Assembly (NCBI RefSeq): GCF_011398155.1
Contig: NZ_AP021888.1
Location: 789,501 to 853,500, forward strand
Direction: 5' to 3'
DNA: 64,000 nt
Source of the DNA: Thiosulfativibrio zosterae
GTDB taxonomy: Bacteria > Pseudomonadota > Gammaproteobacteria > Thiomicrospirales > Thiomicrospiraceae
Shown: one piece after another, positions 1 through 64,000 of the stretch
Layout: the number at the start of each line of letters is the position of its first letter
How positions within the stretch are numbered: the stretch's first letter is position 1
Notes under the pieces: generated by a model
The model's input: only the letters and a program-made list of their open reading frames with translations
Database searches by the model: none
Told to the model about the DNA's origin: nothing
Position numbers and translations under genes: made by a program

Positions 1-287
1 CAGATGCGGTGGTTTTAACCGATGATAATCCGCGTTGCGAAGCCTCTTATGATATTTTGAGCGATATTTTGCAAGGCTTTAATCCGACAAAACATCCGCA
101 ACCGCTGATGATTCCTGATCGCCAAACTGCCATAGAAACCGCATTGTCGCAAGCCAATCCGCAAGATATTATTCTCATCGCGGGTAAAGGGCATGAAACC
201 TATCAAGCCTTTTGCCAAGAACAAACCTATTTTAGTGATCAAGCTACTGTGCTGGCGTGGAAGAAAAAAGATGACATGGACTCTTAA
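1..287 (+). CDS. murE: UDP-MurNAc-tripeptide synthetase MurE, C-terminal fragment
   Basis: Cytoplasmic ligase that adds the third residue, meso-diaminopimelate, to UDP-MurNAc-L-Ala-D-Glu in peptidoglycan synthesis. Only about the last 95 residues are in the window; the reading frame is open to base 1. The fragment carries the DNPR motif (TDDNPRCE), which in Gram-negative MurE selects diaminopimelate over lysine, and the family's late GKGHE segment (AGKGHETYQ). The 3' end overlaps the start of murF by 17 bases, so the two are translationally coupled within the division/cell-wall cluster. The identification rests on these motifs plus position immediately before murF. The N-terminal and central domains lie outside the window. 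Confidence 0.93.
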   Translation, partial: DAVVLTDDNPRCEASYDILSDILQGFNPTKHPQPLMIPDRQTAIETALSQANPQDIILIAGKGHETYQAFCQEQTYFSDQATVLAWKKKDDMDS

Positions 288-1674
288 ACAACTTAGTGAT
301 GCAGTAAAAGGGCAGGTAATTAGTGCAAGCGCTGATGCTGAATCAATTACATTTGAACGCATGATAACCGATAGTCGTCAGATACAAGACGGGGACTGCT
401 ATGTTGCCCTGCAAGGTCAGAAATTTGATGGCCATGATTTTATTCCTCAAGCCATCAAGCATGGGGTTGCTGTTATCTTGGCGTCTAATCCAGAAGTGGC
501 CCAACATTTGGATATTCCAGTGGTGCTGGTGTCAGATACACGCATCGCCCTAGGGCAGTTTGCGGCATGGCATCGTTTGCAATGCCCATTGAAAACTTTG
601 TTTGCCATTACGGGTAGCAATGGCAAGACCACTTGTAAAACCATGTTGCACAGTGTGTTAGCCCATTTAGGTCATACTTTAGCAACCGAAGGGAATTTAA
701 ATAATGATTATGGCGTTCCCAGAACGCTCTTAAATATTCAACCCTCACATGATTACGCGGTGATTGAAATGGGTGCCAACCATGGTGGGGAAATACAGTA
801 TTTAACCCATTTAGCTCAGCCCAATGTGGCGATGATTACGCAAGCTTCAAAAGCGCATTTGGAAGGCTTCGGGTCTTTGCAAGGCGTGATTAATACCAAG
901 GGTGAAATTTTTGAAGGGTTATTGCCCGGTGGCAAAGCCATTATCAATTTAGATTCTCCGGGGAGCGAGCAATGGCTGGCATCTTGTCAAGCCCTCGATC
1001 GCCAAGTGCTTAGCTTTGGTCGTTCAGAACAAGCAGATGTTCGAGTGCTGAAAGTGACACAAAATGACATAGGTATTCAAGTCGATCTCAAATTACCGGA
1101 TCAATCTCAAGTGCAAGTGCAGTTGTCCGTATTGGGCCCGCATAACGCCATGAATGTGGCGGGCGTGATTGCTTGTGGTTGGGCGGCAGGCTTAAATTGG
1201 GCGCAAATTCAACCAGGCCTGGTCAATTTTAGAGCCGTTTCGGGGCGTTTAATGACTTATCCGTTAAAGCAAGGTGTTCTGATTGACGACAGTTACAATG
1301 CCAATCCAACCTCGGTTAAAGCCGGTATTGATACATTGATGGGCTTGAATGGACAGCATTTAGTCTGCTTGGGGTCTATGGCAGAATTGGGCGAACAAAG
1401 TTTAGCGGCGCACCAGTCGGTGATTGATTATGCAATGAATGCGGGTGTTGAGTCTATTTTTGTGATGGGTGCAGGTTATGCAGAGTGTCAGTCGAATGAT
1501 GCAAAAGTTCAGTGGTTTGCCAGCCATGATGCCATGATTGAAGCGGCGCAAAACACGATTCAACAAAATGTAGAAATCAAGATGAATATTCTGGTGAAAG
1601 GCTCGCGTTCTGCAGGCATGGAAGTGGTCAGCCAGACCTTGATTTCTAATAACAAACAAACACACAACGGCTAG
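271..1674 (+). CDS. murF: UDP-MurNAc-tripeptide:D-Ala-D-Ala ligase MurF
   Basis: ATP-dependent ligase adding D-Ala-D-Ala to UDP-MurNAc-tripeptide, the last cytoplasmic step of precursor synthesis. The 467-residue product has the Mur-ligase layout: N-terminal substrate domain, central ATPase with P-loop GSNGKTT at about residues 115-121, and C-terminal domain with the SYNANP segment. The ATG at 271 gives the usual MurF N-terminus (MTWTLKQL) and a 17-base overlap with murE; the frame stays open to 193 but those residues are not MurF-like. mraY follows after 11 bases. A copy of the ACCAGGCCTGGT palindrome lies inside the gene at 1212-1223 and encodes Pro-Gly-Leu-Val. Confidence 0.96.
1212..1223. 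repeat. Palindromic repeat ACCAGGCCTGGT, copy 1 (in murF)
   Basis: Perfect 12-bp palindrome followed by CAATTTT. In murF it is read CCA-GGC-CTG-GTC, giving Pro-Gly-Leu-Val followed by Asn-Phe. One of nine copies in the window. Confidence 0.85.
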
Positions 1675-1685
1675 GAGCAACCTGT

Positions 1686-2771
1686 ATGTTGATTTATTTA
1701 ACGGAATATCTCACCCAATATGTCTCCGGCTTTGCGGTATTTAACTACATCACCATGCGAGCCATCATGGCGATTCTGACCGCCTTATTGATTTCATTTT
1801 TTATTGGTCCAGCCGTTATTCGCTGGTTGATACAACTTAAGGTGGGTCAAGCGGTGCGCTTAGATGGGCCGCAAACCCATTTGGTGAAGCACGGCACACC
1901 GACCATGGGCGGAGTAATGATTTTGTTTTCTGTGGCGATGGCCATTTTACTCTGGGGTAATTTAACCAACCATTATTTGCTGATTGTTACCTTGAGCATG
2001 ATGGGGTTTGGGGTGATTGGCTTTGTAGATGATTACAAAAAGGTGGTTTATAAAGACCCGAATGGCATGCGTTCTCGTACCAAATATTTTTGGCAGTCGC
2101 TCGTAGGGTTGGTCACAGCCTATAGTTTATTTGCGTTTGCCAGTTTGCCAGCAGAAACTCAGTTGTTAATTCCCTACATGAAAGACACCTTTATCACGCT
2201 GGGGGCTTGGTCGATTGTATTGAGTTATTTTGTCATAGTAGGAACCTCTAACGCCGTTAACCTGACCGATGGATTAGACGGCTTAGCCATTATGCCAACG
2301 GTGATGATTTCAGGGGCGTTAGGTGTGTTTGCCTATTTGTCAGGGCATGTGTATTTTGCCAGTTATTTGAATATTCCTTATTTGCCAGGCGTGGGTGAAT
2401 TGACGATTTTTTGTGCCGCTCTAGCCGGTGCAGGTTTAGGGTTTTTGTGGTTTAACGCGCATCCTGCTCAGGTGTTTATGGGCGATGTTGGGTCTTTAGC
2501 GATTGGTGCTGCTTTGGGTACGGTGGCGGTGGCGGTTAAGCAAGAGCTGGTGTTTTTTATTATGGGCGGCGTTTTTGTCGCTGAAACCTTATCGGTTATT
2601 TTACAGGTGGGCTCTTTTAAATTACGCAAAGGTAAGCGCATCTTTTTAATGGCACCTTTACATCATCATTTTGAGCAAAAAGGCTGGCATGAATCACAAG
2701 TCATTGTGCGTTTTTGGGTCGTCACCATTATTTTAGTGTTGATTGGCTTGGCCAGTTTAAAACTTCGTTAA
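1686..2771 (+). CDS. mraY: Phospho-MurNAc-pentapeptide transferase MraY
   Basis: Integral membrane enzyme that transfers phospho-MurNAc-pentapeptide from UDP to undecaprenyl phosphate, making lipid I. The 361-residue length equals the family norm. Visible signatures are the Asp-Asp pair in FVDDYKK, the [10 protein letters not shown] segment, the FMGDVGS loop and the triple histidine PLHHHFE near the C-terminus; about ten hydrophobic segments are apparent. It lies 11 bases after murF and 14 before murD, in the standard order. Nothing unusual is seen. Confidence 0.97.
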
Positions 2772-2785
2772 GAAAGGAAATATCT

Positions 2786-4120
2786 ATGCATCTGGTGGCA
2801 GGCTTAGGGCTGACAGGGTTGTCAGTATTGCGCTATTTTGACCGTTTGGGCGAGGCCTGCTTTGGGTTCGATACCCGAGCAGACTTTGATTTGTCTGGCA
2901 TACAGGCAGAGTTTCCTGATGGACAGTTTGCCGTTGGCAGCTTACCGCCAACTTGGGTTAAAAAGATAGATGCCATTGTATTAAGTCCTGGCATTGCCAA
3001 ATCTGAACCTTGGGTGTTGGAATTGATTCAGCAAGGTATTGAGGTGATTGGTGACATTGAATTGTTTGCCAGAACCGTTGGGCAACCGATTATTGGGATT
3101 ACCGGTTCTAATGGCAAAAGCACGGTGACAACGCTGGTCACTGAAGTACTCACCCAAGCAGGTTATCAAGTGGGTATGGGGGGGAACATCGGTACGCCAG
3201 CCTTAGATTTATTGGCCAGTGATCAGCCTGAATATCAAGTGTTTGTGTTGGAGTTATCCAGTTTTCAACTGGAAACGACCTATTCTATGCATACCATCGC
3301 TTCAACCATCTTAAATTTGTCCGAAGATCATATGGATCGTTATGCGGGTTTAGAGGACTATTTGCAAGCCAAGATGAATATTTTTAATCACACAGAATTG
3401 GCTGTTTTACCCAGTAACTTCCCCAGTCATGTTTTTGTGCAAGCGCCTAAGCTTGTGCGCTTTGGTGACGGGAGTCCAAATGGGGTCATGCATTTGGACG
3501 GCGAAGATTGGTTGGTATTTGAGCAACAAAAAATAATCAAAGTTTCCGACATGGCTTTGCAAGCGGAGCATCATTATATGAACGCCCTAGCCACCATCGC
3601 TTTGTGTAGTGTGTTTGGCATTGAAACATCAGTTTATCAAACGGTGTTTAGCTGTTTTAAAGGATTACCACATCGCACCCAACTGGTTGCACAGCAGGAT
3701 GGCGTGAGTTGGATTAATGATTCTAAAGGGACGAATGTGGGGGCGACGGTGACTGCCATTCAGTCGATGGGTAAGTCAGCTAACGGAAAAGTGATTTTAT
3801 TAGCCGGTGGCGTTGGCAAGGATGCCGACTTTAGCGATTTAGCGCCAGTGATGCAAACCTATGGTCGCCACAGTATCCTCTTTGGGCGAGATCAAAATTT
3901 AATCGCTCAGGCATTAAGTTCAACGCCTTACACTTGTGTCGAAGACTTGTCGCAAGCCTTAAAACTGGCAAAATCCTTAGCTTTGCCAGGTGATGTGGTG
4001 TTGTTTTCGCCCGCATGTGCCAGTTTTGATCAATTTAAAAATTATGCGCACCGTGGTCAAGTGTTTGAAGCCAGTGTGATTGAGCTGTTGCAAAATTGCC
4101 ATCTGCAGGTCAGCGCATGA
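2786..4120 (+). CDS. murD: UDP-MurNAc-L-alanine:D-glutamate ligase MurD
   Basis: Cytoplasmic Mur ligase adding D-glutamate to UDP-MurNAc-L-Ala. The 444-residue product has an N-terminal Rossmann-like domain (GLGLTGLS), the ATP-binding P-loop GSNGKST, and the conserved LSEDHMDRY and NDSKGTN segments. The ATG at 2786 is chosen because it follows an AAGAAAGGAA ribosome-binding stretch and gives the normal MurD N-terminus; the open frame extends further upstream inside mraY but adds non-conserved residues. The stop overlaps the ftsW start as ATGA. Confidence 0.96.
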   Translation: MHLVAGLGLTGLSVLRYFDRLGEACFGFDTRADFDLSGIQAEFPDGQFAVGSLPPTWVKKIDAIVLSPGIAKSEPWVLELIQQGIEVIGDIELFARTVGQPIIGITGSNGKSTVTTLVTEVLTQAGYQVGMGGNIGTPALDLLASDQPEYQVFVLELSSFQLETTYSMHTIASTILNLSEDHMDRYAGLEDYLQAKMNIFNHTELAVLPSNFPSHVFVQAPKLVRFGDGSPNGVMHLDGEDWLVFEQQKIIKVSDMALQAEHHYMNALATIALCSVFGIETSVYQTVFSCFKGLPHRTQLVAQQDGVSWINDSKGTNVGATVTAIQSMGKSANGKVILLAGGVGKDADFSDLAPVMQTYGRHSILFGRDQNLIAQALSSTPYTCVEDLSQALKLAKSLALPGDVVLFSPACASFDQFKNYAHRGQVFEASVIELLQNCHLQVSA

Positions 4121-5265
4121 GTCCATTGCGTCACTGGCAACATCAAAGTCGACAATGGCCGATTGACTATTGGTTGATTGGGCTGGTGTCGGTATTGATG
4201 GTGATAGGGTTGATGATGGTCATGTCCAGCTCCATCGCCATCAGTGAAAAACGCTTTGATCATTCATTTCACTATTTCAGCCGCCAGGCGTTTTCAATGA
4301 CCTTGGGTATTTTGGTGGGATGGATGATTTTTAAAATCCCTTTGTCCTTTTGGGAAAAGCATCGCGGTAAATTGTTTTTAATTGGCATAGTGCTGCTCAT
4401 TTTGGTATTGCTGATTGGACGCGACATCAATGGGAGTAAGCGTTGGCTGCCATTGGTGGTTATGAACTTCCAGGTTTCAGAGTTTATGAAAATGGTGGTG
4501 GTCATCTTTATGGCAGGCTATTTAGAGCGCCATGCCTCTGCGGTGAGAGAGAATATTTTTGCGGTGATTCGACTGGCATTACCCTTTGGTTTAATGGCGG
4601 TGTTGTTATTGCTAGAGCCAGACTTTGGCAGTACTTTTGTGATTGCCGTTATTATTACCGGTATGTTGTTAATCGCCGGCGCACCTTGGTTGTATTTTGT
4701 GATTACCGTTTTCCCAATTGCTGTATTACTGATGGTGATGGTCATTGTTTCCCCTTATCGTATGGCGAGGGTAACCAACTTTTTAGACCCCTGGTCTGAC
4801 CCGTTTGGTAAAGGTTATCAGTTGACTCAAGCGCTCATTGCCTCTGGCAGTGGCGAATGGTGGGGGCAAGGCATAGGGGCGAGTGTTCAAAAGCTATTGT
4901 ATTTGCCAGATGCGCACACCGACTTTTTGGTGTCGATTTACGCAGAAGAGTTTGGCTTTATAGGCATTGCTGTATTGGTGATGTTGTATTTAATGATTTG
5001 CTATCGACTGTTTCGGATTGGCCGCAAGGCGTTTGAAAAGTCCGCCTTTTTTGGCGGCTTAATTGCCTATGGCGTGGGCATTTGGATTATGTTGCAAGCC
5101 TTAATCAATTTGGGTGTTAATTTTGGCTTGTTCCCAACCAAAGGATTAACCTTGCCGCTGATGAGTTATGGTGGCTCAAGTGTGTTAATGCTGTGTATTG
5201 CGCTGGCGGTGGTTTTACGCGTGGATTATGAAACTCGCAAACCCGAAATTCATCAAACTGACTGA
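4117..5265 (+). CDS. ftsW: Septal lipid II glycosyltransferase FtsW (SEDS family)
   Basis: Polytopic inner-membrane SEDS protein that polymerises peptidoglycan at the division septum together with FtsI. The 382-residue product has about ten hydrophobic helices, the large loop with PDAHTDF, and the C-terminal MSYGGSS motif. The start at 4117 overlaps the murD stop (ATGA), implying translational coupling. Position between murD and murG identifies it as FtsW rather than the paralogue RodA. An N-terminal cytoplasmic stretch of about 20 residues precedes the first helix. Confidence 0.95.
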   Translation: MSPLRHWQHQSRQWPIDYWLIGLVSVLMVIGLMMVMSSSIAISEKRFDHSFHYFSRQAFSMTLGILVGWMIFKIPLSFWEKHRGKLFLIGIVLLILVLLIGRDINGSKRWLPLVVMNFQVSEFMKMVVVIFMAGYLERHASAVRENIFAVIRLALPFGLMAVLLLLEPDFGSTFVIAVIITGMLLIAGAPWLYFVITVFPIAVLLMVMVIVSPYRMARVTNFLDPWSDPFGKGYQLTQALIASGSGEWWGQGIGASVQKLLYLPDAHTDFLVSIYAEEFGFIGIAVLVMLYLMICYRLFRIGRKAFEKSAFFGGLIAYGVGIWIMLQALINLGVNFGLFPTKGLTLPLMSYGGSSVLMLCIALAVVLRVDYETRKPEIHQTD

Positions 5266-5273
5266 CTTTGAAT

Positions 5274-6362
5274 ATGAAAAACGCAAGAAAAAAAATCATG
5301 ATTATGGCAGGTGGAACAGGAGGCCATGTGTTTCCTGGGATTGCGATTGGCCATGCTTTACAAGCTGAAGGGGTCGAGGTCATCTGGCTGGGCACTCAGG
5401 GCGGTTTAGAGCAGGGATGGGTGTCGCAAGCCAATATTCCACTGTTTAATATCGCCATTCGCGGCTTAAGGGGCAATGGGCTGTTAGGTTGGTTGGCAGC
5501 GCCCTTTAGAATTTTGCGGGCTTGGTGGCAGGCTCGTAAAATTATGCAACAACATCGGCCAGATTTGGTTTTGGGCATGGGCGGTTTTGTGTGTGGGCCA
5601 GGCGGTTTGGCGGCAAAGTCTTTAGGGGTTCCTCTAGTGATTCACGAGCAAAATGCCATTCCGGGCTTAACCAATAAACGCCTTGCGCCTTGGGCGGTTA
5701 ACATCATTACGGCTTTTGAACAAAAGGTTTGGACAGGCCAAAAGGTTTTGCTGTTAGGCAATCCCGTAAGAGCAGGGTTTGAGCAAATCCCTGTTCTACA
5801 TTCACAAAAACCGCTGCATATTTTAGTCGTTGGAGGCAGTCGAGGCGCTTTGGCGCTTAACGATACCGTGCCAAAGGCTTTGGCTTTATTACCAGCTGAA
5901 ATCCGCCCAACAGTTACCCATCAAACGGGCGCGGCTTTGCTGGCGCAAACTCAGCAGGCTTATGCCGATGCCAGTGTAGATGCTGAGGTGGTCACTTTTA
6001 TTGATGATATGGTGAGTGCTTATGAGGCCGCCGATTTAGTGGTGTGTCGTTCTGGCGCTTTAACGGTCAGCGAATTGATGGCCGCGGCACGACCTGCTTT
6101 AATGGTGCCTTATCCTCATGCGGTTGATGATCATCAAACGGCCAATGCACAAGCCTTAGTGGGGTTGAATGGGGGAGAGGTTATTTCGCAAGCGGTGATG
6201 ACCCCAGAATTATTGGCGGAAAAATTGATGCTTTGGTTAGATGTTGAAAAATTAAATGCAGCATCTAAAAGCATTAGGGAGCAAACCCCACAACAAGCGA
6301 CGCAAAAAATTACGCAACTTTTATTAAATCAACTCAGTGAAAATTCAGTTAAGCCTTGCTAA
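5274..6362 (+). CDS. murG: UDP-GlcNAc:undecaprenyl-PP-MurNAc-pentapeptide GlcNAc transferase MurG
   Basis: Peripheral membrane glycosyltransferase that converts lipid I to lipid II. The 362-residue product starts with the donor/acceptor glycine-rich loop GGTGGHVFPG and contains the later VGGSRGA loop and the nucleotide-sugar region RSGALTVSE, in the family's order. The start at 5274 (ATG) lies nine bases after the ftsW stop; a TTG two codons upstream is also in frame, and translational coupling with ftsW makes either possible. Here the division cluster stops: murC, ddl, ftsQ and ftsA appear 23 kb downstream. Its 3' end overlaps the convergent response-regulator gene by 14 bases. Confidence 0.96.
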   Translation: MKNARKKIMIMAGGTGGHVFPGIAIGHALQAEGVEVIWLGTQGGLEQGWVSQANIPLFNIAIRGLRGNGLLGWLAAPFRILRAWWQARKIMQQHRPDLVLGMGGFVCGPGGLAAKSLGVPLVIHEQNAIPGLTNKRLAPWAVNIITAFEQKVWTGQKVLLLGNPVRAGFEQIPVLHSQKPLHILVVGGSRGALALNDTVPKALALLPAEIRPTVTHQTGAALLAQTQQAYADASVDAEVVTFIDDMVSAYEAADLVVCRSGALTVSELMAAARPALMVPYPHAVDDHQTANAQALVGLNGGEVISQAVMTPELLAEKLMLWLDVEKLNAASKSIREQTPQQATQKITQLLLNQLSENSVKPC

Positions 6363-6765
6363 CCTCAGTAAATAAGGCGTGTTTGGATTCTTTGTAGTCA
6401 ATATTTAAGACTTTGTAAATGACCCTTAAAAGGCCAATTGGGGTAAAAGGTTTTTTAATCCAAGCACTGACTTGATAGGTTTTAAGTATATCTCTGTGGG
6501 CGTTACTGTCTTCTGCGCTCAACATGACTATGGGCGTGTTTTTATTTAAACTCTCAGTGCGAGCAGCTTTAATAAAGTCTAATCCGGTTTCCCCATCATC
6601 CAACATAAAATCACACAAGATTAAGTCGTAGGATTTGCTTTGCGCAAATTCAATGGCGGTATCAACGGTCTGCGCCTCGTCAACCACATGATCATCACTG
6701 GTTAAGGTCAATCTCAATAAAGAGCGAATGACGACAGCGTCATCCAATACAAGTATGTTTAGCAT
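6349..6765 (-). CDS. Single-domain (CheY-like) response regulator
   Basis: A 138-residue protein consisting of one receiver domain. The acidic pair Asp8-Asp9, the phosphoacceptor Asp52 (LCDFML), Ser83 in the Thr/Ser position and Lys105 (KKPF) are all present, so it should be phosphorylated. There is no output domain, hence it probably acts through protein contact, as CheY does, or as a phosphorelay shuttle. It converges on murG with a 14-base overlap of coding ends. The chemoreceptor gene that follows on the other strand makes a chemotaxis or motility role plausible, but no kinase gene is adjacent. Confidence 0.88.
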   Translation of the reverse strand: MLNILVLDDAVVIRSLLRLTLTSDDHVVDEAQTVDTAIEFAQSKSYDLILCDFMLDDGETGLDFIKAARTESLNKNTPIVMLSAEDSNAHRDILKTYQVSAWIKKPFTPIGLLRVIYKVLNIDYKESKHALFTEVSKA

Positions 6766-7066
6766 GTTTCGGCTCCGAAAGAGGGGCTGTAAAGGGTCAC
6801 AAAACCATCAATAATTTTCATTACAGAATCAATGTTTAAAACATTTTGCATGACTTAAGGGGTAAAAGCAATTATGTCGCGGTAATTTGGGTGTAATAAC
6901 TTGATTTAAAGTTAGTTTTTAGGTGTTAAATGTTGAGTTCTAATTTTTATTTAAGTAAAAGTTCGTAAAAAATTAAAAAGTCCTCGCTTGACTGGCGCAT
7001 TGCTTTGGCATTTATATTGCTTGTTAAGTTTTACATAAAAATATGACTCATAAGAAGATACCTGAT
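6766..7066. promoter_or_regulatory. Divergent intergenic region with a candidate sigma-70 promoter for the chemoreceptor
   Basis: About 300 A+T-rich bases between the divergent response-regulator and chemoreceptor genes. A sigma-70-like pair is visible toward the chemoreceptor: TTGACT at 6988-6993 and TTATAT at 7012-7017 with an 18-base spacer. I found no sigma-28 (TAAA-N15-GCCGATAA) or well-aligned sigma-54 element, and no other gene in the stretch. Confidence 0.4.
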
Positions 7067-9091
7067 ATGGAAGCATTTCTTAAAAAACTGACCCTTAAAC
7101 AGAAAATTCGCTTTGGATTTGGCGTCATTTGGATTGTTTTAGCCATTATTACCCTACAAGCTGTCATTAATTTGTCAGTGGTGCGGATGAATGTGCAAGA
7201 AGTGGTAGAGATAAAACAACCGATTGCTGTCAAAAGTAATGAGATGGCCTTTAGCTTAGAGCAAAGCCTGAGTGAGTTGGTTCAATATGTTTTTACCGGT
7301 GATGATCAATCAATGCTGGCTTTTGAAAATCGTTTCAAGCAGGCTGCAGGTCTGTTAAGCGCCTTAAAAGCAGAGTTTAGCAGTGAGCTGGGTCAAGAAG
7401 AGCGTCAACTTATTCAAAAATTAGAGTCCTTATTTGAAGGCTTGCCTAGCTTGATTGATGAAGTTAAAACATTGCAAGCGGATAAGTCTAAAAATTATCC
7501 GGCGTTTGCGTTTGTGGATAAAAATATGTTGCCTTTAGCAACGCAAATGACGCAAGAAATTAATCTTATGCTGGCATCTGAGTTGTCTAATCTTAATCCT
7601 GCACGCCAAAAAGTCATTGAGGATTTGCTTAAAATCCAGTCTAACTGGCAAAACATTATGAGCGGTTTGCGAGGTTATGTGGCTTTCCGTTCGAGTGCTA
7701 TGGCTGATAGCATCGATATGTATTTAAACCAGTTTGAAAGCTCGGTTTATCAACTCAAAAATCAAACCAAATTTGAACTGACTCTTGAAGAAGAAGATGG
7801 TTTGGCAAAATTGCCAGAGATTTATGAAGCCTACCGTGAAAACTTTATGCAAGTGCGTGTGATCCATGAAGGTGAACAGTGGCGCATGGATAACTGGTTG
7901 ATGATTCACAAAATTAAACCCTTATTTGTCGAAATCGAAAATACCTTAATCAGCTTGTCACAAGTGAGCAACCAAGAAATGGAAGAGCTAGGTTTGGATG
8001 TGGCAGACAGCAGCTTAAGAAACCTGATCTTGTTGTTGGTGTTGTCATTACTTGGGCAAGCGGTGGGCATGATGATTTCAAAACGCGTTACTCATTCGGT
8101 GGTACAGCCGGTGAAAAACTTGGCAGCGGCCATGCGTGATATTGCCGAAGGTGAAGGCGATTTAACGCGCCGTTTGGCTTTGGCAGGTCAAGATGAGTTA
8201 ACCGATTTGGCGAGATACTTTAATGCCTTTATCCACAAAATTCAGACGACTCTTAAAGATGTGATTTTAACCGTCGAAGAGTTAGAGAATTCATCAACCA
8301 ATTTATTACAGGTGACGCAAAATGCCAAATCTGGCGTTGAACAACAAATGCGTATTGCTAAACATTTAAATGGTTCTATGATGGAAATGGCCAATCAAGC
8401 CAAACAAGTTGAAGGCCACTCTTTGAACAGCTCAAATGCCACCAAGCAGGCGGCAGAGCGTGTGCGAGAAGGCGGTGAAGTGGTGCGTGGTTCGGCAAGA
8501 AATATTCAATTGGTTTCTGAAGAAATGCGCGAAATTACCGCTTCTGTTATGCAGTTGAATGAAGACAGCAAAACCATCAGTACCGTTGTCAGTGTCATTA
8601 GAGATATTGCAGAACAAACCAATTTACTGGCATTAAATGCGGCAATTGAAGCGGCAAGAGCTGGCGAACATGGCCGAGGATTTGCCGTGGTTGCTGACGA
8701 GGTGCGTGGTTTGGCAAAAAGAACTCAAGAGTCTACGCTCAAAATTGAGAAAGTCATCGCTAAAATTCAAGAGGCCACGCGCATTACCGTGAAAGTTGTC
8801 GATTCAGGACAGGAAACCACTCAAGCGGGGCATGATTCTGTGATGCAAGCGCAACAGGTGCTTAATCCAGTGGTGTTATTGATGGAAGACATTAATCAAA
8901 TGTCGAATCAAATGTTGGCGGCTGCTCAGTCACAAACCACCTTGACTCAGGAAGTGAATCATCAGATTAATGACATTTACAGCGTGTCGGAACAAACTGT
9001 GCAAGGGACACAAAAAACTGAAAAAGCCGGGCATCATTTACAAGGATTAGCCGATAAACTCGAAAAGCTGGTACATCAGTTCAAAATTTAA
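7067..9091 (+). CDS. Methyl-accepting chemotaxis protein with a large periplasmic sensor domain
   Basis: Transmembrane chemoreceptor signalling to the CheA/CheW array. Layout: membrane helix at about residues 16-36, a periplasmic, mainly helical ligand domain of roughly 280 residues, second membrane helix near 318-339, a HAMP domain with the DLTRRL turn, and the methyl-accepting coiled coil with the invariant hairpin tip ([19 protein letters not shown]). The ATG at 7067 is preferred because an AAGAAGA ribosome-binding stretch precedes it; an in-frame ATG at 7043 would add eight residues. The ligand is unknown. A rho-independent terminator follows. Confidence 0.92.
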
Positions 9092-9122
9092 CGCGAATAG
9101 TTTTAATCAATATCATCAAACT

Positions 9123-9146
9123 AAGGGGCTTAAAAGCCCCTTTTTT
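9123..9146 (+). terminator. Rho-independent terminator after the chemoreceptor
   Basis: GC-rich stem AAGGGGCT / AGCCCCTT with a TAAA-type loop, followed by a run of T. Confidence 0.9.
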
Positions 9147-9188
9147 GTTATCATTCTGCCTTTAAGTTTTAGAGTAGGTGGCTGACTT

Positions 9189-9986
9189 ATGTGGCAGTAT
9201 CCACACATTGATCCCGTAGCCCTGTCGTTGGGGCCATTGCATATTCACTGGTATGGCTTGATGTATTTAGCGGGCTTTGCCAGTTTTTATTTTTATGGCA
9301 GCTGGATCGCCAAAAAAACCAACGATTGGAACAGCGATAAAATCAGCGACTTTCTGTTTTATGGTGCGATGGGCGTTATTTTAGGCGGTCGAATTGGTTA
9401 TATTCTGTTTTATGACTTAAGCCATTATATTGACGCGCCCTTAGATGCTTTGAAGGTTTGGCAGGGTGGAATGTCCTTTCATGGCGGTTTGATCGGGGTG
9501 AGTATTGCCATGTGGCTCTATGCCCGTAAGGTTCAAATGTCGGTGTTGGCGGTGGCTGATTTTGTGGCGCCCTTGGTGCCCTTTGGTTTGTTCTTTGGGC
9601 GCATAGGTAACTTTATCAATGGCGAACTGTGGGGGCGAGTCACCGATTCTCCTTTGGGTATGGCGGTTTATGATGCGCAATTAGGCCAAGTGGTGACAAA
9701 ATATCCGACTCAACTGTTAGAAGCCTTTTTAGAAGGGATTGTCTTGTTTGTGATACTCGCCATTTATTCCCGTAAAGAACGTCCTTTGGGTTCTGTGGCT
9801 GGGGTGTTTTTATTGGGCTATGGCTTCTTCCGTTTTGTCGTGGAGTTTTACCGAGTTCCCGATTCACAACTGGGTTACCTCTGGTTGGATTGGGTCACCA
9901 TGGGGCAAATTTTATCTTTGCCGATGATGTTAATAGGTTTGTTCTTGATTTTTTATCGTTCTTTTTCGGTTTCCAAAAAATCCTAA
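9189..9986 (+). CDS. lgt: Prolipoprotein diacylglyceryl transferase Lgt
   Basis: Inner-membrane enzyme that transfers diacylglycerol from phosphatidylglycerol to the lipobox cysteine of prolipoproteins. The 265-residue length is typical. The family signature GRIGNFINGELWG, the SFHGGLIG segment with its essential histidine, and several membrane helices are visible. It is followed by a hairpin built around the ACCAGGCCTGGT palindrome and then thyA; the lgt-thyA-folA order is common in gammaproteobacteria. Confidence 0.96.
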   Translation: MWQYPHIDPVALSLGPLHIHWYGLMYLAGFASFYFYGSWIAKKTNDWNSDKISDFLFYGAMGVILGGRIGYILFYDLSHYIDAPLDALKVWQGGMSFHGGLIGVSIAMWLYARKVQMSVLAVADFVAPLVPFGLFFGRIGNFINGELWGRVTDSPLGMAVYDAQLGQVVTKYPTQLLEAFLEGIVLFVILAIYSRKERPLGSVAGVFLLGYGFFRFVVEFYRVPDSQLGYLWLDWVTMGQILSLPMMLIGLFLIFYRSFSVSKKS

Positions 9987-9994
9987 AATCACTT

Positions 9995-10041
9995 AAAAAG
10001 CCCCTAAATTTGACCAGGCCTGGTTAAATTTAGGGCTTTTT
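9995..10041 (+). terminator. Long-stem terminator after lgt built around the palindromic repeat
   Basis: An almost uninterrupted stem of about 23 bp: the AAAAAGCCC...TAAATTT arm pairs with TAAATTTA-GGGCTTTTT, and the apex is the ACCAGGCCTGGT palindrome (10013-10024). There is one bulged C and one G-U pair. A T run closes the 3' side. The A-rich 5' side could make it work on both strands. Confidence 0.8.
10013..10024. repeat. Palindromic repeat ACCAGGCCTGGT, copy 2 (lgt-thyA terminator)
   Basis: Perfect copy flanked by AAATTTG on the left and TAAATTT on the right, so the symmetry extends to about 26 bp. It forms the apex of the lgt terminator stem. Confidence 0.9.
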
Positions 10042-10073
10042 GAGGATTAAAATTCATTTTTAAGAGGCTTGGC

Positions 10074-10907
10074 ATGCAGCAATATTTAGACTTACTGACC
10101 CATATCATGACCCAAGGTTATGAAAAGGGTGACCGCACCGGCACTGGCACGCGTTCTGTGTTTGGTTATCAAATGCGCTTTAACCTACAAGAAGGTTTTC
10201 CGTTGGTCACCACGAAAAAACTTCATTTAAAGTCTATCGTGCACGAGTTGCTGTGGTTTTTAAAAGGCGATACCAATATTGCTTATCTTAAAGAAAATGG
10301 CGTGCGCATTTGGGATGAGTGGGCCACTGAAGACGGCGAACTAGGCCCGCTCTATGGCAAACAATGGGTGTCTTGGGAAAAGCCCAATGGCGAAACCATT
10401 AATCAAATCGCTGAAGTGATTGAAACCCTTAAGAAAAACCCCAACAGTCGTCGCATGATTGTTTCTGCTTGGAATCCAGCTGACTTGCCAGATGAAACCA
10501 TTTCACCGCAAGAAAATGTTAAACAAGGTCGCATGGCGTTAGCAACCTGTCACGCATTTTTCCAGTTTTATGTGGCGGATGGCAAATTGTCTTGCCAGTT
10601 ATATCAGCGTTCGGCAGATACTTTTCTAGGCGTGCCATTTAATATTGCCAGCTATGCGTTATTAACCCATATGATTGCCCAACAAGTGGGTTTGGATGTG
10701 GGGGATTTTGTTTGGACAGGTGGCGATGTTCATCTCTACAACAATACCCTAGAGCAAGCGCAATTACAGGTCACCAGACAACCTTATCCTTTACCTAAAC
10801 TGGTCATTAAACGCCATCCCGCCAGCATTTTTGACTATGTGTATGACGATTTTGAAATTGTGGATTATCAATGTCATCCACACATCAAAGCACAAGTGTC
10901 TGTCTAG
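10074..10907 (+). CDS. thyA: Thymidylate synthase ThyA
   Basis: Makes dTMP from dUMP using methylenetetrahydrofolate as carbon donor and reductant. Conserved segments are clear: the phosphate-binding DRTGTGT loop, [11 protein letters not shown], the catalytic Cys159 in [11 protein letters not shown], and GGDVHLYNN. The product is 277 residues against 264 in E. coli because of an insertion of about 13 residues (near 138-152) just before the catalytic loop. The residue before the cysteine is Thr rather than the usual Pro (ALATCH versus ALAPCH). folA follows after 16 bases and regenerates the dihydrofolate ThyA produces. Confidence 0.96.
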
Positions 10908-10923
10908 GCAAAGGGGTTAAAAA

Positions 10924-11412
10924 ATGATGATATCGATGATTGCTGCGATGGATAAAAACCGTGTGATAGGCGCAGACAATACCATGCCTTGGCATTTGCC
11001 AGATGACCTTAAATTTTTCAAAGCCAAAACGCTGGGCAAAACAGTCATCATGGGGCGTAAAACATTTGAATCCATTGGGTCTAAGCCCTTACCAGGACGG
11101 CGCAATTGTGTGATTAGCCGCAACACTGCTTGGCAGCCTGTTGGGGTTGAAGTTTTCAGCAGTGTTGATGCGGCTATCAACAGTTGTGCGGATGAGGCTG
11201 AAGTGGTCATCATGGGGGGCGGGCAGCTTTACGCCCAAATGTTACCTTTGGCACACAAACTCTACATCACGCAAATTGAAGCAGAAGTGACGGGCGACAC
11301 CGTTTTTCCCGTATGGGAATCCTCAGAATGGCAGGAAATTGAGCGAGCATTTCATCCTCAGGATGAGCGTCATGCCTATGCGTTTTCGTTTATCACCTTG
11401 CAACGCAACTGA
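10924..11412 (+). CDS. folA: Dihydrofolate reductase FolA
   Basis: NADPH-dependent reduction of dihydrofolate to tetrahydrofolate. The 162-residue product has the Met20-loop region (NRVIGADNTMPWHLPDD with the substrate-binding Asp), the MGRKTFESIG cofactor segment, LPGRRNCVISR and GGGQLYAQ, all in the normal order. It lies 16 bases after thyA, probably in one transcript. A short inverted repeat begins at its stop codon. Confidence 0.97.
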   Translation: MMISMIAAMDKNRVIGADNTMPWHLPDDLKFFKAKTLGKTVIMGRKTFESIGSKPLPGRRNCVISRNTAWQPVGVEVFSSVDAAINSCADEAEVVIMGGGQLYAQMLPLAHKLYITQIEAEVTGDTVFPVWESSEWQEIERAFHPQDERHAYAFSFITLQRN

Positions 11413-11459
11413 CTCAGTGAGTCAGTACGAATTGAGCGAATAGAATAACCGAGTCAGTT
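11408..11459. repeat. Inverted repeat of ACTGACTC / GAGTCAGT with a third half copy
   Basis: ACTGACTC (11408-11415), spacer AGT and GAGTCAGT (11419-11426) form a perfect 8-bp inverted repeat over the folA stop. GAGTCAGT recurs at 11451-11458. There is no T run, so a simple terminator is unlikely. Being about 80-130 bases before the next chemoreceptor gene, these may be operator half sites; that is an inference. Confidence 0.4.
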
Positions 11460-11536
11460 GATAAGAATTATTAATCAACAACCCCTAAAAATTTCGATAG
11501 AATTCCGGTATAAAAACATAAAAAAACTGGATACTC

Positions 11537-14002
11537 ATGAAAATCAAATATCGTATGCTGATAGGTATAGCGGGCGCCATACTCTTTCTCGTCATTTCTA
11601 ATCTCATCACCCTACAAATCATCAATGCCACCAATCAAACGGTGAGCGAGTTGACCGATGTCAACTCGGTCAAAATGAGCGTCTTGAATCGTTTAAAGCA
11701 TCTGTCTGATGAGCGTGCCATTTTATTTAGAAATTTAATAGTGCTGACCGAAGAAGATGCCGTCAAAGCATCGCGTGAAAGATTAGCGGCCACTTCTGAT
11801 GAAATTGCACAAATCTTCACCGAACTTGATGGCATGAAACTCGATGCTGCCGAAGCCGCGTTGTATGCCAAAATTCGTGAAAATGTCGTGAGTGCCTATG
11901 CTTCATTTGGCAGCTTTATTATGGCCATTGATGAAGATTTTAAGGATGAGGCCACCAATATTTTGGTGACGGATTTTCAAGATAAGTACCAAGGCTTTTC
12001 GGATATTGTGAACCAGTTTGTTCATTCGGTTGAAGACAGCAATACTCAAAAAATTGCGCAACTTAAGCAAGAGCAATCCGATGGCTTGTTCAAGATTATT
12101 GCGGTTTTAGTCACCAGTATCCTGTTATTTTCCGTGATAGGTGCTTTGGTCGCCCGCAGCTTTTTGCGCCCCATTGATGCTATGCGCAAAACCCTACATT
12201 CTATTGTTCAAAGCGGTGAAATGAATCATCAAGTGCCAGTTTTTTCAAAGGATGAACTGGGACAAGTGGCGCAAGACATCAATTTATTGTTAGGCACCAT
12301 TTCTTCTGCCATTAATGATGTGAATTCGATGATGCATGATGTGTCGAGCGGTAAGTTTGAGCGTGAAATAGACAGTGAATATAAAGGCGATTTCCTAGTC
12401 TTGAAAAATGCGGTTAACGAATCCGTGAGCCAAACATTTAACTTGGTGGTGGTATTACGCGGAACTTTAACCGCATTGCAATATGGTCAGTTTTTATCCC
12501 TTAAAAATGAAAAAATTGAACTGCGTGGTGACTTTTTAAATGTGTTTAATGATTTGCAAAACGCCATGAATGCCATGTCGGGAACGGTTAGAGATATTTC
12601 AAGAACCGTGCAGGGCTTGTCGCAAGGGGACTTTTCAAAACGCGTTACCGTGGATGTGAGTGGCGAGTTTGTTGGCCTTAAGGATGCGGTTAATACCACA
12701 GTAAGTAACCTTGAAAGTTTTGTAGAAGAAGTGGTGTCGGTTCAGGTTTCTATCAGTGAAGGGGATTTAACCAAACTGGTGAAAGGCAAATATCACGGGA
12801 AAATGGCGGTTTTGAAAGACAGTTTGAATGCCTCTACCAGTAATATTTCAGCGATGATTGCCAAAGTGGGTGCCGTCACGCAAATTGTTGCCGAAGAAGC
12901 CGATGCCATCGCCCATGGTAGTCAAGAAGTTTCTGCCAGAATTCAAAACCAAGCCCAGTCACTCGAGAGTTCGTCAGCCCAAATGGAGCGCATGACCTCA
13001 ACGGTTAAAGGCAATGCGGAAAGTGCGCATCAAACGCGCGATATGACTCAGGCGGCACAGGCCAAATTAAGCTCTGGTGTGGATATCATGAAAAACGCCC
13101 TGGTGTCTATGGACGACATGGCGGTTGCCAGTCAAAAAATTAACGACATCATTACCATTATCGATGGGATTGCATTTCAAACCAATCTCTTGGCACTGAA
13201 TGCGGCGGTAGAGGCCGCTCGCGCTGGAGAGCATGGCCGCGGTTTTGCAGTGGTGGCTGGAGAGGTGCGTAACCTAGCCGGTAAATCAGCTGACGCCGCT
13301 TCAGAAATTAAAAAGCTGATAGAAAACTCGGTTCGTATCAGTCATCAAAGTGGTGACTATGTGAAACAAACCAGTGAAGCCTTGATCGAAATTAACCATT
13401 CGATGGGCCAAATGGCCGGCATGATTGCCACAATCGCCGATGCCAGTGCGGAGCAATCAAAAGGCATAGAGTTGATGAGTCATTCAATGAATGAGATTGA
13501 CCGTATGACCCAACAAAGCGCTGGCTTGGTCGAAGAAACGGCTGCCGGCAGTCAAGACTTGAAATCGCAGTCTGTTGAGTTGCTCAATCTGGTTTCAGGC
13601 TTTAAGGTCGATATGACCATGGTGCAACGCATTCAAAAATTGCAAAACTCTGATCAAGCGAAACAATTTCAAAAAATGATAGAAGCGCATTTGGCTTGGA
13701 AGGGCAAAATTCGTGCGTTTGTCGATGGTATGGATATTGGCGTCACCTATGCTGCTGCAACCGATCACACCGCCTGTATTTTGGGTAAATGGTATTACGG
13801 AGAGGGGCGTGAGTTGATGCATATGCCGTTGATGCAGCAATTGGGCAAAGAACAGGAAGAAATGCATCAAGGTATTAAAAAGGTTATGGATGCTAAAAAC
13901 TTGGATGACAGCACAATGGTTGAAGCTGGCTTAGAGCAAGTGGATACGCAATCTGAAAAAGTGGTTCATATTCTGCATGAGTTGATAGATCAAGTCGCCT
14001 AA
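11537..14002 (+). CDS. Methyl-accepting chemotaxis protein with poly-HAMP array and C-terminal CZB zinc-binding domain
   Basis: An 821-residue chemoreceptor. Order: membrane helix 9-30; four-helix-bundle type sensor to about 184; second membrane helix about 185-206; a first HAMP (about 207-262); then four further HAMP-like units at about 272-296, 318-345, 364-388 and 409-434, each with a G-[DKQ]-[FL] turn and three of them with an LK[DN] segment; methyl-accepting coiled coil with the hairpin tip near 545-585; and a C-terminal CZB domain with His718, Cys747 (ACILGKW) and His777. CZB domains bind zinc and are linked to hypochlorite or zinc sensing in other bacteria. A terminator follows. The ribosome-binding site is weak (CTGGAT). 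Confidence 0.9.
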
Positions 14003-14034
14003 CGCCGCTTTAGCTGATAAATAGCAAATCAATT

Positions 14035-14058
14035 AAATGCCCCACTGGGGCATTTTTT
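14035..14058 (+). terminator. Rho-independent terminator after the poly-HAMP chemoreceptor
   Basis: Stem AAATGCCCC / GGGGCATTT, loop ACT, then seven T. Because the flanks are A/T-rich on both sides it may also end the convergent histidine kinase transcript, though its T run on that strand is interrupted. Confidence 0.85.
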
Positions 14059-14079
14059 TGCGCTATTGAACAGAGAATT

Positions 14080-17000
14080 TTAAGTTCTAGCGCTTTTTAA
14101 AACCTCAATAGCCTCATCAAATTCAAAGTTTTCAATCATCGTTTGAACGGTTTGGAATAAAGATTCATTCAAAAACGCTTGAGTAATCGCGGCATTTTCT
14201 TGCCAATAATTCAGCGTATCACCGTTATAGTCTTCCATAAAATTCAGTAAGGATTGGCGAACATCTTGCCATTGCTCAAGGGTTGCCTCTTTGCTGGTGG
14301 GTTTGCCGTCATTCAGTTGTTGCTGTGCGCAATAGCTTTGCAAATGGTTAATGATTTGACGGTACTCAGGAGCAAATCCCAGTGGCAGCGGAATGAGGGC
14401 GGCGGATGGGTTTTGAAGGAGTTGCATTTCTAAAACGCCCCAGTGTTCAGCGAGTTGATCCATTCCTAAAGTGGCGCATAATCCTTTAACGGTATGACTT
14501 AAGCGGCAAGCTTTGTCGTATTCTTTTGTCATCAGCAAGGTTTCAAATTGAGTGGTTGCGTTAGCGTAACTTTTTAAAAATTGGCACGCAATTTTGGTAA
14601 ATCTAGGTAAAGAACCACCTGATAGTAATAATGCTTTTCTCAAATTGACGCCTTCAATATGAGGCAAGTCAACAGGTACAGATGCTTCAGGGTTGGCGAG
14701 TGCTTCATTGGGCTCTATTACCCTATTGTTTGCTTTCAAGGTGGTTTTAAGCAGTTCATACAGCTCATTTGGAATGATGGGTTTACTGAGGTGGCCATTC
14801 ATACCTAATGCCATGCAGCGTTGCTTTTCTTCTTCGAAAGCATGGGCTGTCATTGCAATAATGGGCATATCGGTATCGGAATAAGCTTTGCGAATTTTTT
14901 CAGTGGCGAGATAACCATCCATTACAGGCATTTGTAAGTCCATTAAAACGATATCAAAGCCAGGTATTTTAATGATGGCATCTAAAGCTTCTCGGCCATT
15001 ATTGGCAACCGTGACCTCTGCTTGGGTCGGTTCTAAGAATTCAGTTGCGACAAGTTGATTGATTTCATTGTCTTCTACCAATAGAATTTTTCGACCTTTT
15101 AAATCAGGTATTTCTGATGTTTTAAGGCGCTTTTTATCGGTGGTTTCCGTCTGCTCGTTAAAAAATAAAAAGTCAAAAAGTTGGTTAGGAAAAATAGGCT
15201 TAGATAAATAGTTATTGATCTGGTTTTTAATGGCCACTTCATACAATCTGTAGGGATCGGCAAAGGACATTAAAATACAGTGATTTTGTAAGTGGGGAAA
15301 CTTTTCAGTAATGCATTTATAAATCTCAACCCCATCATCGCCCGGAATTAACCAGTCAATAAAAATCCAATTAACCAGTTCAGATTTATGCGCTAGGAAA
15401 GTCATGGCTTGCTCTAGATTAGACGCATGGCTGGTGGTAATGCCAAAGGTCGATAATTGTGAAGATATTTGTTTATAAGCCAATTCAAAATCATCAATAA
15501 CCAGGGCGTGTTGTTGGTCAAACTTTTGCAGACTGATGGCCTTGTGGGCGTGAAACTTGAGTGGCAAGGTCAGTTTAAACGTGCTGCCAACATTGGGCGT
15601 GGAAGAAACTAAGATGTCACCTCCCATCAGCACCGCTAAGTTTTTCGAGATGGCCAATCCTAAACCGGTGCCTCCGTATTTGCGGGTGGTGGAGTCATCT
15701 GCTTGATTAAAATCGGTAAACAATTTGTGGAGTTGTGATTCAGTCATGCCAATACCGGTATCGTTCACGGCAAACTCTAAGAGCCATTCTGTATCGGTTA
15801 TTTTGATGGGTGCAACCGTGACAGTGACATAACCGCTTTCAGTGAATTTGACGGCGTTGTTAAGTAGGTTTATTAATATTTGCGTAATACGATAGGGGTC
15901 ACCTAGCAATTGTGGCTGTTTTAGAGATGCCAGGTTGGGGGTGAGTGTCATAACCACTTCTAAATTTTTATTTCTGGCGAGTCCTAAAATGGGCAAGAGT
16001 GAATTTTCGAGGATGTCTTCGATGTTGACATCCGTTTCTTCGATGTTGAGTTTGCCAGATTCAATTTTTGAAAAATCTAAAATATCATTAATGATTTGCA
16101 GCAAACTTTCGGCAGAACGATGAATTTTATTGGCATACTCATGGGGTTTGCGCTCTAGATTCATATCGAGCAATAAGTGAGAAAGCCCTAAAATCGCATT
16201 CATGGGGGTGCGTATTTCATGGCTCATATTGGCCAAAAACGCCGATTTTATCTGTACCGCTTGTTCAGCTTCAATTCTGGATGCATTTAAACTGCCCATG
16301 AGTTCTTGGCGGCGTTGTTCTTGACGTAAACTGTTTATCATGACCCCGCAAGTGCTGTTAAAAGGTTCAAGAAATTCAGCTAATTCTGGTGTGTAATCTT
16401 GTTTGGCATTGGCAATGCCGTACATGCCAATCATCTCTTTGCCCCTAAAAATAGGGACGCCCATATACCGAAATAAAGGCGGATGTCCGTGGGGAGTATG
16501 TCCACCTCGTGGATCGGTTTGCATATCATTGCTGATGATCATTTTTTCTTCATAAACGACCTTGCCAATCATGTTTTCAGAGCCGCATAACAACATATTT
16601 TGCGATTGCAGCTTTTTGAAAAGTTCATCAGAGGCGTCGTCCCAAGATAAATCGGTCAGCGTCCAGAGCTTTAAACAGCGTTTATTATCTTCATTGCGAA
16701 CGACTTCCCCAATAAATCCATACTCACTATCAGTTATTTTAAGAACCGACTCGAGCAAGTCCTTCCAAACCATACTTTGATTTGAAATGTCGGTTACAAA
16801 AGTTTCTGTGGCTTTTTTCAGGGCGCCTAACAAAAGGTTGCGGGTGACCGTTTCAGCCCTTTCTCGGTTTCGTTCAGTTAAATCTGTTAGCAGGCCAATA
16901 TAGGTAGTTTCACCCATAGAATCTATGCGGCTAATAGCAAGATGCACGGGAAAGGTTTTGCCATTTTTGTGCTTGGCAATCACTTCGCGACCTGTGCCGA

Positions 17001-17628
17001 TGATATGGTTTTCACCAGTATTGATTTGACGTGCGATAAAATCATCATGTTTTACGGCTAAATCTTGTGGCATTAAAAGGGCGACATTTTTGCCCAACAG
17101 TTCGTCTGTTTGATAGCCAAATAAGTCCAATATTTTAGGGTTTACGAGTTCTATGGAGCCCTGGCGATTTATTTTAATAATGCCTGATGCAGCATTATTA
17201 AGAATGGCTTGATTTTGTTCACTAAGTTTTTTAAAGGCTTGTTCTTGTAAAACGCGCGATGTGATATTGCTGGCAAATTTGATGATTTTGGTGACTTGTC
17301 CTTCACTATCAAACACTGGGTTGTAAGTGGCTTCAATGTATAAAACTTGCCCGGCTTTATTGATACGTTCAAAACGGTCGGCAACAAATCCGCCCTTGGC
17401 GAGTTTTTGCCAAAAAATTTGGTAATCCGCAGACTCTGCCGTTTCTTTAGACACGAAAATACGATGACTCTTGTTTAAGACTTCGTTTAATTGATAACCG
17501 AATAAAGCTAAATAATTGTCGTTTGCAAAGGATAGGTTGTGGTCAAGGTCAAACTCAGCAATTGCCATAGAACGATTTATGGCTGCAACAGCTTGGGTTT
17601 CATTGGGAAGGGTTGCTGATGGTAACAT
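14080..17628 (-). CDS. Hybrid sensor histidine kinase, PAS-PAS-GAF-HisKA-HATPase-REC-REC-HPt
   Basis: A 1182-residue soluble sensor kinase with no membrane helix. Domains: PAS at about 15-125 and 140-255, GAF about 265-435, HisKA with phosphoacceptor His470 ([10 protein letters not shown]), HATPase with N-box near 590 and G-boxes at 624-628 and 652-658, first receiver with Asp758, second receiver with Asp897 (LMDLQMP), and HPt with His1045 (LSHTVKGL). All phosphorelay residues are present, giving a complete His-Asp-His chain. Both the gene and its upstream neighbour, a REC-HD-GYP protein 116 bases away, are on the minus strand, so the HPt may pass phosphate to that receiver. The signal is unknown. 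Confidence 0.92.
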
Positions 17629-17744
17629 AGGGTGTTCCTATTGCGGATTACTTAGGGTTGTTTGATTAAGAATTGGCACAAATCTGATACGCTTGGTGCA
17701 AGCATTTTGCAGGCATTTTTTTGCCTTGAAGCAAGCAATGTTTT

Positions 17745-18821
17745 TTAATGCCTGTCTGACCAATTGTTATGAATGACAGGGAGTTTAGCTTCAATGTTGA
17801 TGAAGCACTCCAGTAGCTCGGGATCAAAATGTTTGCCTGATTGCGCTTTCATTATGTCCAAAGCCTCCTCATGGCTAAAGCCCTTTTTATAAGGGCGCTC
17901 GCTACGCAGAGCGTCATACACATCCACTATGGCCATTAAGCGTCCGGGTAGTGGAATCTCTTTGCCAGCTAAACCATTGGGGTATCCTGAGCCATCCCAT
18001 TTTTCATGGTGGTTCATGACGATGACTTGTGCAACATGCAAAAATTCACCGTAGTAGCCCATGTTTTTAGAGGCGGATTCCAAAATGTCATAGCCTTTTT
18101 GTACATGAAGTTTCATGATTTCGAATTCATCATGATCGAGCTTGCCAGGCTTGAGCAAAACACTGTCTGGGGTGGTAATTTTGCCAATGTCGTGCAATGG
18201 CGTGCATTTACTGATGAGATTGACTTCTCTGCTATCCAGTTGATATTCGGGCAAAGCGGCGGCCACTTCATTCGCCAATTCGGTGATATAAAGTTGCGTG
18301 CGTTTGATATGGTTGCCGGTGCATTCATCTCGAAACTCCGCCAAAGAAATCATAACCCCCATGCTAGCATCTTGTAGCTTGAAAATATCTGTCAGGCGCT
18401 TCTCAAGTTCTTTTTCTAAGAGTGCGTTTTCATTTTGCAGCCAGTCTTGGAAGTTTTTTAAGTCCAAGTGCGTTTTGATACGCGCCATTAATACTCTGGG
18501 ATTGATTGGCTTTGAAATAAAGTCATTCCCACCAGCATTTAAGGCTTCTTCTTCATCTTCTGGCATATTTTTAGCCGTGATAAACAAAATCGGAATGTGT
18601 GCAGTCGTCGCATCTTGGCGAATGTGACGACAAACTTCATAGCCGTCTAGGCCGGGCATCATGACATCTAATAAAATAAGGTCTACACGCTCTTTTTTTA
18701 GAAAGGCTAAAGCTTTTTCGCCAGAGTTAAGAAGTTTGACTGTGTAGAGCGAGTTGAGGTGTCCATGAAGAAGGGTGAGGTTTGCGGGTGTGTCGTCAAC
18801 ACACAAAATGACGGGCTTCAT
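17745..18821 (-). CDS. Response regulator with HD-GYP cyclic-di-GMP phosphodiesterase domain
   Basis: A 358-residue protein: receiver domain (about 1-120, phosphoacceptor Asp52 in LLDVMMP, Lys104 in SKP), a coiled-coil linker (about 125-150), and an HD-GYP domain. The HD dyad is His210-Asp211 and the signature HHEKWDGSGYP lies at 271-281, so the metal and GYP residues are intact; it should hydrolyse cyclic di-GMP. It is transcribed ahead of the hybrid kinase, which probably controls it. A perfect palindrome ATTCATATGAAT lies 24 bases upstream of the start. Confidence 0.92.
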   Translation of the reverse strand: MKPVILCVDDTPANLTLLHGHLNSLYTVKLLNSGEKALAFLKKERVDLILLDVMMPGLDGYEVCRHIRQDATTAHIPILFITAKNMPEDEEEALNAGGNDFISKPINPRVLMARIKTHLDLKNFQDWLQNENALLEKELEKRLTDIFKLQDASMGVMISLAEFRDECTGNHIKRTQLYITELANEVAAALPEYQLDSREVNLISKCTPLHDIGKITTPDSVLLKPGKLDHDEFEIMKLHVQKGYDILESASKNMGYYGEFLHVAQVIVMNHHEKWDGSGYPNGLAGKEIPLPGRLMAIVDVYDALRSERPYKKGFSHEEALDIMKAQSGKHFDPELLECFINIEAKLPVIHNNWSDRH

Positions 18822-18844
18822 ATGTATTAGCCTTGTTTAGATTA

Positions 18845-18856
18845 ATTCATATGAAT
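18845..18856. promoter_or_regulatory. Perfect palindrome ATTCATATGAAT before the HD-GYP gene
   Basis: A 12-bp perfect palindrome about 24 bases upstream of the HD-GYP start codon, in an A/T-rich promoter region. A similar core (ACTCATATGAGT) lies before the exported hydrolase gene at 44357. An operator role is a guess. Confidence 0.25.
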
Positions 18857-18946
18857 AATACCGACTAATTTGATTTGTGTCAATTAATTATTTAATTAAT
18901 TCGAATTGTTTGATTGATAAGCTATTTTGACCTAATTGTTCCTTTT

Positions 18947-19750
18947 TTAGTGTTTGGCTTTGATTAAGCTCACTAAGAAGAAGACGCTGGCGGTTAAGAC
19001 GATGGCTGGGCCGGTAGAAATGTCAAAGGTGGCTGAAGTGATTAGACCGATAACAACGGATAGCAGTCCGATTAACCAGCTCATGAGTAACATTTTAAGT
19101 GGTGTGTTGGCTAGGCGTCTTGCGGCGGCTGCCGGTATGATTAACAGCGATGTGACTAGTAATACGCCGACCATTTTCATGGCTAAAGCAATCATCAGTG
19201 CCAAGAGCATAATATAAGCCAGTTGCACGCGTTGCACAGGAGTGCCTTCAACGGCGGCGAGTTCGGGGTTGAGGGTGACATTAAGTAGGTCTTGCCAGTA
19301 ATTTAAGAAAAACACACCCACCACTAAAGCTAAACCACCAATGAGCCATAGGTCGTTTTGTTCAATGCTCAGAATGTCGCCAAACAATAGGCTCATAAAG
19401 TCCACTTGCACTTGTTTTTGCAAACTTAAAATGACCAGGCCTAAAGCCAAGGTCGAGTGAGCTAACAAACCCAGCAGGGTATCTGAGGAAAGTTGTAAAC
19501 GGCGTTGTAGGCTATAAATGCTCAGTGCCATGAGTACTGAAACACCCACAATACTTAGGGTAATGTTTAACTGAAAAAACACCCCTAAGCCCACACCCAA
19601 TAAGGCAGAATGTGCCAGCGTGGCGCCAAAATAAGATTGTCTTTGCCAAACCATGAACACACCCAAGGGCGCAGAAATAAAGGCGATACCAAGTCCGCCG
19701 AGTAGGGCATAGATTAAAAAACTGGGGGGCGAAAGTAAGAGTTCAAGCAT
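18947..19750 (-). CDS. znuB: Zinc ABC transporter permease ZnuB
   Basis: Membrane permease of the ZnuABC high-affinity zinc importer. The 267-residue product has about seven to eight hydrophobic helices and the family segment ending in helices after KMVGVLLVTSLLIIPAAAAR. The ATG at 19750 is chosen since it gives a normal N-terminus and an 8-base overlap with znuC; the frame extends upstream through znuC but is not conserved. With znuC it forms a minus-strand unit divergent from znuA. Confidence 0.92.
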   Translation of the reverse strand: MLELLLSPPSFLIYALLGGLGIAFISAPLGVFMVWQRQSYFGATLAHSALLGVGLGVFFQLNITLSIVGVSVLMALSIYSLQRRLQLSSDTLLGLLAHSTLALGLVILSLQKQVQVDFMSLLFGDILSIEQNDLWLIGGLALVVGVFFLNYWQDLLNVTLNPELAAVEGTPVQRVQLAYIMLLALMIALAMKMVGVLLVTSLLIIPAAAARRLANTPLKMLLMSWLIGLLSVVIGLITSATFDISTGPAIVLTASVFFLVSLIKAKH

Positions 19751-20543
19751 CGTGTATGTGGCTGCAGGTTTCGGGGTTGTGATGATGTTCGTAAAGCGCG
19801 ATTTCTTCGTTGGCGATGCCAAACAATTTGAGATACTCAGGTGCTTGGTTAACCGTATGAGGGTGCCCAGAACAGCAAATATGTTGGTTTAAGCAAATGA
19901 CCTGGTCGGTATTTTTCATAACGATGTGCAAATCATGGCTAACCATCAAAATGCCGCAATGGTAATGTTTGCGAATGGCATTAATGTAATGGTATAACTC
20001 AGTTTGCCCTTGCAAATCGACACCTTGCACGGGTTCATCGAGCACTAACAGGTCTGGTTTTTTGAGCAAAGCGCGGGTGAGCAAGATGCGTTGCATTTCT
20101 CCGCCAGACACCTTTTGGATGGGTTGTTGTAAAAGGTCACTAATATTGAGTTCTTGGATAATCTGCTCATAATGACTTAAATCCGTTTTGCGGCTAAACA
20201 ATTTGCGGCGCGGTAAGCCGAGCTTTAAAAAACTTTCAACCGTCATGGGAAGCGTGGGGTCGACTTGAATTTTTTGAGGCATAAAACCTATGGTGAGTCC
20301 TGGTTTTTGAGTCACCACGCCTTGAGTCGGTTGAATGAGTTTGAGTAGAATTTTAAGAAGGGTTGATTTACCTGCGCCGTTAGGACCAATTAAGGTGATA
20401 ATTTCATCGCTGTGAATCTTGAGCGAAATATCTTGCAATACCGTTTTATCTCCATAAGAATGGCTGACTTTGACAGCTTCGATGAGCGGTATTCTAAAGT
20501 TAAGAGCGAGTTTGGACGGTTTAAATTTAGGTTGCAGAGGCAT
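19743..20543 (-). CDS. znuC: Zinc ABC transporter ATP-binding protein ZnuC
   Basis: ATPase subunit of the zinc importer. Walker A GPNGAGKST, the ABC signature VSGGEMQR, Walker B LLVLDEP and the switch histidine region MVSHDLH are all intact. The ATG at 20543 gives 266 residues; a TTG at 20555 would add four. Neither has a clear ribosome-binding site. It overlaps znuB by 8 bases and is divergently arranged with znuA, so a shared zinc-responsive promoter is expected. I looked for a Zur-type dyad in the 93-base gap and saw no clear match. Confidence 0.92.
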   Translation of the reverse strand: MPLQPKFKPSKLALNFRIPLIEAVKVSHSYGDKTVLQDISLKIHSDEIITLIGPNGAGKSTLLKILLKLIQPTQGVVTQKPGLTIGFMPQKIQVDPTLPMTVESFLKLGLPRRKLFSRKTDLSHYEQIIQELNISDLLQQPIQKVSGGEMQRILLTRALLKKPDLLVLDEPVQGVDLQGQTELYHYINAIRKHYHCGILMVSHDLHIVMKNTDQVICLNQHICCSGHPHTVNQAPEYLKLFGIANEEIALYEHHHNPETCSHIHDA

Positions 20544-20636
20544 TTGGATAATCAATAGTCATTAAGTTTTATTATTGTACCTAAACTGTTGCCCAACTCC
20601 CGAAGTGTTTTGACCAAAAAGGAAAATAACAAAATC

Positions 20637-21629
20637 ATGTTGCCAGTTATCCAATTATTGAGCGGTTTAAGTTTAAGTATATTCAGCGTGTCCGTTTGGG
20701 CCTTGACGATTGTCGCAACCATTCCACCTGTGGGCAGTTTAGCCTTACCTTTTATGTCTGACAAAGATCAATTGTCAGTGATCTTGACCACTGGGCAATC
20801 GCCACACGGATTTCAAATGCGACCCTCGCACCGATTGCAATTGGAACAAGCCGATTTAATTTTGGCGGTGGGAACCGGTGTGGATGCTTGGTCAGAAAAG
20901 GTGCTTAAAACCATGCCTGAAAAGGTTATTTGGATGCAAAAACAACCAGGCCTGGTTAAATTTAGCCAAAGAAATGATGAAAAATGGCCAAAACATTCGC
21001 ATCCAAGCAATGCGGCGGCAGAACATCACGAGGCCGGGCATGAGGAACATGAGCATAAGCATGAACATGAACATGAACAATCTACAGCTGATTATTACCA
21101 AGATCCGCATATTTGGTTGTCGCCTAAAAATGGTGAACTGATGGGCAGTGCCATTGCGAATCGATTAATGACCTTGGAGCCGCAGCGTACTTTAGACATT
21201 CAGCAGAAGTTAGTGGCTTGGCAAGAGAGTATGGCAGCACTGGATAAAAAAATTGCACAGCAATTGGCAGCGGTTAAATCCCAACCTTTTTTAGTGTTGC
21301 ATGATGCGTTTCAATATTTTGAAAAACATTATCAACTTTATGGCGTGGGGGCGATTCAAGTTAATCCTGAGTTAAAACCCAGCTTGAAAAAAGTCTTGGC
21401 TTTACGAGCGCAAATCCAAAAAGACGGGGTTGTTTGTGTGTTTAAAGAGCCGCAGTTTCCAGAAAAACAAGTCACCTATTTAATTGAAGGCTTGGCGGTG
21501 CATATGGGGCAGCTTGATCCCTTAGGGCGTCAAGCGCAACTACAACCCTATGCACAGCTATTGCAAGGCTTGGCTGACAGCTTCAGTGAGTGTTTGCAAA
21601 AGGGCTCTGGGTCAAGTCAGGGTAAGTAA
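20637..21629 (+). CDS. znuA: Zinc ABC transporter substrate-binding protein ZnuA
   Basis: Periplasmic zinc-binding lipid-free receptor of the ZnuABC importer. A signal peptide is visible (hydrophobic stretch followed by SVWA just before mature LTIVATIPP). The conserved SPHGFQMRPS segment, a His/Glu-rich metal-buffer loop (about residues 120-145, many HEHEH units), the second histidine segment near VLHDAFQYF, and the C-terminal domain are in order. The ATG at 20637 is chosen for the signal peptide and the AAAAAGGAAA ribosome-binding site 11 bases upstream. A copy of the palindromic repeat (20945-20956) encodes Pro-Gly-Leu-Val. Confidence 0.93.
   Translation: MLPVIQLLSGLSLSIFSVSVWALTIVATIPPVGSLALPFMSDKDQLSVILTTGQSPHGFQMRPSHRLQLEQADLILAVGTGVDAWSEKVLKTMPEKVIWMQKQPGLVKFSQRNDEKWPKHSHPSNAAAEHHEAGHEEHEHKHEHEHEQSTADYYQDPHIWLSPKNGELMGSAIANRLMTLEPQRTLDIQQKLVAWQESMAALDKKIAQQLAAVKSQPFLVLHDAFQYFEKHYQLYGVGAIQVNPELKPSLKKVLALRAQIQKDGVVCVFKEPQFPEKQVTYLIEGLAVHMGQLDPLGRQAQLQPYAQLLQGLADSFSECLQKGSGSSQGK
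20945..20956. repeat. Palindromic repeat ACCAGGCCTGGT, copy 3 (in znuA)
   Basis: Perfect copy followed by TAAATTTAG, inside znuA, read CCA-GGC-CTG-GTT as Pro-Gly-Leu-Val followed by Lys-Phe. Confidence 0.88.
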
Positions 21630-21631
21630 GC

Positions 21632-22411
21632 GTGGCGCATAAACCTAGTTTTAATCATCTGTCTTTGGTGGGGTTGCCAGGTTCGGGAAAAAGTCGTTTG
21701 GCAGCGCATCTTTTGCATGTCTGCCAAGAACAAAATATTCCTTTAAGTATTGTTGAATCGATCTTACCTGATCTATTGGATAAGAATGCTCGGGTTGTGT
21801 GTTTGGTGGATGTGCGTTCACCTTGGCCAGACACTTTAAATGCAACAGAATTGCCAGATTATTTTTTAAAGTTGCTGGCGGTTGCCGATGCGGTCATGCT
21901 GATGTTTTTGGCCTCCAGTGACTTGGACTTGCAGATGCATTGGCAAGCTCAAATTCAAACGAGACTTAATCAAATAGGGGCTGCTAAACTCCCCATCTTA
22001 AGAAGTTTTGAGGGTGAATTGTCTGCCAGTCAACTTGAAAAATTATGGCAACTACCGCAGAATACCCCCGCTTTAAAAAGTGATCATTTAAACCCTCTTC
22101 AAATGCCTCCTTGGCAAACGCTGGTTTTTAAAGTGGGTCAGGTTAATTTAACCCATTTGCAAATGGGTTTAGAAGGTTTGCGCCACAGTGGCTTAGGATT
22201 GATTTGGCGTATAGTCGGCAGTTTTGAAACACCTGAATACAGTCATCCCGTCAGCTTGGAATTTACGCCTTTCAGATTGGATTTTTACCCAGCGGAGCAG
22301 TGCACGCATCAACTCACTTGCTGGGTGAGTTCACAAAATGTCTTAGTTTTAGAGCCGCTTTTACAAGATCTTTTTAAGGCGTGCTCGGTTGAGTGTCGCC
22401 ATTCAACATAG
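21632..22411 (+). CDS. P-loop protein of unknown function in the znuA operon, possibly CobW-like
   Basis: A 259-residue protein starting at a GTG two bases after the znuA stop, so almost certainly cotranscribed. It begins with a Walker A motif GLPGSGKSRL at about residues 14-23 and has a VCLVDVR segment that could be a Walker B or switch region. The last 80 residues (WRIVGSFETPEY ... CWVSSQNVLVLEPLLQDLF) resemble the layout of the CobW C-terminal domain. The CxCC metal motif of COG0523/ZNG metallochaperones is absent. I infer a diverged G3E-type GTPase linked to zinc supply; no function is proven, and a plain ATP-binding protein is possible. Confidence 0.6.
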   Translation: MAHKPSFNHLSLVGLPGSGKSRLAAHLLHVCQEQNIPLSIVESILPDLLDKNARVVCLVDVRSPWPDTLNATELPDYFLKLLAVADAVMLMFLASSDLDLQMHWQAQIQTRLNQIGAAKLPILRSFEGELSASQLEKLWQLPQNTPALKSDHLNPLQMPPWQTLVFKVGQVNLTHLQMGLEGLRHSGLGLIWRIVGSFETPEYSHPVSLEFTPFRLDFYPAEQCTHQLTCWVSSQNVLVLEPLLQDLFKACSVECRHST

Positions 22412-22422
22412 ACTTTTAATCT

Positions 22423-22447
22423 ATTTCCGACTAAAATACTCAGAAAT
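22423..22447 (+). promoter_or_regulatory. Predicted IscR type 1 binding site upstream of sufB
   Basis: The 25 bases here match about 20 of 25 positions of the established [2Fe-2S]-IscR type 1 consensus ATASYYGACTRWWWYAGTCRRSTAT. The central CCGACTAAAATACTCAG fits except for one base. It lies about 77 bases before the sufB start, inside the only intergenic space of the operon, and the TAAAAT within it could be a -10 element. IscR itself is not encoded in the window. Confidence 0.6.
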
Positions 22448-22523
22448 TAAATAACGAGCTGTTTTGCCGAGTCAGCAGATGCTGAAAAACTCAAGCAAAC
22501 AGCGCCTTAATAAAGAAACTCAT

Positions 22524-24005
22524 ATGTCTGAAGCCCTACAATATCAAGAAATTAATGACCTTTTATCTAAGCACAGCGGTTACAAAGAAGGCTTTGTAAC
22601 CACGACGGCGGTAGAAACCTTTGACAAAGGCTTGAATGAATCGGTGGTGCGTGCCATTTCTGCTAAAAAAAATGAACCCCAGTGGATGTTAGATTTTCGG
22701 TTGAAAGCCTTTAAACATTGGCAGACCATGACCGAACCTCACTGGGCAAAAGCGGATTATGCCCCCATAGACTATCAAGACTATTCTTATTATTCTGCGC
22801 CAGAATGTGGCAGTTGTGCATCATCTTGTGGAACTGAGGAAGACGCGGCAAACAATCAAATTGACCCTGAAGTTGCTAAAGCGTTTGCCGCCTTAGGAGT
22901 GCCGATTGCTGATGGTTTAGATTCACCGAATATTGCCGTGGATGCCATTTTTGACTCTGTGTCTATTTCCACCACCAAACGCGATGATTTGGCAAAACTT
23001 GGCATTATTTTTTGTTCTTTCTCGGAAGCCGTTCACGAATATCCTGAATTGGTTCAGAAGTATTTAGGCACAGTCGTACCTTATCACGATAACTTTTTTG
23101 CCGCCTTAAACTCTGCCGTTGCATCGGATGGCACCTTTGTTTATATCCCAGAAAATGTGCGTTGCCCGATAGACTTATCTACTTATTTCCGTATCAACGA
23201 AGCCAAAACTGGCCAATTTGAACGTACCATTTTAATTGCCGATAAAGGCAGTTATGTGAGTTATCTTGAAGGTTGCTCTGCGCCTGTTAGAGATACCTAT
23301 CAGTTGCATGCCGCTGTAGTTGAAGTCATTGTTTTGGATGATGCCGAAGTGAAATATTCAACGGTTCAAAACTGGTATCCAGGAGATGAGAACTGCGAGG
23401 GCGGTATTTTAAATTTTGTGACCAAGCGCGGTATTTGTGAAGGTAAAAACTCTAAACTGTCTTGGACGCAAGCGGAAACCGGTTCTGCCATTACTTGGAA
23501 GTATCCCAGCTGTATTTTGAAGGGCGACAATTCTATTGGTGAGTTTTACTCTGTGGCATTAACCAACCATCGTCAACAAGCCGATACCGGTACCAAAATG
23601 ATTCACATTGGTAAAAACACGCGCAGCACCATTATCTCAAAAGGCTTGTCGGCTGGCAGAAGTGACAATACTTACCGCGGCTTAGTGAAGGTATTGCCTT
23701 CGGCAGAAGGGGCGCGCAACTTTACCCAATGTGACTCTATGTTAATTGGTGATCAGTGCGGAGCTCATACTTTTCCTTATATTGAAGTGGAGAATCCGAC
23801 CGCCAAAATGGAACATGAAGCCACCACTTCACGCATCGGTGAAGACCAGTTGTTTTATTGCCAGCAGCGCGGCATCAGTGAGCAAGACGCTATTTCGATG
23901 ATAGTGAATGGGTTTTGTAAGGATGTGTTTAAAGAACTGCCTTTGGAGTTTGCTCAAGAAGCCGAAGAATTATTGGCCATCAGTTTAGAAGGGTCGGTTG
24001 GTTAA
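22524..24005 (+). CDS. sufB: Fe-S cluster assembly scaffold protein SufB
   Basis: Central scaffold subunit of the SufBC2D complex that builds Fe-S clusters from SufS-derived sulfur. The 493-residue product matches the family length (495 in E. coli). Conserved segments include the [16 protein letters not shown] region and the C-terminal [22 protein letters not shown] signature. The ATG at 22524 gives a normal N-terminus ([12 protein letters not shown]); the frame extends upstream without conservation. It is the first gene of sufBCDS, behind an IscR-type site. No sufA, sufE or sufU gene is in the window. Confidence 0.96.
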
Positions 24006-24050
24006 GCATTTTTAACCGACACCGCAACAGAATTTTAGATAGGAAATGAG

Positions 24051-24806
24051 ATGTTAAATATAACGAACTTAGAAGCGCAAGTAGAAGAAAAGCAAATTTT
24101 GAAAGGCTTAAACTTAACCGTTAACCCAGGTGAAATTCACGCCATAATGGGGCCCAACGGTGCCGGAAAAAGCACCTTGGCAAGCGTGTTAGCGGGCAGA
24201 GAAGATTACGAAGTCACCGCTGGCAGCGTGTCTTTGGATGGTGAGGATTTGCTAGAGCTTTCCCCAGAAGATAGAGCGCGTAAAGGGGTGTTTTTGGCAT
24301 TTCAATATCCCGTTGAAATTCCGGGGGTGAGTAATAAGTTGTTTATGCAAACGGCGTTAAATGCCATTCGTGAAGAGCAAGGATTACCTGCATTGGATAT
24401 GTTTGATTTTGATGAATACGCCCAAGCCAAAATTGAGTTGTTAGGCATGCGCAAAGACTTAATGGATCGTTCGGTCAATGTGGGCTTTTCGGGGGGTGAG
24501 AAAAAGCGTAACGACATTTTTCAAATGGCCTTATTAGAACCTAAGTTGTGTATATTGGATGAAACCGATTCTGGTTTAGATATTGACGCTTTGAAAGTGG
24601 TTGCTAATGGGGTAAATACCTTACGCTCGCCAGACCGTAGTTTTATTGTGGTGACGCATTATCAAAGATTGTTGGATTACATCAAACCCGATTTTGTGCA
24701 TGTGCTTTACAACGGTCAAATTGTGAAGTCTGGTGGTTTTGAACTGGTGCATGAACTTGAAAAGAATGGCTATGATGACATTGTTCAAGCCCATACAGCC
24801 GCTTAG
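24051..24806 (+). CDS. sufC: Fe-S cluster assembly ATPase SufC
   Basis: ABC-type ATPase of the SufBCD scaffold; ATP binding drives conformational change for cluster assembly. Walker A GPNGAGKST, the Suf-type signature FSGGEKKRND, Walker B LCILDETDSGLD and the switch region VVTHYQRL are intact. The 251 residues are standard. A GATAGGAA ribosome-binding stretch precedes the ATG; sufD follows after nine bases. Confidence 0.97.
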   Translation: MLNITNLEAQVEEKQILKGLNLTVNPGEIHAIMGPNGAGKSTLASVLAGREDYEVTAGSVSLDGEDLLELSPEDRARKGVFLAFQYPVEIPGVSNKLFMQTALNAIREEQGLPALDMFDFDEYAQAKIELLGMRKDLMDRSVNVGFSGGEKKRNDIFQMALLEPKLCILDETDSGLDIDALKVVANGVNTLRSPDRSFIVVTHYQRLLDYIKPDFVHVLYNGQIVKSGGFELVHELEKNGYDDIVQAHTAA

Positions 24807-24815
24807 GAGTCGCAG

Positions 24816-26156
24816 ATGAGTCTTACCCCTGCGATGCCACAAAAGCGCATGAGTCTTACCGCTCAAAAAGCCATGGATTTTTATGTTGATGTTTCGCAAC
24901 AATTGATCGATAGCGAACAAAATACACTGGTAAAAGTTGAGCGTTTGTCTGCTCAAGCCGCCCTAGTTCATAGAGGTTGGCCAACCCGTCGAGATGAAGC
25001 TTGGCAATACACGCCTGTGAATAGTTTTTTACAGCATGAATTTTCACCCAAAGGCGTTAGCGAGTTAGATATGGCTAAGCTGCAAGCCTATTTGCCCGAG
25101 CATGATGTGATTCGTTTAGTGTTTGTTGATGGTCATTTTGACGACAGTTTGTCTGACAGCTTAAGTGACTTGCCTAAGGGGCTGATGATTGAAACCACGG
25201 CTGATGTGATTGCTTTGGCTGACCAGCCTCGTCAACTCGAAATCAATACTGATAAAATGGCACAAGAGCCCTTTGCTTTACTCAATACCATGCTTTACCA
25301 AGATGGTATTAATATTGAAGTTGAAGCGGGTGCGATGATTGAACTACCGGTTCATTTGGTACATGTGCAAACCGTTGCAAACCATGCTTCAGTTTTGCGC
25401 CATAGAGTTGTTTTGCAAAAAAATAGCGCCTTAACGTTGGTTGAGCATGCCATTAGTTTAGATGATGAACTGGTGCAAATGACCAACCATTTGACTGAAT
25501 TGGTGGTGGGCGAAAACGCCAATCTTAAGCAGGTTGTTGTTCAGGATTTGAATTTGCAGAGTTTCTATTTCGGACACCAATGGATTGAACAAGCAGCTAA
25601 GAGTGTTTTTGAAACGCTATACCTCGGTTTAGGTGGTCAGGTTGCGCGTCATCAAAATGCATTAGATATGGCTGGGGAACACGGATTTTCACAACAAAAT
25701 AGTGTGTGTTTTGTGCAGCAATCCCAAATTCAGGATTCCAGAACAGATACCCAGCATTTAGTGCCTAATTGTCAAAGTCAGCAGTTACACAAGTATGTCT
25801 TAAAAGACAAAGCGCGTGGCGTGTTTAATGGCATGATTAAAGTGGCCAAAGACGCTCAAAAAACCGATGGCCAAATGGATAACAAGAATTTGGTTCTATC
25901 CAATGAAGCCAAGATGGATACTAAACCTCAGTTGGAAATTTATGCGGATGATGTGAAATGTTCGCATGGTTCTGCAACCGGGCAATTAGATGAAGATCAG
26001 GTGTTTTATTTGCAGGCTCGTGGTATTCGCAAACCCCAAGCCATTCAGCTCATCACCGAAGCATTTTTGTTAGAACCTTTGGAAGTGGTTTCAAATCCTA
26101 AGTTGGCTAACTGGTTGCAGTCTTTAGTTCAGCAACGCATCAATCACTTAGCTTAA
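24816..26156 (+). CDS. sufD: Fe-S cluster assembly protein SufD
   Basis: SufB paralogue forming the SufB-SufD heterodimer of the scaffold. The 446-residue product has the beta-helix domain and the C-terminal family signature (KCSHGSATGQLDEDQVFYLQARGI). A GGAG ribosome-binding site lies before the ATG at 24816; a second in-frame ATG eleven codons later could also serve. It sits between sufC and sufS in the usual order. Confidence 0.95.
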   Translation: MSLTPAMPQKRMSLTAQKAMDFYVDVSQQLIDSEQNTLVKVERLSAQAALVHRGWPTRRDEAWQYTPVNSFLQHEFSPKGVSELDMAKLQAYLPEHDVIRLVFVDGHFDDSLSDSLSDLPKGLMIETTADVIALADQPRQLEINTDKMAQEPFALLNTMLYQDGINIEVEAGAMIELPVHLVHVQTVANHASVLRHRVVLQKNSALTLVEHAISLDDELVQMTNHLTELVVGENANLKQVVVQDLNLQSFYFGHQWIEQAAKSVFETLYLGLGGQVARHQNALDMAGEHGFSQQNSVCFVQQSQIQDSRTDTQHLVPNCQSQQLHKYVLKDKARGVFNGMIKVAKDAQKTDGQMDNKNLVLSNEAKMDTKPQLEIYADDVKCSHGSATGQLDEDQVFYLQARGIRKPQAIQLITEAFLLEPLEVVSNPKLANWLQSLVQQRINHLA

Positions 26157-26173
26157 GTCAACGGAGTCTTAAA

Positions 26174-27391
26174 TTGTCTGATATCTCATTGTTAAGAGCA
26201 GAATTTCCGATTTTAAAACAGACTGAAAATGGCCAGCCTTTGGTCTATTTAGACAGTGCAGCCACCACTCAGAAACCGCAAAGTGTGATTGATGCCATTA
26301 CGCAATATTACACTCAAGAAAACGCCAATGTGCACCGTGGTGTTTATGGGTTAAGTGAGCGTGCCACAGAAAAATATGAGGGCGCCAGAGAAAAGGTGCG
26401 GGCTTTATTAAATGCCAAATCGACCCAAGAAATTATTTTTGTTAGAGGGGCGACTGAGGCGATTAATTTGGTCGCTGCGACTTGGGCGAGAGATCAGTTG
26501 CAAGCGGGTGATGAAGTGTTGATTACCGAAATGGAGCATCACTCAAACATTGTGCCTTGGCAATTGCTGCGAGATCAGTTGGGTATTCGTTTAAATGTAC
26601 TCAGAATTAATGCCCTGGGCGAGGTTTGTTTAAATGCCATGGCCAGTATGTTGACGCCAAAAACAAAATTGGTTTCGATTACGCATATGTCGAATGCCTT
26701 GGGTACTATCAATCCCGTTAAAGAAATGATTGCTTTGGCGCACGGTGTCGGTGCAAAGGTGATGGTTGATGGCGCTCAAGCCGTTGCGCACATGAAAGTG
26801 GATGTGCAAGATTTGAATTGCGATTTTTATGCATTTTCAGGGCACAAAACCTATGGGCCAACCGGCATTGGAGTGCTTTATGGTAAGCAGTCATTGTTAG
26901 AAGCCATGTCACCTTATCAAGCAGGTGGCGATATGATTTATTCGGTGACTTTTGAAAAGACGCAATACAACGTCTTGCCTTATAAATTTGAAGCAGGCAC
27001 GCCTAATATTGCAGGTGCTATTGGCTTGGGTGTGGCGGTCGATTTTTTAAATCGGGTCGGTCAAGATGCGATTGGTGCTTATGAACATGAATTGATGGTC
27101 TATGCAACCGAGCAATTACAAACAATTGATGGACTTAGAATTATTGGTCAGGCAAAAAACAAAGGCGGCGTAGTGTCCTTTGTGGTGGAAGGTGTTCATC
27201 CGCATGATGTGGCCACTTTAATGGATCAAGACGGCATAGCGGTGCGCGCCAGTCATCATTGTGCTATGCCAGTCATGCAACATTTTAAAGTCCCCTCAAC
27301 CATTCGAGCGTCTCTTGGCATTTATAATAATTTTGAGGATATTGACCGTTTGGTTGCATCTGTTCAAGAAGCGATTCAAATGTTGCGTTAA
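26174..27391 (+). CDS. sufS: Cysteine desulfurase SufS
   Basis: PLP enzyme that removes sulfur from cysteine as a persulfide for the Suf scaffold. The 405-residue class V aminotransferase has the PLP lysine in FSGHKTYGPTGIG and the active-site cysteine in ASHHCAMPVM. The residue before the HHC is Ser where Gly is usual (RAGHHC), a minor change. It begins at a TTG codon with GGAG upstream, and the unknown gene after it uses the same arrangement. The usual sulfur acceptor SufE or SufU is not seen nearby. Confidence 0.94.
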   Translation: MSDISLLRAEFPILKQTENGQPLVYLDSAATTQKPQSVIDAITQYYTQENANVHRGVYGLSERATEKYEGAREKVRALLNAKSTQEIIFVRGATEAINLVAATWARDQLQAGDEVLITEMEHHSNIVPWQLLRDQLGIRLNVLRINALGEVCLNAMASMLTPKTKLVSITHMSNALGTINPVKEMIALAHGVGAKVMVDGAQAVAHMKVDVQDLNCDFYAFSGHKTYGPTGIGVLYGKQSLLEAMSPYQAGGDMIYSVTFEKTQYNVLPYKFEAGTPNIAGAIGLGVAVDFLNRVGQDAIGAYEHELMVYATEQLQTIDGLRIIGQAKNKGGVVSFVVEGVHPHDVATLMDQDGIAVRASHHCAMPVMQHFKVPSTIRASLGIYNNFEDIDRLVASVQEAIQMLR

Positions 27392-27434
27392 AATACCAGC
27401 AATGGTTATAAACGCAACGAGCAAAGAGGTTAAT

Positions 27435-27785
27435 TTGTCTGATTTAGAAAAAACTCACTCCGAAACGCCTCTGAAACCCTTAGAGTGGATTCGCTTAGAA
27501 CTTGTGCCACTGTTAGATTCACAAGTGACTGAAAAACTGCTTTATTGGAATCCTAACCAAGGTGAGCTGGTTGGAGAAGGCGCTGAGGAAGTTTTGGCGT
27601 GGGTTCAGCAGGCGGTTTCGAACGGCAATCTTTCTGGCTCAACCCTAAGTCAATTTGAAATTACCGATCCTTTACACAAGCCTTCAGAGCTTGCAGCTAT
27701 TTTGGCGCAATATTATTGGGTAATTCCACAGCCCGTAGAAGCCCCAGGCCTGGTTAATTCTGAAGTAAAAAATACCTTACAATAG
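27435..27785 (+). CDS. Hypothetical protein at the end of the suf operon
   Basis: Not recognised. A 116-residue acidic protein read from a TTG at 27435, with an AGAGG ribosome-binding site five bases upstream; the sufS start has the same TTG-TCT-GAT context, which supports this choice. An in-frame ATG at 27402 is the alternative. The body has alternating hydrophobic and polar residues (EWIRLELVPLLDSQVTEKLLYW; AAILAQYYWV), no cysteines, no signal peptide and no membrane helix. It is the last gene of sufBCDS, so an accessory Fe-S role is possible but not shown. The C-terminal APGLVN is encoded by a copy of the palindromic repeat. Confidence 0.65.
   Translation: MSDLEKTHSETPLKPLEWIRLELVPLLDSQVTEKLLYWNPNQGELVGEGAEEVLAWVQQAVSNGNLSGSTLSQFEITDPLHKPSELAAILAQYYWVIPQPVEAPGLVNSEVKNTLQ
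27743..27754. repeat. Palindromic repeat, copy 4 (in the last suf gene)
   Basis: CCCAGGCCTGGT, one mismatch to the 12-mer at the first base, followed by TAATTC. Read as Pro-Gly-Leu-Val-Asn near the C-terminus of the unknown protein. Confidence 0.8.
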
Positions 27786-27801
27786 TAATTAAGTTTTAAG
27801 G

Positions 27802-27810
27802 TGCTATAAT
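27802..27810 (+). promoter_or_regulatory. Extended -10 promoter before the PilZ-like gene
   Basis: TGCTATAAT, a TG-extended consensus -10 element, about 100 bases before the start of the PilZ-like gene and after the last suf gene. No good -35 was seen, as is usual for extended -10 promoters. Confidence 0.5.
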
Positions 27811-27907
27811 TTCAACAGGTTTAAAGTGGGTTTATTTCAATACATGTCTGTTAAGGCGAAAATTTAATTTAGAGCGTGCCTTAAAGGTGCGATAAGGTTA
27901 AAGACTA

Positions 27908-28852
27908 GTGGCTTTGTGGTTTCAAAAAGGTGAGTATCGTCGTTTTAGGCGGATTAATATGCCGATTCGTGTTTTCGTTACGCCTGTACAACCCATTAAA
28001 GACCAGCAGATTTTTGCTTTAGGTATCGATTATTTCCCGCCAACCGTTCAAAAAAAGATACAAGCCAGTCACGAATCTTTAAATTATTGGGTGCGCCATA
28101 TTCAAGAGCAACAAGAAATCTTAGCGCCTGTTTTTGGAGAAGTTGAAGATTCTGTGCAATATTTTGGGCGTTGTGTTGAAGGTCTTTCTGTGGGTCGTTC
28201 TCCAAAGTCTGAACGTTTGGAATGGGCAGAGTTCAATCGCTATTCTAAAGGGGTTGAGAGTATTCTTGCCTTGAAAGTTACCGCACCAAAAACCTTCCAA
28301 TACTTTGAGCAGATGAATCAAAAGCTGAAAGTCTATTATCATAATTTGTTCAATCTTTTTGAGGGTTCAACCCCAACTCAGCTGAATTTAGAAAGCGAAT
28401 TACCGGATTCAATGCTGGTTGATGAGATGATGAAACGATTTGAATCTAAAAGCTTTGCCAAAATTCCTCTGGTGCAATCACTTTTTCATCTACATCAACT
28501 GATGGGGCATTATTTCAGTGCCTATACCGAATTGCTGAAAGATGTTCGACTGCGCCAAAACCCGAATGCTTGGGAAGAGATTGATGTCAATTTGAGTGCC
28601 TGTGGCTTGTCGTTGGTCTTGGAAAAACGCTTTAAACCCAATACCCGTTGTGATGCTTATTTTTATTTTGCCGAAAAGGGACGAATGCTCAGTGTTCGTG
28701 CCGTTTTGATTCGAGCCAATTCAAGTATGTCTGATTATCGTGAACATAATTCATTTAACTTTGAATTTCCTGATATTCAGGATCAAAGATTTATTCAATT
28801 AGAGATTGAACGCTACGAAATTCAATCGAGTTTAAATGTTCCCTTGTCTTAA
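27908..28852 (+). CDS. PilZ-like domain protein, probable cyclic-di-GMP effector
   Basis: A 314-residue soluble protein. An arginine-rich RRFRR lies at about residues 11-15 and a second motif VNLSACG at about 232-238, matching the RxxxR and [DN]xSxxG halves of the PilZ cyclic-di-GMP site; they are separated by a helical insert of roughly 200 residues, unlike a compact PilZ domain. The GTG at 27908 follows AAGGTTAAAG; an ATG at 27959 would delete the arginine motif, so the GTG is preferred. It lies between suf and an unknown gene. HD-GYP and GGDEF-EAL proteins in the window support a cyclic-di-GMP network. Function is inferred. Confidence 0.6.
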   Translation: MALWFQKGEYRRFRRINMPIRVFVTPVQPIKDQQIFALGIDYFPPTVQKKIQASHESLNYWVRHIQEQQEILAPVFGEVEDSVQYFGRCVEGLSVGRSPKSERLEWAEFNRYSKGVESILALKVTAPKTFQYFEQMNQKLKVYYHNLFNLFEGSTPTQLNLESELPDSMLVDEMMKRFESKSFAKIPLVQSLFHLHQLMGHYFSAYTELLKDVRLRQNPNAWEEIDVNLSACGLSLVLEKRFKPNTRCDAYFYFAEKGRMLSVRAVLIRANSSMSDYREHNSFNFEFPDIQDQRFIQLEIERYEIQSSLNVPLS

Positions 28853-28885
28853 ACAGGGTTACATGACGTTGATAAGAAGGTAACT

Positions 28886-29275
28886 ATGGGTCAGTTGGAT
28901 AATCAATTAGAAGCGACTTTTATGAATAGCTTGCCATTTTCTTTGCGTGGTGCTGCCGCTGAAGTTTATCGGTACATGAATTTAAAAGAAATGCTAGAAA
29001 TTCGGCTGGGAAAAATACCTGCTGCTTTGGCGCTTCATCACCATTTTAATGAAGCGCAATGGCGCGAAATCGGTAACGCCGTTGTATTGACGAAATGTTC
29101 TCAAATTCACCTTTCAAGCCACCTCTCAAAAGCCTGCTTATTGCATTTACACAAAATAGTGGCCAGTGCATTGGATTTACCTCAGTCTACATTAGAAGAC
29201 ATTCACCTTAGCATAAAAGACGAAGCGCCTTTTTTAGCGGCATGGGTTTTACGGCTTAATAAATTGTTGAAATAG
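28886..29275 (+). CDS. Hypothetical protein
   Basis: Not recognised. A 129-residue predicted helical protein with an AGAAGGTAAC ribosome-binding region, 33 bases after the PilZ-like gene and probably cotranscribed with it. It has two cysteines, a histidine cluster (LHHHF) and no signal peptide or membrane helix. Repeated amphipathic leucines (VVLTKCSQIHLSSHLSKACL) suggest a small helical bundle. It precedes the promoter region of murC. Confidence 0.65.
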   Translation: MGQLDNQLEATFMNSLPFSLRGAAAEVYRYMNLKEMLEIRLGKIPAALALHHHFNEAQWREIGNAVVLTKCSQIHLSSHLSKACLLHLHKIVASALDLPQSTLEDIHLSIKDEAPFLAAWVLRLNKLLK

Positions 29276-29286
29276 CTAAACGTCTG

Positions 29287-29315
29287 TTGACTGTTGATAA
29301 CAGGCTGAATAGTTT
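29287..29315 (+). promoter_or_regulatory. Candidate sigma-70 promoter for murC-ddl-ftsQ-ftsA
   Basis: TTGACT at 29287-29292 and TAGTTT at 29310-29315 with a 17-base spacer, in the gap before murC. The -35 is good and the -10 weak. Confidence 0.35.
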
Positions 29316-29382
29316 TCTTAATTCTCATCTCCAAAGACCTAAATTAGGTATCATATTGCAATATTCATAACGAACAGAACTC

Positions 29383-30789
29383 ATGAAAGATAAAGTAAAA
29401 CAAATTCATTTTGTAGGTATAGGTGGTGTCGGTATGGCTGGCATTGCAGAAGTTTGCCTTAGTTTAGGCTATTTGGTGAGTGGTTCGGATATTAATGAAA
29501 ATCCTACCGTCGAACGTCTCAAATCCTTGGGTGCAAAAATTCAAAATGGTCATGCTGCCGCCTTTGCAAAAAGTGCAGATGTGTTAGTGGTTTCAAGCGC
29601 CATTCCTAAAAATAACCCTGAAGTCGACTGGGCGAGAGAAGCCAGAATTCCAGTGATTCCAAGAGCGGCTATGCTGGCTGAACTGATGCGAATGCAGTAT
29701 GGTATCGCCATTGCAGGCACCCACGGAAAAACCACCACCACCAGTTTAACGGCTGCTGTTTTAACCCAAGGTGGCGTTGATCCAACTTATGTTATCGGTG
29801 GTAAATTGAATAAGGTGGGGTCTAATGCGCGGCTAGGTTCAAGCAAATATTTGGTTGCCGAAGCAGATGAATCCGATGCGTCTTTTTTACACCTCACTCC
29901 GATGGTTTCCGTCGTGACTAATATCGATGAAGATCACATGGAAACCTATCAGGGCGACTATCAACAGCTCGAAAACACGTTTGTTGAGTTCATTCATCGC
30001 TTACCTTTTTATGGGCTGGCCATTTTATGTATAGATGATGTCAATGTTCGCCAAATTTTGCCTAAGCTGAGTCGTAAATTAATCACCTATGGACTCAGTG
30101 AAGATGCTGACGTGCAAGGGTTTGCACTAGAGCCTTTAGGGTTAAAAACCCGCTTTAAAGTGCGTAGTACATTTCAGCCAGACTTTGAGGTGTTATTGAA
30201 CACGCCTGGAGAGCACAATGTCCGAAATGCATTAGCCGCAATTTCCATTGGCTTAGAGTTGGGCATTGCCATAGAAGATATTCAAGTTGCGTTATTAGAG
30301 TTCTCGGGCGTGGGGCGACGCTTTGAAGTGTATCCCAACCGTCTGATTGGGCAGTCGAATGTCACTATGGTTGATGATTATGGTCATCATCCAACTGAGC
30401 TTTTAGCCACTTTACAGACGGCTCGGGTTGCCTTTCCTGATAAACGCTTAGTATTGGTTTTTCAACCGCATCGCTTTTCGCGGACCCGAGATTTGTTTGA
30501 TGAATTTGTTCAAGCGTTTGTTCAAGCCGATTTATTAATTTTGTTAGATGTATATGCGGCAGGCGAAGCACATTTGCCAGCATTCGATTCAAAAGCCTTG
30601 TTGCAAGCCTTGAGATTGAGGGGCTACAAAAATAGTGTACATGTTGAGAGCGAAACGCAGTTAAATGAAGTGGCAAAAGACATTCTAGTAGATGGTGATT
30701 TGGTGTTGGTGATGGGCGCCGGAGATGTGGGGCAAATCGCTAAGCATTGGAAGGAACAAGCATTTACCCTTTTGGAGCAAGCACAATGA
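29383..30789 (+). CDS. murC: UDP-N-acetylmuramate:L-alanine ligase MurC
   Basis: First Mur ligase, adding L-alanine to UDP-MurNAc. The 468-residue product has the N-terminal UDP-binding loop GIGGVGMAGIAE, ATP P-loop AGTHGKTTTT, the EADESDASF catalytic segment, NIDEDHM, and the DDYGHHPTE segment. It opens the second block of the division cluster, 23 kb from murG. Its stop overlaps ddl as ATGA. Confidence 0.97.
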   Translation: MKDKVKQIHFVGIGGVGMAGIAEVCLSLGYLVSGSDINENPTVERLKSLGAKIQNGHAAAFAKSADVLVVSSAIPKNNPEVDWAREARIPVIPRAAMLAELMRMQYGIAIAGTHGKTTTTSLTAAVLTQGGVDPTYVIGGKLNKVGSNARLGSSKYLVAEADESDASFLHLTPMVSVVTNIDEDHMETYQGDYQQLENTFVEFIHRLPFYGLAILCIDDVNVRQILPKLSRKLITYGLSEDADVQGFALEPLGLKTRFKVRSTFQPDFEVLLNTPGEHNVRNALAAISIGLELGIAIEDIQVALLEFSGVGRRFEVYPNRLIGQSNVTMVDDYGHHPTELLATLQTARVAFPDKRLVLVFQPHRFSRTRDLFDEFVQAFVQADLLILLDVYAAGEAHLPAFDSKALLQALRLRGYKNSVHVESETQLNEVAKDILVDGDLVLVMGAGDVGQIAKHWKEQAFTLLEQAQ

Positions 30790-31766
30790 GTCAGGCTTTG
30801 AATGATATGATAGAAACATCCATTGACCTCAAGCAGTCCTTAGGAAAAGTGGCAGTTTTAATGGGCGGTTGGGCGGCAGAAAGACCCATTTCGTTAAAAA
30901 GTGGCCAAGCAGTTACCCTGGCTTTAAAAGCTCAGGGCATTGATGCCACCGCTTGTGATGTTCAGTGCCTTGAAGATGTCATTAAGGTCACTGAAACCTT
31001 TGATAGAGCCTTCATTACCTTACATGGTCGTTGGGGTGAAGATGGCACTGTGCAAGCCTTACTGGACTCGTTAAAGTTTCCTTACACGGGCAGTGGCATG
31101 GCGGCATCAGCCATCGCTATGGATAAGTTACGCACCAAATGGATGTGGCGAGGTGCGGGTTTGCCAACGCCTAATTTTGTCTTAGTTTCACCCACGCAAC
31201 CGCTCAACCTAACGCACTTTGAATTAGAGTTTCCAGTCATTGTTAAGCCCATTCATGAAGGCTCTAGTATTGGTATGCGCAAGGTCAATGGACTTGAAGC
31301 CTTGGCGGAAGCTGTAAGTTATGCGCAGCAGTTTGACAGTGAAATCTTAATTGAGCAGTGGGTCACTGGCCGAGAGTTTACCGGCGCTGTTTTGTTAGGG
31401 CAGGCTTTGCCTTTGATTGAACTTAAAACCACGCATGATTTTTATGATTACGAGGCAAAATATTTTGCCAACGATACGCAATATTTATGTCCAGCCAGTT
31501 TGCCAGACGAGTTGGTTAAAACGCTCCCCGACATGATTATTAAAGCCTTTGAGGTGGTCGGTGCCAAAGATTGGGGGCGAGTGGATTTTATGTTGGATCA
31601 AAACATGAACCCTTGGTTAATTGAAATCAATACCGTGCCGGGCATGACGGACCATAGCTTAGTGCCAATGGCGGCAAAAGCGGCGAATATTTCGTTTGAG
31701 GCGTTGGTTTTAAAATTGATTTCCGCCACTTTGCTGCCCGCCACTACTACATCAGCGAAAGTGTAA
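30786..31766 (+). CDS. ddl: D-alanine:D-alanine ligase Ddl
   Basis: ATP-grasp ligase forming D-Ala-D-Ala for murein precursors. The 326-residue product has the substrate segment GGWAAERPISL with the key Glu, HGRWGEDG, the ATP loop EGSSIGM, and the metal-binding EINTVPGMT near the C-terminus. The ATG at 30786 overlaps the murC stop; an upstream extension in murC is not conserved. ftsQ begins in the stop (TAATG). The first motif differs slightly from the usual GGxSAERE. Confidence 0.95.
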   Translation: MSQALNDMIETSIDLKQSLGKVAVLMGGWAAERPISLKSGQAVTLALKAQGIDATACDVQCLEDVIKVTETFDRAFITLHGRWGEDGTVQALLDSLKFPYTGSGMAASAIAMDKLRTKWMWRGAGLPTPNFVLVSPTQPLNLTHFELEFPVIVKPIHEGSSIGMRKVNGLEALAEAVSYAQQFDSEILIEQWVTGREFTGAVLLGQALPLIELKTTHDFYDYEAKYFANDTQYLCPASLPDELVKTLPDMIIKAFEVVGAKDWGRVDFMLDQNMNPWLIEINTVPGMTDHSLVPMAAKAANISFEALVLKLISATLLPATTTSAKV

Positions 31767-32524
31767 TGGTTGCTTGGAAACCTTCAAAAAAATGGCTTTT
31801 GGCAGCGCTGCTGTTGCTCAGTCTAGGCATTTTTGGAGTGTTGGTCATTTTGCCAGCTGATTTCAGTCAATCGATTAAGTCTGAAGCTGAGGTGTCATCC
31901 GAGTTTTATCCCATCAAGCAGTTTAAAGTTGTTTCTACCATTAAAGAGTTGAATCAGGCAGATATAGATCAAGTCATCCAACCCTATATCGGCCAATCTT
32001 TTTGGCGAATCCCTTTGCAGCAAGTTCAAGCTGAATTGACTCGATTGGATTGGGTTTTTAGAGCAGAGGTTCGTCGAGTTTGGCCGGATACGCTTTTGGT
32101 TAGGATTCAAGAACAAGAGCCCGTGGTGCGTTGGAAAGAGTTTGGTCTGCTGAATAATCAGGGCGAATTGTTTTATCCCAAATCGATAGACCCTTTTGAG
32201 CGGTTGGTGGTTCTCAGTGGCGATGAATTACGCTCGCGAGACTTGTTAAAGGTATTGGCGCAGCTTCAACAGGCTTTAGATGATGGGGGATGGATTATTC
32301 GCCGCCTCAGCGAGCAAGCCGATGGCGTATGGCGCTTGGAGCTAACCCAAGGCTTGGTTTTGTGGCTTGACCCGGAGAATTGGCAACACAAAATTAAGCG
32401 TTGGTTGATTGCTTATCAGCAAGTTTCTAAGGAAACTAGAAAAGTCGCAGAGGAAATTGATTTGCGCTATAGTAATGGGTTTGTTATAAAGCAACATTCA
32501 GAGCAACAATTGACCTCATCATAG
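31766..32524 (+). CDS. ftsQ: Cell division protein FtsQ
   Basis: Bitopic divisome protein linking early and late division proteins. The 252 residues comprise a short cytoplasmic tail, one membrane helix (about 9-29), a POTRA domain (IKELNQADIDQVIQPYIGQSFWRI) and the beta domain with WPDTLLVRIQEQEPVVRW. It overlaps ddl by one base (TAATG). Order ddl-ftsQ-ftsA is standard. Confidence 0.94.
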   Translation: MVAWKPSKKWLLAALLLLSLGIFGVLVILPADFSQSIKSEAEVSSEFYPIKQFKVVSTIKELNQADIDQVIQPYIGQSFWRIPLQQVQAELTRLDWVFRAEVRRVWPDTLLVRIQEQEPVVRWKEFGLLNNQGELFYPKSIDPFERLVVLSGDELRSRDLLKVLAQLQQALDDGGWIIRRLSEQADGVWRLELTQGLVLWLDPENWQHKIKRWLIAYQQVSKETRKVAEEIDLRYSNGFVIKQHSEQQLTSS

Positions 32525-32578
32525 CTGACTATTTTGTAGTAAAACGATATTAGAATTAAAAACAGGGTGATTTTACAC

Positions 32579-33832
32579 ATGGCTCGTAAACAAGCGACAA
32601 CCGAAAATATTATTATTGGATTGGATATCGGTACATCCAAAATTGCGGCGATTATTGGTAAGGTCAAGTCGGATGGTGGAATTGAAGTTGTCGGTATGGG
32701 GCGCTATCCATCTAAAGGTCTTAAAAAAGGCGTGGTAGTTAATATTGATGCTACGGTAGAGTCTATTCAACGCGCCATCGACGAAGCTGAAAGAATGTCT
32801 GGTGTGACAGCGCATTCTGTTTATGTGGGCATTGCTGGTAGTCATATTTCAAGTTTCAACTCTAATGGTATGGTGGCAATCAGTCATAAAGAGGTGGGTG
32901 AAGAAGATATTGCCCGCGTGATAGATGCTGCCAAGACGATTGCGATTCCCAGTGATCAAGAAGTGTTACATATTTTGCCTCAAGAATTTATGATTGACAG
33001 CCAAGGTGGTATTCGTGAACCCATAGGTATGTCTGGTGTGCGTTTAGAAGCAAAAGTACACATGGTGACGGGTTCTGTGAGTGCCGCGCAAAATATCACT
33101 AAATGTGTTGAGCGCTGTGGGCTGGTTGTTGCTGATTTGGTTTTAGAACAGTTAGCGTCCAGTGAAGCGGTGTTATCTGAAGATGAAAAAGAATTGGGTG
33201 TTTGTCTGGTTGATATTGGGGGCGGCACAACCGATATAGCGGTTTTTCAACAAGGCGCTATTCGTCACACGGCAGTCATACCCATTGCCGGAGACCAAGC
33301 GACCAATGACATTGCCCATGCTTTCCGTACGCCAACCAGCGCCGCTGAAGATATTAAAAAACGCTATGCTTGTGCAATTAGCCAGCTGATTGCCAACGAT
33401 GAAGAAATTGAAGTGCCGAGTGTGGGGGATAGACCCGCACGCTGTTTGTCGCGCCGTTCATTGGTTGATGTGATTGAGCCGCGCTATGAGGAGCTTTTTC
33501 AGCTAATTCAAGCAGAGCTACGCCGTGCAGGATTTGAGAATAAGTTGGCCGCTGGCGTGGTCTTAACTGGCGGCAGTTCTTTAGTTGAGGGGGCTGTTGA
33601 GTTGGCAGAAGAGGTGTTTCATATGCCAGTGCGCTTAGGCCTGCCTCATGGTGTAACGGGGCTGAAGGAGGAGGTAAATAGTCCTTCTTATGCAACAACC
33701 GTGGGATTGTTAATGTTTGCACAGCGCCATTTATCTGCCGCTAAGCCTGAAGAAAATCGTCCTAACAAAAAAACGCAAGATGTTCAGTCTGTTTTTGACA
33801 GCATGAAAAATTGGTTCAAGAAAAGTTTTTAA
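32579..33832 (+). CDS. ftsA: Cell division protein FtsA
   Basis: Actin-like ATPase that anchors FtsZ to the membrane. The 417-residue protein has the nucleotide-binding phosphate loop LDIGTSKI, the VDIGGGTTD segment, and the TGGSSLVEG adenosine loop. A C-terminal amphipathic tip (NWFKKSF) matches the membrane-targeting sequence. The ATG at 32579 follows a GGGTG ribosome-binding site; a GTG four codons upstream is less likely. ftsZ should follow but does not; a terminator and then lpxC come next. Confidence 0.96.
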   Translation: MARKQATTENIIIGLDIGTSKIAAIIGKVKSDGGIEVVGMGRYPSKGLKKGVVVNIDATVESIQRAIDEAERMSGVTAHSVYVGIAGSHISSFNSNGMVAISHKEVGEEDIARVIDAAKTIAIPSDQEVLHILPQEFMIDSQGGIREPIGMSGVRLEAKVHMVTGSVSAAQNITKCVERCGLVVADLVLEQLASSEAVLSEDEKELGVCLVDIGGGTTDIAVFQQGAIRHTAVIPIAGDQATNDIAHAFRTPTSAAEDIKKRYACAISQLIANDEEIEVPSVGDRPARCLSRRSLVDVIEPRYEELFQLIQAELRRAGFENKLAAGVVLTGGSSLVEGAVELAEEVFHMPVRLGLPHGVTGLKEEVNSPSYATTVGLLMFAQRHLSAAKPEENRPNKKTQDVQSVFDSMKNWFKKSF

Positions 33833-33859
33833 GCTGAGCTGGCCTAGTTTTATAAAATC

Positions 33860-33884
33860 AACGCCCACTTAGGGCGTTTTTTTT
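33860..33884 (+). terminator. Rho-independent terminator after ftsA
   Basis: AACGCCC / GGGCGTT stem, loop ACTTA, then eight T. It closes the murC-ddl-ftsQ-ftsA unit. Confidence 0.9.
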
Positions 33885-33964
33885 GGTGTGCAAGATTTGA
33901 TTTGGACGGTCGTATTATTAAATTTATGTTAATATTTGCAGTTTAGAAGACAGAGAAAAGAATC

Positions 33965-34888
33965 GTGAATCAAAGAACACTGGCAAACACCATTAAGGCG
34001 AAAGGCGTCGGTTTACATACTGGGCATGAAGCCGTAATGACCCTTCGTCCAGCACCGGTAGATACAGGCGTTATATTTCGTCGAACAGATTTGTCGCCAG
34101 TGGTTGAGTTTAAAGTGGCACCTGATTTGGTTGGCGAAACCATGTTGTGTACCACCATTTTGAAAGATGATGGGTGTGGTGGCCTTGCCAAAATTGCCAC
34201 GATTGAGCATTTAATGTCTGCGCTAGCGGGTGTCGGTGTTGATAATTTATATATTGATTTAACGGCCGATGAAGTCCCGATTATGGACGGAAGCTCCTCA
34301 CACTTCATATTTTTACTGCAGTCTGCCGGAATTCAAATTCAAGATTCACCGAAAAAATTTATTAGAGTTTTAAAGTCGGTGACGGTTGAAAACAATAAAG
34401 GCGGTATCGCCAATTTTAAACCTTACGAAGGCTATCGTTTAAATTTTTCGATAGATTTCGATCACCCCGCTTTTGATAAAACCGCTGAAAAAATGACCTT
34501 AGAGTTTTCATCCACGGCTTATTTTAAAGAAGTCAGCAGAGCTCGCACCTTTGGTTTTATGAAAGACATGGAAATGTTGCGTTCCAAAAATCTAGGTTTG
34601 GGTGCCGGTTTACATAATGCGATTGGTCTAGATGAAAAAGGCGTTATGAACGAAGAAGGGCTGCGAGATAAGGACGAGTTTGTGCGTCATAAAATTTTAG
34701 ATGCCGTTGGCGATTTATTTATGGCAGGTTATGCGTTGGTGGGTGAGTTTACCGCTCATAAATCAGGCCATGCTCTGAATAATGAATTGATTCGTGCCTT
34801 GATGGCCGATTCCGATGCTTATGAAATCGTAACCTATGATTCAGGCGAACCGCCAATTCATTATGGCAGTAGCAAAATACTGCTGTAA
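33965..34888 (+). CDS. lpxC: UDP-3-O-acyl-N-acetylglucosamine deacetylase LpxC
   Basis: Zinc deacetylase that commits UDP-GlcNAc derivatives to lipid A synthesis. Recognisable segments are KGVGLHTG, the zinc-binding IEHLMSAL, PIMDGSSSHF, RTFGFM and the second zinc motif HKILDAVGDL followed by GHALNN. The 307-residue length is normal. It starts at GTG with GAGAAAAGA upstream. It lies in the usual place before dciA and secA, but ftsZ is missing before it. Confidence 0.96.
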   Translation: MNQRTLANTIKAKGVGLHTGHEAVMTLRPAPVDTGVIFRRTDLSPVVEFKVAPDLVGETMLCTTILKDDGCGGLAKIATIEHLMSALAGVGVDNLYIDLTADEVPIMDGSSSHFIFLLQSAGIQIQDSPKKFIRVLKSVTVENNKGGIANFKPYEGYRLNFSIDFDHPAFDKTAEKMTLEFSSTAYFKEVSRARTFGFMKDMEMLRSKNLGLGAGLHNAIGLDEKGVMNEEGLRDKDEFVRHKILDAVGDLFMAGYALVGEFTAHKSGHALNNELIRALMADSDAYEIVTYDSGEPPIHYGSSKILL

Positions 34889-34900
34889 AATTTTATCTGC

Positions 34901-34917
34901 AAACTTAATCTAAGTTT
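34901..34917. repeat. Small inverted repeat between lpxC and dciA
   Basis: AAACTTA-ATC-TAAGTTT, with two further TAAGTTT copies just downstream. It may act as a weak terminator at the convergent gene ends; there is no strong T run. Confidence 0.3.
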
Positions 34918-34945
34918 ATCGATTTAAGTTTACCCATCTAAGTTT

Positions 34946-35374
34946 TTATTCTTCTAAAGCGCGTTGGCTCAGTTTTTCTAATGCGCTACTCAATCCCTTG
35001 CTGTGAACTTTCTGACTTAAAAGTCGCATTTCATTTGCGCAACTGAGCGTTGGGCGTTCCATGGTTTGCGGCTTGATTAAAGTCCTTTCTGCAATGGGCA
35101 ATATTTGAATTTTGATTCGCTGTAATCTTAAGTGCGGGAAATGAGTTTGATATTCTTTAAGCAATTCTGGCTCAAAAAATCGCAGTTGGGTGCTCCACAA
35201 ATTATCATCTAGTTGGCAGATTAAAGTGTTTTCTTCAAATCCAACCCCAATTAAATGGGGTTTGAGCTTTTCAGATAGGCAAGATTGTCCAAGGCTGAGC
35301 AGTGCCTGAAAAAGCTCTGCTTGCTCCATAATGTGTGCTAATCCATGGCCAGATTGATTTAGGAGTGATTTCAT
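34946..35374 (-). CDS. dciA: DciA-like (DUF721) replicative helicase loader candidate
   Basis: A 142-residue protein between lpxC and secA on the opposite strand, the place where DUF721/DciA lies in many gammaproteobacteria. The N-terminal LFQALLSLGQSCLSEKLKPHLIGVGFEENTLICQLDDNLWSTQLRF region follows the DUF721 pattern of a small alpha-beta domain ending in a Trp-x-x-x-Leu segment. DciA replaces DnaC/DnaI as the DnaB loader in many bacteria. Assignment rests on position and pattern, so it is moderately sure. It converges on lpxC. Confidence 0.7.
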   Translation of the reverse strand: MKSLLNQSGHGLAHIMEQAELFQALLSLGQSCLSEKLKPHLIGVGFEENTLICQLDDNLWSTQLRFFEPELLKEYQTHFPHLRLQRIKIQILPIAERTLIKPQTMERPTLSCANEMRLLSQKVHSKGLSSALEKLSQRALEE

Positions 35375-35527
35375 GTTTAAGCCTGTGGTTGTATGCTAGA
35401 ATATTTTCCATTTTTTACAGTGTTGCACATTTTAGCGCAAAGCACAAAAACTCAATATTTGGTGTTTGCTGATTGGTAAGATCAGTCGCTGTCCTTATTT
35501 TAGACGAAATATTTGGAACCTTGATAC

Positions 35528-38272
35528 ATGGCATTTAATCTTTTCAAAAAGCTATTTGGTAGTCGTAATGACCGTATATTAAAACAGTACGCAAAACGAG
35601 TTGCACAAATTAATGAGCTAGAAGCAAGCTATGAGATGCTGTCTGATGAAGCCCTAAAAGCCAAAACCCAAGAGTTTCAAGCCAGCTTGGCCAGTGGTGT
35701 TTCCTTAGATGAACTTTTAGTACCTGCTTTTGCAACGGTTCGTGAGGCGGGTAAGCGCGTGTTAGGTATGCGTCACTATGATGTGCAGTTGATTGGGGGG
35801 ATGGCTCTGCATTTTGGCAATATTGCCGAAATGAGAACGGGTGAAGGTAAAACGCTGGTGGCAACTCTGGCAGCTTATTTAAATGCCTTACCCGGAAAAG
35901 GCGTGCATGTGATAACGGTGAACGACTATCTGGCCGCGCGTGATGGCGAATGGATGGGGCGTCTGTTTGAGTTTTTAGGGTTGAGCACGGGCATTATTGT
36001 TTCTGGCCAAAGTAGCCAAGAAAAGCAATTAGCTTATGCCATGGATATTACCTACGGCACCAACAATGAATTTGGTTTTGACTATCTGCGTGACAATATG
36101 GCGATTTATCCTGAAGAGCGCGTGATGCGTGGCCAGTATTTTGCCATAGTTGATGAAGTGGATTCTATTTTAATTGATGAAGCCAGAACCCCTTTAATTA
36201 TCTCTGGACCAGCGGAAGACAAAGCCGATATTTATCGCCGTATTAATCCGTTGGTGCAGCATTTAGAACGCGGCGAAGAAGATAAAGAAACCAAAACTTC
36301 AACCGGTGACTACACGGTTGATGAAAAGCATAAACAGGTTTATTTAACCGATCAAGGTTATGAAAAATTTGAAACCCTATTGATTGAAGCTGGTTTGTTG
36401 AATGATGGCGAGTCCTTATATGACCTAGAACATATCAGCCTCATGAAGCACATTCTAGCGGCTTTAAGAGCCAATGTGCTTTATGAGAAAAACACGGCTT
36501 ATATCGTGCAAGATGGTGAAGTGGTCATCATTGATGAGTTTACCGGCCGTAAAATGCAAGGTCGCCGTTGGGGAGATGGCTTGCACCAAGCGGTAGAAGC
36601 CAAAGAAGGCTTGACCATTCAGCCAGAAAGCCAAACCTATGCATCGATTACTTTCCAAAACTATTTCAGACAGTATGAAAAACTTTCAGGTATGACAGGG
36701 ACTGCTGATACAGAAGCCGGCGAGTTTTTGTCGACTTACAGCTTAGAAGTTGTGGTTATTCCGCCTAACAAAATCCCTCAGCGTAATGATTTACCCGATT
36801 TGGTGTTTTTGGACATGGAAGGAAAATTTTCAGCCATTATTCGCGATATCAAAACCATTCATGAAACCAAACAACCCATCTTAGTGGGTACGGCTTCGAT
36901 TGAAATGTCGGAAATGTTGTCGAGTTTATTAACCCAAGCAAAAATTCCACACAATGTTTTGAATGCAAAACAACATGAGAAAGAGGCTTATGTCATTGCC
37001 CAGGCAGGTCGTCCCGGTGCAATCACCATTGCCACTAACATGGCAGGTCGTGGAACCGATATCGTGCTCGGCGGTAACTTGGAGATGGAAATTGACTCAC
37101 TCGAAGATCCAACGCCTGAGAAGATTGCCGAGTTAAAAGAACAATGGAAAGCTCGCCACGCGGAAGTTTTGTCATGTGGTGGTTTGATGGTAATAGGTTC
37201 TGAGCGCCATGAGTCGCGTCGTATCGATAACCAATTAAGAGGTCGTTCGGGGCGTCAAGGCGATGTGGGCACCACGCGTTTCTATTTGTCTTTGGATGAT
37301 GATTTAATGCGCCGCTTTGCCTCTGAGAGCGTTAAAAACATGATGCGTAAATTGGGCATGCGTTCTGATGAGCCAATTGAGCATAAAATGGTTTCTAAGT
37401 CCATTGAACGCGCTCAAAAACAAGTCGAGCGTATGTATCAAGATGAGCGCGCCAATTTGTTGAAGTTTGATAATATTTCAAATGAACAACGCAAAGTCGT
37501 CTACTCTCAGCGTAATGAACTGATGGATACCGATGAAGTGGGGGAAACCATTGATTCGATTCGCAGTGCAGTATTAACCGATATTATGGGCAGATTTGTG
37601 CCACAAGGCAGTTTGGTTGAGCAATGGAATGTCGCTGGATTAACCCAAGCCCTAGAAGAAGAATTTAGCTTAACTTTAGATATTCAGGGTTGGTTGGATG
37701 CTGATAAATCCATGTACGAAGAGCAGTTGCGTGAAAAACTGATCGCCGAAGCCGATGCTCTTTATCAGGCTAAGATGGCTGGTGTGGATGTTAAAACTCG
37801 CCATCATTTTGAAAAAGAAGTGTTGTTGCGTACTATTGATCAGCAATGGCGTGCACACTTGATGGAAATGGATTATTTGCGTCGTTGGATTCATTTAAAA
37901 GGTTATGCACAGCAAGAACCTTTCCAGCAATATCGTCAGCAGTCCGCCAAAATGTTTGAGGATTTCTTACACGAGGTTATGTTTGAAACCATTCAATTGC
38001 TTTCAAGAGTGCAAATTCAGAGTCCTGAGGATGTTGAGGCTTATGAAGCTCGTCAAAATGCTGAACGCCCACAGCATCTAGAGGCAAGTCATCCGGCAGC
38101 GCAAGGCATTCAAGCAGCAATGACGGCAGAAGTTGAAGAAGTTGTGGAGTCATCGGTGACAGACACCGACTCAGAAACTTATCGTCGTGAACAGCCTAAG
38201 GTAGGACGTAACGATCCTTGCCCTTGCGGTTCAGGCAAAAAATATAAACAATGTTGTGGTAAATTAAGCTAA
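35528..38272 (+). CDS. secA: Preprotein translocase ATPase SecA
   Basis: Motor ATPase of Sec protein export. The 914-residue product shows Walker [29 protein letters not shown], the second nucleotide-binding fold ([14 protein letters not shown]), the RGRSGRQGD segment, and the C-terminal zinc-binding [14 protein letters not shown] small hairpin lies in the leader but no secM-like gene is seen. A terminator follows. Confidence 0.97.
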
Positions 38273-38306
38273 AACTTGGTTTACAATTTGATTTAACATT
38301 TCGTTC

Positions 38307-38346
38307 AAATCCACCCTAAGCCCTAGAAACTTATGGTGGATTTTTA
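38307..38346 (+). terminator. Rho-independent terminator after secA
   Basis: AAATCCACC / GGTGGATTT stem with inner TAAG / CTTA pairing and a T run at the end. Confidence 0.8.
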
Positions 38347-38376
38347 GCATTTATCGTCCGCTCAGGAGGCTTTATC

Positions 38377-39585
38377 ATGGTTCAGGCAGTTAACAATCAT
38401 CCTATTTCTGGTGTTTATTTAGGCACTACACAAGCGGGCATCAAAAAACCAGGTAAAACCGATATCGTGGTCATGAAATTTGTTGAAGGCAGCTTAACAG
38501 CCGGTACTTTTACATTGAATCAATTCTGCGCGGCTCCGGTTACTTTGGCAAAACGCTATCTCAGTACGCATGCGCCGCGTGCGTTGTTAATTAACAGCGG
38601 TAATGCTAATGCGGGTACTGGCAAACAAGGTTTGTTAGATGCCGAAGCGACCTGTGCTTGGGTTGCTCAAGAGTTAGGCTGTGCCGTTGAAGAAGTGCTG
38701 CCATTTTCGACAGGGGTTATTGGGCAAAATTTACCCCTCGCAAAATTTGAAAAAGGCATTCCAGATGCTGTTGCCAATTTAACCGTGTCAGGATGGGATA
38801 ATGCTGCGAGAGGCATTATGACCACGGATTTGGTGCCCAAACAAGTCAGCAAACAAATCGAAATTGACGGGCATTTGGTTACCATGACAGGTATAGCTAA
38901 GGGTTCAGGGATGATTCATCCCAATATGGCGACTATGCTTGGTTTTGCTGCAACAGACGCTAAAATTAACCAGGCCTGCTTGCAACAAGCTTTAAGTGAC
39001 GCTGTAAAAGTATCATTTAACCGCATTACCGTGGATGGAGATACTTCTACCAACGATGCTTGCACCTTAACAGCAACACAACAAGTGAATATGCCTATGA
39101 TTGAGTCGGTTGATTCAGCGGCTTATCAGTTGTTTTCTGGCGCAGTGACGGAAATGATGCTGGAGTTAGCACAAATGATTGTGCGCGATGGTGAGGGGGC
39201 GACTAAGTTTGTCACCGTGGAAGTTAATGAAGGCGCCACCGCTGAAGAATGTTTAAAAGTCGCCAACACAATTGCGCTATCACCCTTGGTTAAAACGGCT
39301 TTGTTTGCTTCAGACCCTAATTGGGGGCGTATTTTAGCGGCGGTTGGCCGAGCGGGTGTCGAAAATTTAGACATAGATGCTTTAGAAATTTATCTAGGCG
39401 ATGTATGTATTGTTAGGGATGGTGGACGTGCTGCAGAGTACACTGAAGAAGCGGGTCAAGCGGTGATGAATGAAACTGACATTAAAATTCGGGTAGATTT
39501 AAAACGCGGTTATGTCACCGAAACCGTTTGGACAACCGACTTTTCATATGATTATGTGAAAATTAATGCCGAGTATCGCTCTTAA
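38377..39585 (+). CDS. argJ: Ornithine acetyltransferase / N-acetylglutamate synthase ArgJ
   Basis: Self-cleaving enzyme of the cyclic arginine pathway that moves the acetyl group from N-acetylornithine to glutamate. The 402-residue product has the autoproteolysis segment GSGMIHPNMATML, nucleophile Thr186, and the INSGNANAGTG segment. argA is also present at 47.6-48.9 kb, so both ways of making N-acetylglutamate exist. Two genes downstream is coaE. The partial repeat AACCAGGCCTGC at 38969-38980 lacks the 3' half. Confidence 0.95.
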   Translation: MVQAVNNHPISGVYLGTTQAGIKKPGKTDIVVMKFVEGSLTAGTFTLNQFCAAPVTLAKRYLSTHAPRALLINSGNANAGTGKQGLLDAEATCAWVAQELGCAVEEVLPFSTGVIGQNLPLAKFEKGIPDAVANLTVSGWDNAARGIMTTDLVPKQVSKQIEIDGHLVTMTGIAKGSGMIHPNMATMLGFAATDAKINQACLQQALSDAVKVSFNRITVDGDTSTNDACTLTATQQVNMPMIESVDSAAYQLFSGAVTEMMLELAQMIVRDGEGATKFVTVEVNEGATAEECLKVANTIALSPLVKTALFASDPNWGRILAAVGRAGVENLDIDALEIYLGDVCIVRDGGRAAEYTEEAGQAVMNETDIKIRVDLKRGYVTETVWTTDFSYDYVKINAEYRS

Positions 39586-39612
39586 GCGAATGCTATATTT
39601 TGGGAAAGCGTG

Positions 39613-40569
39613 ATGACTAACCAAAAAAAGAGTGTGGATATTGCTGTGGGCGTATTAAAGGTCAATGGGCAATATCTGGTTTCACAGCGCCAAGCGCATC
39701 AAGATTTGGCGCATTTTTGGGAGTTTCCGGGCGGCAAAATTGAGTCTGGCGAAATCCCTCAAGCCGCACTCAGTAGAGAGTTTATTGAAGAAGTGGGTTT
39801 AACCATCACCGACTGGCAGCCGTTAATCGAAATTCCGTGGGATTACGATCATAAGTCAGTTTGCTTAAAAGTATTTATTGCAGAGAGTTTCTCGGGCGAC
39901 TGTCAGCCAAAAGAAGGGCAGTTGCTAAAGTGGGTTTCTGCAGATGAGTTGCAAAAGCTGTCTTTCCCGGCGGCTAATCAGGGGCTTTTAACCGCCTTAA
40001 ATTTGCCATCTGTTTACATGATAGCAGGGGCGTATAAAACGCCTAAAGAGGCACTTCAAAAGTTGCAAATTGCTTTGCAAGACGGCGTGAAGCTAGTGCA
40101 ACTGCGAGCCAACCATCTGGAAGAGTCCGAGTTTTTAGACTTGGCGAAACAAGCTGTTGCCTTGTGTCACCAATTTAATGCCCGTTGTTTTCTAAATGGT
40201 AAGCCAGATTGGTTATTGGCAGTACCTGAAGCAGATGGGTTTCAATTGGCATCCAGTCACTTAATGCAGTGGGTTGAAAGACCTATTTCGGACGATAAGT
40301 ATTTGGCGGTTTCTTGTCATAATGAATTAGAGTTGGCAAAAGCGTTGAGTTTAAAAGCGGATTTGGTTTTGATTTCACCGGTCAAAGCAACGGCTTCTCA
40401 TCCAGAGTTACCGGGTTTGGGTTGGGAAAAATTTGCGCAGATGGCGGCAAAATTGCCGGTGCCAGTGTATGCTTTGGGTGGCATGAAACCCACAGATAAA
40501 ACTCAAGCGATTGCTTCTGGTGCGCAAGGCATAGCCACCACTAGCGGTTTATGGCCGGTTGATTTTTGA
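39613..40569 (+). CDS. Fused Nudix (MutT-like) hydrolase and thiamine-phosphate synthase-like protein
   Basis: A 318-residue two-domain protein. Residues 1-130 carry the Nudix box GGKIESGEIPQAALSREFIEEVG, which in MutT cleaves 8-oxo-dGTP. Residues 135-318 are a TIM-barrel thiamine-phosphate-synthase-like domain (VQLRA, ISPVKATASHP, YALGGMK). This fusion is known in gammaproteobacteria; the second domain's activity is uncertain. The ATG at 39613 has GGGAAAG upstream; a GTG one codon earlier is possible. Its 3' end overlaps convergent coaE by 29 bases. Confidence 0.9.
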   Translation: MTNQKKSVDIAVGVLKVNGQYLVSQRQAHQDLAHFWEFPGGKIESGEIPQAALSREFIEEVGLTITDWQPLIEIPWDYDHKSVCLKVFIAESFSGDCQPKEGQLLKWVSADELQKLSFPAANQGLLTALNLPSVYMIAGAYKTPKEALQKLQIALQDGVKLVQLRANHLEESEFLDLAKQAVALCHQFNARCFLNGKPDWLLAVPEADGFQLASSHLMQWVERPISDDKYLAVSCHNELELAKALSLKADLVLISPVKATASHPELPGLGWEKFAQMAAKLPVPVYALGGMKPTDKTQAIASGAQGIATTSGLWPVDF

Positions 40570-41173
40570 GGCTTTGAATCAGGGCTTTAACAGCTTTTGA
40601 TAACTCATCCATAGTCAGCTCAGTATTCAAAACATAGTCCGCTATCTCTAAGCGTTGTGCCCGAGTTGCTTGGTTTGCCATGATGGCTTGAATCATTTCT
40701 TGGCTCATGTTGTCACGAGCGCTCACCCTTGCAATTTGGGTTGATTCGGCACAATCACACACCACCACCCAGTCTACATAATCAGGTCTTCCAATTTCTG
40801 TGAGTAATGGGATTTCAACCACCACTAAATCTTTTTCGGAATAACAGTTGAGTTTTTCTAAGGTTGCTTGGCGAATCATTGGATGCATAATGGCTTCAAG
40901 ACGCTGTTTGTCGCTAGGTGACGAAAATATGCGGCGCTTGAGCTCAGCACGATTTAAAACACCATTTGATAGGATGTTTTGCCCAAAAACCTCACTAATT
41001 TTAACCAGGCCTGGGGTGCCAGGGGCAACGATTTGACGACTGATGTCATCTAAATCAATGCAGGAAAGGTTTTCAGCTTCTAGGATTTTGCGTACAGTCG
41101 ATTTACCCGAGCCAATACCGCCAGTAATGGCAATGACTTGGGGTTTTGTTTTGTGGCTTGGCATAGGGTTCAT
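40541..41173 (-). CDS. coaE: Dephospho-CoA kinase CoaE
   Basis: Phosphorylates dephospho-CoA in the last step of CoA synthesis. The 210-residue P-loop kinase has the Walker A GGIGSGKST near the start, the DLDDISRQIV substrate segment and the EIPLLTEIG region. Its start follows directly after the stop of the upstream GGDEF-EAL gene (TAAATG), so the two are coupled on the minus strand. The repeat copy at 41004-41015 encodes Pro-Gly-Leu-Val at about residues 54-57. Its 3' end overlaps the Nudix-thiE gene. Confidence 0.94.
   Translation of the reverse strand: MNPMPSHKTKPQVIAITGGIGSGKSTVRKILEAENLSCIDLDDISRQIVAPGTPGLVKISEVFGQNILSNGVLNRAELKRRIFSSPSDKQRLEAIMHPMIRQATLEKLNCYSEKDLVVVEIPLLTEIGRPDYVDWVVVCDCAESTQIARVSARDNMSQEMIQAIMANQATRAQRLEIADYVLNTELTMDELSKAVKALIQSLKNQPAINR
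41004..41015. repeat. Palindromic repeat, copy 5 (in coaE)
   Basis: ACCAGGCCTGGG, one mismatch at the last base, with TTTTA on the left. On the coding strand it reads CCA-GGC-CTG-GTT, Pro-Gly-Leu-Val, followed by Lys-Ile. Confidence 0.8.
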
Positions 41174-43399
41174 TTAGGCTGAATAAGGGTCTTGAGGTCT
41201 TCCGAGTAAATAGCCTTGGAAATGGGTTGCACCAGCGGCCTTAGCTGCGGTTAAATGCGCATCGGTTTCTATGCCTTCTAAAACCAATTGATAACCCGCA
41301 TGGGTAATCATTTGTGCGGTGGTCATAATGATTTGGTGGGTTTTTTTATCTTGTAATAGAGCATGGGTGAGCGACATATCAAATTTGATAATGTCTACTG
41401 GCATATGCGCTAAATATCGAATGGAAGAGTATCCACTGCCAAAGTCGTCTAACGCAATTTTAAATCCCTTTTCACGCAATGCAGACAGTTTTTGAGTGGC
41501 CAATTCTAAGTGGCTGATCAGGGTGTCTTCAATGATTTCAATGGTGATTTTTTGGTGAGTTAAGTGTGCTTCAAGGGGTGCAAACAGTGGCATCAAATCT
41601 TCGTTTAACAGAGTAGAGGCAGAAATATTGATTGAAACACCTGTATTGGCTTGAATTTTTCCAGCATCCAAATAATGCAGGATTTGATTAATAACCTGTT
41701 TGTCGAGCTCAGTTTCTAAGTGACGGTGATTAACGACATCAAAAATTTCAACTGGGTGAATGAGTTTATTGTCAAATTGAATACGAATGAGTGACTCAAA
41801 GTAATCGATTTGATTGTGAATGCCATAGACAGGTTGCAAGTGCATGCGAATGTTTTTACCTGAATGTAAAGATTCAACGATGGCGGTGATGTGTTCATTG
41901 GATGTCAGGGTTTTACCTGCGTGTTCGTCGTCTTTTTGGAAAACCTGTACTTTTTGATGTAAGGAGCGTTTTGATTTATAAAGCGCAATATCGGCTTGCT
42001 TGTGCATTAGAGCAAGGTCTTCGGAATTATGCGAATCTATGAAGCTGATGCCTACGCTGTAAGCAATTTTTTCGCGAATACCGATGTGATTAAAATCATA
42101 ATTTCGGATAGCATTAAAACAAAGGTTGGCGATGTCTAATACACCAGCGAGGTCTTGATGTTCAACAATACAAGCAAACTCGTCACCACCAATACGGTAA
42201 ATTTCAACGCTTTCAGGTAGGGCGTTTCTAAAGGTACTGGCAGTAATGCGAATAACCGAATCACCAATTTCGTGGCCGTAAGTGTCGTTAATGGCTTTGA
42301 AGAAGTCACAGTCAAACAGAATAAAGCCCACCGGATGCTGTGCCTCATGATAATGCAAAAAGATAGTGTCTAGGCGCGTATCAAAGGCGCGTCTGTTTAA
42401 AATATTAGATAGGGCGTCTATTCTGGATTGGCATAAGGCCGTTTCTCTTTGCGCTTCAATTTCAACCTGTGCATTAATTAATTGCTGGTTATAACCCGAC
42501 AAGGAGTTTTTAAGTTCCTCGAATTCCAGAAAGCAAAAGCGTTTATTCTCTGGGGGAATGATTGAAGAGGGGTTGTTTTTTAACTGCGTTAAATAATTGA
42601 CCAAACTATTAAGCGGATTCAGTGTTGAAAGTTTGAAAAATATGGTGAACAGACCGGCGAGCAGAATACCGAAAATAATCACTTGGTTAATAAAGTTTTG
42701 GATTAATGTCCATAAGTAGTCATTCACGGGGTTTTTAACCGGTTCAAAAATCATTTGCGATTCAATTTGATCCATTTCAACGGTTACAATGTTGTGGGTT
42801 TTCGCAATTTGAATGGAAGATTTATCGAGGTAAGTGAATTGATAATTTTGGAGGATGAGAGGCAAAAAATCTAATGTTAAGCCAATATAGCCTTCAAGTT
42901 TTTGAGTGGTACTGTTATAGATAGGCTCGAACATTACCAAATCTAAATGTCCCTGTTGATTTAAAAAGAAAGTATTTTTATCTGCGCTGGGCACTTCATT
43001 GGGTAAAGCATTCATGTGCTCATCACTGTGGTGAATAGCATGCAAGGGTTTGCGGTCTTTGTTGTATAGCTCTAATTGATCGTAATATTTTTCCCAGTAT
43101 TGTGACTCTTTGAGGCGTTCATCATGCCAAAAAAAGTAATAACTGGGTTCATTCAGTTGTTGCTGTACTTCTTCCCATAAGGCCATTTCTTTAATTTTGG
43201 AACGTGAAATAGCAATGGCGGCATCAATTGCATTAGTGAGTTCAATTTGAGCAAGTTCTTCCGTTCGCTGCTGAGTTTGTTGGCGAATTTCTTCGGCATC
43301 TTTATAAAGTTTGATATTAAAGCCAATATATAGCCCAAGCGTTAAGATGAGAAAAAACATCAAATAAAATTTGGCATGCATTATTTTGGGTTTAATCAT
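41174..43399 (-). CDS. Membrane-bound GGDEF-EAL protein with extracytoplasmic sensor
   Basis: A 741-residue signalling protein: membrane helix at about 10-28, an extracytoplasmic sensor of about 210 residues with Cache/CHASE-like character, a second helix near 238-262, a GGDEF domain with intact RIGGDEF, and an EAL domain. The EAL domain has ESL in place of the first motif, but the metal and catalytic residues I can see (Glu of ESL, Asn in INISAS, DDFGSGYSS, Lys in IIKFD, Glu in LEGIET) are present. It could make or break cyclic di-GMP. coaE follows immediately after its stop. Confidence 0.88.
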   Translation of the reverse strand: MIKPKIMHAKFYLMFFLILTLGLYIGFNIKLYKDAEEIRQQTQQRTEELAQIELTNAIDAAIAISRSKIKEMALWEEVQQQLNEPSYYFFWHDERLKESQYWEKYYDQLELYNKDRKPLHAIHHSDEHMNALPNEVPSADKNTFFLNQQGHLDLVMFEPIYNSTTQKLEGYIGLTLDFLPLILQNYQFTYLDKSSIQIAKTHNIVTVEMDQIESQMIFEPVKNPVNDYLWTLIQNFINQVIIFGILLAGLFTIFFKLSTLNPLNSLVNYLTQLKNNPSSIIPPENKRFCFLEFEELKNSLSGYNQQLINAQVEIEAQRETALCQSRIDALSNILNRRAFDTRLDTIFLHYHEAQHPVGFILFDCDFFKAINDTYGHEIGDSVIRITASTFRNALPESVEIYRIGGDEFACIVEHQDLAGVLDIANLCFNAIRNYDFNHIGIREKIAYSVGISFIDSHNSEDLALMHKQADIALYKSKRSLHQKVQVFQKDDEHAGKTLTSNEHITAIVESLHSGKNIRMHLQPVYGIHNQIDYFESLIRIQFDNKLIHPVEIFDVVNHRHLETELDKQVINQILHYLDAGKIQANTGVSINISASTLLNEDLMPLFAPLEAHLTHQKITIEIIEDTLISHLELATQKLSALREKGFKIALDDFGSGYSSIRYLAHMPVDIIKFDMSLTHALLQDKKTHQIIMTTAQMITHAGYQLVLEGIETDAHLTAAKAAGATHFQGYLLGRPQDPYSA

Positions 43400-43457
43400 G
43401 ATTTGTTTGCCATATTCTCTTAAATTACGCTTAACTTACCTGGGTGATTAGCAATCT

Positions 43458-44342
43458 TCAGTTGTTCAAAGTGTTGATAATCTCGTTGATTTTATCTTGT
43501 AAATCAAATTCATGCTCACTGGAAAAAAAGTGGTTTGCACCCTCAATAACCTCTAAATGGGTTTTGGTTGCTTTTAATTCATCTAACCAGTTTTCACCAA
43601 CCTTTTGGTAGCGTTTATCGGCACTGCCCATAATGGTGTAACTGGGTATGGTGATGGCATTTAAATAGTCTAGGTTTTGCTGACGCGTTAGCTTGTGGTA
43701 AGACAAAAAGCTTTCAGGGGTCGCTAGGTAATTTTTTTGGCAAAAAAGAAAGCTGAATTTCTGCGGTGTTGTTTGATTGGTGTCAATGAGTTTTTTTGCC
43801 AAAGCAAGGTCTGAGTCCAGAGTCCCTAAATCTTTTCCGTTTAAGTAAAATAAACTGGTGAAAATAGCCAGTTTAACTTCAGGTTTTGGATGGGTGATTT
43901 GTGACAATAAGAGTTCTTGGCTGCCACTGGAATGTCCTAGCAAAACTATTTTTTGATAGCCTTTGGCAATTAACCAATCTACCCAAGCATTAATTTCGGT
44001 GACATCTTCTTCAAGGGTATGGGTGTGCAAGCTGTTGCACTTTAAAGACTGTTCTCGCATATTGATGCCCAAGGTTAAATTGGGCGATAAAACCGAGTGA
44101 CCTTGATCTTTGATGGCATTAATCAGCGATTGCACCGTGCTAAATTTGTTAGTCGTTAAAAAGCCGTGATTGATAAGCACTGCAATATCACTTGCGCCGC
44201 TCACAAATTCTGCTTGAGCATGCAAAGTTTTAGTGACAGGAATACTCACCGTTTCAGCAACACTGCTGGTAGAAAAGAGGATTGCGGCACAAAAGATGAG
44301 AATGCTCGAAAATTTTGTTTGAATATTAGTGAATAAGGCCAT
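43458..44342 (-). CDS. Exported alpha/beta hydrolase
   Basis: A 294-residue protein with a signal peptide (cleavage after about AVA-like SSVAE) and an alpha/beta hydrolase fold. A catalytic triad can be traced: Ser in GHSSGSQ (about 147), an Asp in MGSADKRY, and His in GANHFF near the C-terminus. A substrate is not evident; it might be an esterase or lipase-like enzyme in the periplasm. It is transcribed divergently from the amidotransferase gene. Confidence 0.75.
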   Translation of the reverse strand: MALFTNIQTKFSSILIFCAAILFSTSSVAETVSIPVTKTLHAQAEFVSGASDIAVLINHGFLTTNKFSTVQSLINAIKDQGHSVLSPNLTLGINMREQSLKCNSLHTHTLEEDVTEINAWVDWLIAKGYQKIVLLGHSSGSQELLLSQITHPKPEVKLAIFTSLFYLNGKDLGTLDSDLALAKKLIDTNQTTPQKFSFLFCQKNYLATPESFLSYHKLTRQQNLDYLNAITIPSYTIMGSADKRYQKVGENWLDELKATKTHLEVIEGANHFFSSEHEFDLQDKINEIINTLNN

Positions 44343-44356
44343 TTTTGCGTCCTTTT

Positions 44357-44368
44357 ACTCATATGAGT
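44357..44368. promoter_or_regulatory. Perfect palindrome ACTCATATGAGT in a divergent promoter region
   Basis: Perfect 12-bp palindrome 15 bases before the exported-hydrolase start. It resembles ATTCATATGAAT near the HD-GYP gene. A transcription factor site is only a guess. Confidence 0.25.
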
Positions 44369-44539
44369 CGTATTCTAATAGATTTTTTTACCAACAAGTT
44401 TATCAAAGAAATTTAATGGTGACTAATAAATAACTTTAGTGCAACAGGATAGTTAATTATGGACGGGTTTTTCAACAGAGAGTGTGCTTTTAGATAAAAT
44501 GGTGCACAACTCAAAATAGCCAATAAAAAAGGGAAAGCT

Positions 44540-46414
44540 ATGTGCGGTATTTGTGGTGAAATTTTTTGGTCTGGTCAATCTGCAAATGCGGCAGATTTGG
44601 CGCCCATGCTCAAAGCCCTAGAGAAACGCGGGCCAGACGATGGCGGCACTTGGCAGCAAGACCAGGTGGCCCTTGGGCATAGACGCTTAGCGATTATTGA
44701 TTTGTCTGAAGGCGGACATCAGCCCATGGTGGATGGTGAACTCACTTTGGTTTTTAATGGGTGTATTTATAATTATCAGGCTTTAACTGCCGAGTTAATT
44801 GAATTAGGACAAACTTTTCAATCGCATTCAGATACCGAGGTTATTTTAAAGGCTTATCGTCAATGGGGCATGGATTGTGTGACCCGATTTGAAGGTATGT
44901 TTGCTTTTGCCATTTGGGATGATTACAACCAACAGTTGCTAATGGCGAGAGATCGTATGGGGATTAAACCTTTGTATTATGCGCCTTTAGACAAGGGTTT
45001 AGTTTTCGCCTCGAATACCCAAGCTATTCTGGCGTCAAGTCAGCGCCCCAATATTGATACTTCGATTGACCCTGTCGGCTTGCATCACCAATTTACCCTA
45101 CACGGTGTGATTCCAGCACCTCACACCATTTTAAAAGGCATTCGCAAACTTGAACCTGGGCACTGGTTGATTGTGAATCCTGATGGGCAAATGTTTAAAA
45201 AACGCTATTGGTTCTTAGAGGCAAAAAGACCGCAATCTGAGCTTAAAAACAACCAGCACCCTGAAGGGCACCAGGCCTGGTCAAAATTTGGGCTCTCTGA
45301 AGCTTCAACCGAGGCTGATTGGATTGAAGCTTTACACCAAGCCTTAAAACAGGCGGTGCATAAACGCCTAACCGCAGCAGATGTGCCGGTTGGGGTTTTG
45401 TTATCAGGTGGTTTAGATTCGAGTTTGATTGTGGCTTTATTGGCTGAAGCGGGTGTTAAAAATATTCGTACTTTCTCGATTGGCTTTGAAGATGTGCCAG
45501 AGGAAAAGGGCAGTGAGTTTGAGTATTCAGATTTGGTGGTTGAACGCTATCAAACTGAACACAAGAAATATTTAATCGAAAACGCCCAAGTATTACCCAG
45601 ATTGCAAGATGCGGTTGATCAGATGTCTGAGCCGATGTTTGGTCAAGATGCGGTGGCTTTTTATTTGTTGTCTGAGCAGGTGTCGCAAGATGTGAAAGTC
45701 GTTATGTCTGGGCAGGGCGCTGACGAAGTGTTTGCGGGCTATTTTTGGTATCCGCAAATGGCAGCGTCTTTTGCGCAAGCCAAGCCGGGCGATGCACTGG
45801 TCGATCATTTTGCACCTTTTTATTTTGATCGCAGTCATGCGGAATGGTTGTCGATGGTGCAACCTGAATATCATATTGAAGATGTCACTCGCCTGGCCAT
45901 CAATGATTTATTGCAAGAGCCGGGTGCCGACAGTTTTATAGACCGAGTTTTACGCTTAGATACCACCACCTTAATTGTGGATGATCCCGTGAAGCGTGTC
46001 GATAATATGACCATGGCATGGGGCTTGGAAGCCAGAGTACCTTTTTTAGACCATACATTGGTTGAACTGGCGATGGCAGCCCCCGAGTCACTTAAGCTAA
46101 AAGACTTTAAATTTTTCTTAAAGCAAATTGCTAGAGGTATCGTGCCAGATGAGGTCATCGATCGTCCCAAAGGCTATTTTCCGATGCCCGCTTTGAAGTT
46201 TGTGCGCGGGGCGTTTTATGAGTACATGCGCAATATCTTAACCAGCCCAGCAGCCAAGGCGCGTGGCATTTTTAATGAAGCTTATATTGAAAATCTATTG
46301 GCAAATCCTGATGCACCTGAAAGTTTTACGGCCATACAAGGCAGTAAACTATGGCACGCTGCCTTGCTTGAGTTGTGGTTGCAACGCCATGTTGATGCAG
46401 GTGAAACCGTTTAG
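44540..46414 (+). CDS. Asparagine-synthetase-like amidotransferase, probable N-acetylglutaminylglutamine amidotransferase
   Basis: A 624-residue class II glutamine amidotransferase: N-terminal nucleophile Cys2 (MCGICGEI), glutaminase domain to about 230, and ATP-pyrophosphatase synthetase domain with SGGLDSS. MCGICGEI and the segments MSGQGADEVFAGY, VDDPVKRVDNMTMAWG and DRPKGYFPMPALK fit the family that makes the osmolyte N-acetylglutaminylglutamine amide more closely than AsnB. The usual partner (an ATP-grasp/GNAT synthase) is not next to it. An apparent insertion at about 232-255 contains repeat copy 6. Plain asparagine synthetase remains possible. Confidence 0.72.
   Translation: MCGICGEIFWSGQSANAADLAPMLKALEKRGPDDGGTWQQDQVALGHRRLAIIDLSEGGHQPMVDGELTLVFNGCIYNYQALTAELIELGQTFQSHSDTEVILKAYRQWGMDCVTRFEGMFAFAIWDDYNQQLLMARDRMGIKPLYYAPLDKGLVFASNTQAILASSQRPNIDTSIDPVGLHHQFTLHGVIPAPHTILKGIRKLEPGHWLIVNPDGQMFKKRYWFLEAKRPQSELKNNQHPEGHQAWSKFGLSEASTEADWIEALHQALKQAVHKRLTAADVPVGVLLSGGLDSSLIVALLAEAGVKNIRTFSIGFEDVPEEKGSEFEYSDLVVERYQTEHKKYLIENAQVLPRLQDAVDQMSEPMFGQDAVAFYLLSEQVSQDVKVVMSGQGADEVFAGYFWYPQMAASFAQAKPGDALVDHFAPFYFDRSHAEWLSMVQPEYHIEDVTRLAINDLLQEPGADSFIDRVLRLDTTTLIVDDPVKRVDNMTMAWGLEARVPFLDHTLVELAMAAPESLKLKDFKFFLKQIARGIVPDEVIDRPKGYFPMPALKFVRGAFYEYMRNILTSPAAKARGIFNEAYIENLLANPDAPESFTAIQGSKLWHAALLELWLQRHVDAGETV
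45270..45281. repeat. Palindromic repeat ACCAGGCCTGGT, copy 6 (in amidotransferase gene)
   Basis: Perfect copy followed by CAAAATTT. Here it is in another reading frame, coding His-Gln-Ala-Trp-Ser-Lys-Phe, inside a stretch that looks like an insertion in the protein family. Confidence 0.85.
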
Positions 46415-46459
46415 TCAGACAGGATTTAAAATTAGGCATAGCTAATATGTCTGAAATTT

Positions 46460-46468
46460 TGTTATAAT
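46460..46468 (+). promoter_or_regulatory. Extended -10 promoter before grxD
   Basis: TGTTATAAT, a TG-extended consensus -10, about 44 bases before the grxD start. No clear -35 lies upstream. Confidence 0.55.
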
Positions 46469-46511
46469 AACCTACCAAAATAGTAAGGCATTGAATTAAG
46501 GAGCCCACAAG

Positions 46512-46862
46512 ATGGAAGATGCAGCAAAAGAAACCGTTGAAAGAATTCACCAACAAGTCACTAATAATCCAGTGGTGATTTATATGAAAGGCACACCACA
46601 AATGCCCTCATGTGGTTTTTCTAGCCGAGCTTCACAGGCTTTGGCTGAAACCGGTGAGAAGTTTGCGTTTGTGAATGTCTTAGCCGACCCAATGATTTTT
46701 GAACATTTGCCTAAGTATCAAGATTGGCCAACCTTCCCGCAATTGTATGTGGGTGGAGAATTGCAAGGTGGTTGTGACATCACGCTAGAGTTAGCTGCTT
46801 CTGGTGAATTGAAGGCGATGATGGCTAAAGCCAATGCTGAGCACGCCGCAAAACAAGCTTAA
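46512..46862 (+). CDS. grxD: Monothiol glutaredoxin GrxD
   Basis: CGFS-type glutaredoxin that carries or delivers [2Fe-2S] clusters. The active site is Cys34 in the CGFS motif, with MKGTP upstream, WPTFPQLYVGGE and GGCDI downstream; the 116-residue length is standard. Preceded by an AAGGAG ribosome-binding site. Supports the Suf pathway encoded 20 kb away. Confidence 0.96.
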   Translation: MEDAAKETVERIHQQVTNNPVVIYMKGTPQMPSCGFSSRASQALAETGEKFAFVNVLADPMIFEHLPKYQDWPTFPQLYVGGELQGGCDITLELAASGELKAMMAKANAEHAAKQA

Positions 46863-46879
46863 TCGGTTTATGTTTTAAG

Positions 46880-46909
46880 AAAAAACCGAGTTAAATGGCT
46901 CGGTTTTTT
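46880..46909 (+). terminator. Rho-independent terminator after grxD
   Basis: AAAAAACCGAG / CTCGGTTTTTT stem with a TTAAATGG-type loop, T run on each strand. It can serve both grxD and the convergent rnt unit. Confidence 0.88.
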
Positions 46910-46914
46910 GCTTT

Positions 46915-46962
46915 AAAGTGCCTTAAAACTAACCAGGCCTGGTTAGTTTTTAGGGCCTTTTT
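46915..46962. terminator. Second terminator-like hairpin carrying the palindromic repeat
   Basis: Long stem of about 24 bp with a few internal mismatches: AAAGTGCC..AAAACTA pairs with TAGTTTT..GGGCCTTTTT, apex ACCAGGCCTGGT. It lies between the grxD terminator and the convergent rnt stop; the strand it serves is not certain. Confidence 0.7.
46932..46943. repeat. Palindromic repeat ACCAGGCCTGGT, copy 7 (grxD-rnt gap)
   Basis: Perfect copy, extended symmetrically to AAAACTAACCAGG / CCTGGTTAGTTTT. It is the apex of the second hairpin between grxD and rnt. Confidence 0.9.
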
Positions 46963-46968
46963 AGCAGT

Positions 46969-47601
46969 TTAATCGTTGTTTTCAGGTAATTGAATTGGCC
47001 ATTGATTGACGATATGGCAAAAAAGGTCAGCCGTTTTTTCAGTGTCGTAAGCGGCAGAGTGGGCTTGAGAGTTATCCCAATCAAACCCCGCCAACTGCAC
47101 GGCCTTGGCTAAAACGGTTTGACCAAAAGCCAAACCTGCCAAAGAAACCGTATCAAAGGTGCTGAATTGATGAAACGGACTTTTGATTTTGCAGCGTTCA
47201 GCAGCCGCTTGAATAAAGTTTAAATCAAAGAAAGCATTGTGCCCAACTAATATGGCGCGTGTACAACCCGTTTCTTTCAGTTGCTGCTTGATGGGGCTAA
47301 ACAAAGTTTCTAGTGCTTCTTTTTCGCTGACCGCAAAGCGAAAAGGATGGTAAGGGTCGTCTATGCCAATAAACTTTAAGGCGCTAGGGTCAAGCTGACT
47401 GCCAGGAAAAGGCAAGATATTGGCTTGATAGGTTTGATCACGATGTAAAAAACCGTCCACCATTTTAAGGGTAACAACAGCCACCTCTAGCAGTGCGTTT
47501 TTGTTAGGGTCAAAACCAGCCGTTTCAACATCAATCACGACGGGTAAGAATTTGCGGAATCTTTCTTGAATTTGGGTAACGGGTCTTTCGATTTGGGTCA
47601 T
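46969..47601 (-). CDS. rnt: Ribonuclease T
   Basis: 3'-5' exoribonuclease that trims tRNA and other stable RNAs. The 210-residue DEDDh exonuclease has motifs VIDVETAGF, HNAFFDLNF and HSAAYDTEKTA, matching RNase T rather than DNA polymerase epsilon. It overlaps argA upstream by four bases on the minus strand, so both are probably cotranscribed. Confidence 0.94.
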   Translation of the reverse strand: MTQIERPVTQIQERFRKFLPVVIDVETAGFDPNKNALLEVAVVTLKMVDGFLHRDQTYQANILPFPGSQLDPSALKFIGIDDPYHPFRFAVSEKEALETLFSPIKQQLKETGCTRAILVGHNAFFDLNFIQAAAERCKIKSPFHQFSTFDTVSLAGLAFGQTVLAKAVQLAGFDWDNSQAHSAAYDTEKTADLFCHIVNQWPIQLPENND

Positions 47602-48902
47602 GCCTTCAACGCTTTTACCAACACTTTAGATTGTCTTTGGTAGTTATAGAGGGATTGTTTTTTCTCTGGGAGTTCAGCCACTTGGGCTTTTTTAAAGCCA
47701 TGCTCTATAAACCAGTGGTCGGTGTGGGTGGTGAGCAAAAATAGGTTTTGAAACCGATTTTGCATGGCTTGTTTTTCGATGGCTTGCAAGAGTTCTTCAC
47801 CAAGCGATTGCCCTTGATAAGCAGGGTCTATGGCCAAACAAGCCATTTCGGCACTTTGTTCATCCATGGGGTAAAGGGCGGCGCAACCAATAATATGGTC
47901 ATCGCGCGCGATGACCACAAAGTTTTCAATTTCTAACTCGAGCTTTTCGCGTGAGCGTTTAACCAGTATGCCTTCTTCTTCTAAAGGGGCAATCAACATT
48001 AAAATGCCGCTTACATCTTCAAAAGTGGCTGGGCGAATGTGGTGATAACGGTCGGTGAAAATCATGGTGCCAACGCCATCACGGGTAAAGAGCTCTAACA
48101 AAATGGCACCAGGTTCATTTTGGTCTAACAGGTGAATGCGCTTGATTTTGCTGTGGGTGGACTGAATGAGCGAGAGCAAGCGTTTTTGTTTGGGTTCGCT
48201 GGTTTGGGTGTTGAGTGCATTGAGTTGCGACATGCTCATCTGTTTGGGTAAATCAACCAAACTTTCAGGGCTAGAGAAAATCATCAGCTTGTCAGCTTCT
48301 AGGGCTTTGGCAACAGAGAAAGCTTGTTCTAAAGAGTTTAGATTGAACATTTCTCCAGTTAAAGAGTAAGTGAGCGGCGTTAATAAGACGACCTGCCCAA
48401 TCGATAAGCTACGCGCAATGGCTTCGTGGTTGATCTTGCGCAAAGCACCAGTGTGTTGAAAGTCGATGCCTTGAATAATTCCTTTAGGGCGCGCAGTAAC
48501 CCAATTGCCCGAAATGATGGTGAGTGTAGATTGTTCTTCAGAGCAGGCTTCTGTAAATTCTGATTCAATTTGCGCACGCGCCTGGCCAATGGTTTCCACA
48601 AAGGTTTTTAAATGCTCTTTAGTGGTTACTCGGCAATTAAAATGCGTTTCCCAGGTCAGGTGATCTCTTTCGAAAGCTTCGTTAAGTTGCAGTTCAACAC
48701 CCAGGGTGATGACGGTTTTCATGCCCAAATGATTGAGCAAAACCACGTCTTTGGCGAGTTGGAATAACCGTTCATCTTCTTCACTGTCCAGTGATAGGAG
48801 TTCGCTAGGAATGTAAATAACAATAGTCTTACCTTGATGTGCTTCAATGTAAGGTGATGACTGTCTTAAGTTATTCACAAAATCTAATTCAGATTGCTGC
48901 AT
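47598..48902 (-). CDS. argA: N-acetylglutamate synthase ArgA
   Basis: First enzyme of arginine synthesis, acetylating glutamate. The 434-residue product has an N-terminal amino-acid-kinase-like regulatory domain (about 1-275) and a C-terminal GNAT acetyltransferase domain with the acetyl-CoA loop around DPAYQGQSLGEELL. It is the E. coli-type ArgA. It is divergent from ilvD. With argJ present, it may only prime or boost the cycle. Confidence 0.94.
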   Translation of the reverse strand: MQQSELDFVNNLRQSSPYIEAHQGKTIVIYIPSELLSLDSEEDERLFQLAKDVVLLNHLGMKTVITLGVELQLNEAFERDHLTWETHFNCRVTTKEHLKTFVETIGQARAQIESEFTEACSEEQSTLTIISGNWVTARPKGIIQGIDFQHTGALRKINHEAIARSLSIGQVVLLTPLTYSLTGEMFNLNSLEQAFSVAKALEADKLMIFSSPESLVDLPKQMSMSQLNALNTQTSEPKQKRLLSLIQSTHSKIKRIHLLDQNEPGAILLELFTRDGVGTMIFTDRYHHIRPATFEDVSGILMLIAPLEEEGILVKRSREKLELEIENFVVIARDDHIIGCAALYPMDEQSAEMACLAIDPAYQGQSLGEELLQAIEKQAMQNRFQNLFLLTTHTDHWFIEHGFKKAQVAELPEKKQSLYNYQRQSKVLVKALKA

Positions 48903-48997
48903 AGATATGAGAAAATACCGTAAATTTATTTAGTTTAGTATAACAGCCCCTTTTACAAATCGCTAAATGCTTTTGTAAAAATGGACAAGGAGAAAAC

Positions 48998-50854
48998 ATG
49001 CCAGAATATCGTTCAAGAACCAGTACCCACGGTCGTAACATGGCCGGCGCTCGTGCTTTGTGGCGCGCAACCGGAATGGAATCACAAGATTTTGGCAAGC
49101 CCATTATTGCGATTGCAAACTCATTTACCCAGTTTGTTCCAGGTCATGTGCACCTAAAGGACATTGGGCAATTAGTTGCGAGAGTGATCGAATCAGCCGG
49201 TGGTGTTGCCAAAGAGTTTAATACCATCGCCGTTGATGATGGCATAGCGATGGGTCACGATGGCATGTTGTATTCTTTGCCTTCGCGCGACTTGATTGCA
49301 GATTCGGTTGAATACATGGTGAATGCCCATTGTGCTGATGCCTTGGTATGTATTTCTAACTGCGACAAAATAACCCCCGGCATGATGATGGCTGCCATGC
49401 GCTTGAATGTGCCAACCATTTTTGTCACCGGTGGCCCAATGGAATCGGGTAAGACCGTTTTAGGGGGTGAAGGCATTAAACTGGATTTGGTGGATGCCAT
49501 GGTTATGGCGGCAGACAGTAATTGTTCAGACAGCGATGTTGAAGAAGTTGAGCGTTCTGCTTGCCCAACTTGTGGCTCTTGTTCAGGAATGTTCACAGCA
49601 AACTCTATGAACTGCCTAGCAGAAGCACTGGGGATTGCTTTGCCAGGTAATGGTACCGTTTTAGCAACACACGCTGATCGCAAAATGTTATTTGAAGAAG
49701 CTGGTCGTCGCATAGTTGAAATTACCAAACAATATTACGAGCAAAATGATGAGCGTGTATTACCTCGTTCAATTGCAACCTATGAAGCCTTTCAAAATGC
49801 GATGGCATTAGATGTTGCCATGGGTGGGTCTACTAACACAGTTTTACACTTATTAGCGGTTGCACACGAAGCCAAAGTGGAATTTACCATGAGTGACATG
49901 GATGAGATTTCACGCAAAGTACCCTGTTTGGTTAAGGTAGCTCCTAACTCCAAAACTTATCACATGGAAGATGTGCACCGCGCGGGTGGCATTATGCGAA
50001 TCTTAGGTGAGTTAGAGCGTGGTGGTTTAATTAATACCGAAGTTCATACGGTTCACGCATCAACCATGGGTGCTGCGATTGATTTATGGGATATTAGCCG
50101 TAATGATGATGCTGCCATTGAAACCTTTTTTAAAGCCGCTCCAGGCAATGTTAGAACCACTCAAGCATTTAGCCAGTCTAAGCGTTGGAAGACAGTTGAT
50201 ATCGATGCTGAAAATGGCTGTATTCGTTCGATTGAGCATGCCTACACACAAGATGGTGGTTTAGCGGTATTGCATGGTAATATTGCCATGGATGGTTGTA
50301 TTGTCAAAACGGCTGGTGTGGATGAATCTATTTTTAAGTTTACTGGTAAGGCCAAAATTTATGAAAGTCAAGATGCTGCGGTTGCCGGCATTTTGGGGGA
50401 CGAGGTGGTTTCTGGCGATGTGGTTTTAATTCGCTATGAAGGACCTAAGGGTGGGCCGGGGATGCAAGAAATGCTGTATCCAACCAGTTACTTAAAGTCG
50501 AAAGGTTTGGGTAAAGAGTGTGCCTTATTAACCGATGGTCGCTTCTCTGGCGGGACTTCTGGTTTGTCGATTGGACATTGTTCCCCAGAAGCAGCTGAGG
50601 GCGGAAACATTGGTCTGGTGGAAGAAGGGGATATGATAGAAATTGATATTCCCAATCGCACCATCAATGCATTGATTTCAGAAGAAGAGTTTGCAAAGCG
50701 TCGTGCTGCGATGAATGCCAAAGGGGCTTCTCATGCTTGGAAACCTGCTAAACCCAGAGAAAGAAAAATCAGTTCAGCTTTAAGAGCTTATGCAGCTATG
50801 ACTACCAGTGCAGCCTTTGGTGCAGTGCGTAATGTCGAACAAATTGAAAAGTAA
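48998..50854 (+). CDS. ilvD: Dihydroxy-acid dehydratase IlvD
   Basis: Fe-S dehydratase of valine/isoleucine synthesis. The 618-residue product shows the Fe-S ligands in [13 protein letters not shown] and [18 protein letters not shown] and the C-terminal [23 protein letters not shown] lies before the ATG. It depends on Fe-S supply from the Suf system. The TerB-like gene follows after 10 bases. Confidence 0.97.
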
Positions 50855-50864
50855 GGGGTAAGCC

Positions 50865-51263
50865 ATGTTTGCTAACCGATTAACACAAGAACAACGCCAA
50901 GCTGTTTTAGACATGGCAGCCAATTTAGCCTCAGCGGATAATGAAGTTTCTGAAGAAGAGCTTCAATATTTAACAGATTTTAGTACGGCTTTTGGATTGG
51001 AGTTTCAATTAGATAATCCTGATATCAGTATTGATGATCTCGTAGTTGTTTTTGATACTCGCCAGTCTAAAATTATTGCTTTGCAGGAGCTGATTAAGCT
51101 GTCTTACAAAGATGGACATTTCGGACGAGAAGAGCAAGATAAGGTTTTTGCCATCGCCCAAAAATTTGGCTTAAATAACCCTGAGTTAATCATGCGTATC
51201 GAAAAATGGGTGCGAAGTGGTTTTGATTGGATTTATGAAGGCGAAGAGATGTTGTCTGAATAA
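50865..51263 (+). CDS. TerB-like domain protein
   Basis: A 132-residue all-helical protein with the TerB-like pattern: LDMAANLASADNEVSEEELQYL, an acidic D-x-x-(V/I)-x-x-E-E segment, and LIKLSYKDGHFGREEQDKV in the second half. TerB-like proteins are small helical proteins often linked with stress or metal response; a specific role is not known here. It lies 10 bases after ilvD and before a terminator. Confidence 0.72.
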   Translation: MFANRLTQEQRQAVLDMAANLASADNEVSEEELQYLTDFSTAFGLEFQLDNPDISIDDLVVVFDTRQSKIIALQELIKLSYKDGHFGREEQDKVFAIAQKFGLNNPELIMRIEKWVRSGFDWIYEGEEMLSE

Positions 51264-51283
51264 GCTTTAAAATAGAGTGTAAT

Positions 51284-51310
51284 AAAAAAGGGGCGTTGCC
51301 CCTTTTTTAT
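51284..51310 (+). terminator. Rho-independent terminator after the TerB-like gene
   Basis: AAAAAAGGGGC / GCCCCTTTTTT stem with loop GTT and T run; both strands look usable. Confidence 0.9.
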
Positions 51311-51353
51311 TTTGGAAGCAAAGCAGTTAAAGAAATACGACAAATTTTGGGCA

Positions 51354-51385
51354 TAAAAAAACCAGCGCTGAGCTGGTTTTTTTAT
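51354..51385 (-). terminator. Rho-independent terminator after soxA
   Basis: AAAAAAACCAGC / GCTGGTTTTTTT stem with loop GCTGA, just beyond the soxA stop codon on the minus strand. The A/T flanks allow function on both strands. Confidence 0.88.
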
Positions 51386-51397
51386 GCAATCTAGAAA

Positions 51398-52237
51398 TTA
51401 CTCGCGGTAACCAGGACCATTAATTTCTAAACCATTTGATAGATAGGCTTCAAAAAACTCTAGGTTTTTGTAAGTATCACTTTGTGGTTTAGCTGGGTTA
51501 GCACGCATGTTTTTGTTACAACCAACATAACGGTTATGTAATGTGGTTAAAGCTTGAGCACCTGCACGGAAAACCGGGAAGTGAGATGTGTGACCAACGG
51601 CTGGTGATAACAAGTTTGAACGCGCTTTTTTACCTGCTTGGTAAGTATGGCACTTAGCACAAGAAAGGTTTAGCTGACCAATTGGCTTAATGTAAAAGTC
51701 TTGACCAGCTTCAAATGCTTTACGAGCACCTTCAGATTCGATTTTAACATTAATCTTTTGTCCACGAGCATTGTATGCTAAATACCCAGATACTTTAGCG
51801 ATATCGCCTTTACCTTTTTCAGCATCTTTATAAGCTGCTAAACCAGCATCAGCACGACACTTATTGATATCACCTTCTAGAGTAACAACTTTTTGAGTTG
51901 CTTCGTCAAAGTAGGGGTATTTTGCACGAATCTTAGTGACATCATCACCAAAACATTTTTCGTAAACTGCTTTGTCTGCATTGTATAAAGCTTCACCTGC
52001 ATCAATAGCATCTAAATAAGGGGGGAATTCTTCAGCGGCTTCCCATTGAGCCATTTTATCTTCTGAATAAATGTATGCACCATTAATATAACCATCAATA
52101 GCAATGTTTGGATTCTTTGCTTGAAAGAAATCAATCATCATTTGACGACTTTGCTCTGGCGTTACATCTGCAGCCATTGCGATATTGGCTGACGCTGTTG
52201 CACCTAACATTAAGGCGACTAGCAATGTCTTCTTCAT
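51398..52237 (-). CDS. soxA: Sulfur oxidation c-type cytochrome SoxA
   Basis: Catalytic subunit of periplasmic SoxXA, which conjugates thiosulfate to the SoxY carrier. The 279-residue precursor has a signal peptide (to about residue 22). Only one CxxCH heme site is seen, Cys193-Cys196-His197, with the conserved active-site cysteine at 240 (GCNKNMRANP); Cys95 and Cys127 could form a disulfide where diheme SoxA has its first heme. A strong GGAGG ribosome-binding site lies upstream. It is the last gene of soxXYZA and is separated from soxZ by 99 bases with a hairpin. Confidence 0.93.
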   Translation of the reverse strand: MKKTLLVALMLGATASANIAMAADVTPEQSRQMMIDFFQAKNPNIAIDGYINGAYIYSEDKMAQWEAAEEFPPYLDAIDAGEALYNADKAVYEKCFGDDVTKIRAKYPYFDEATQKVVTLEGDINKCRADAGLAAYKDAEKGKGDIAKVSGYLAYNARGQKINVKIESEGARKAFEAGQDFYIKPIGQLNLSCAKCHTYQAGKKARSNLLSPAVGHTSHFPVFRAGAQALTTLHNRYVGCNKNMRANPAKPQSDTYKNLEFFEAYLSNGLEINGPGYRE

Positions 52238-52297
52238 CCTATTCCTCCGTCCGAGAACTCTTTATTTTTTAAAGTATTATTATATTTTTTATTTTAA

Positions 52298-52322
52298 CCA
52301 CCCCTAATGACTTAGGGGTGGG
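52298..52322. repeat. Intercistronic hairpin between soxZ and soxA
   Basis: Perfect 10-bp inverted repeat CCACCCCTAA / TTAGGGGTGG with loop TGAC, just after the soxZ stop in the minus-strand transcript. No proper T run follows, so a processing or stabilising element, or a partial terminator, is more likely than full termination. Confidence 0.6.
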
Positions 52323-52336
52323 GAAGAAACATTAAA

Positions 52337-52648
52337 TTATTTCAATTTAATTGTTTCAGTTCCTTTGTCACCAGTGTTGTCAGCTAGGTTGATAGTAACA
52401 TCGTCACCAGCATTAGCTTTAATAATAACACCCATGTAAGGGTTGGTAGATACAGCACCAGACCATTGTGAATCAACTGCTTTAGTACCATTTACTAATA
52501 CTTCAACAGTGTTGATGTATTTAGCTGGAAATGGCTTGCCAGTCTTTTTGTTCATACGAGCGCCAGATTCCATTTCGTGTTTGATCAAAGCTTTAACTTC
52601 AGCTTCACCGTTAACAACCTTAGCACGCATTCTGATATTGATTGCCAT
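52337..52648 (-). CDS. soxZ: Thiosulfate oxidation carrier complex protein SoxZ
   Basis: Partner of the SoxY carrier in the SoxYZ complex. The 103-residue protein has the normal length and a beta-sandwich sequence; the N-terminus has MAINIRMRAKVVNGEAEVKALIKHEM with the usual ...GxR-x-x-x-(K/R)... pattern of SoxZ. It lacks a signal peptide, as expected because it is exported with SoxY. It lies between soxY and soxA. Confidence 0.94.
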   Translation of the reverse strand: MAINIRMRAKVVNGEAEVKALIKHEMESGARMNKKTGKPFPAKYINTVEVLVNGTKAVDSQWSGAVSTNPYMGVIIKANAGDDVTINLADNTGDKGTETIKLK

Positions 52649-52713
52649 GTTTTAAATTCCTTTAATTTCTATAATTGTGTTTTGTTAAGTGGGTTAATCA
52701 ACTGGGTTGATTA

Positions 52714-53181
52714 TTAACCACCACATCCACCGATAGTTACTTTAACTTCTTGCTGAGCTTTCAAAAGTTTTCCGCCAACCTTAGCGATAGCGATAACGTT
52801 TTGAGTTTCACCCATTTTGATACGAGTAGAAACATAGCCAGTTGCTGCAGCACCGAAAGTGTATTCACACACTAATGGCATTGGGTTTTTGCTAGCAATG
52901 ATAGAAATTGATTCAACACCAGATAGGCCAGTCGCATCAACAGTAATAGGAGTAACAGCACCGTTTTCAGCAATTGCTGGGGCTTTTAGTTTGATGTCAG
53001 CTGAATCAGCAGCAGAAGCTGAACCGTAAGCTGCGTTTAATGCATCGTCAATGCTCTTAGCACCGAATGCTTTTGCATTCCATTCTGCTAATACTGTAGA
53101 AGGTGTTAGTAATCCAGCGTTAACTGCAACAGCAGCAACACCAGTTGCTAGAGTACCTTTAAGGAAAGATCTACGTTTCAT
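52714..53181 (-). CDS. soxY: Thiosulfate oxidation carrier protein SoxY
   Basis: Carries sulfur intermediates on a C-terminal cysteine. The 155-residue precursor starts with a twin-arginine signal (RRSFLKG) and ends in the swinging-arm sequence TIGGCGG, with the carrier Cys at residue 153. It exports SoxZ with it. Cotranscribed with soxX upstream and soxZ downstream. Confidence 0.96.
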   Translation of the reverse strand: MKRRSFLKGTLATGVAAVAVNAGLLTPSTVLAEWNAKAFGAKSIDDALNAAYGSASAADSADIKLKAPAIAENGAVTPITVDATGLSGVESISIIASKNPMPLVCEYTFGAAATGYVSTRIKMGETQNVIAIAKVGGKLLKAQQEVKVTIGGCGG

Positions 53182-53219
53182 AAGGTTAAAAACTCCCGGT
53201 TAAGGTTAATAAAAGTTAG

Positions 53220-53585
53220 TTATAAAGAATAAATATAATCAGTGATTAAATCGATTTCTTTATCGGTTAGGATTCCATTTTGTCCAAATGGAGGCATCAT
53301 GCTATCTTTAACTTGGGTTTCAGGTGTACCCCAAATCTTATCGTGCAATTTTTGCTTATCGGCATAGCGTGCTTTCATCATGATTAAACCAGGTCCAATG
53401 TTACCAGGTTCGTTACCACCTTGTACCCAGTGGCATGCTAAGCAGTTGCCTTTTGATTTATCGAAAGCTAATTTTTTACCAGCTGCCAATGGATCTTCGT
53501 CCGCTGCAAAAGCTGCACCTGAAAATGCTACAGCAGATGAGATGGTAACGGCAGTGATTAATTGCTTAAGTTTCGTTTTCAACAT
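53220..53585 (-). CDS. soxX: Sulfur oxidation c-type cytochrome SoxX
   Basis: Monoheme cytochrome subunit of SoxXA that takes electrons from thiosulfate conjugation. The 121-residue precursor has a signal peptide (to about residue 28), a heme site Cys48-Cys51-His52 (CLACH), and a probable axial Met near 96-97 (SMMPPFG). AGGAGG precedes the ATG. It is the first gene of soxXYZA; promoter-proximal inverted repeats lie upstream at 53642-53670. Confidence 0.94.
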   Translation of the reverse strand: MLKTKLKQLITAVTISSAVAFSGAAFAADEDPLAAGKKLAFDKSKGNCLACHWVQGGNEPGNIGPGLIMMKARYADKQKLHDKIWGTPETQVKDSMMPPFGQNGILTDKEIDLITDYIYSL

Positions 53586-53641
53586 TATTATCCTCCTAAA
53601 GTGTCTTTCGACTGTCCCTATTAATTTGGGTTCTTATTGTT

Positions 53642-53670
53642 GAGCACTGACTGCTCTTGACCTGATAGGT
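53642..53670. promoter_or_regulatory. Two small inverted repeats upstream of soxX
   Basis: GAGCA-CTGAC-TGCTC (53642-53656) and ACCT-GAT-AGGT (53660-53670) lie side by side, 57-85 bases before the soxX start. They may be operator sites for sox control; no regulator gene is adjacent. Confidence 0.3.
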
Positions 53671-53720
53671 TACTCAGTTTTACGAGAATCGCAAGTTTTT
53701 TAGAACATTTATGCGATAGT

Positions 53721-53744
53721 ATTATTTAATCGATGTTAAATAAT
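53721..53744. promoter_or_regulatory. Inverted repeat ATTATTTAA / TTAAATAAT upstream of soxX
   Basis: Perfect 9-bp arms with a 6-base spacer (TCGATG), about 25 bases beyond the stop of the M48 protease gene and 136 bases upstream of soxX, both on the minus strand. No T run, so an operator or A/T-rich promoter element is more likely than a terminator; uncertain. Confidence 0.3.
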
Positions 53745-53768
53745 TTTTTATGGCTAGTTATAAAAAAA

Positions 53769-55184
53769 TTACTTTTCTTTTGTTTTTTCATCGTCTTGAA
53801 AAGGCTCGTTGAGTAATGTTTCAATCTTGCCTCTTAAGTCAGAATTATAATCCTTGTTAATTGTCTTTGCTTTTTCTAATAAATGCTTGGCATTTTTAAA
53901 ATTCCCAATTTCTATGTTGGCTAACGCCCCATAGTAGTAGGAATAAGCCAGATTTTGCGGTTTTTCATCTTGCGCATAGAGCTCAGCCAATTCATTGTAT
54001 AGTAATGTTTTGTCATTAAATAAAGCCACAGAGTCTTCAATAAGTTGCTGTGCTTTTTGTCTATTTTCAAGATTTGCGAGCGCTTGCGCTTTGCGAAGCA
54101 GAATTGACGGGTCGTTTGGAAATAGATCAGTTAGATATTGAAATTGTGTCAAGGCTTTGGCTTTTTTTTGCGCAGAATTTACCTGGGCAAGGATAAGAAG
54201 CGGCAGTTTTTCGGTTTTATATTCAGTTGACATGGCATTTAAACAACTATCGTCTAAATCAGTTTCAATATTTTTGCTTAGCGCAACCGTATTTTTTAAG
54301 TAACATTGCTCGTAGGTATTTAAATGACTTAAAGCATCAGGAGACAGTTTTGTTTGATTGCTTAGGGCATGAATACGCAGCTTTAGGAGTTCAAAGTTTA
54401 AGCTGTTGGATTTTTTAATGGTTTTTGGAAGCTGACTGGCCCTGTCTTGTGCTTGTGCCAATCGGGTTTCAGTGACTGGGTGGGTTAAGAGTAGTTCTGG
54501 CACTTTAAATTCATACAGTTGGCTGGCTTTTGAGAGTTTGCCAAAAAAATCACTCATAGCCATGGGGTCGTATCCGGCTTTGGCTAAATAATCTATGCCA
54601 AAGTAGTCTGCTTCGTGTTCATGCGCTCTAGAGTTTTTCAATTGTTCTTGAATGTTTAATCCCATGCCGCCCATGTAGGTTGCTATGCCAGCACTGGGGT
54701 CTTGAGTGCCCACCAAAATTGCCGCAATAAGGGTAGCAATGCTGGTGATATTGACATTTGACTGCGCATTGTAAGTTCTTGATAGGTGATTTTGCGTTAC
54801 ATGGGCTACTTCGTGAGCGATAACAGAGGCCAGTTCGTCTTCTGAGTCTGCACTCATGATTAAACCTGAGTGTATTCCGATAATGCCATTTGGGCCAGCA
54901 AAGGCGTTTATTTCTGCATCATCAATAATGTAAAACTTAAAAGTACGATTATTGCCGGTTTCGCGGGTAATTTTATGGCCAATTTCACGGATGTAATGTA
55001 ATGATTCTGGGTCACGAATCATAGGATATTGAGTGTTAAGTTCTCTAGAAAAAGCTCTGCCCAGTGCTTGTTCGGTTTGCGAGTCATAGGTGACTAAGTC
55101 TGGTGACCCCAAATCTGGTAGATTGCTCGCTTGTGCATATTGCATACCTAAAATAGTCAAAGCAATCACAAAAAACTGAGTCAT
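53769..55184 (-). CDS. M48 family metalloprotease with TPR region, BepA-like
   Basis: A 471-residue periplasmic protease. An N-terminal signal sequence (about residues 1-19), the zinc motif HEVAHVTQNH, a third ligand region with EHEADYFGIDYL, and a C-terminal tetratricopeptide region (about 330-455) fit BepA/YfgC, which helps outer-membrane protein assembly. Located just upstream of soxX on the same strand, but with a 183-base gap, so separate control is likely. Confidence 0.88.
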   Translation of the reverse strand: MTQFFVIALTILGMQYAQASNLPDLGSPDLVTYDSQTEQALGRAFSRELNTQYPMIRDPESLHYIREIGHKITRETGNNRTFKFYIIDDAEINAFAGPNGIIGIHSGLIMSADSEDELASVIAHEVAHVTQNHLSRTYNAQSNVNITSIATLIAAILVGTQDPSAGIATYMGGMGLNIQEQLKNSRAHEHEADYFGIDYLAKAGYDPMAMSDFFGKLSKASQLYEFKVPELLLTHPVTETRLAQAQDRASQLPKTIKKSNSLNFELLKLRIHALSNQTKLSPDALSHLNTYEQCYLKNTVALSKNIETDLDDSCLNAMSTEYKTEKLPLLILAQVNSAQKKAKALTQFQYLTDLFPNDPSILLRKAQALANLENRQKAQQLIEDSVALFNDKTLLYNELAELYAQDEKPQNLAYSYYYGALANIEIGNFKNAKHLLEKAKTINKDYNSDLRGKIETLLNEPFQDDEKTKEK

Positions 55185-55376
55185 GGTTATCCTTATGCGA
55201 TTATAAAATCACAATAGTATAGTGGAGTGATTTGCCTTAAGGATTAAAATACGCTTAAAAATGATTTGGGGTATTTTATTTAGATTTAATTGACTAGAAG
55301 GTGTGTTTTACGAGGATTGTATTGTAAGATAATTATTATTTGATGATGCATCACGAGTTTTAAAAAGTGAGTTTTA

Positions 55377-55598
55377 ATGACTGAAAGTTATTTGGATTTT
55401 AAGGGGTTGCCGTGCCCTTTGCCTTTGGTAAAGCTAAAAAAAGCATTGGTTACTCAGCCAGAGGTGGCTATTTTTAAAGTCGTAGCAACTGATAAAGGGG
55501 TGCTGAAAGATTTGCCGGCATTTTGTAAAACCCAAAACTTGTTCTGTGAAATACTGGCCGATAAAAGCCCTTTTGAGTTAACGATTCATCGGACTTGA
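55377..55598 (+). CDS. tusA: TusA/SirA family sulfur-carrier protein
   Basis: A 73-residue TusA-like protein with the family motif GLPCPLPLVKLKKA and active Cys13. In E. coli TusA delivers sulfur for tRNA modification; in sulfur oxidisers TusA homologues carry sulfane sulfur in the cytoplasm with DsrE proteins and rhodanese. The overlap with the DsrE2-like gene (TTGA) and the proximity of sox favour the latter role. Inference from motif and context. Confidence 0.88.
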   Translation: MTESYLDFKGLPCPLPLVKLKKALVTQPEVAIFKVVATDKGVLKDLPAFCKTQNLFCEILADKSPFELTIHRT

Positions 55599-56188
55599 GT
55601 GGCTTAACTTTTCAATTTCAGAGTAAAAACACACGAATGACATCCACAAATCTTGGTTCTAATATTTCGTCTTCAGAAGCTTTAACGCCCCAGTTCAGTA
55701 TTATTGTTTCCAAAGGAACTTTAGATGCGCTTTATCCTGCCTTGATTTTGGCCAGCAGTGCTTCGGCAATGGGCAAACAAGTTGAATTGTTTTTTACTTT
55801 TTATGGATTGAAGTGTCTGTTAAAGGATACCCGCAGCATTAAAGTCACGCCTTTAGGCAACCCAGCGATGGAGATTAAATGTCCTATTGGGCCTAAGTGG
55901 CTCAAGAAAATTGATTTTAATCATGTATTTCCGCCACTCATCTGGACTTTGCCCGGTATGACATCACTGGCTACTTGGGGATTTAAAAAAAAGATGCAAA
56001 GTCAAAATCAATTGAGCTTAGAGGCATTGAGAGATTTGTGTGTATCGATGGACATTAAAATGACCGCTTGTCAAATGAGTGTGGATTTACTCGGATATCA
56101 AGAAAATGAGTTTATTGAAGGTATTGAGTTTGCTGGCGCAGCAACTTATTTTGCTTCAAGTGCTGATAACCAAGCTTTATATATTTAG
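55595..56188 (+). CDS. DsrE2-like sulfur-carrier protein
   Basis: A 197-residue protein of the DsrE/DsrF-like (DrsE2) family: the segment IIVSKGTLDALYPALILASSASAMGKQVELFFTFYGL and the cysteine motif ACQMSVDLLGY are typical. Such proteins pass sulfur with TusA in sulfur oxidisers. The TTG at 55595 overlaps the tusA stop; an ATG at 55637 would remove 14 residues. A hydrophobic patch (PPLIWTLPGMTSLATWG) suggests membrane contact. galU follows after 15 bases but is functionally unrelated. Confidence 0.85.
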   Translation: MSGLTFQFQSKNTRMTSTNLGSNISSSEALTPQFSIIVSKGTLDALYPALILASSASAMGKQVELFFTFYGLKCLLKDTRSIKVTPLGNPAMEIKCPIGPKWLKKIDFNHVFPPLIWTLPGMTSLATWGFKKKMQSQNQLSLEALRDLCVSMDIKMTACQMSVDLLGYQENEFIEGIEFAGAATYFASSADNQALYI

Positions 56189-56203
56189 AATTTAGGAGAA
56201 AAA

Positions 56204-57088
56204 ATGTCATACAAAAAACTAACTAAAGCCATTTTGCCCGTTGCGGGTCTTGGAACACGATTTTTGCCAGCCACTAAGGCCATTCCTAAAGAAATGTTAA
56301 CGGTTGTTGATAAGCCTCTCATTCAGTATATCGTGCATGAGGCGGCAGAAGCGGGCATTACAGACATTATTTTGGTTACACATTCGAGTAAGGGCGCCAT
56401 CGAAAATCACTTTGATAAACATTATGAGTTAGAAAATGAGCTCAAGATTCGTGGTAAGAATGACCGCTTAATTCCCCTTGATGAAATTACGCCTGATGGT
56501 GTTCGGTTTGTGAGTGTGCGTCAGCCAGAGGCTTTGGGTTTAGGGCATGCCATCTTGTGTGCGGCGCCAATTATTGCACCTGACGAACCCTTTGCAGTTT
56601 TGTTGCCTGATGTATTGATGTATCACCCTCAAAAAGGCTGTTTAGCTCAAATGGTTGAAGATTATGAGCGTTTGCACACCAGCATTGTAGCGCTAGAAGC
56701 AGTTGAAGCCGATCAAGTTGAAAAGTATGGGATTGCAGGAGTGCGTGGTCCAGATATGCGTATTGACCGTTTGGTTGAAAAGCCCAAGCCTGAGAATGCG
56801 CCGTCTAATTTATCGGTGGTCGGGCGTTATATTTTTACCCCCAGACTGATGGAATTATTAAAAACAACCAAGCCAGGTGCGGGTGGAGAAATTCAGCTTA
56901 CGGATGCTATGGATGCATTATTAAATGAAGAAGTGATGTTTGGCTTTGAATTCAAAGACGGTAAGAGCTATGATTGCGGGGATAAACAAGGATTTCTGCA
57001 AGCCAATGTTGAATATGCCTTGCGTGACCTAAAATTAGGTGCTGGCTTTAGAAGTTATTTAGAAACACTTAATATTAACGAAATTTAA
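56204..57088 (+). CDS. galU: UTP-glucose-1-phosphate uridylyltransferase GalU
   Basis: Makes UDP-glucose from UTP and glucose 1-phosphate. The 294-residue product has the nucleotidyltransferase loop PVAGLGTRFLPATKAIPKEM and the VDKPLIQY segment, and a C-terminal GKSYDCGDKQGF. It starts a galU-pgi-ugd-like run, with 14 bases to pgi, which provides UDP-glucose and hexose-phosphate interconversion. AGGAG precedes the ATG. Confidence 0.96.
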   Translation: MSYKKLTKAILPVAGLGTRFLPATKAIPKEMLTVVDKPLIQYIVHEAAEAGITDIILVTHSSKGAIENHFDKHYELENELKIRGKNDRLIPLDEITPDGVRFVSVRQPEALGLGHAILCAAPIIAPDEPFAVLLPDVLMYHPQKGCLAQMVEDYERLHTSIVALEAVEADQVEKYGIAGVRGPDMRIDRLVEKPKPENAPSNLSVVGRYIFTPRLMELLKTTKPGAGGEIQLTDAMDALLNEEVMFGFEFKDGKSYDCGDKQGFLQANVEYALRDLKLGAGFRSYLETLNINEI

Positions 57089-57102
57089 GTAAAAGGTGGG
57101 GT

Positions 57103-58734
57103 ATGGGAGTTGAAACTTCTGCTGCATGGCAGGCATTAAATGTTCATTGCGATTCGGGCGCAGGCAGTACGCATCTTAGTCAATTGTTTGAAGATAACAC
57201 CAGAACAGAGCGTTTCTCTATCGAGTTAGATGAAATGTATGTTGATTTTTCTAAGAATCGCATTACCGATGAAACCTTGGGTTTGTTGTTTAATCTTGCC
57301 AAACAACAAGATTTATCTGGCTGGATTAAGAAGCTGTTGTGCGGTGAAAAAGTTAACGATACCGAAGACCGTGCCGTACTTCACACGGCTTTAAGAGCGC
57401 AAGGTATGGGCGTTGATTGTTTCGCAAAAGAAGTTCAACCGCTGGTTGCTGAACAGTTAGCCAAGATGGGTAAAATTGTTGATAAAATCCGCGCTGGCCA
57501 TTGGCGTGGTTATAGTGGAAAGCCGATTACTGATGTGGTCAATATTGGGGTTGGAGGGTCTGATTTAGGGCCTTTAATGATAACCAATAGTTTGCAAACC
57601 ATTAAGTCTCCTGTCAATTTACATTTTATTTCGTCCATAGACGGCACCCAAACTTCAAACCTTTTAAAGAAACTCAGTCAAGAAACCACTTTGTTTATTT
57701 TGGCTTCGAAGTCCTTTAGTACCATTGATACGCTATCCAATGCAGAAACCGCCAAAGATTGGTTACGCGAAAAAGTGAAAAGCGAAAAGACTTTGTTGGC
57801 ACAACACTTTTTAGGGGTGTCAACTAAACCAGACATGATGACAGAGTGGGGAATTCCACCTGAAAACCAATTGGTCTTTTGGGACTGGGTAGGGGGACGC
57901 TATTCACTTTGGTCTGCAATAGGGTTACCGATTGCGCTGCAAATTGGGATGGATGGTTTTTCTGAGTTGTTGTCTGGTGCACACCTAATGGATAGCCATT
58001 TTGGAACCGCACCTTTGGAAAAAAATATTCCCGTATTGTTGGGATTAATTGATGTTTGGAATGTCAACTTTTTAGGGATTCACGATAAAGCAATTTTGCC
58101 TTATGACGCGCGTTTGAAGTATGTGCCTTCTTATTTTGAACAGTTGGTCATGGAAAGTAATGGTAAGTCTGTGAATCGTGCCGGCGAACGAGTGCAATAT
58201 AAAACTTGCCCGGTTTTGTGGGGTGAGGTCGGTCCTAATGCACAACATGCGTTTTATCAATTGCTGCATCAAGGAACTCAACCCGTTATGTGTGATTTTA
58301 TTGCACCGGTTGAGCGTGACGACTTTGACATGAGTTCGCATGCTGAAAAAGATGAAAGCTTAAGTTATCAACATGAGTTGGCGATGGCAAACTGTTTTGC
58401 GCAATCTCGAGTGTTGATGTTGGGAGATGATGCAATTCCAGATGCATTAAAAGCAGCGTTTGATTCCCCCTTTAAGCACTATCCAGGTAATCAACCTTCT
58501 AATACGATTTTGTTAAAAACCATTTCGCCCAAAACCTTGGGTATGTTGGTAGCGCTTTATGAGCACAAAACCTTTGTGGAAGGGGTCATTTGGGAAATCA
58601 ACTCTTTTGACCAGTGGGGTGTTGAACTCGGAAAACTGATTGCTAAAGAAACGCACGCTGCAATCAAATCGGTAGCCTTGGCAGAAAAATTTGACGCTTC
58701 TACCGCAAGCTTAATCAAAAGGATTACAAAATGA
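57103..58734 (+). CDS. pgi: Glucose-6-phosphate isomerase Pgi
   Basis: Interconverts glucose 6-phosphate and fructose 6-phosphate. The 543-residue product matches the long bacterial form. The signatures VNIGVGGSDLGP, VFWDWVGGRYSLWSAIGLP, MESNGKSV and the C-terminal EINSFDQWGVELGK are all present. Its stop overlaps the next gene as ATGA. Confidence 0.97.
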   Translation: MGVETSAAWQALNVHCDSGAGSTHLSQLFEDNTRTERFSIELDEMYVDFSKNRITDETLGLLFNLAKQQDLSGWIKKLLCGEKVNDTEDRAVLHTALRAQGMGVDCFAKEVQPLVAEQLAKMGKIVDKIRAGHWRGYSGKPITDVVNIGVGGSDLGPLMITNSLQTIKSPVNLHFISSIDGTQTSNLLKKLSQETTLFILASKSFSTIDTLSNAETAKDWLREKVKSEKTLLAQHFLGVSTKPDMMTEWGIPPENQLVFWDWVGGRYSLWSAIGLPIALQIGMDGFSELLSGAHLMDSHFGTAPLEKNIPVLLGLIDVWNVNFLGIHDKAILPYDARLKYVPSYFEQLVMESNGKSVNRAGERVQYKTCPVLWGEVGPNAQHAFYQLLHQGTQPVMCDFIAPVERDDFDMSSHAEKDESLSYQHELAMANCFAQSRVLMLGDDAIPDALKAAFDSPFKHYPGNQPSNTILLKTISPKTLGMLVALYEHKTFVEGVIWEINSFDQWGVELGKLIAKETHAAIKSVALAEKFDASTASLIKRITK

Positions 58735-60041
58735 AAGTTTCGGTTTTTGGATGTGAATTAAGTGGATTGGTCACAGCCGGCTCTTTAGCGCACACGGGTA
58801 ATAATGTGATGGCCATTCCGGTCGGAAAGGTCAAGGTAGAAGACCTTATTAAAGGCATTTTGCCAAGAGAAGAGCCTGGGTTAGATCAACTTTTGGCCAA
58901 TGAATTTAAAGAAGGTCGCTTAACGTTTGAATCTGACTGGGAAAAAGGCATTATGCATGGTGACGTGCTATTTTTAAGCATGCCTTCTTGGTTGGCAGAA
59001 AGAGCAGAAGCCGTGATTGAGCTGGTTGGCCAAAAAGCGCAAGGCGATGTTTTGGTGGTGAGCCAAAGCACTTTGCCGATTGGAACCGCAGACCGTTTTG
59101 AAGCCATGCTGAAACTGGCATTTGCACAGCGTGGTTTGGTGGCTAAGGCGGTTGTCGTTGCCATGCCCGAATTTATTAGTGAAGGTTCAGCGATTTCAGA
59201 CTTCTCCAAACCTAATCGAGTGGTACTGGGTAGTGGCGATAAAGCGGCGACTAAAGTCATCAAAGACTTGATGCGTCCATTTAATAATGTGACGGATCAG
59301 TTTAAAGTTATGTCAACGCGCGCTGCAGAATATACCAAATATTCTGTGAATGCTTTGCTGGCAACTCGTATTTCATTGGTCAACGAACTGGCTAACAACG
59401 CAGAACACTTTAATATTGATATGGAAGAAGTGCGTCAAGGTTTGGGGTCTGACCATCGTGTTGGGTTTAATTACCTTTATCCAGGTTGTGGTTTTGGTGG
59501 GCCTAGTTTTGCCGCTGATGTGCAGTTGTTGGTGAAAACGCTTCAATCAAAAGGCTATGATGCCGATTTGCTGAAAACCGTTTTGTCTAATAACGAAGCG
59601 CAAAAAGAAGTGCTATTTCGTAAAGCTTGGCGCTTTTTTGAGCAAGATTTGCGCGGCATTAAAATCGCCATTTGGGGATTGTCGTTTAAGCCTAATACCG
59701 CAACGGTCGATAACGCGCCCAGTATTAAAACCATTGAAGCGCTGGTCGCGCAAGGTGCAGAAGTTATCGCCTATGACCCTAAAGCAGCACCTGCCTTTAA
59801 ACACTATTGGGGCGATCGTCCGCAAGTGACTGTGGTTGAAGAAATGTATCAAGCTTTAGAAGGCGCTGATGCATTGATGGTTTTGACTGAGTGGAAAAGC
59901 TTCTGGAGTCCAGACTACCAAAAAATGTTGTCTTTAATGGAGCGTCCTGTGATATTTGATGGGCGTAATATTTATGAGCACAGCGTGATGCGCGAAAAAG
60001 GCTTTAGATATTTCGGTATAGGTCGTGGCGAAGTTATTTAA
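58731..60041 (+). CDS. UDP-glucose 6-dehydrogenase homologue lacking key catalytic residues
   Basis: A 436-residue protein with the three-domain layout of UDP-glucose dehydrogenase, but with several key changes. The NAD-binding GxGxxG is GCELSG (residues 7-12, middle Gly lost), the acidic residue that binds the ribose is not seen, and the GGSCFPKD active-site loop reads GGPSFAAD, with Ser259 in place of the catalytic Cys and Ala262 in place of Lys; Asp263, Lys203 and Asn207 remain. Together these changes suggest no normal UDP-glucuronate production. It follows galU and pgi in one unit, so a UDP-sugar role is still likely; the reaction is unknown. Confidence 0.8.
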   Translation: MKVSVFGCELSGLVTAGSLAHTGNNVMAIPVGKVKVEDLIKGILPREEPGLDQLLANEFKEGRLTFESDWEKGIMHGDVLFLSMPSWLAERAEAVIELVGQKAQGDVLVVSQSTLPIGTADRFEAMLKLAFAQRGLVAKAVVVAMPEFISEGSAISDFSKPNRVVLGSGDKAATKVIKDLMRPFNNVTDQFKVMSTRAAEYTKYSVNALLATRISLVNELANNAEHFNIDMEEVRQGLGSDHRVGFNYLYPGCGFGGPSFAADVQLLVKTLQSKGYDADLLKTVLSNNEAQKEVLFRKAWRFFEQDLRGIKIAIWGLSFKPNTATVDNAPSIKTIEALVAQGAEVIAYDPKAAPAFKHYWGDRPQVTVVEEMYQALEGADALMVLTEWKSFWSPDYQKMLSLMERPVIFDGRNIYEHSVMREKGFRYFGIGRGEVI

Positions 60042-60091
60042 TTTTTCATGACTTTTAAATGCTGAAAAGCGTTAAAAAGCGCTCAAAAATA

Positions 60092-60103
60092 ACCAGGCCT
60101 GGT
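60092..60103. repeat. Palindromic repeat ACCAGGCCTGGT, copy 8 (terminator after ugd-like gene)
   Basis: Perfect copy followed by CAAATTTG and a second half site ACCAGG, so the right half plus the extra half site build the terminator hairpin. Confidence 0.9.
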
Positions 60104-60124
60104 CAAATTTGACCAGGCTTTTTT
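60097..60124 (+). terminator. Terminator formed by two repeat half sites
   Basis: A perfect 22-bp palindrome GCCTGGTCA-AATT-TGACCAGGC followed by six T. Its left arm is the right half of repeat copy 8, the right arm an additional half site. Confidence 0.88.
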
Positions 60125-60202
60125 ATTTAAGCGTTTGAATGATTGAGTTATCAAGGGCTCTCTTATAGAATGGTGCTCTTAATTCATTAAAAAGGTGCTT
60201 GC

Positions 60203-61021
60203 ATGAAGCCATTTGAAAAAGGCATTTATTTACTGCCAAACTTAATGACCACCACCGCATTGTTTGCGGGTTTTTATGCGGTAATTGCGGGTATGAATGG
60301 TCAGTTTGAGGCGGGCGCCATCGCAATATTTATTGCTATGGTGTTTGACGGACTCGATGGCCGCGTGGCGCGTATGACCAATTCGTGCAGTCGTTTTGGG
60401 GCAGAATATGACAGCTTGTCAGACATGGTGTCTTTTGGATTGGCGCCGGCACTTTTGATGTACCAATGGGCTTTGCATGACTTTGGCAAGTTAGGGTGGT
60501 TAATAGCCTTTATTTATACGGTCGGTGCAGCCTTGCGTTTGGCCAGATTTAACACCCAAGTGGATACCGCTGATAAACGCTACTTTCAAGGTTTGCCCAG
60601 TCCTGCCGCGGCCGCCTTATTGGCAGCCATGGTTTGGATGGTAGAAACCAACGAAATTTCGAGTGGCCTTGAGTCTTATATCGCCCTATTTTTAACCTTG
60701 GCGGCTGGCTTGATGATGGTGAGTAACTTGCGCTTTAGCAGCTTTAAGGAAGTCAACCTTAAAGGCAAGGTGCCTTTTGTAACCCTCTTATTGTTTGTGT
60801 TGGTGATTGTGGTTGTAACGCTTAAACCAGCGATGATTCTATTTTTAGCCTTTTTGGCCTATGCCATTTCTGGTCCAGTGATGACTTTAGTTTTATTGCA
60901 AAAAAAGAAAAAAATGCGTCGCCAAGCTAAGGCAGCAGAGGTCAAAGATCCTGTGGCTCCAGAAGCCACCGACACTTTAGCAGCGGATTCAATCCATAAG
61001 AAAACCCCTGAAAATTCCTAA
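60203..61021 (+). CDS. pssA: CDP-diacylglycerol:serine O-phosphatidyltransferase PssA
   Basis: Inner-membrane enzyme that makes phosphatidylserine, precursor of phosphatidylethanolamine. The 272-residue protein has the CDP-alcohol phosphotransferase motif DGLDGRVAR...GAEYDSLSD and about seven membrane helices; a charged tail follows. pssA-leuA adjacency is typical of gammaproteobacteria. AAAGGTG precedes the ATG. Confidence 0.93.
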   Translation: MKPFEKGIYLLPNLMTTTALFAGFYAVIAGMNGQFEAGAIAIFIAMVFDGLDGRVARMTNSCSRFGAEYDSLSDMVSFGLAPALLMYQWALHDFGKLGWLIAFIYTVGAALRLARFNTQVDTADKRYFQGLPSPAAAALLAAMVWMVETNEISSGLESYIALFLTLAAGLMMVSNLRFSSFKEVNLKGKVPFVTLLLFVLVIVVVTLKPAMILFLAFLAYAISGPVMTLVLLQKKKKMRRQAKAAEVKDPVAPEATDTLAADSIHKKTPENS

Positions 61022-61055
61022 TTCATTTGAGCTGTTTTGATTAAGAGTAAACCCC

Positions 61056-62600
61056 ATGAAAGATCATTTAATAATTTTTGACACAACTTTGCGTGATGGC
61101 GAACAAAGCCCCGGCGCCTCTATGACCAAAGAAGAAAAGGTTCGTATTGCCAAGCAACTTGAAAAATTAAGGGTTGATGTTATCGAAGCTGGTTTTCCAG
61201 CTGCCAGTGACGGTGATTTTGAAGCGGTTAAAGCGGTGGCTTCGGTTATTAAAGACTCCACCATTTGCGGTTTAGCTCGCGCAGTGGCCAATGATATCGA
61301 CCGTGCAGGTGCGGCCATTATGCCGGCTAACTCAGGTCGTATCCATACTTTTATCGCGACATCACCCATTCATATGCAAATGAAATTGCGCATGACACCG
61401 GATGAAGTGGTAGAAAGAGCGGTTTGGGCCATTAAGCGCGCCAGACAATTTACGGATGATGTTGAGTTTTCGCCAGAAGATGCCGGGCGCTCAGAAATTG
61501 ATTTTTTATGTCGTGTTATTGAAGCTGCAATTGATGCCGGTGCAACCACCATCAATATTCCAGATACGGTTGGTTATAACATCCCAAAACAATTTGGTGA
61601 ATTGTTTGAACAGTTACTCAATCGTATTCCGAATGCTGATAAGGCTATTTTTTCAGCGCATTGCCATAACGATTTAGGGTTGGCAGTCGCCAATTCTTTA
61701 GCGGCGGTGCGTGCGGGCGCCAGACAGGTGGAATGCACCATCAATGGTTTGGGTGAGCGTGCTGGCAATACCGCTTTGGAAGAAGTGGTGATGGCCGTGC
61801 GCACTCGTCAAGATGTGTTCAGTGTTGACACTCGCATCAACAGCCGTGAAATTTTGGCAGCGTCTCGTTTGGTGTCTAACATTACCGGTTTTGCGGTGCA
61901 ACCCAACAAAGCTATTGTGGGTGCGAATGCATTTGCTCATGAGTCTGGGATTCACCAAGATGGTGTGTTAAAGCACCGTGAAACCTATGAAATTATGAGT
62001 GCTGAAGATGTCGGCTGGTCTGCCAATAAAATGATTTTAGGCAAGCATTCAGGGCGTAGTGCATTTCGTGCACGCCTAGAAGAATTGGGCATTGCGTTTG
62101 AAACTGAACAGGCTTTAAACGATGCGTTTGTGGCGTTTAAAAATTTGGCGGATCGCAAGCATGAAATTTATGATGAAGACCTACAAGCCTTGGCAACCGA
62201 TGCCAACATCTTGCGTGTTGAAAATGAATTTTACCGTTTGGTATCTTTGCAAGCGGGCACCGAAACTGGCGAAGCGCCGCACGCAGAAGTGGTGTTGTGG
62301 ATGAATGGCGAAGAGAAATCTGCCAAAGCCACTGGTGGTGGTGTGGTGGATGCAACCTTTAAAGCGATTGAAGCGATGGTCAAGTCGGGCGTGAATTTGG
62401 AATTGTATTCTGTGAGTAATGTCACTAACGGCACAGATTCTTTGGGTGAAACCAGCGTGCGCCTTGAAAAGGGTGGTCGTATTGTGAATGGTCAAGGGTC
62501 GGATACGGATATTATTACAGCCTCTGCCAAAGCTTATATTAATGCCTTGAATAAATTGGTTGGGGAAGATTTAAAAGCCCATCCTCAGTCATCCGTTTAA
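61056..62600 (+). CDS. leuA: 2-isopropylmalate synthase LeuA
   Basis: First committed enzyme of leucine synthesis, condensing acetyl-CoA with 2-oxoisovalerate. The 514-residue product has the [13 protein letters not shown] catalytic start, the metal-binding HCHNDLGLA and GLGERAGN segments, and a C-terminal regulatory domain that mediates leucine inhibition. It follows pssA after 34 bases. No leader peptide or T-box-like element is visible. Confidence 0.97.
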
Positions 62601-62611
62601 GGTTTGTTGTT

Positions 62612-63214
62612 TTGAAAGAAACTCAGTTCTCAGCGGAATTTTTAGCTAAGTTGGGTGTGCAAGCTTGGCAAGAAAATCCTAACTTTGTCAGCGCGCGCAG
62701 TTTAAAAACACCGCCGAAGGTACAAACAGATTATCAAGTGCCTCAGCCATTAGAGATGGTTGAGCCCTTAGATGAATCGGTTGAGCCGGTCGTGGTTGCA
62801 GAAACGCCGGCACCAGCACCCATTGCTTCCACGACAGCCATGTCAAGCGTTCAGGTTGAGAAAGTGCCTTTTATTGTAATTGGCGAGGATCTCAGTCGAG
62901 TTTGGCAAAACGATGAGTCTTTAGAATGGCAGTTGTGGAAAAACATAGCTGAAGTGTTTGGGTGGGGTGTTGAACAAATACCTTTCTATGACACCCTGCT
63001 TTTGAACTCAGAAGATGCCATTATGGCTACTTTGGAAGAAGTCATGGAGATGGAGCTAGACTGGGTTTTGTCAATGGATGCAGAATCTTTGCTTGCTGAG
63101 CATTTACAAGAAGGTTTAAGGGTTAAACCCTGCCCCAGTTTATCGACCATGTTGTCCGACCCTTATGCCAAAAAAACTTTCTATCAGCTCATGCTGCAGA
63201 TGTCGGTTCAGTAG
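62612..63214 (+). CDS. holD: HolD-like DNA polymerase III psi subunit candidate
   Basis: A 200-residue protein starting at TTG, 11 bases after leuA and 15 before rimI. It is the usual place of holD. The N-terminus FLAKLGVQAWQEN resembles the clamp-loader-binding start of HolD (LQQLGITQW), then comes a Pro/Ala-rich linker (about 45-85) and a C-terminal domain ending PSLSTMLSDPYAKKTFYQLM, which parallels PALTDLRANPTARAALWQQI of E. coli HolD. It would link the clamp loader to SSB through HolC. Sequence is very diverged, so homology is proposed from motif order and position. Confidence 0.6.
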   Translation: MKETQFSAEFLAKLGVQAWQENPNFVSARSLKTPPKVQTDYQVPQPLEMVEPLDESVEPVVVAETPAPAPIASTTAMSSVQVEKVPFIVIGEDLSRVWQNDESLEWQLWKNIAEVFGWGVEQIPFYDTLLLNSEDAIMATLEEVMEMELDWVLSMDAESLLAEHLQEGLRVKPCPSLSTMLSDPYAKKTFYQLMLQMSVQ

Positions 63215-63229
63215 TTCACGGTTTTTATC

Positions 63230-63682
63230 ATGTCTTTTGCTTTCTTACGCCCTATGGATGAATCTGATTTATTGTGGGTGAATGCCGCTGAAATCCAAGC
63301 CTATGAGTTTCCCTGGTCGGAAGACGGTTTTTTAAAAGCGCTTGATGACGGTCTGTGTTATGTATTTTGTGATTTAGACGAAGAGCCATTGGGTTATGCT
63401 TGTTTTATAACCGTGTTGGATGAGCTGCACTTGTTAAACTTTTGCGTGATTCCAGATTTTCATGGGCAGGGCATTGGCCAGGCGGCCATGCTGGCGTTGT
63501 TGGAGCAGTTTGCAGAATCCAAATATGCGGTAGTGCTATTGGAAGTCAGAGAGTCTAATGATGCTGCAATTCATTTGTATGAAAAAATTGGGTTTAAAGT
63601 CGATGGCAAACGCCCCAATTATTACCGAACTCAAACCGGACGCGAGCATGCCATTTTAATGTCTTATCGGTTTGAGGTTTAG
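63230..63682 (+). CDS. rimI: Ribosomal protein S18-alanine N-acetyltransferase RimI
   Basis: GNAT enzyme that acetylates the N-terminal alanine of ribosomal protein S18. The 150-residue product has an acetyl-CoA loop in VIPDFHGQGIGQAAM and the RimI signature LEVRESNDAAIHLYEKIGF...NYY. It lies after holD-like. The stop codon is inside a perfect inverted repeat (TTTGAGGTTT / AAACCTCAAA). Confidence 0.94.
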   Translation: MSFAFLRPMDESDLLWVNAAEIQAYEFPWSEDGFLKALDDGLCYVFCDLDEEPLGYACFITVLDELHLLNFCVIPDFHGQGIGQAAMLALLEQFAESKYAVVLLEVRESNDAAIHLYEKIGFKVDGKRPNYYRTQTGREHAILMSYRFEV

Positions 63683-63750
63683 GTCTCTAAAAACCTCAAA
63701 AGCCGCGGGAGTTTGACCAGGCCTGGTTGATTTTGAGCCAGTTTTAGAGA
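63671..63750. terminator. Bidirectional terminator region with nested alternative hairpins and repeat
   Basis: A perfect inverted repeat TTTGAGGTTT / AAACCTCAAA (63671-63700) covers the rimI stop. An overlapping larger one pairs TCTCTAAAA (63684-63692) with TTTTAGAGA (63742-63750), CTCAAAA (63695-63701) with TTTTGAG (63731-63737), apex repeat copy 9. The stems exclude each other. They separate rimI from the convergent Lrp-family gene. Confidence 0.65.
63716..63727. repeat. Palindromic repeat ACCAGGCCTGGT, copy 9 (rimI-lrp gap)
   Basis: Perfect copy with GTTTG on the left and TGATTTT on the right, at the centre of the convergent terminator region. Confidence 0.9.
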
Positions 63751-63765
63751 GTTTTGCCATTTTTA

Positions 63766-64000
63766 TTAAAGCGGCAAAGCGGTTTTATCAATCACTTTAC
63801 GCAACACAAAACTGGTATGCACGCCGCTGACACCTTCAATTTGCGTCACATGATTCAGTAACAAATCTTGATAAGCCTCCAAATCTTTCACCACGACCTT
63901 AAGTTGATAATCTGCGGATTGTCCCGTCAATAATAAGCATTCCAATATATTCGGCAAGGCTTGCACTTCGGCTTCAAAACTTTGAAAACGCTCTTTGGTG
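63766..64000 (-). CDS. Lrp/AsnC family transcription regulator, C-terminal fragment
   Basis: The frame is open to the window end, so only about 78 C-terminal residues are seen. They show the RAM ligand-binding domain of Lrp/AsnC regulators: a RFQSFEAEVQALPNILECLLLTG start, the D-Y-x-L-K-V-V-V-x-D-L-x-x-Y pattern, and GVSGVHTSFVLR. The DNA-binding helix-turn-helix lies outside. In Lrp, this domain binds amino acids and forms octamers; the effector here is unknown. leuA lies in the same stretch, but no link is shown. Confidence 0.9.
   Translation of the reverse strand, partial: TKERFQSFEAEVQALPNILECLLLTGQSADYQLKVVVKDLEAYQDLLLNHVTQIEGVSGVHTSFVLRKVIDKTALPL

Follow-up and report, generated by a model that had tools for sequence, protein, structure and literature searches.

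In the canonical dcw cluster of the Gammaproteobacteria ftsZ stands last, and in E. coli it is driven mainly from promoters inside ftsQ-ftsA. The dcw cluster of Thiosulfativibrio zosterae shares with the canonical cluster the genes and their order from mraZ to murG and from murC to lpxC, an mraZ promoter with MraZ-box-like repeats, and an intact ftsA. It differs in that ftsZ is third and ftsA adjoins lpxC; in addition, the canonical cluster is unsplit, whereas that of T. zosterae is also split between murG and murC.

For Burkholderia cenocepacia, one report (PMC7761207) places four operator repeats immediately behind the −10 box of the dcw operon and describes control by MraZ of a transcript that includes ftsZ. 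For E. coli it gives mraZ to murC as the region repressed by MraZ. The operator layout, as described there, is the same as that upstream of mraZ in the Thiomicrospirales, but ftsZ is the last of 15 genes in B. cenocepacia, behind ftsA, and third here. In Mycoplasma genitalium, according to a second report (PMC8475190), MraZ represses ftsZ in the mini-dcw cluster mraZ-mraW-MG_223-ftsZ. There ftsZ is close behind mraZ and rsmH (= mraW), as in T. zosterae, but the intervening wall genes have been deleted and one unknown gene lies between, whereas here the full wall cluster follows ftsZ. The likeness to the Mollicute mini-dcw is convergent and does not reflect relationship.

The T. zosterae genome is a single contig (C1) of 2,645,427 bases. 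The window, i.e. the whole 64-kb stretch that was analysed, covers C1:789501–853500. A sequence-only reading of the window had stated that ftsA and lpxC are separated by only 132 bases with a terminator, that FtsZ is not encoded in the window, and that FtsA keeps its C-terminal membrane tip. The features concerned are collected in Table 1.

Table 1. Features of the T. zosterae dcw locus and of the FtsZ-like open reading frame of genome G104. Plain numbers are window positions.
Feature	Position	Strand	Basis or remark
ftsZ	C1:784806–785978 (L002 14806–15978)		3.5–4.7 kb before window base 1
murF, mraY, murD, ftsW, murG (head half of dcw cluster)	193–6362	+	
23-kb stretch foreign to dcw, between murG and murC	6363–29382	both	absent in compact clusters L192–L194
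murC and murB (tail half of split dcw cluster begins)	29383–31766	+	open reading frames; neighbours of ftsQ-ftsA conserved in relatives
ftsQ	31766–32524	+	NF008043, E 3e-17, below curated cut-off; position
ftsA	32579–33832	+	TIGR01174, 499.8 bits; Pfam FtsA and SHS2_FTSA
ftsA-lpxC gap (former ftsZ site)	33833–33964	+	132 bp, no ftsZ remnant
Terminator-like hairpin and T-run behind ftsA	33860–33886	+	
lpxC	33965–34888	+	open reading frame; as query matches lpxC at its usual place in 73/85 outgroup loci
G104 FtsZ-like open reading frame, 477 aa	L210:1454–2887 (= L217:1454–2887, G104:C16)	+	behind rsmH, before ftsI-murE-murF-mraY

The description of the gap is borne out. The TAA stop codon of ftsA ends at 33832 and lpxC starts with a GTG at 33965. 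Between them is a stem, AACGCCC-ACTTA-GGGCGTT (33860–33878), with a T-run behind it. Terminator-like sites around the gap are no more numerous than in shuffled sequences, and the hairpin call therefore rests on its own quality and position. FtsA is intact, as had been read; its C-terminus, SVFDSMKNWFKKSF, has an amphipathic look, judged by eye only. The start codon is ATG at 32579, with an in-frame GTG at 32567 as a possible alternative. The name lpxC is based on the earlier reading of the sequence together with matches to annotated lpxC genes; murC and murB are presumed names, based on sequence and gene order. Downstream of lpxC come first a minus-strand DciA-like gene and then secA. An Rfam search of the window gave 0 matches, and a search of plasmid records yielded 18 records with partial matches only. 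As a separate observation, murB directly abuts ftsQ at 31766, with no ddl gene between them; in E. coli, ddlB lies between murB and ftsQ.

No ftsZ is present in the window. TIGR00065 matches the genome at a single place (C1:784830–785792, 394.2 bits against a cut-off of 295.2), which is located before the window start, in the adjoining stretch L002 (C1:770001–789500). The gene order in L002 is rplM, rpsI, mraZ, rsmH, ftsZ, ftsL, ftsI, then murE. The gene thus belongs to the head half of the split cluster, and 37,279 bp (model coordinates) separate it from ftsA downstream. The earlier suggestion that ftsZ had moved elsewhere is thus correct as to the move, but the new place is not an unrelated one: ftsZ is at position 3 of the same dcw cluster, between rsmH and ftsL. 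It has left ftsA and sits near the head of the cluster.

The T. zosterae FtsZ gives Pfam Tubulin and FtsZ_C matches above cut-off. The GGGTGTG signature, the T7 loop and the C-terminal peptide that binds FtsA and ZipA are characteristic motifs of FtsZ; GGGTGTG, NVDFED and LDIPAFLRRQAD were found in the T. zosterae protein by reading, and its tail is NYLDIPAFLRRQAD. From its sequence the protein looks intact, with GTPase motifs and FtsA-binding tail kept. A second ftsZ copy was considered and rejected, there being one match genome-wide and no tblastn match to ftsZ or a remnant of it (E 1e-3) in 61 family ftsA loci, that of T. zosterae included. Taken with the results given below, it is likely that a single-copy ftsZ moved within the dcw cluster and is now the third gene of the mraZ operon.

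The family sample comprised 62 genomes, obtained by GTDB family search, and this is also the entire sample of the order. An FtsZ match was found in 60 of them, the exceptions being G020, where the contig stops directly behind rsmH, and G042. In all 60 genomes with a match rsmH is directly upstream of ftsZ (the ftsZ of G038 is divided between two contigs). The gene downstream is ftsL in 56 genomes (G038 being counted by its second contig) and ftsI in two, where ftsL was undetected at the threshold used; in two others the contig ends. Loci titled Hydrogenovibrio, Thiomicrorhabdus, Thiomicrospira and Sulfurivirga have the rsmH-ftsZ order as well (L029 contains a cut ftsZ only). The ftsA loci could be read in 61 of the 62 genomes. 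The next gene is lpxC in 59 and a contig end follows in the other two; ftsZ was found near ftsA in none of the 61. In the family the canonical contiguity ftsA-ftsZ-lpxC is replaced by ftsA-lpxC (59 of 61 loci) and rsmH-ftsZ (60 of 60).

These counts bear on the concern that assembly dropped an ftsZ truly located between ftsA and lpxC. Beyond the caution voiced in the sequence-only reading nothing favors such a gap. The T. zosterae genome is one contig with its single ftsZ found elsewhere, and among 61 relatives, assembled independently and in several cases into one contig, ftsA adjoins lpxC in 59, the remaining two loci being cut off by a contig end. An assembly gap is therefore rejected as hardly conceivable.

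For comparison, 114 genomes of the class were searched. FtsZ matches were found in 106, two of which belong to the home family; of the remaining 104 outgroup ftsZ loci, 85 were read and 19 left out. In 81 of the 85, ftsA is directly upstream of ftsZ, in agreement with the expectation for gammaproteobacteria from which the earlier reading started. The adjacency of ftsA and lpxC is therefore not due to chance. Four loci are exceptions. In L153 the sequence upstream of ftsZ is N-masked, and in L161 (G128) ftsZ is isolated, the tested dcw neighbours being absent within 3 kb on either side. In L141 (G096) and L145 (G090), ftsZ is likewise off ftsA and among the head genes of the dcw cluster, but the insertion points differ (behind ftsI and before rsmH, respectively), and these are gammaproteobacterial genomes of ~1 Mb on long branches. 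The two displacements probably represent independent events.

Eight genomes of the class sample have no FtsZ match. Four of these (G065, G082, G097 and G171) also lack RsmH and an FtsA above cut-off, and missing contigs are the likely explanation. Two others, G077 and G110, have RsmH and no FtsA above cut-off. FtsA is retained only in G104, which is treated below, and in G153. The latter, a gammaproteobacterium, has ftsA and lpxC 5 bp apart (L199:1480–3614, G153:C1). Three models detected no FtsZ in this one-contig, 1.4-Mb genome, which is rated 100% complete; we presume that it may be of the mussel-symbiont type known to lack ftsZ.

The move of ftsZ is old and fixed in the Thiomicrospirales, an order of sulfur oxidizers. 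The comparison of relatives dates it to the ancestor of the whole order or before, and T. zosterae is no oddity in this respect. The arrangement is a new order of a known gene cluster, ancient at the level of the order. A search of open-licence papers found no report of an ftsZ relocation behind rsmH in the Thiomicrospirales.

The descent of ftsZ was analyzed with a quick tree of 72 of the 137 available FtsZ sequences. The family sequences form one group (SH-aLRT only 81) inside a beta/gammaproteobacterial clade (100). The deepest branch within the family is the four-genome code g2 (three rows used), followed by Sulfurivirga. A tree of FtsA and LpxC displays the same branching order, g2 first and then Sulfurivirga. 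A history of vertical descent fits these trees. The mean identity of family FtsZ to outgroup FtsZ is 55.8%, compared with 63.9% among outgroups, while FtsA hardly differs (60.5% and 62.2%, respectively). This inequality could be taken to mean that a foreign ftsZ was gained horizontally at rsmH-ftsZ-ftsL and that the native copy beside ftsA was lost. However, the family nests as one beta/gammaproteobacterial group with its own branching order, and an FtsZ-FtsA difference as large as that of the family is found in 6 of 61 outgroups. The lower FtsZ identity is therefore read as a mild acceleration and not as a sign of foreign origin, and horizontal gain appears improbable. The shared branching order of the two trees does not support it.

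In T. zosterae the genes murF to murG follow mraZ-rsmH-ftsZ-ftsL-ftsI-murE. The stretch that then separates murG from murC contains a chemotaxis-receptor-like gene, lgt, thyA, folA, a sensor kinase gene, znuABC-like genes and suf genes. The run mraZ-rsmH-...-ftsL-ftsI-murE-murF-mraY-murD-ftsW-murG-murC is split in this way, between murG and murC, in T. zosterae and in genus code g7, which we take to be Thiomicrospira proper. In L192, L193 and L194, by comparison, the whole dcw cluster is compact and ftsZ alone is displaced, and in the basal genomes G002 and G017 ftsZ and ftsA are within one compact co-directional cluster.

The spacing between ftsZ and ftsA was determined in the 39 genomes that have both genes on one contig. 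It is 13.5–14.0 kb in three genomes of g2 and g5 (Sulfurivirga) and 28–59 kb in 30 genomes of g1 (the genus of T. zosterae), g3 (Hydrogenovibrio) and g6 (Thiomicrorhabdus). In three of the six g7 genomes ftsA is 40–139 kb upstream; in the other three it is on the opposite strand and more than a megabase away in linear coordinates. An interruption similar in size to that of T. zosterae is seen in Hydrogenovibrio and Thiomicrorhabdus, where the spacing is 28–40 kb in nearly all genomes.

Because the deep branches keep one compact cluster, the move of ftsZ preceded the split that separates it from ftsA. Most simply, the displacement of ftsZ came first and the breakage of the cluster followed; physical separation of the two genes is a second, later step, since G002 and G017 are compact and co-directional. 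The sequence-only reading had concluded that co-regulation of ftsZ with ftsA is lost. The support for this is only indirect. In T. zosterae, 23 kb with several opposite-strand genes divide murG from murC, which makes joint transcription of ftsZ and ftsA implausible.

The new position places ftsZ behind the mraZ promoter. Upstream of mraZ there is a sequence TTGACA-N17-TATAGT, followed by GTG repeats at an exact 10 bp period. The promoter is present in 26/26 family loci examined, with four GTG repeats in 24 and three in two. Shuffles of the same stretch match the array in 0/200 cases for the 24 loci and in 1/200 for the two. The window itself has no four-GTGG array. MraZ matches TIGR00242 with 151 bits, above cut-off. 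As judged from these motifs, the promoter upstream of ftsZ is conserved and is accompanied by a site of four repeats that resembles an MraZ operator. Direct control of ftsZ by MraZ is likely, and we infer that ftsZ is within direct reach of MraZ across the order.

A relocation neutral for regulation, in which ftsZ has its own promoter in the rsmH-ftsZ gap and the place behind mraZ is meaningless for its control, is the less likely reading, though it carries some weight. A gap of 32–167 bp precedes ftsZ in the family loci, and the tail half of the cluster drifts freely, so that gene order itself is only loosely kept. In many relatives the sequence behind ftsZ forms RNA structure (13 of 44 have z below −3), but the same is seen in outgroups (11 of 84). 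On the other hand, rsmH-ftsZ is retained in every genome with an FtsZ match even where the remaining cluster is scattered, and three of the four g2 genomes leave just 32 bp between the two genes. The 85-bp gap of T. zosterae could hold a separate ftsZ promoter; a promoter scan for one gave nothing above chance there, and promoter-like sites nearby are also at chance level. A regulatory consequence of the relocation is plausible, and the place behind mraZ probably alters division control.

A family-specific hairpin between ftsZ and ftsL, acting as an expression valve, was also considered. The mean z behind ftsZ is −1.96 in the family (44 distinct sequences), compared with −0.56 behind rsmH (46). 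Outgroups, however, have a mean of −1.34 (84) behind ftsZ and the T. zosterae value is only −1.03, and the proposal was dropped.

G104, a genome of the class sample (2.0 Mb, ~50 contigs, rated 100% complete, alone in its order here), provides a related case. Its ftsA adjoins lpxC, and TIGR00065, PF00091 and PF12327 detect no FtsZ. Its FtsA and LpxC group with the Thiomicrospirales (96/97) in a joint tree of 39 hand-picked rows, and in quick single-gene trees with 100 and 98; G104 sits on a long branch, which the FtsA tree places within the family. A 477-aa open reading frame follows rsmH. It scores 23.6 bits on an FtsZ profile, compared with at most 3.7 for 200 shuffles. A phmmer search against 1,233 open reading frames (a dcw-rich set) gave FtsZ for all of the best 15 matches, each of them weak (best E 0.005), and hhalign gave a probability of 61% (P 8e-5). 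When 369 genomes of the class were searched, five further matches were obtained, all weak (E 0.0008–0.004), and four of them were in true ftsZ genes. Judged by these comparisons the open reading frame is a remote FtsZ. When aligned, it shows neither a recognisable GGGTGTG nor a recognisable T7 loop, but it retains a tail, AFLERQ, that is similar to AFLRRQ. Searching PDB sequences with the protein yielded no match, and no Pfam or NCBIfam match was above cut-off. The assembly being in ~50 contigs, a second ftsZ may have escaped detection.

A tentative and rather doubtful extension is that ftsZ moved in a common ancestor of the Thiomicrospirales and the G104 lineage, which would have brought it under direct MraZ control and freed FtsZ from FtsA. 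The G104 FtsZ would then have lost its GTPase motifs and kept an FtsA-binding-like tail, and the cells would either rely for division on a non-canonical FtsZ that is probably GTPase-dead or have no working FtsZ.

For the Thiomicrospirales themselves the following history is proposed. In the ancestor of the order at the latest, a single-copy gammaproteobacterial ftsZ would have left its place between ftsA and lpxC for one nearer the head of the dcw cluster, between rsmH and ftsL; every genome read has kept it there. No trace of the mechanism (transposition, or duplication and loss) was found. At its new place ftsZ would be third in the transcript of the mraZ operon, which would bring it under direct MraZ autorepression; ftsA remained beside ftsQ and lpxC. 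The split of the cluster between murG and murC came later, with the tail moving far off in g7, and from then on the amounts of FtsZ and FtsA would have to be matched from separate promoters.

The adjacency of ftsA and ftsZ is commonly explained by a need for matched expression or by co-translational assembly (“genomic channeling”, a term used in PMC8475190). The Thiomicrospirales are an order with cultured, free-living members in which ftsA and ftsZ have been apart since the ancestor and both are retained. They thus offer a natural test of whether the adjacency matters and of whether MraZ directly sets the level of FtsZ. Decay of FtsZ in a genome rated complete would be rare, and the relocated, motif-less FtsZ relative of G104 would be an instance of it.

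Follow-up and report, generated by a model that had tools for sequence, protein, structure and literature searches.

A UDP-glucose dehydrogenase-like pseudoenzyme encoded beside galU in Thiosulfativibrio zosterae and its relatives

The galU-pgi locus of Thiosulfativibrio zosterae raises the question of what a protein built like a UDP-glucose dehydrogenase (UGD) does when its active-site and NAD-binding motifs have been replaced. The gene, which we call pUGD for UGD-like pseudoenzyme, lies on the forward strand at 58731..60041 of the window (the whole 64,000-nt stretch analysed here), and its frame is unbroken from ATG to TAA, encoding 436 aa. The three UGD domains of Pfam (PF03721, PF00984, and PF03720) each exceed the cut-off in a profile search. 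Among the NCBIfam models, the protein passes only that of the general subfamily TIGR03026 ("nucleotide sugar dehydrogenase"), and every UGD equivalog is far out of its reach, TuaD scoring 319 bits where 700 are required. A sequence search against the PDB aligned pUGD end to end with the UGD of B. cepacia, and a Foldseek search with an AlphaFold model (pLDDT 92.1, pTM 0.85) matched the same enzyme (PDB 2y0d/2y0e) with a TM score of 0.95 and 41% identity; the alignment given to AlphaFold, which combined four named orthologues and viral canonical UGDs with the window protein, pulls this model towards the UGD fold. By fold and descent, pUGD is a member of the UDP-glucose/GDP-mannose dehydrogenase superfamily.

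The first-pass annotation had described an active-site loop reading GGPSFAAD, with Ser259 and Ala262, and a GCELSG sequence in the place of GxGxxG, and both are found in the intact frame. The loop GFGGPSFAAD comprises residues 254-263 (59490..59519, +); Ser259 stands for the catalytic Cys, and FPKD has become FAAD, Ala262 replacing the Lys that touches the nicotinamide ribose of NAD (Sp Lys263; PMC4794789). The degenerate Rossmann loop GCELSG comprises residues 7-12 (58749..58766, +) and retains Gly7 and Gly12, the middle Gly being Glu9. That annotation had listed both the catalytic Cys and the catalytic Lys as lost. The Cys is indeed missing, whereas the lost Lys is that of FPKD, and the catalytic Lys (Sp Lys204, equivalent to Lys203 of pUGD; PMC4794789, PMC3184952) is present, as are Asn207 and Asp263, in agreement with the earlier description. 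Four other losses had gone unreported. A deletion of about 7 aa, located at 58980..58985 (+) and shared by the pUGD proteins, has removed the nicotinamide loop VGTPPDEDG with the family-invariant Thr83, whose role is described in PMC4794789; the position of the Asp that contacts the adenosine ribose of NAD is Pro30; that of the NAD-pyrophosphate Arg is Asp327; and Tyr10, which hydrolyses the thioester in canonical UGD (PMC4794789, PMC3184952), is Leu10.

The residues were then compared in a single alignment of 113 distinct pUGD proteins from three gammaproteobacterial families and 27 canonical UGDs. Neither the catalytic Cys nor the NAD-ribose Asp occurs in any pUGD (0/113 each), and the middle Gly of GxGxxG, present in 27/27 canonical enzymes, is kept in 1/113. 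Tyr10 is found in 4/113, the NAD-pyrophosphate Arg in 3/113, and the FPKD Lys in 5/113, and the Thr83 column, Thr in 27/27 canonical enzymes, is a gap in 113/113 pUGD. Since the same lesions recur in 113 distinct relatives, those of the window protein are not due to chance. Lys203 is retained in 112/113 pUGD; Arg243, whose equivalent crosses the dimer to reach the glucose in the S. pyogenes and human enzymes (PMC4794789, PMC3184952), in 113/113; Lys320, which coordinates the diphosphate of UDP-glucose (PMC4794789, PMC3184952), in 113/113; Arg412 in 111/111; and the GxGG turn (Gly256-Gly257 in the window protein) in 113/113. Thus, the losses fall on the part of the site that takes the cofactor, and the part that takes the UDP-sugar has been kept. 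In terms of EC 1.1.1.22, pUGD does not have the Cys, GxGxxG, the ribose Asp, the pyrophosphate Arg, or the Thr loop, and it does have the UDP-sugar pocket (Sp Lys204, Arg244', Lys320, and the GG turn) in 112-113 of 113 members. Asn207 (93/113) and Asp263 (104/113) are not universal, indicating that the sugar end of the pocket varies by lineage. Of the 146 positions invariant in the canonical set, pUGD retain 14/52 in the N-terminal domain, 33/59 in the central one, and 16/35 in the C-terminal one. The family has also gained residues of its own: Trp300 (59628..59630, +), a candidate partner contact, occurs in 113/113 pUGD at a position that varies among canonical enzymes, and Phe255 (113/113) is Tyr in canonical enzymes. 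Arg213 (113/113), Glu293 or Asp (113/113), Gln341 (107/113), and Trp392 (104/113) are also specific to pUGD.

The median dN/dS of pUGD over 137 close pairs is 0.053, and it reaches 0.095 for the NAD domain against 0.029 for the remainder of the protein, which points to purifying selection that is strong overall and looser in the region that would take NAD; the earlier proposal of selection instead of decay is upheld by this value. In maximum likelihood trees, all pUGD form one clade with supports of 100 (SH-aLRT) and 100/100 (bootstrap/SH-aLRT), so that the homologues with a GGPSFAAD-type loop, which the first-pass annotation had recommended collecting, do group together. The loop deletion common to all pUGD provides a marker that long-branch effects do not influence. 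The canonical enzymes of genomes that also carry pUGD (L031, L039, L042, and L178-L181) cluster with the other canonical UGDs. Repeated independent inactivation is not supported, because pUGD form one clade and the loop deletion is identical throughout. The lost catalytic residues, the intact frame, the purifying selection, and the old clade strongly support that pUGD is a pseudoenzyme. It is very probably unable to oxidise UDP-glucose with NAD, judging from the residues it has lost, and it is fairly likely to bind UDP-glucose as a dimer. The suggestion that it binds UDP-sugars without oxidising them thus appears likely, given the retained UDP-sugar residues and the erased NAD site.

The genetic context was as previously described, with pUGD following galU and pgi and overlapping the latter. 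The galU gene (56204..57088, +) encodes a UTP-glucose-1-phosphate uridylyltransferase and is the only gene of the genome above the TIGR01099 cut-off. After 14 nt comes pgi (57103..58734, +), encoding glucose-6-phosphate isomerase (PF00342, E=3e-180), whose stop codon shares an ATGA with the start of pUGD (58731..58734, +), an arrangement suited to translational coupling. An intrinsic terminator (60095..60120, +; -21.5 kcal/mol, z = -5.3) ends the galU-pgi-pUGD unit. A small DsrE/DrsE_2-like protein is encoded directly 5' of galU (55595-56188), a position it holds in some of the relatives and not in others. No PADLOC match to a defence system was found. The closed 2.65-Mb genome, searched with the pUGD protein and PF00984, contains no other UGD-family gene, which answers the question of a canonical ugd elsewhere and means that pUGD is not the partner subunit of a true UGD in this genome; an obligatory partnership with such an enzyme is accordingly unlikely. 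Either pgi or galU lies directly upstream in 110/113 pUGD (66 after pgi, 44 after galU, and 3 not assigned), mostly with an ATGA or a 2-6 nt gap: the two genes share 4 or 11 nt at 59 of the 66 pgi-pUGD junctions, and nearly all of the 44 galU-pUGD junctions have a 2-6 nt gap or a 4-nt overlap. Neither galU nor pgi occurs within about 3 kb of the canonical UGDs of pUGD-bearing genomes. In one locus (L058 2414-5242, genome G036), pgi and pUGD form a single 943-aa frame that differs from L053 by one base at the junction; G036 is a 210-contig draft, and such a fusion, if natural, would favour a link with Pgi.

The first-pass annotation had treated pUGD as one odd protein, and it turns out to represent an old family whose genes adjoin galU in four bacterial families or more. 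In the family of the window, which comprises relatives of Hydrogenovibrio, Thiomicrorhabdus, and Thiomicrospira, pUGD is present in 58 of 63 genomes, and the loop has no Cys in 58/58. A second family, f102 (G163, G279, and G429; L098/L101/L119), has pgi-pUGD, with galU 5' of pgi in both loci long enough to show the upstream gene. In the third, f171, at least 114 of 121 genomes carry pUGD, a count made up of members with identity of at least 50% plus six more divergent ones read individually; the layout is mostly galU-pUGD, and in genera g471 and g472 galU-pgi-pUGD or a pgi-adjacent variant. The fourth, f192 (G606), has the order galU-pUGD-pgi. When 369 evenly sampled gammaproteobacterial genomes were searched, only f1, f102, and f171 yielded intact pUGD scoring above all canonical UGDs; more divergent pUGD may be hidden below that score. 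Pattern matches in G609, G187, and G606:C11 were rejected as UGDs, and G606:C18 is a real pUGD.

Genus g6 contains two types of unit. That of L012/L013/L014/L017/L018/L021 is window-like, with 72-74% identity, and L045-L067 carry a very different galU-pgi-pUGD unit (36-44% identity, about 52% for galU), followed in L053 by a phosphoglucomutase/phosphomannomutase gene; it looks like one operon has been replaced by the other. In f171, the gene after pUGD at L165 6574-7395 encodes a protein of 273 aa, hydrophobic over one stretch and coiled-coil-like in composition, that has no Pfam match. In the same family, the pUGD frame of G424 (L120 6480-7598) is shortened to 373 aa, possibly by recent loss or by sequence error, and this genome also has a canonical UGD.

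Several known systems resemble pUGD in part. BceC of B. cepacia (TuaD/BceC type; PDB 2y0c/2y0d/2y0e) has the same three-domain fold, and its UDP-glucose pocket and dimer-crossing Arg are kept in pUGD, which, unlike BceC, is devoid of the catalytic Cys, Tyr10, the NAD site, and the nicotinamide loop. The Ugd of Acinetobacter is presumably catalytic and its gene belongs to a capsule pathway, whereas the ugd position of the window is occupied by a pseudoenzyme with no polysaccharide cluster adjoining. The polysaccharide clusters of Acinetobacter contain a galU-ugd-pgi cassette (PMC3726653), that is, the same three functions side by side, in the order shared by the galU-pUGD-pgi of G606. The enterobacterial GalF is a non-catalytic protein for which accounts citing Marolda and Valvano 1996 (PMC4643126, PMC11796359) describe a proposed interaction with GalU and regulation of that enzyme. 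GalF and pUGD are both catalytically dead relatives of UDP-glucose enzymes, although GalF derives from GalU itself and pUGD from UGD, a consumer of UDP-glucose. By analogy, GalF would be the precedent for a GalU-regulator role of pUGD.

Such a role is suggested by the production of pUGD together with GalU, encoded here by the only galU, and usually with Pgi. The genetic linkage to galU is clear, and operon partnership alone is not proof of physical contact between GalU and pUGD. In the mechanism that we propose, the dimeric UGD fold would hold UDP-glucose or a close UDP-sugar, without binding NAD or forming a thiohemiacetal, through predicted contacts of Lys320 with the diphosphate, of Arg243 reaching into the partner's site, of Arg412, and of the GFGG turn. 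It would sense the level of UDP-glucose and adjust GalU, or else tether GalU (and Pgi), the outcome being control of the flow from glucose-6-phosphate to UDP-glucose, and Trp300 with Glu293, Gln341, Trp392, and Arg213 might form the partner surface. Most f171 genomes have no pgi in the unit, so that a partnership with Pgi would be optional at most. That pUGD is a UDP-glucose-binding pseudo-dehydrogenase that also regulates GalU is, from sequence and gene order, a tentative proposal with slightly less than an even chance of being right. The broader version, an ancient UDP-glucose-sensing family that exerts feedback control or channelling on GalU, and optionally on Pgi, in several gammaproteobacterial families, is more doubtful.

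The sensed UDP-glucose could instead be reported to a target other than GalU, for example one that acts in lipid synthesis, in cell division, or at the envelope, much as OpgH and UgtP report it to FtsZ. UDP-glucose sensing by such moonlighting enzymes is established, UDP-glucose being a nutrient signal (PMC3723540, PMC5889556), and these regulators are, as proposed for pUGD, sugar-metabolism proteins that read UDP-glucose, although they are active glucosyltransferases of a different fold. The invariant Trp300 suggests some protein partner, and pssA and leuA lie downstream of pUGD in Hydrogenovibrio-type relatives; these two genes, however, are limited to one group and in the window fall past the strong terminator, whereas galU accompanies pUGD in every one of the four families, so this alternative seems improbable. 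Somewhat less probable still is a new enzyme performing NAD-independent chemistry on UDP-sugars (hydrolysis, epimerisation, or transfer) with Lys203, Asn207, and Asp263. The gene does adjoin the synthesis of UDP-glucose, and Lys203 and Asp263 are widely retained, but the position once held by the nucleophile is unconstrained (N, S, H, A, Y, D, G, or T), as are the next ones, whole lineages have Ile or Thr at Asn207 and Thr at Asp263, and the invariants that pUGD has gained (Trp, Arg, Phe, and Gln) make no clear catalytic set.

It is very unlikely that pUGD is still a dehydrogenase, using NADP, a flavin, or another cofactor or releasing the aldehyde as sole product. The Rossmann-type fold appears intact in the AlphaFold model and a covalent adduct still forms in human UGDH carrying C276S (PMC3184952), yet all the NAD contacts tested (middle Gly, ribose Asp, Thr loop, Lys, and Arg) are gone in nearly all relatives, and the N-terminal domain has lost 38 of its 52 canonical invariants. 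The first-pass idea of another cofactor found no support either, because the alignment of this domain, the fastest to drift, revealed no conserved replacement motif. As for a decaying duplicate or pseudogene, or an artefact of annotation or sequencing, the lost catalytic residues and the truncated frame of G424 would fit, but open frames in 58/63 genomes of the window's family and at least 114/121 of f171, a dN/dS of about 0.05, and gained residues common to the relatives leave it a negligible probability; the breadth of occurrence and the dN/dS refute the pseudogene reading.

We found no account of this family in the open literature under UGD pseudoenzymes, galU-pgi-ugd, or Hydrogenovibrio UGD, subscription journals being mostly outside the search, and pUGD is a new branch inside a known superfamily. 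Databases would file it under UDP-glucose or nucleotide-sugar dehydrogenases, and for this reason well over 100 genomes may be credited with a UDP-glucuronate synthesis that this gene does not give. In T. zosterae, pUGD is the only "UGD" of the genome. In three single-contig genomes of the same family (G027, G031, and G033), the pUGD query retrieves nothing but pUGD itself, and their annotated UDP-glucuronate synthesis may be wrong. A consumer enzyme disarmed and yet kept beside the gene for the synthesis of its substrate is an apparent conversion of an enzyme into a sensor, and pUGD renders the control of the bacterial UDP-glucose supply directly testable.
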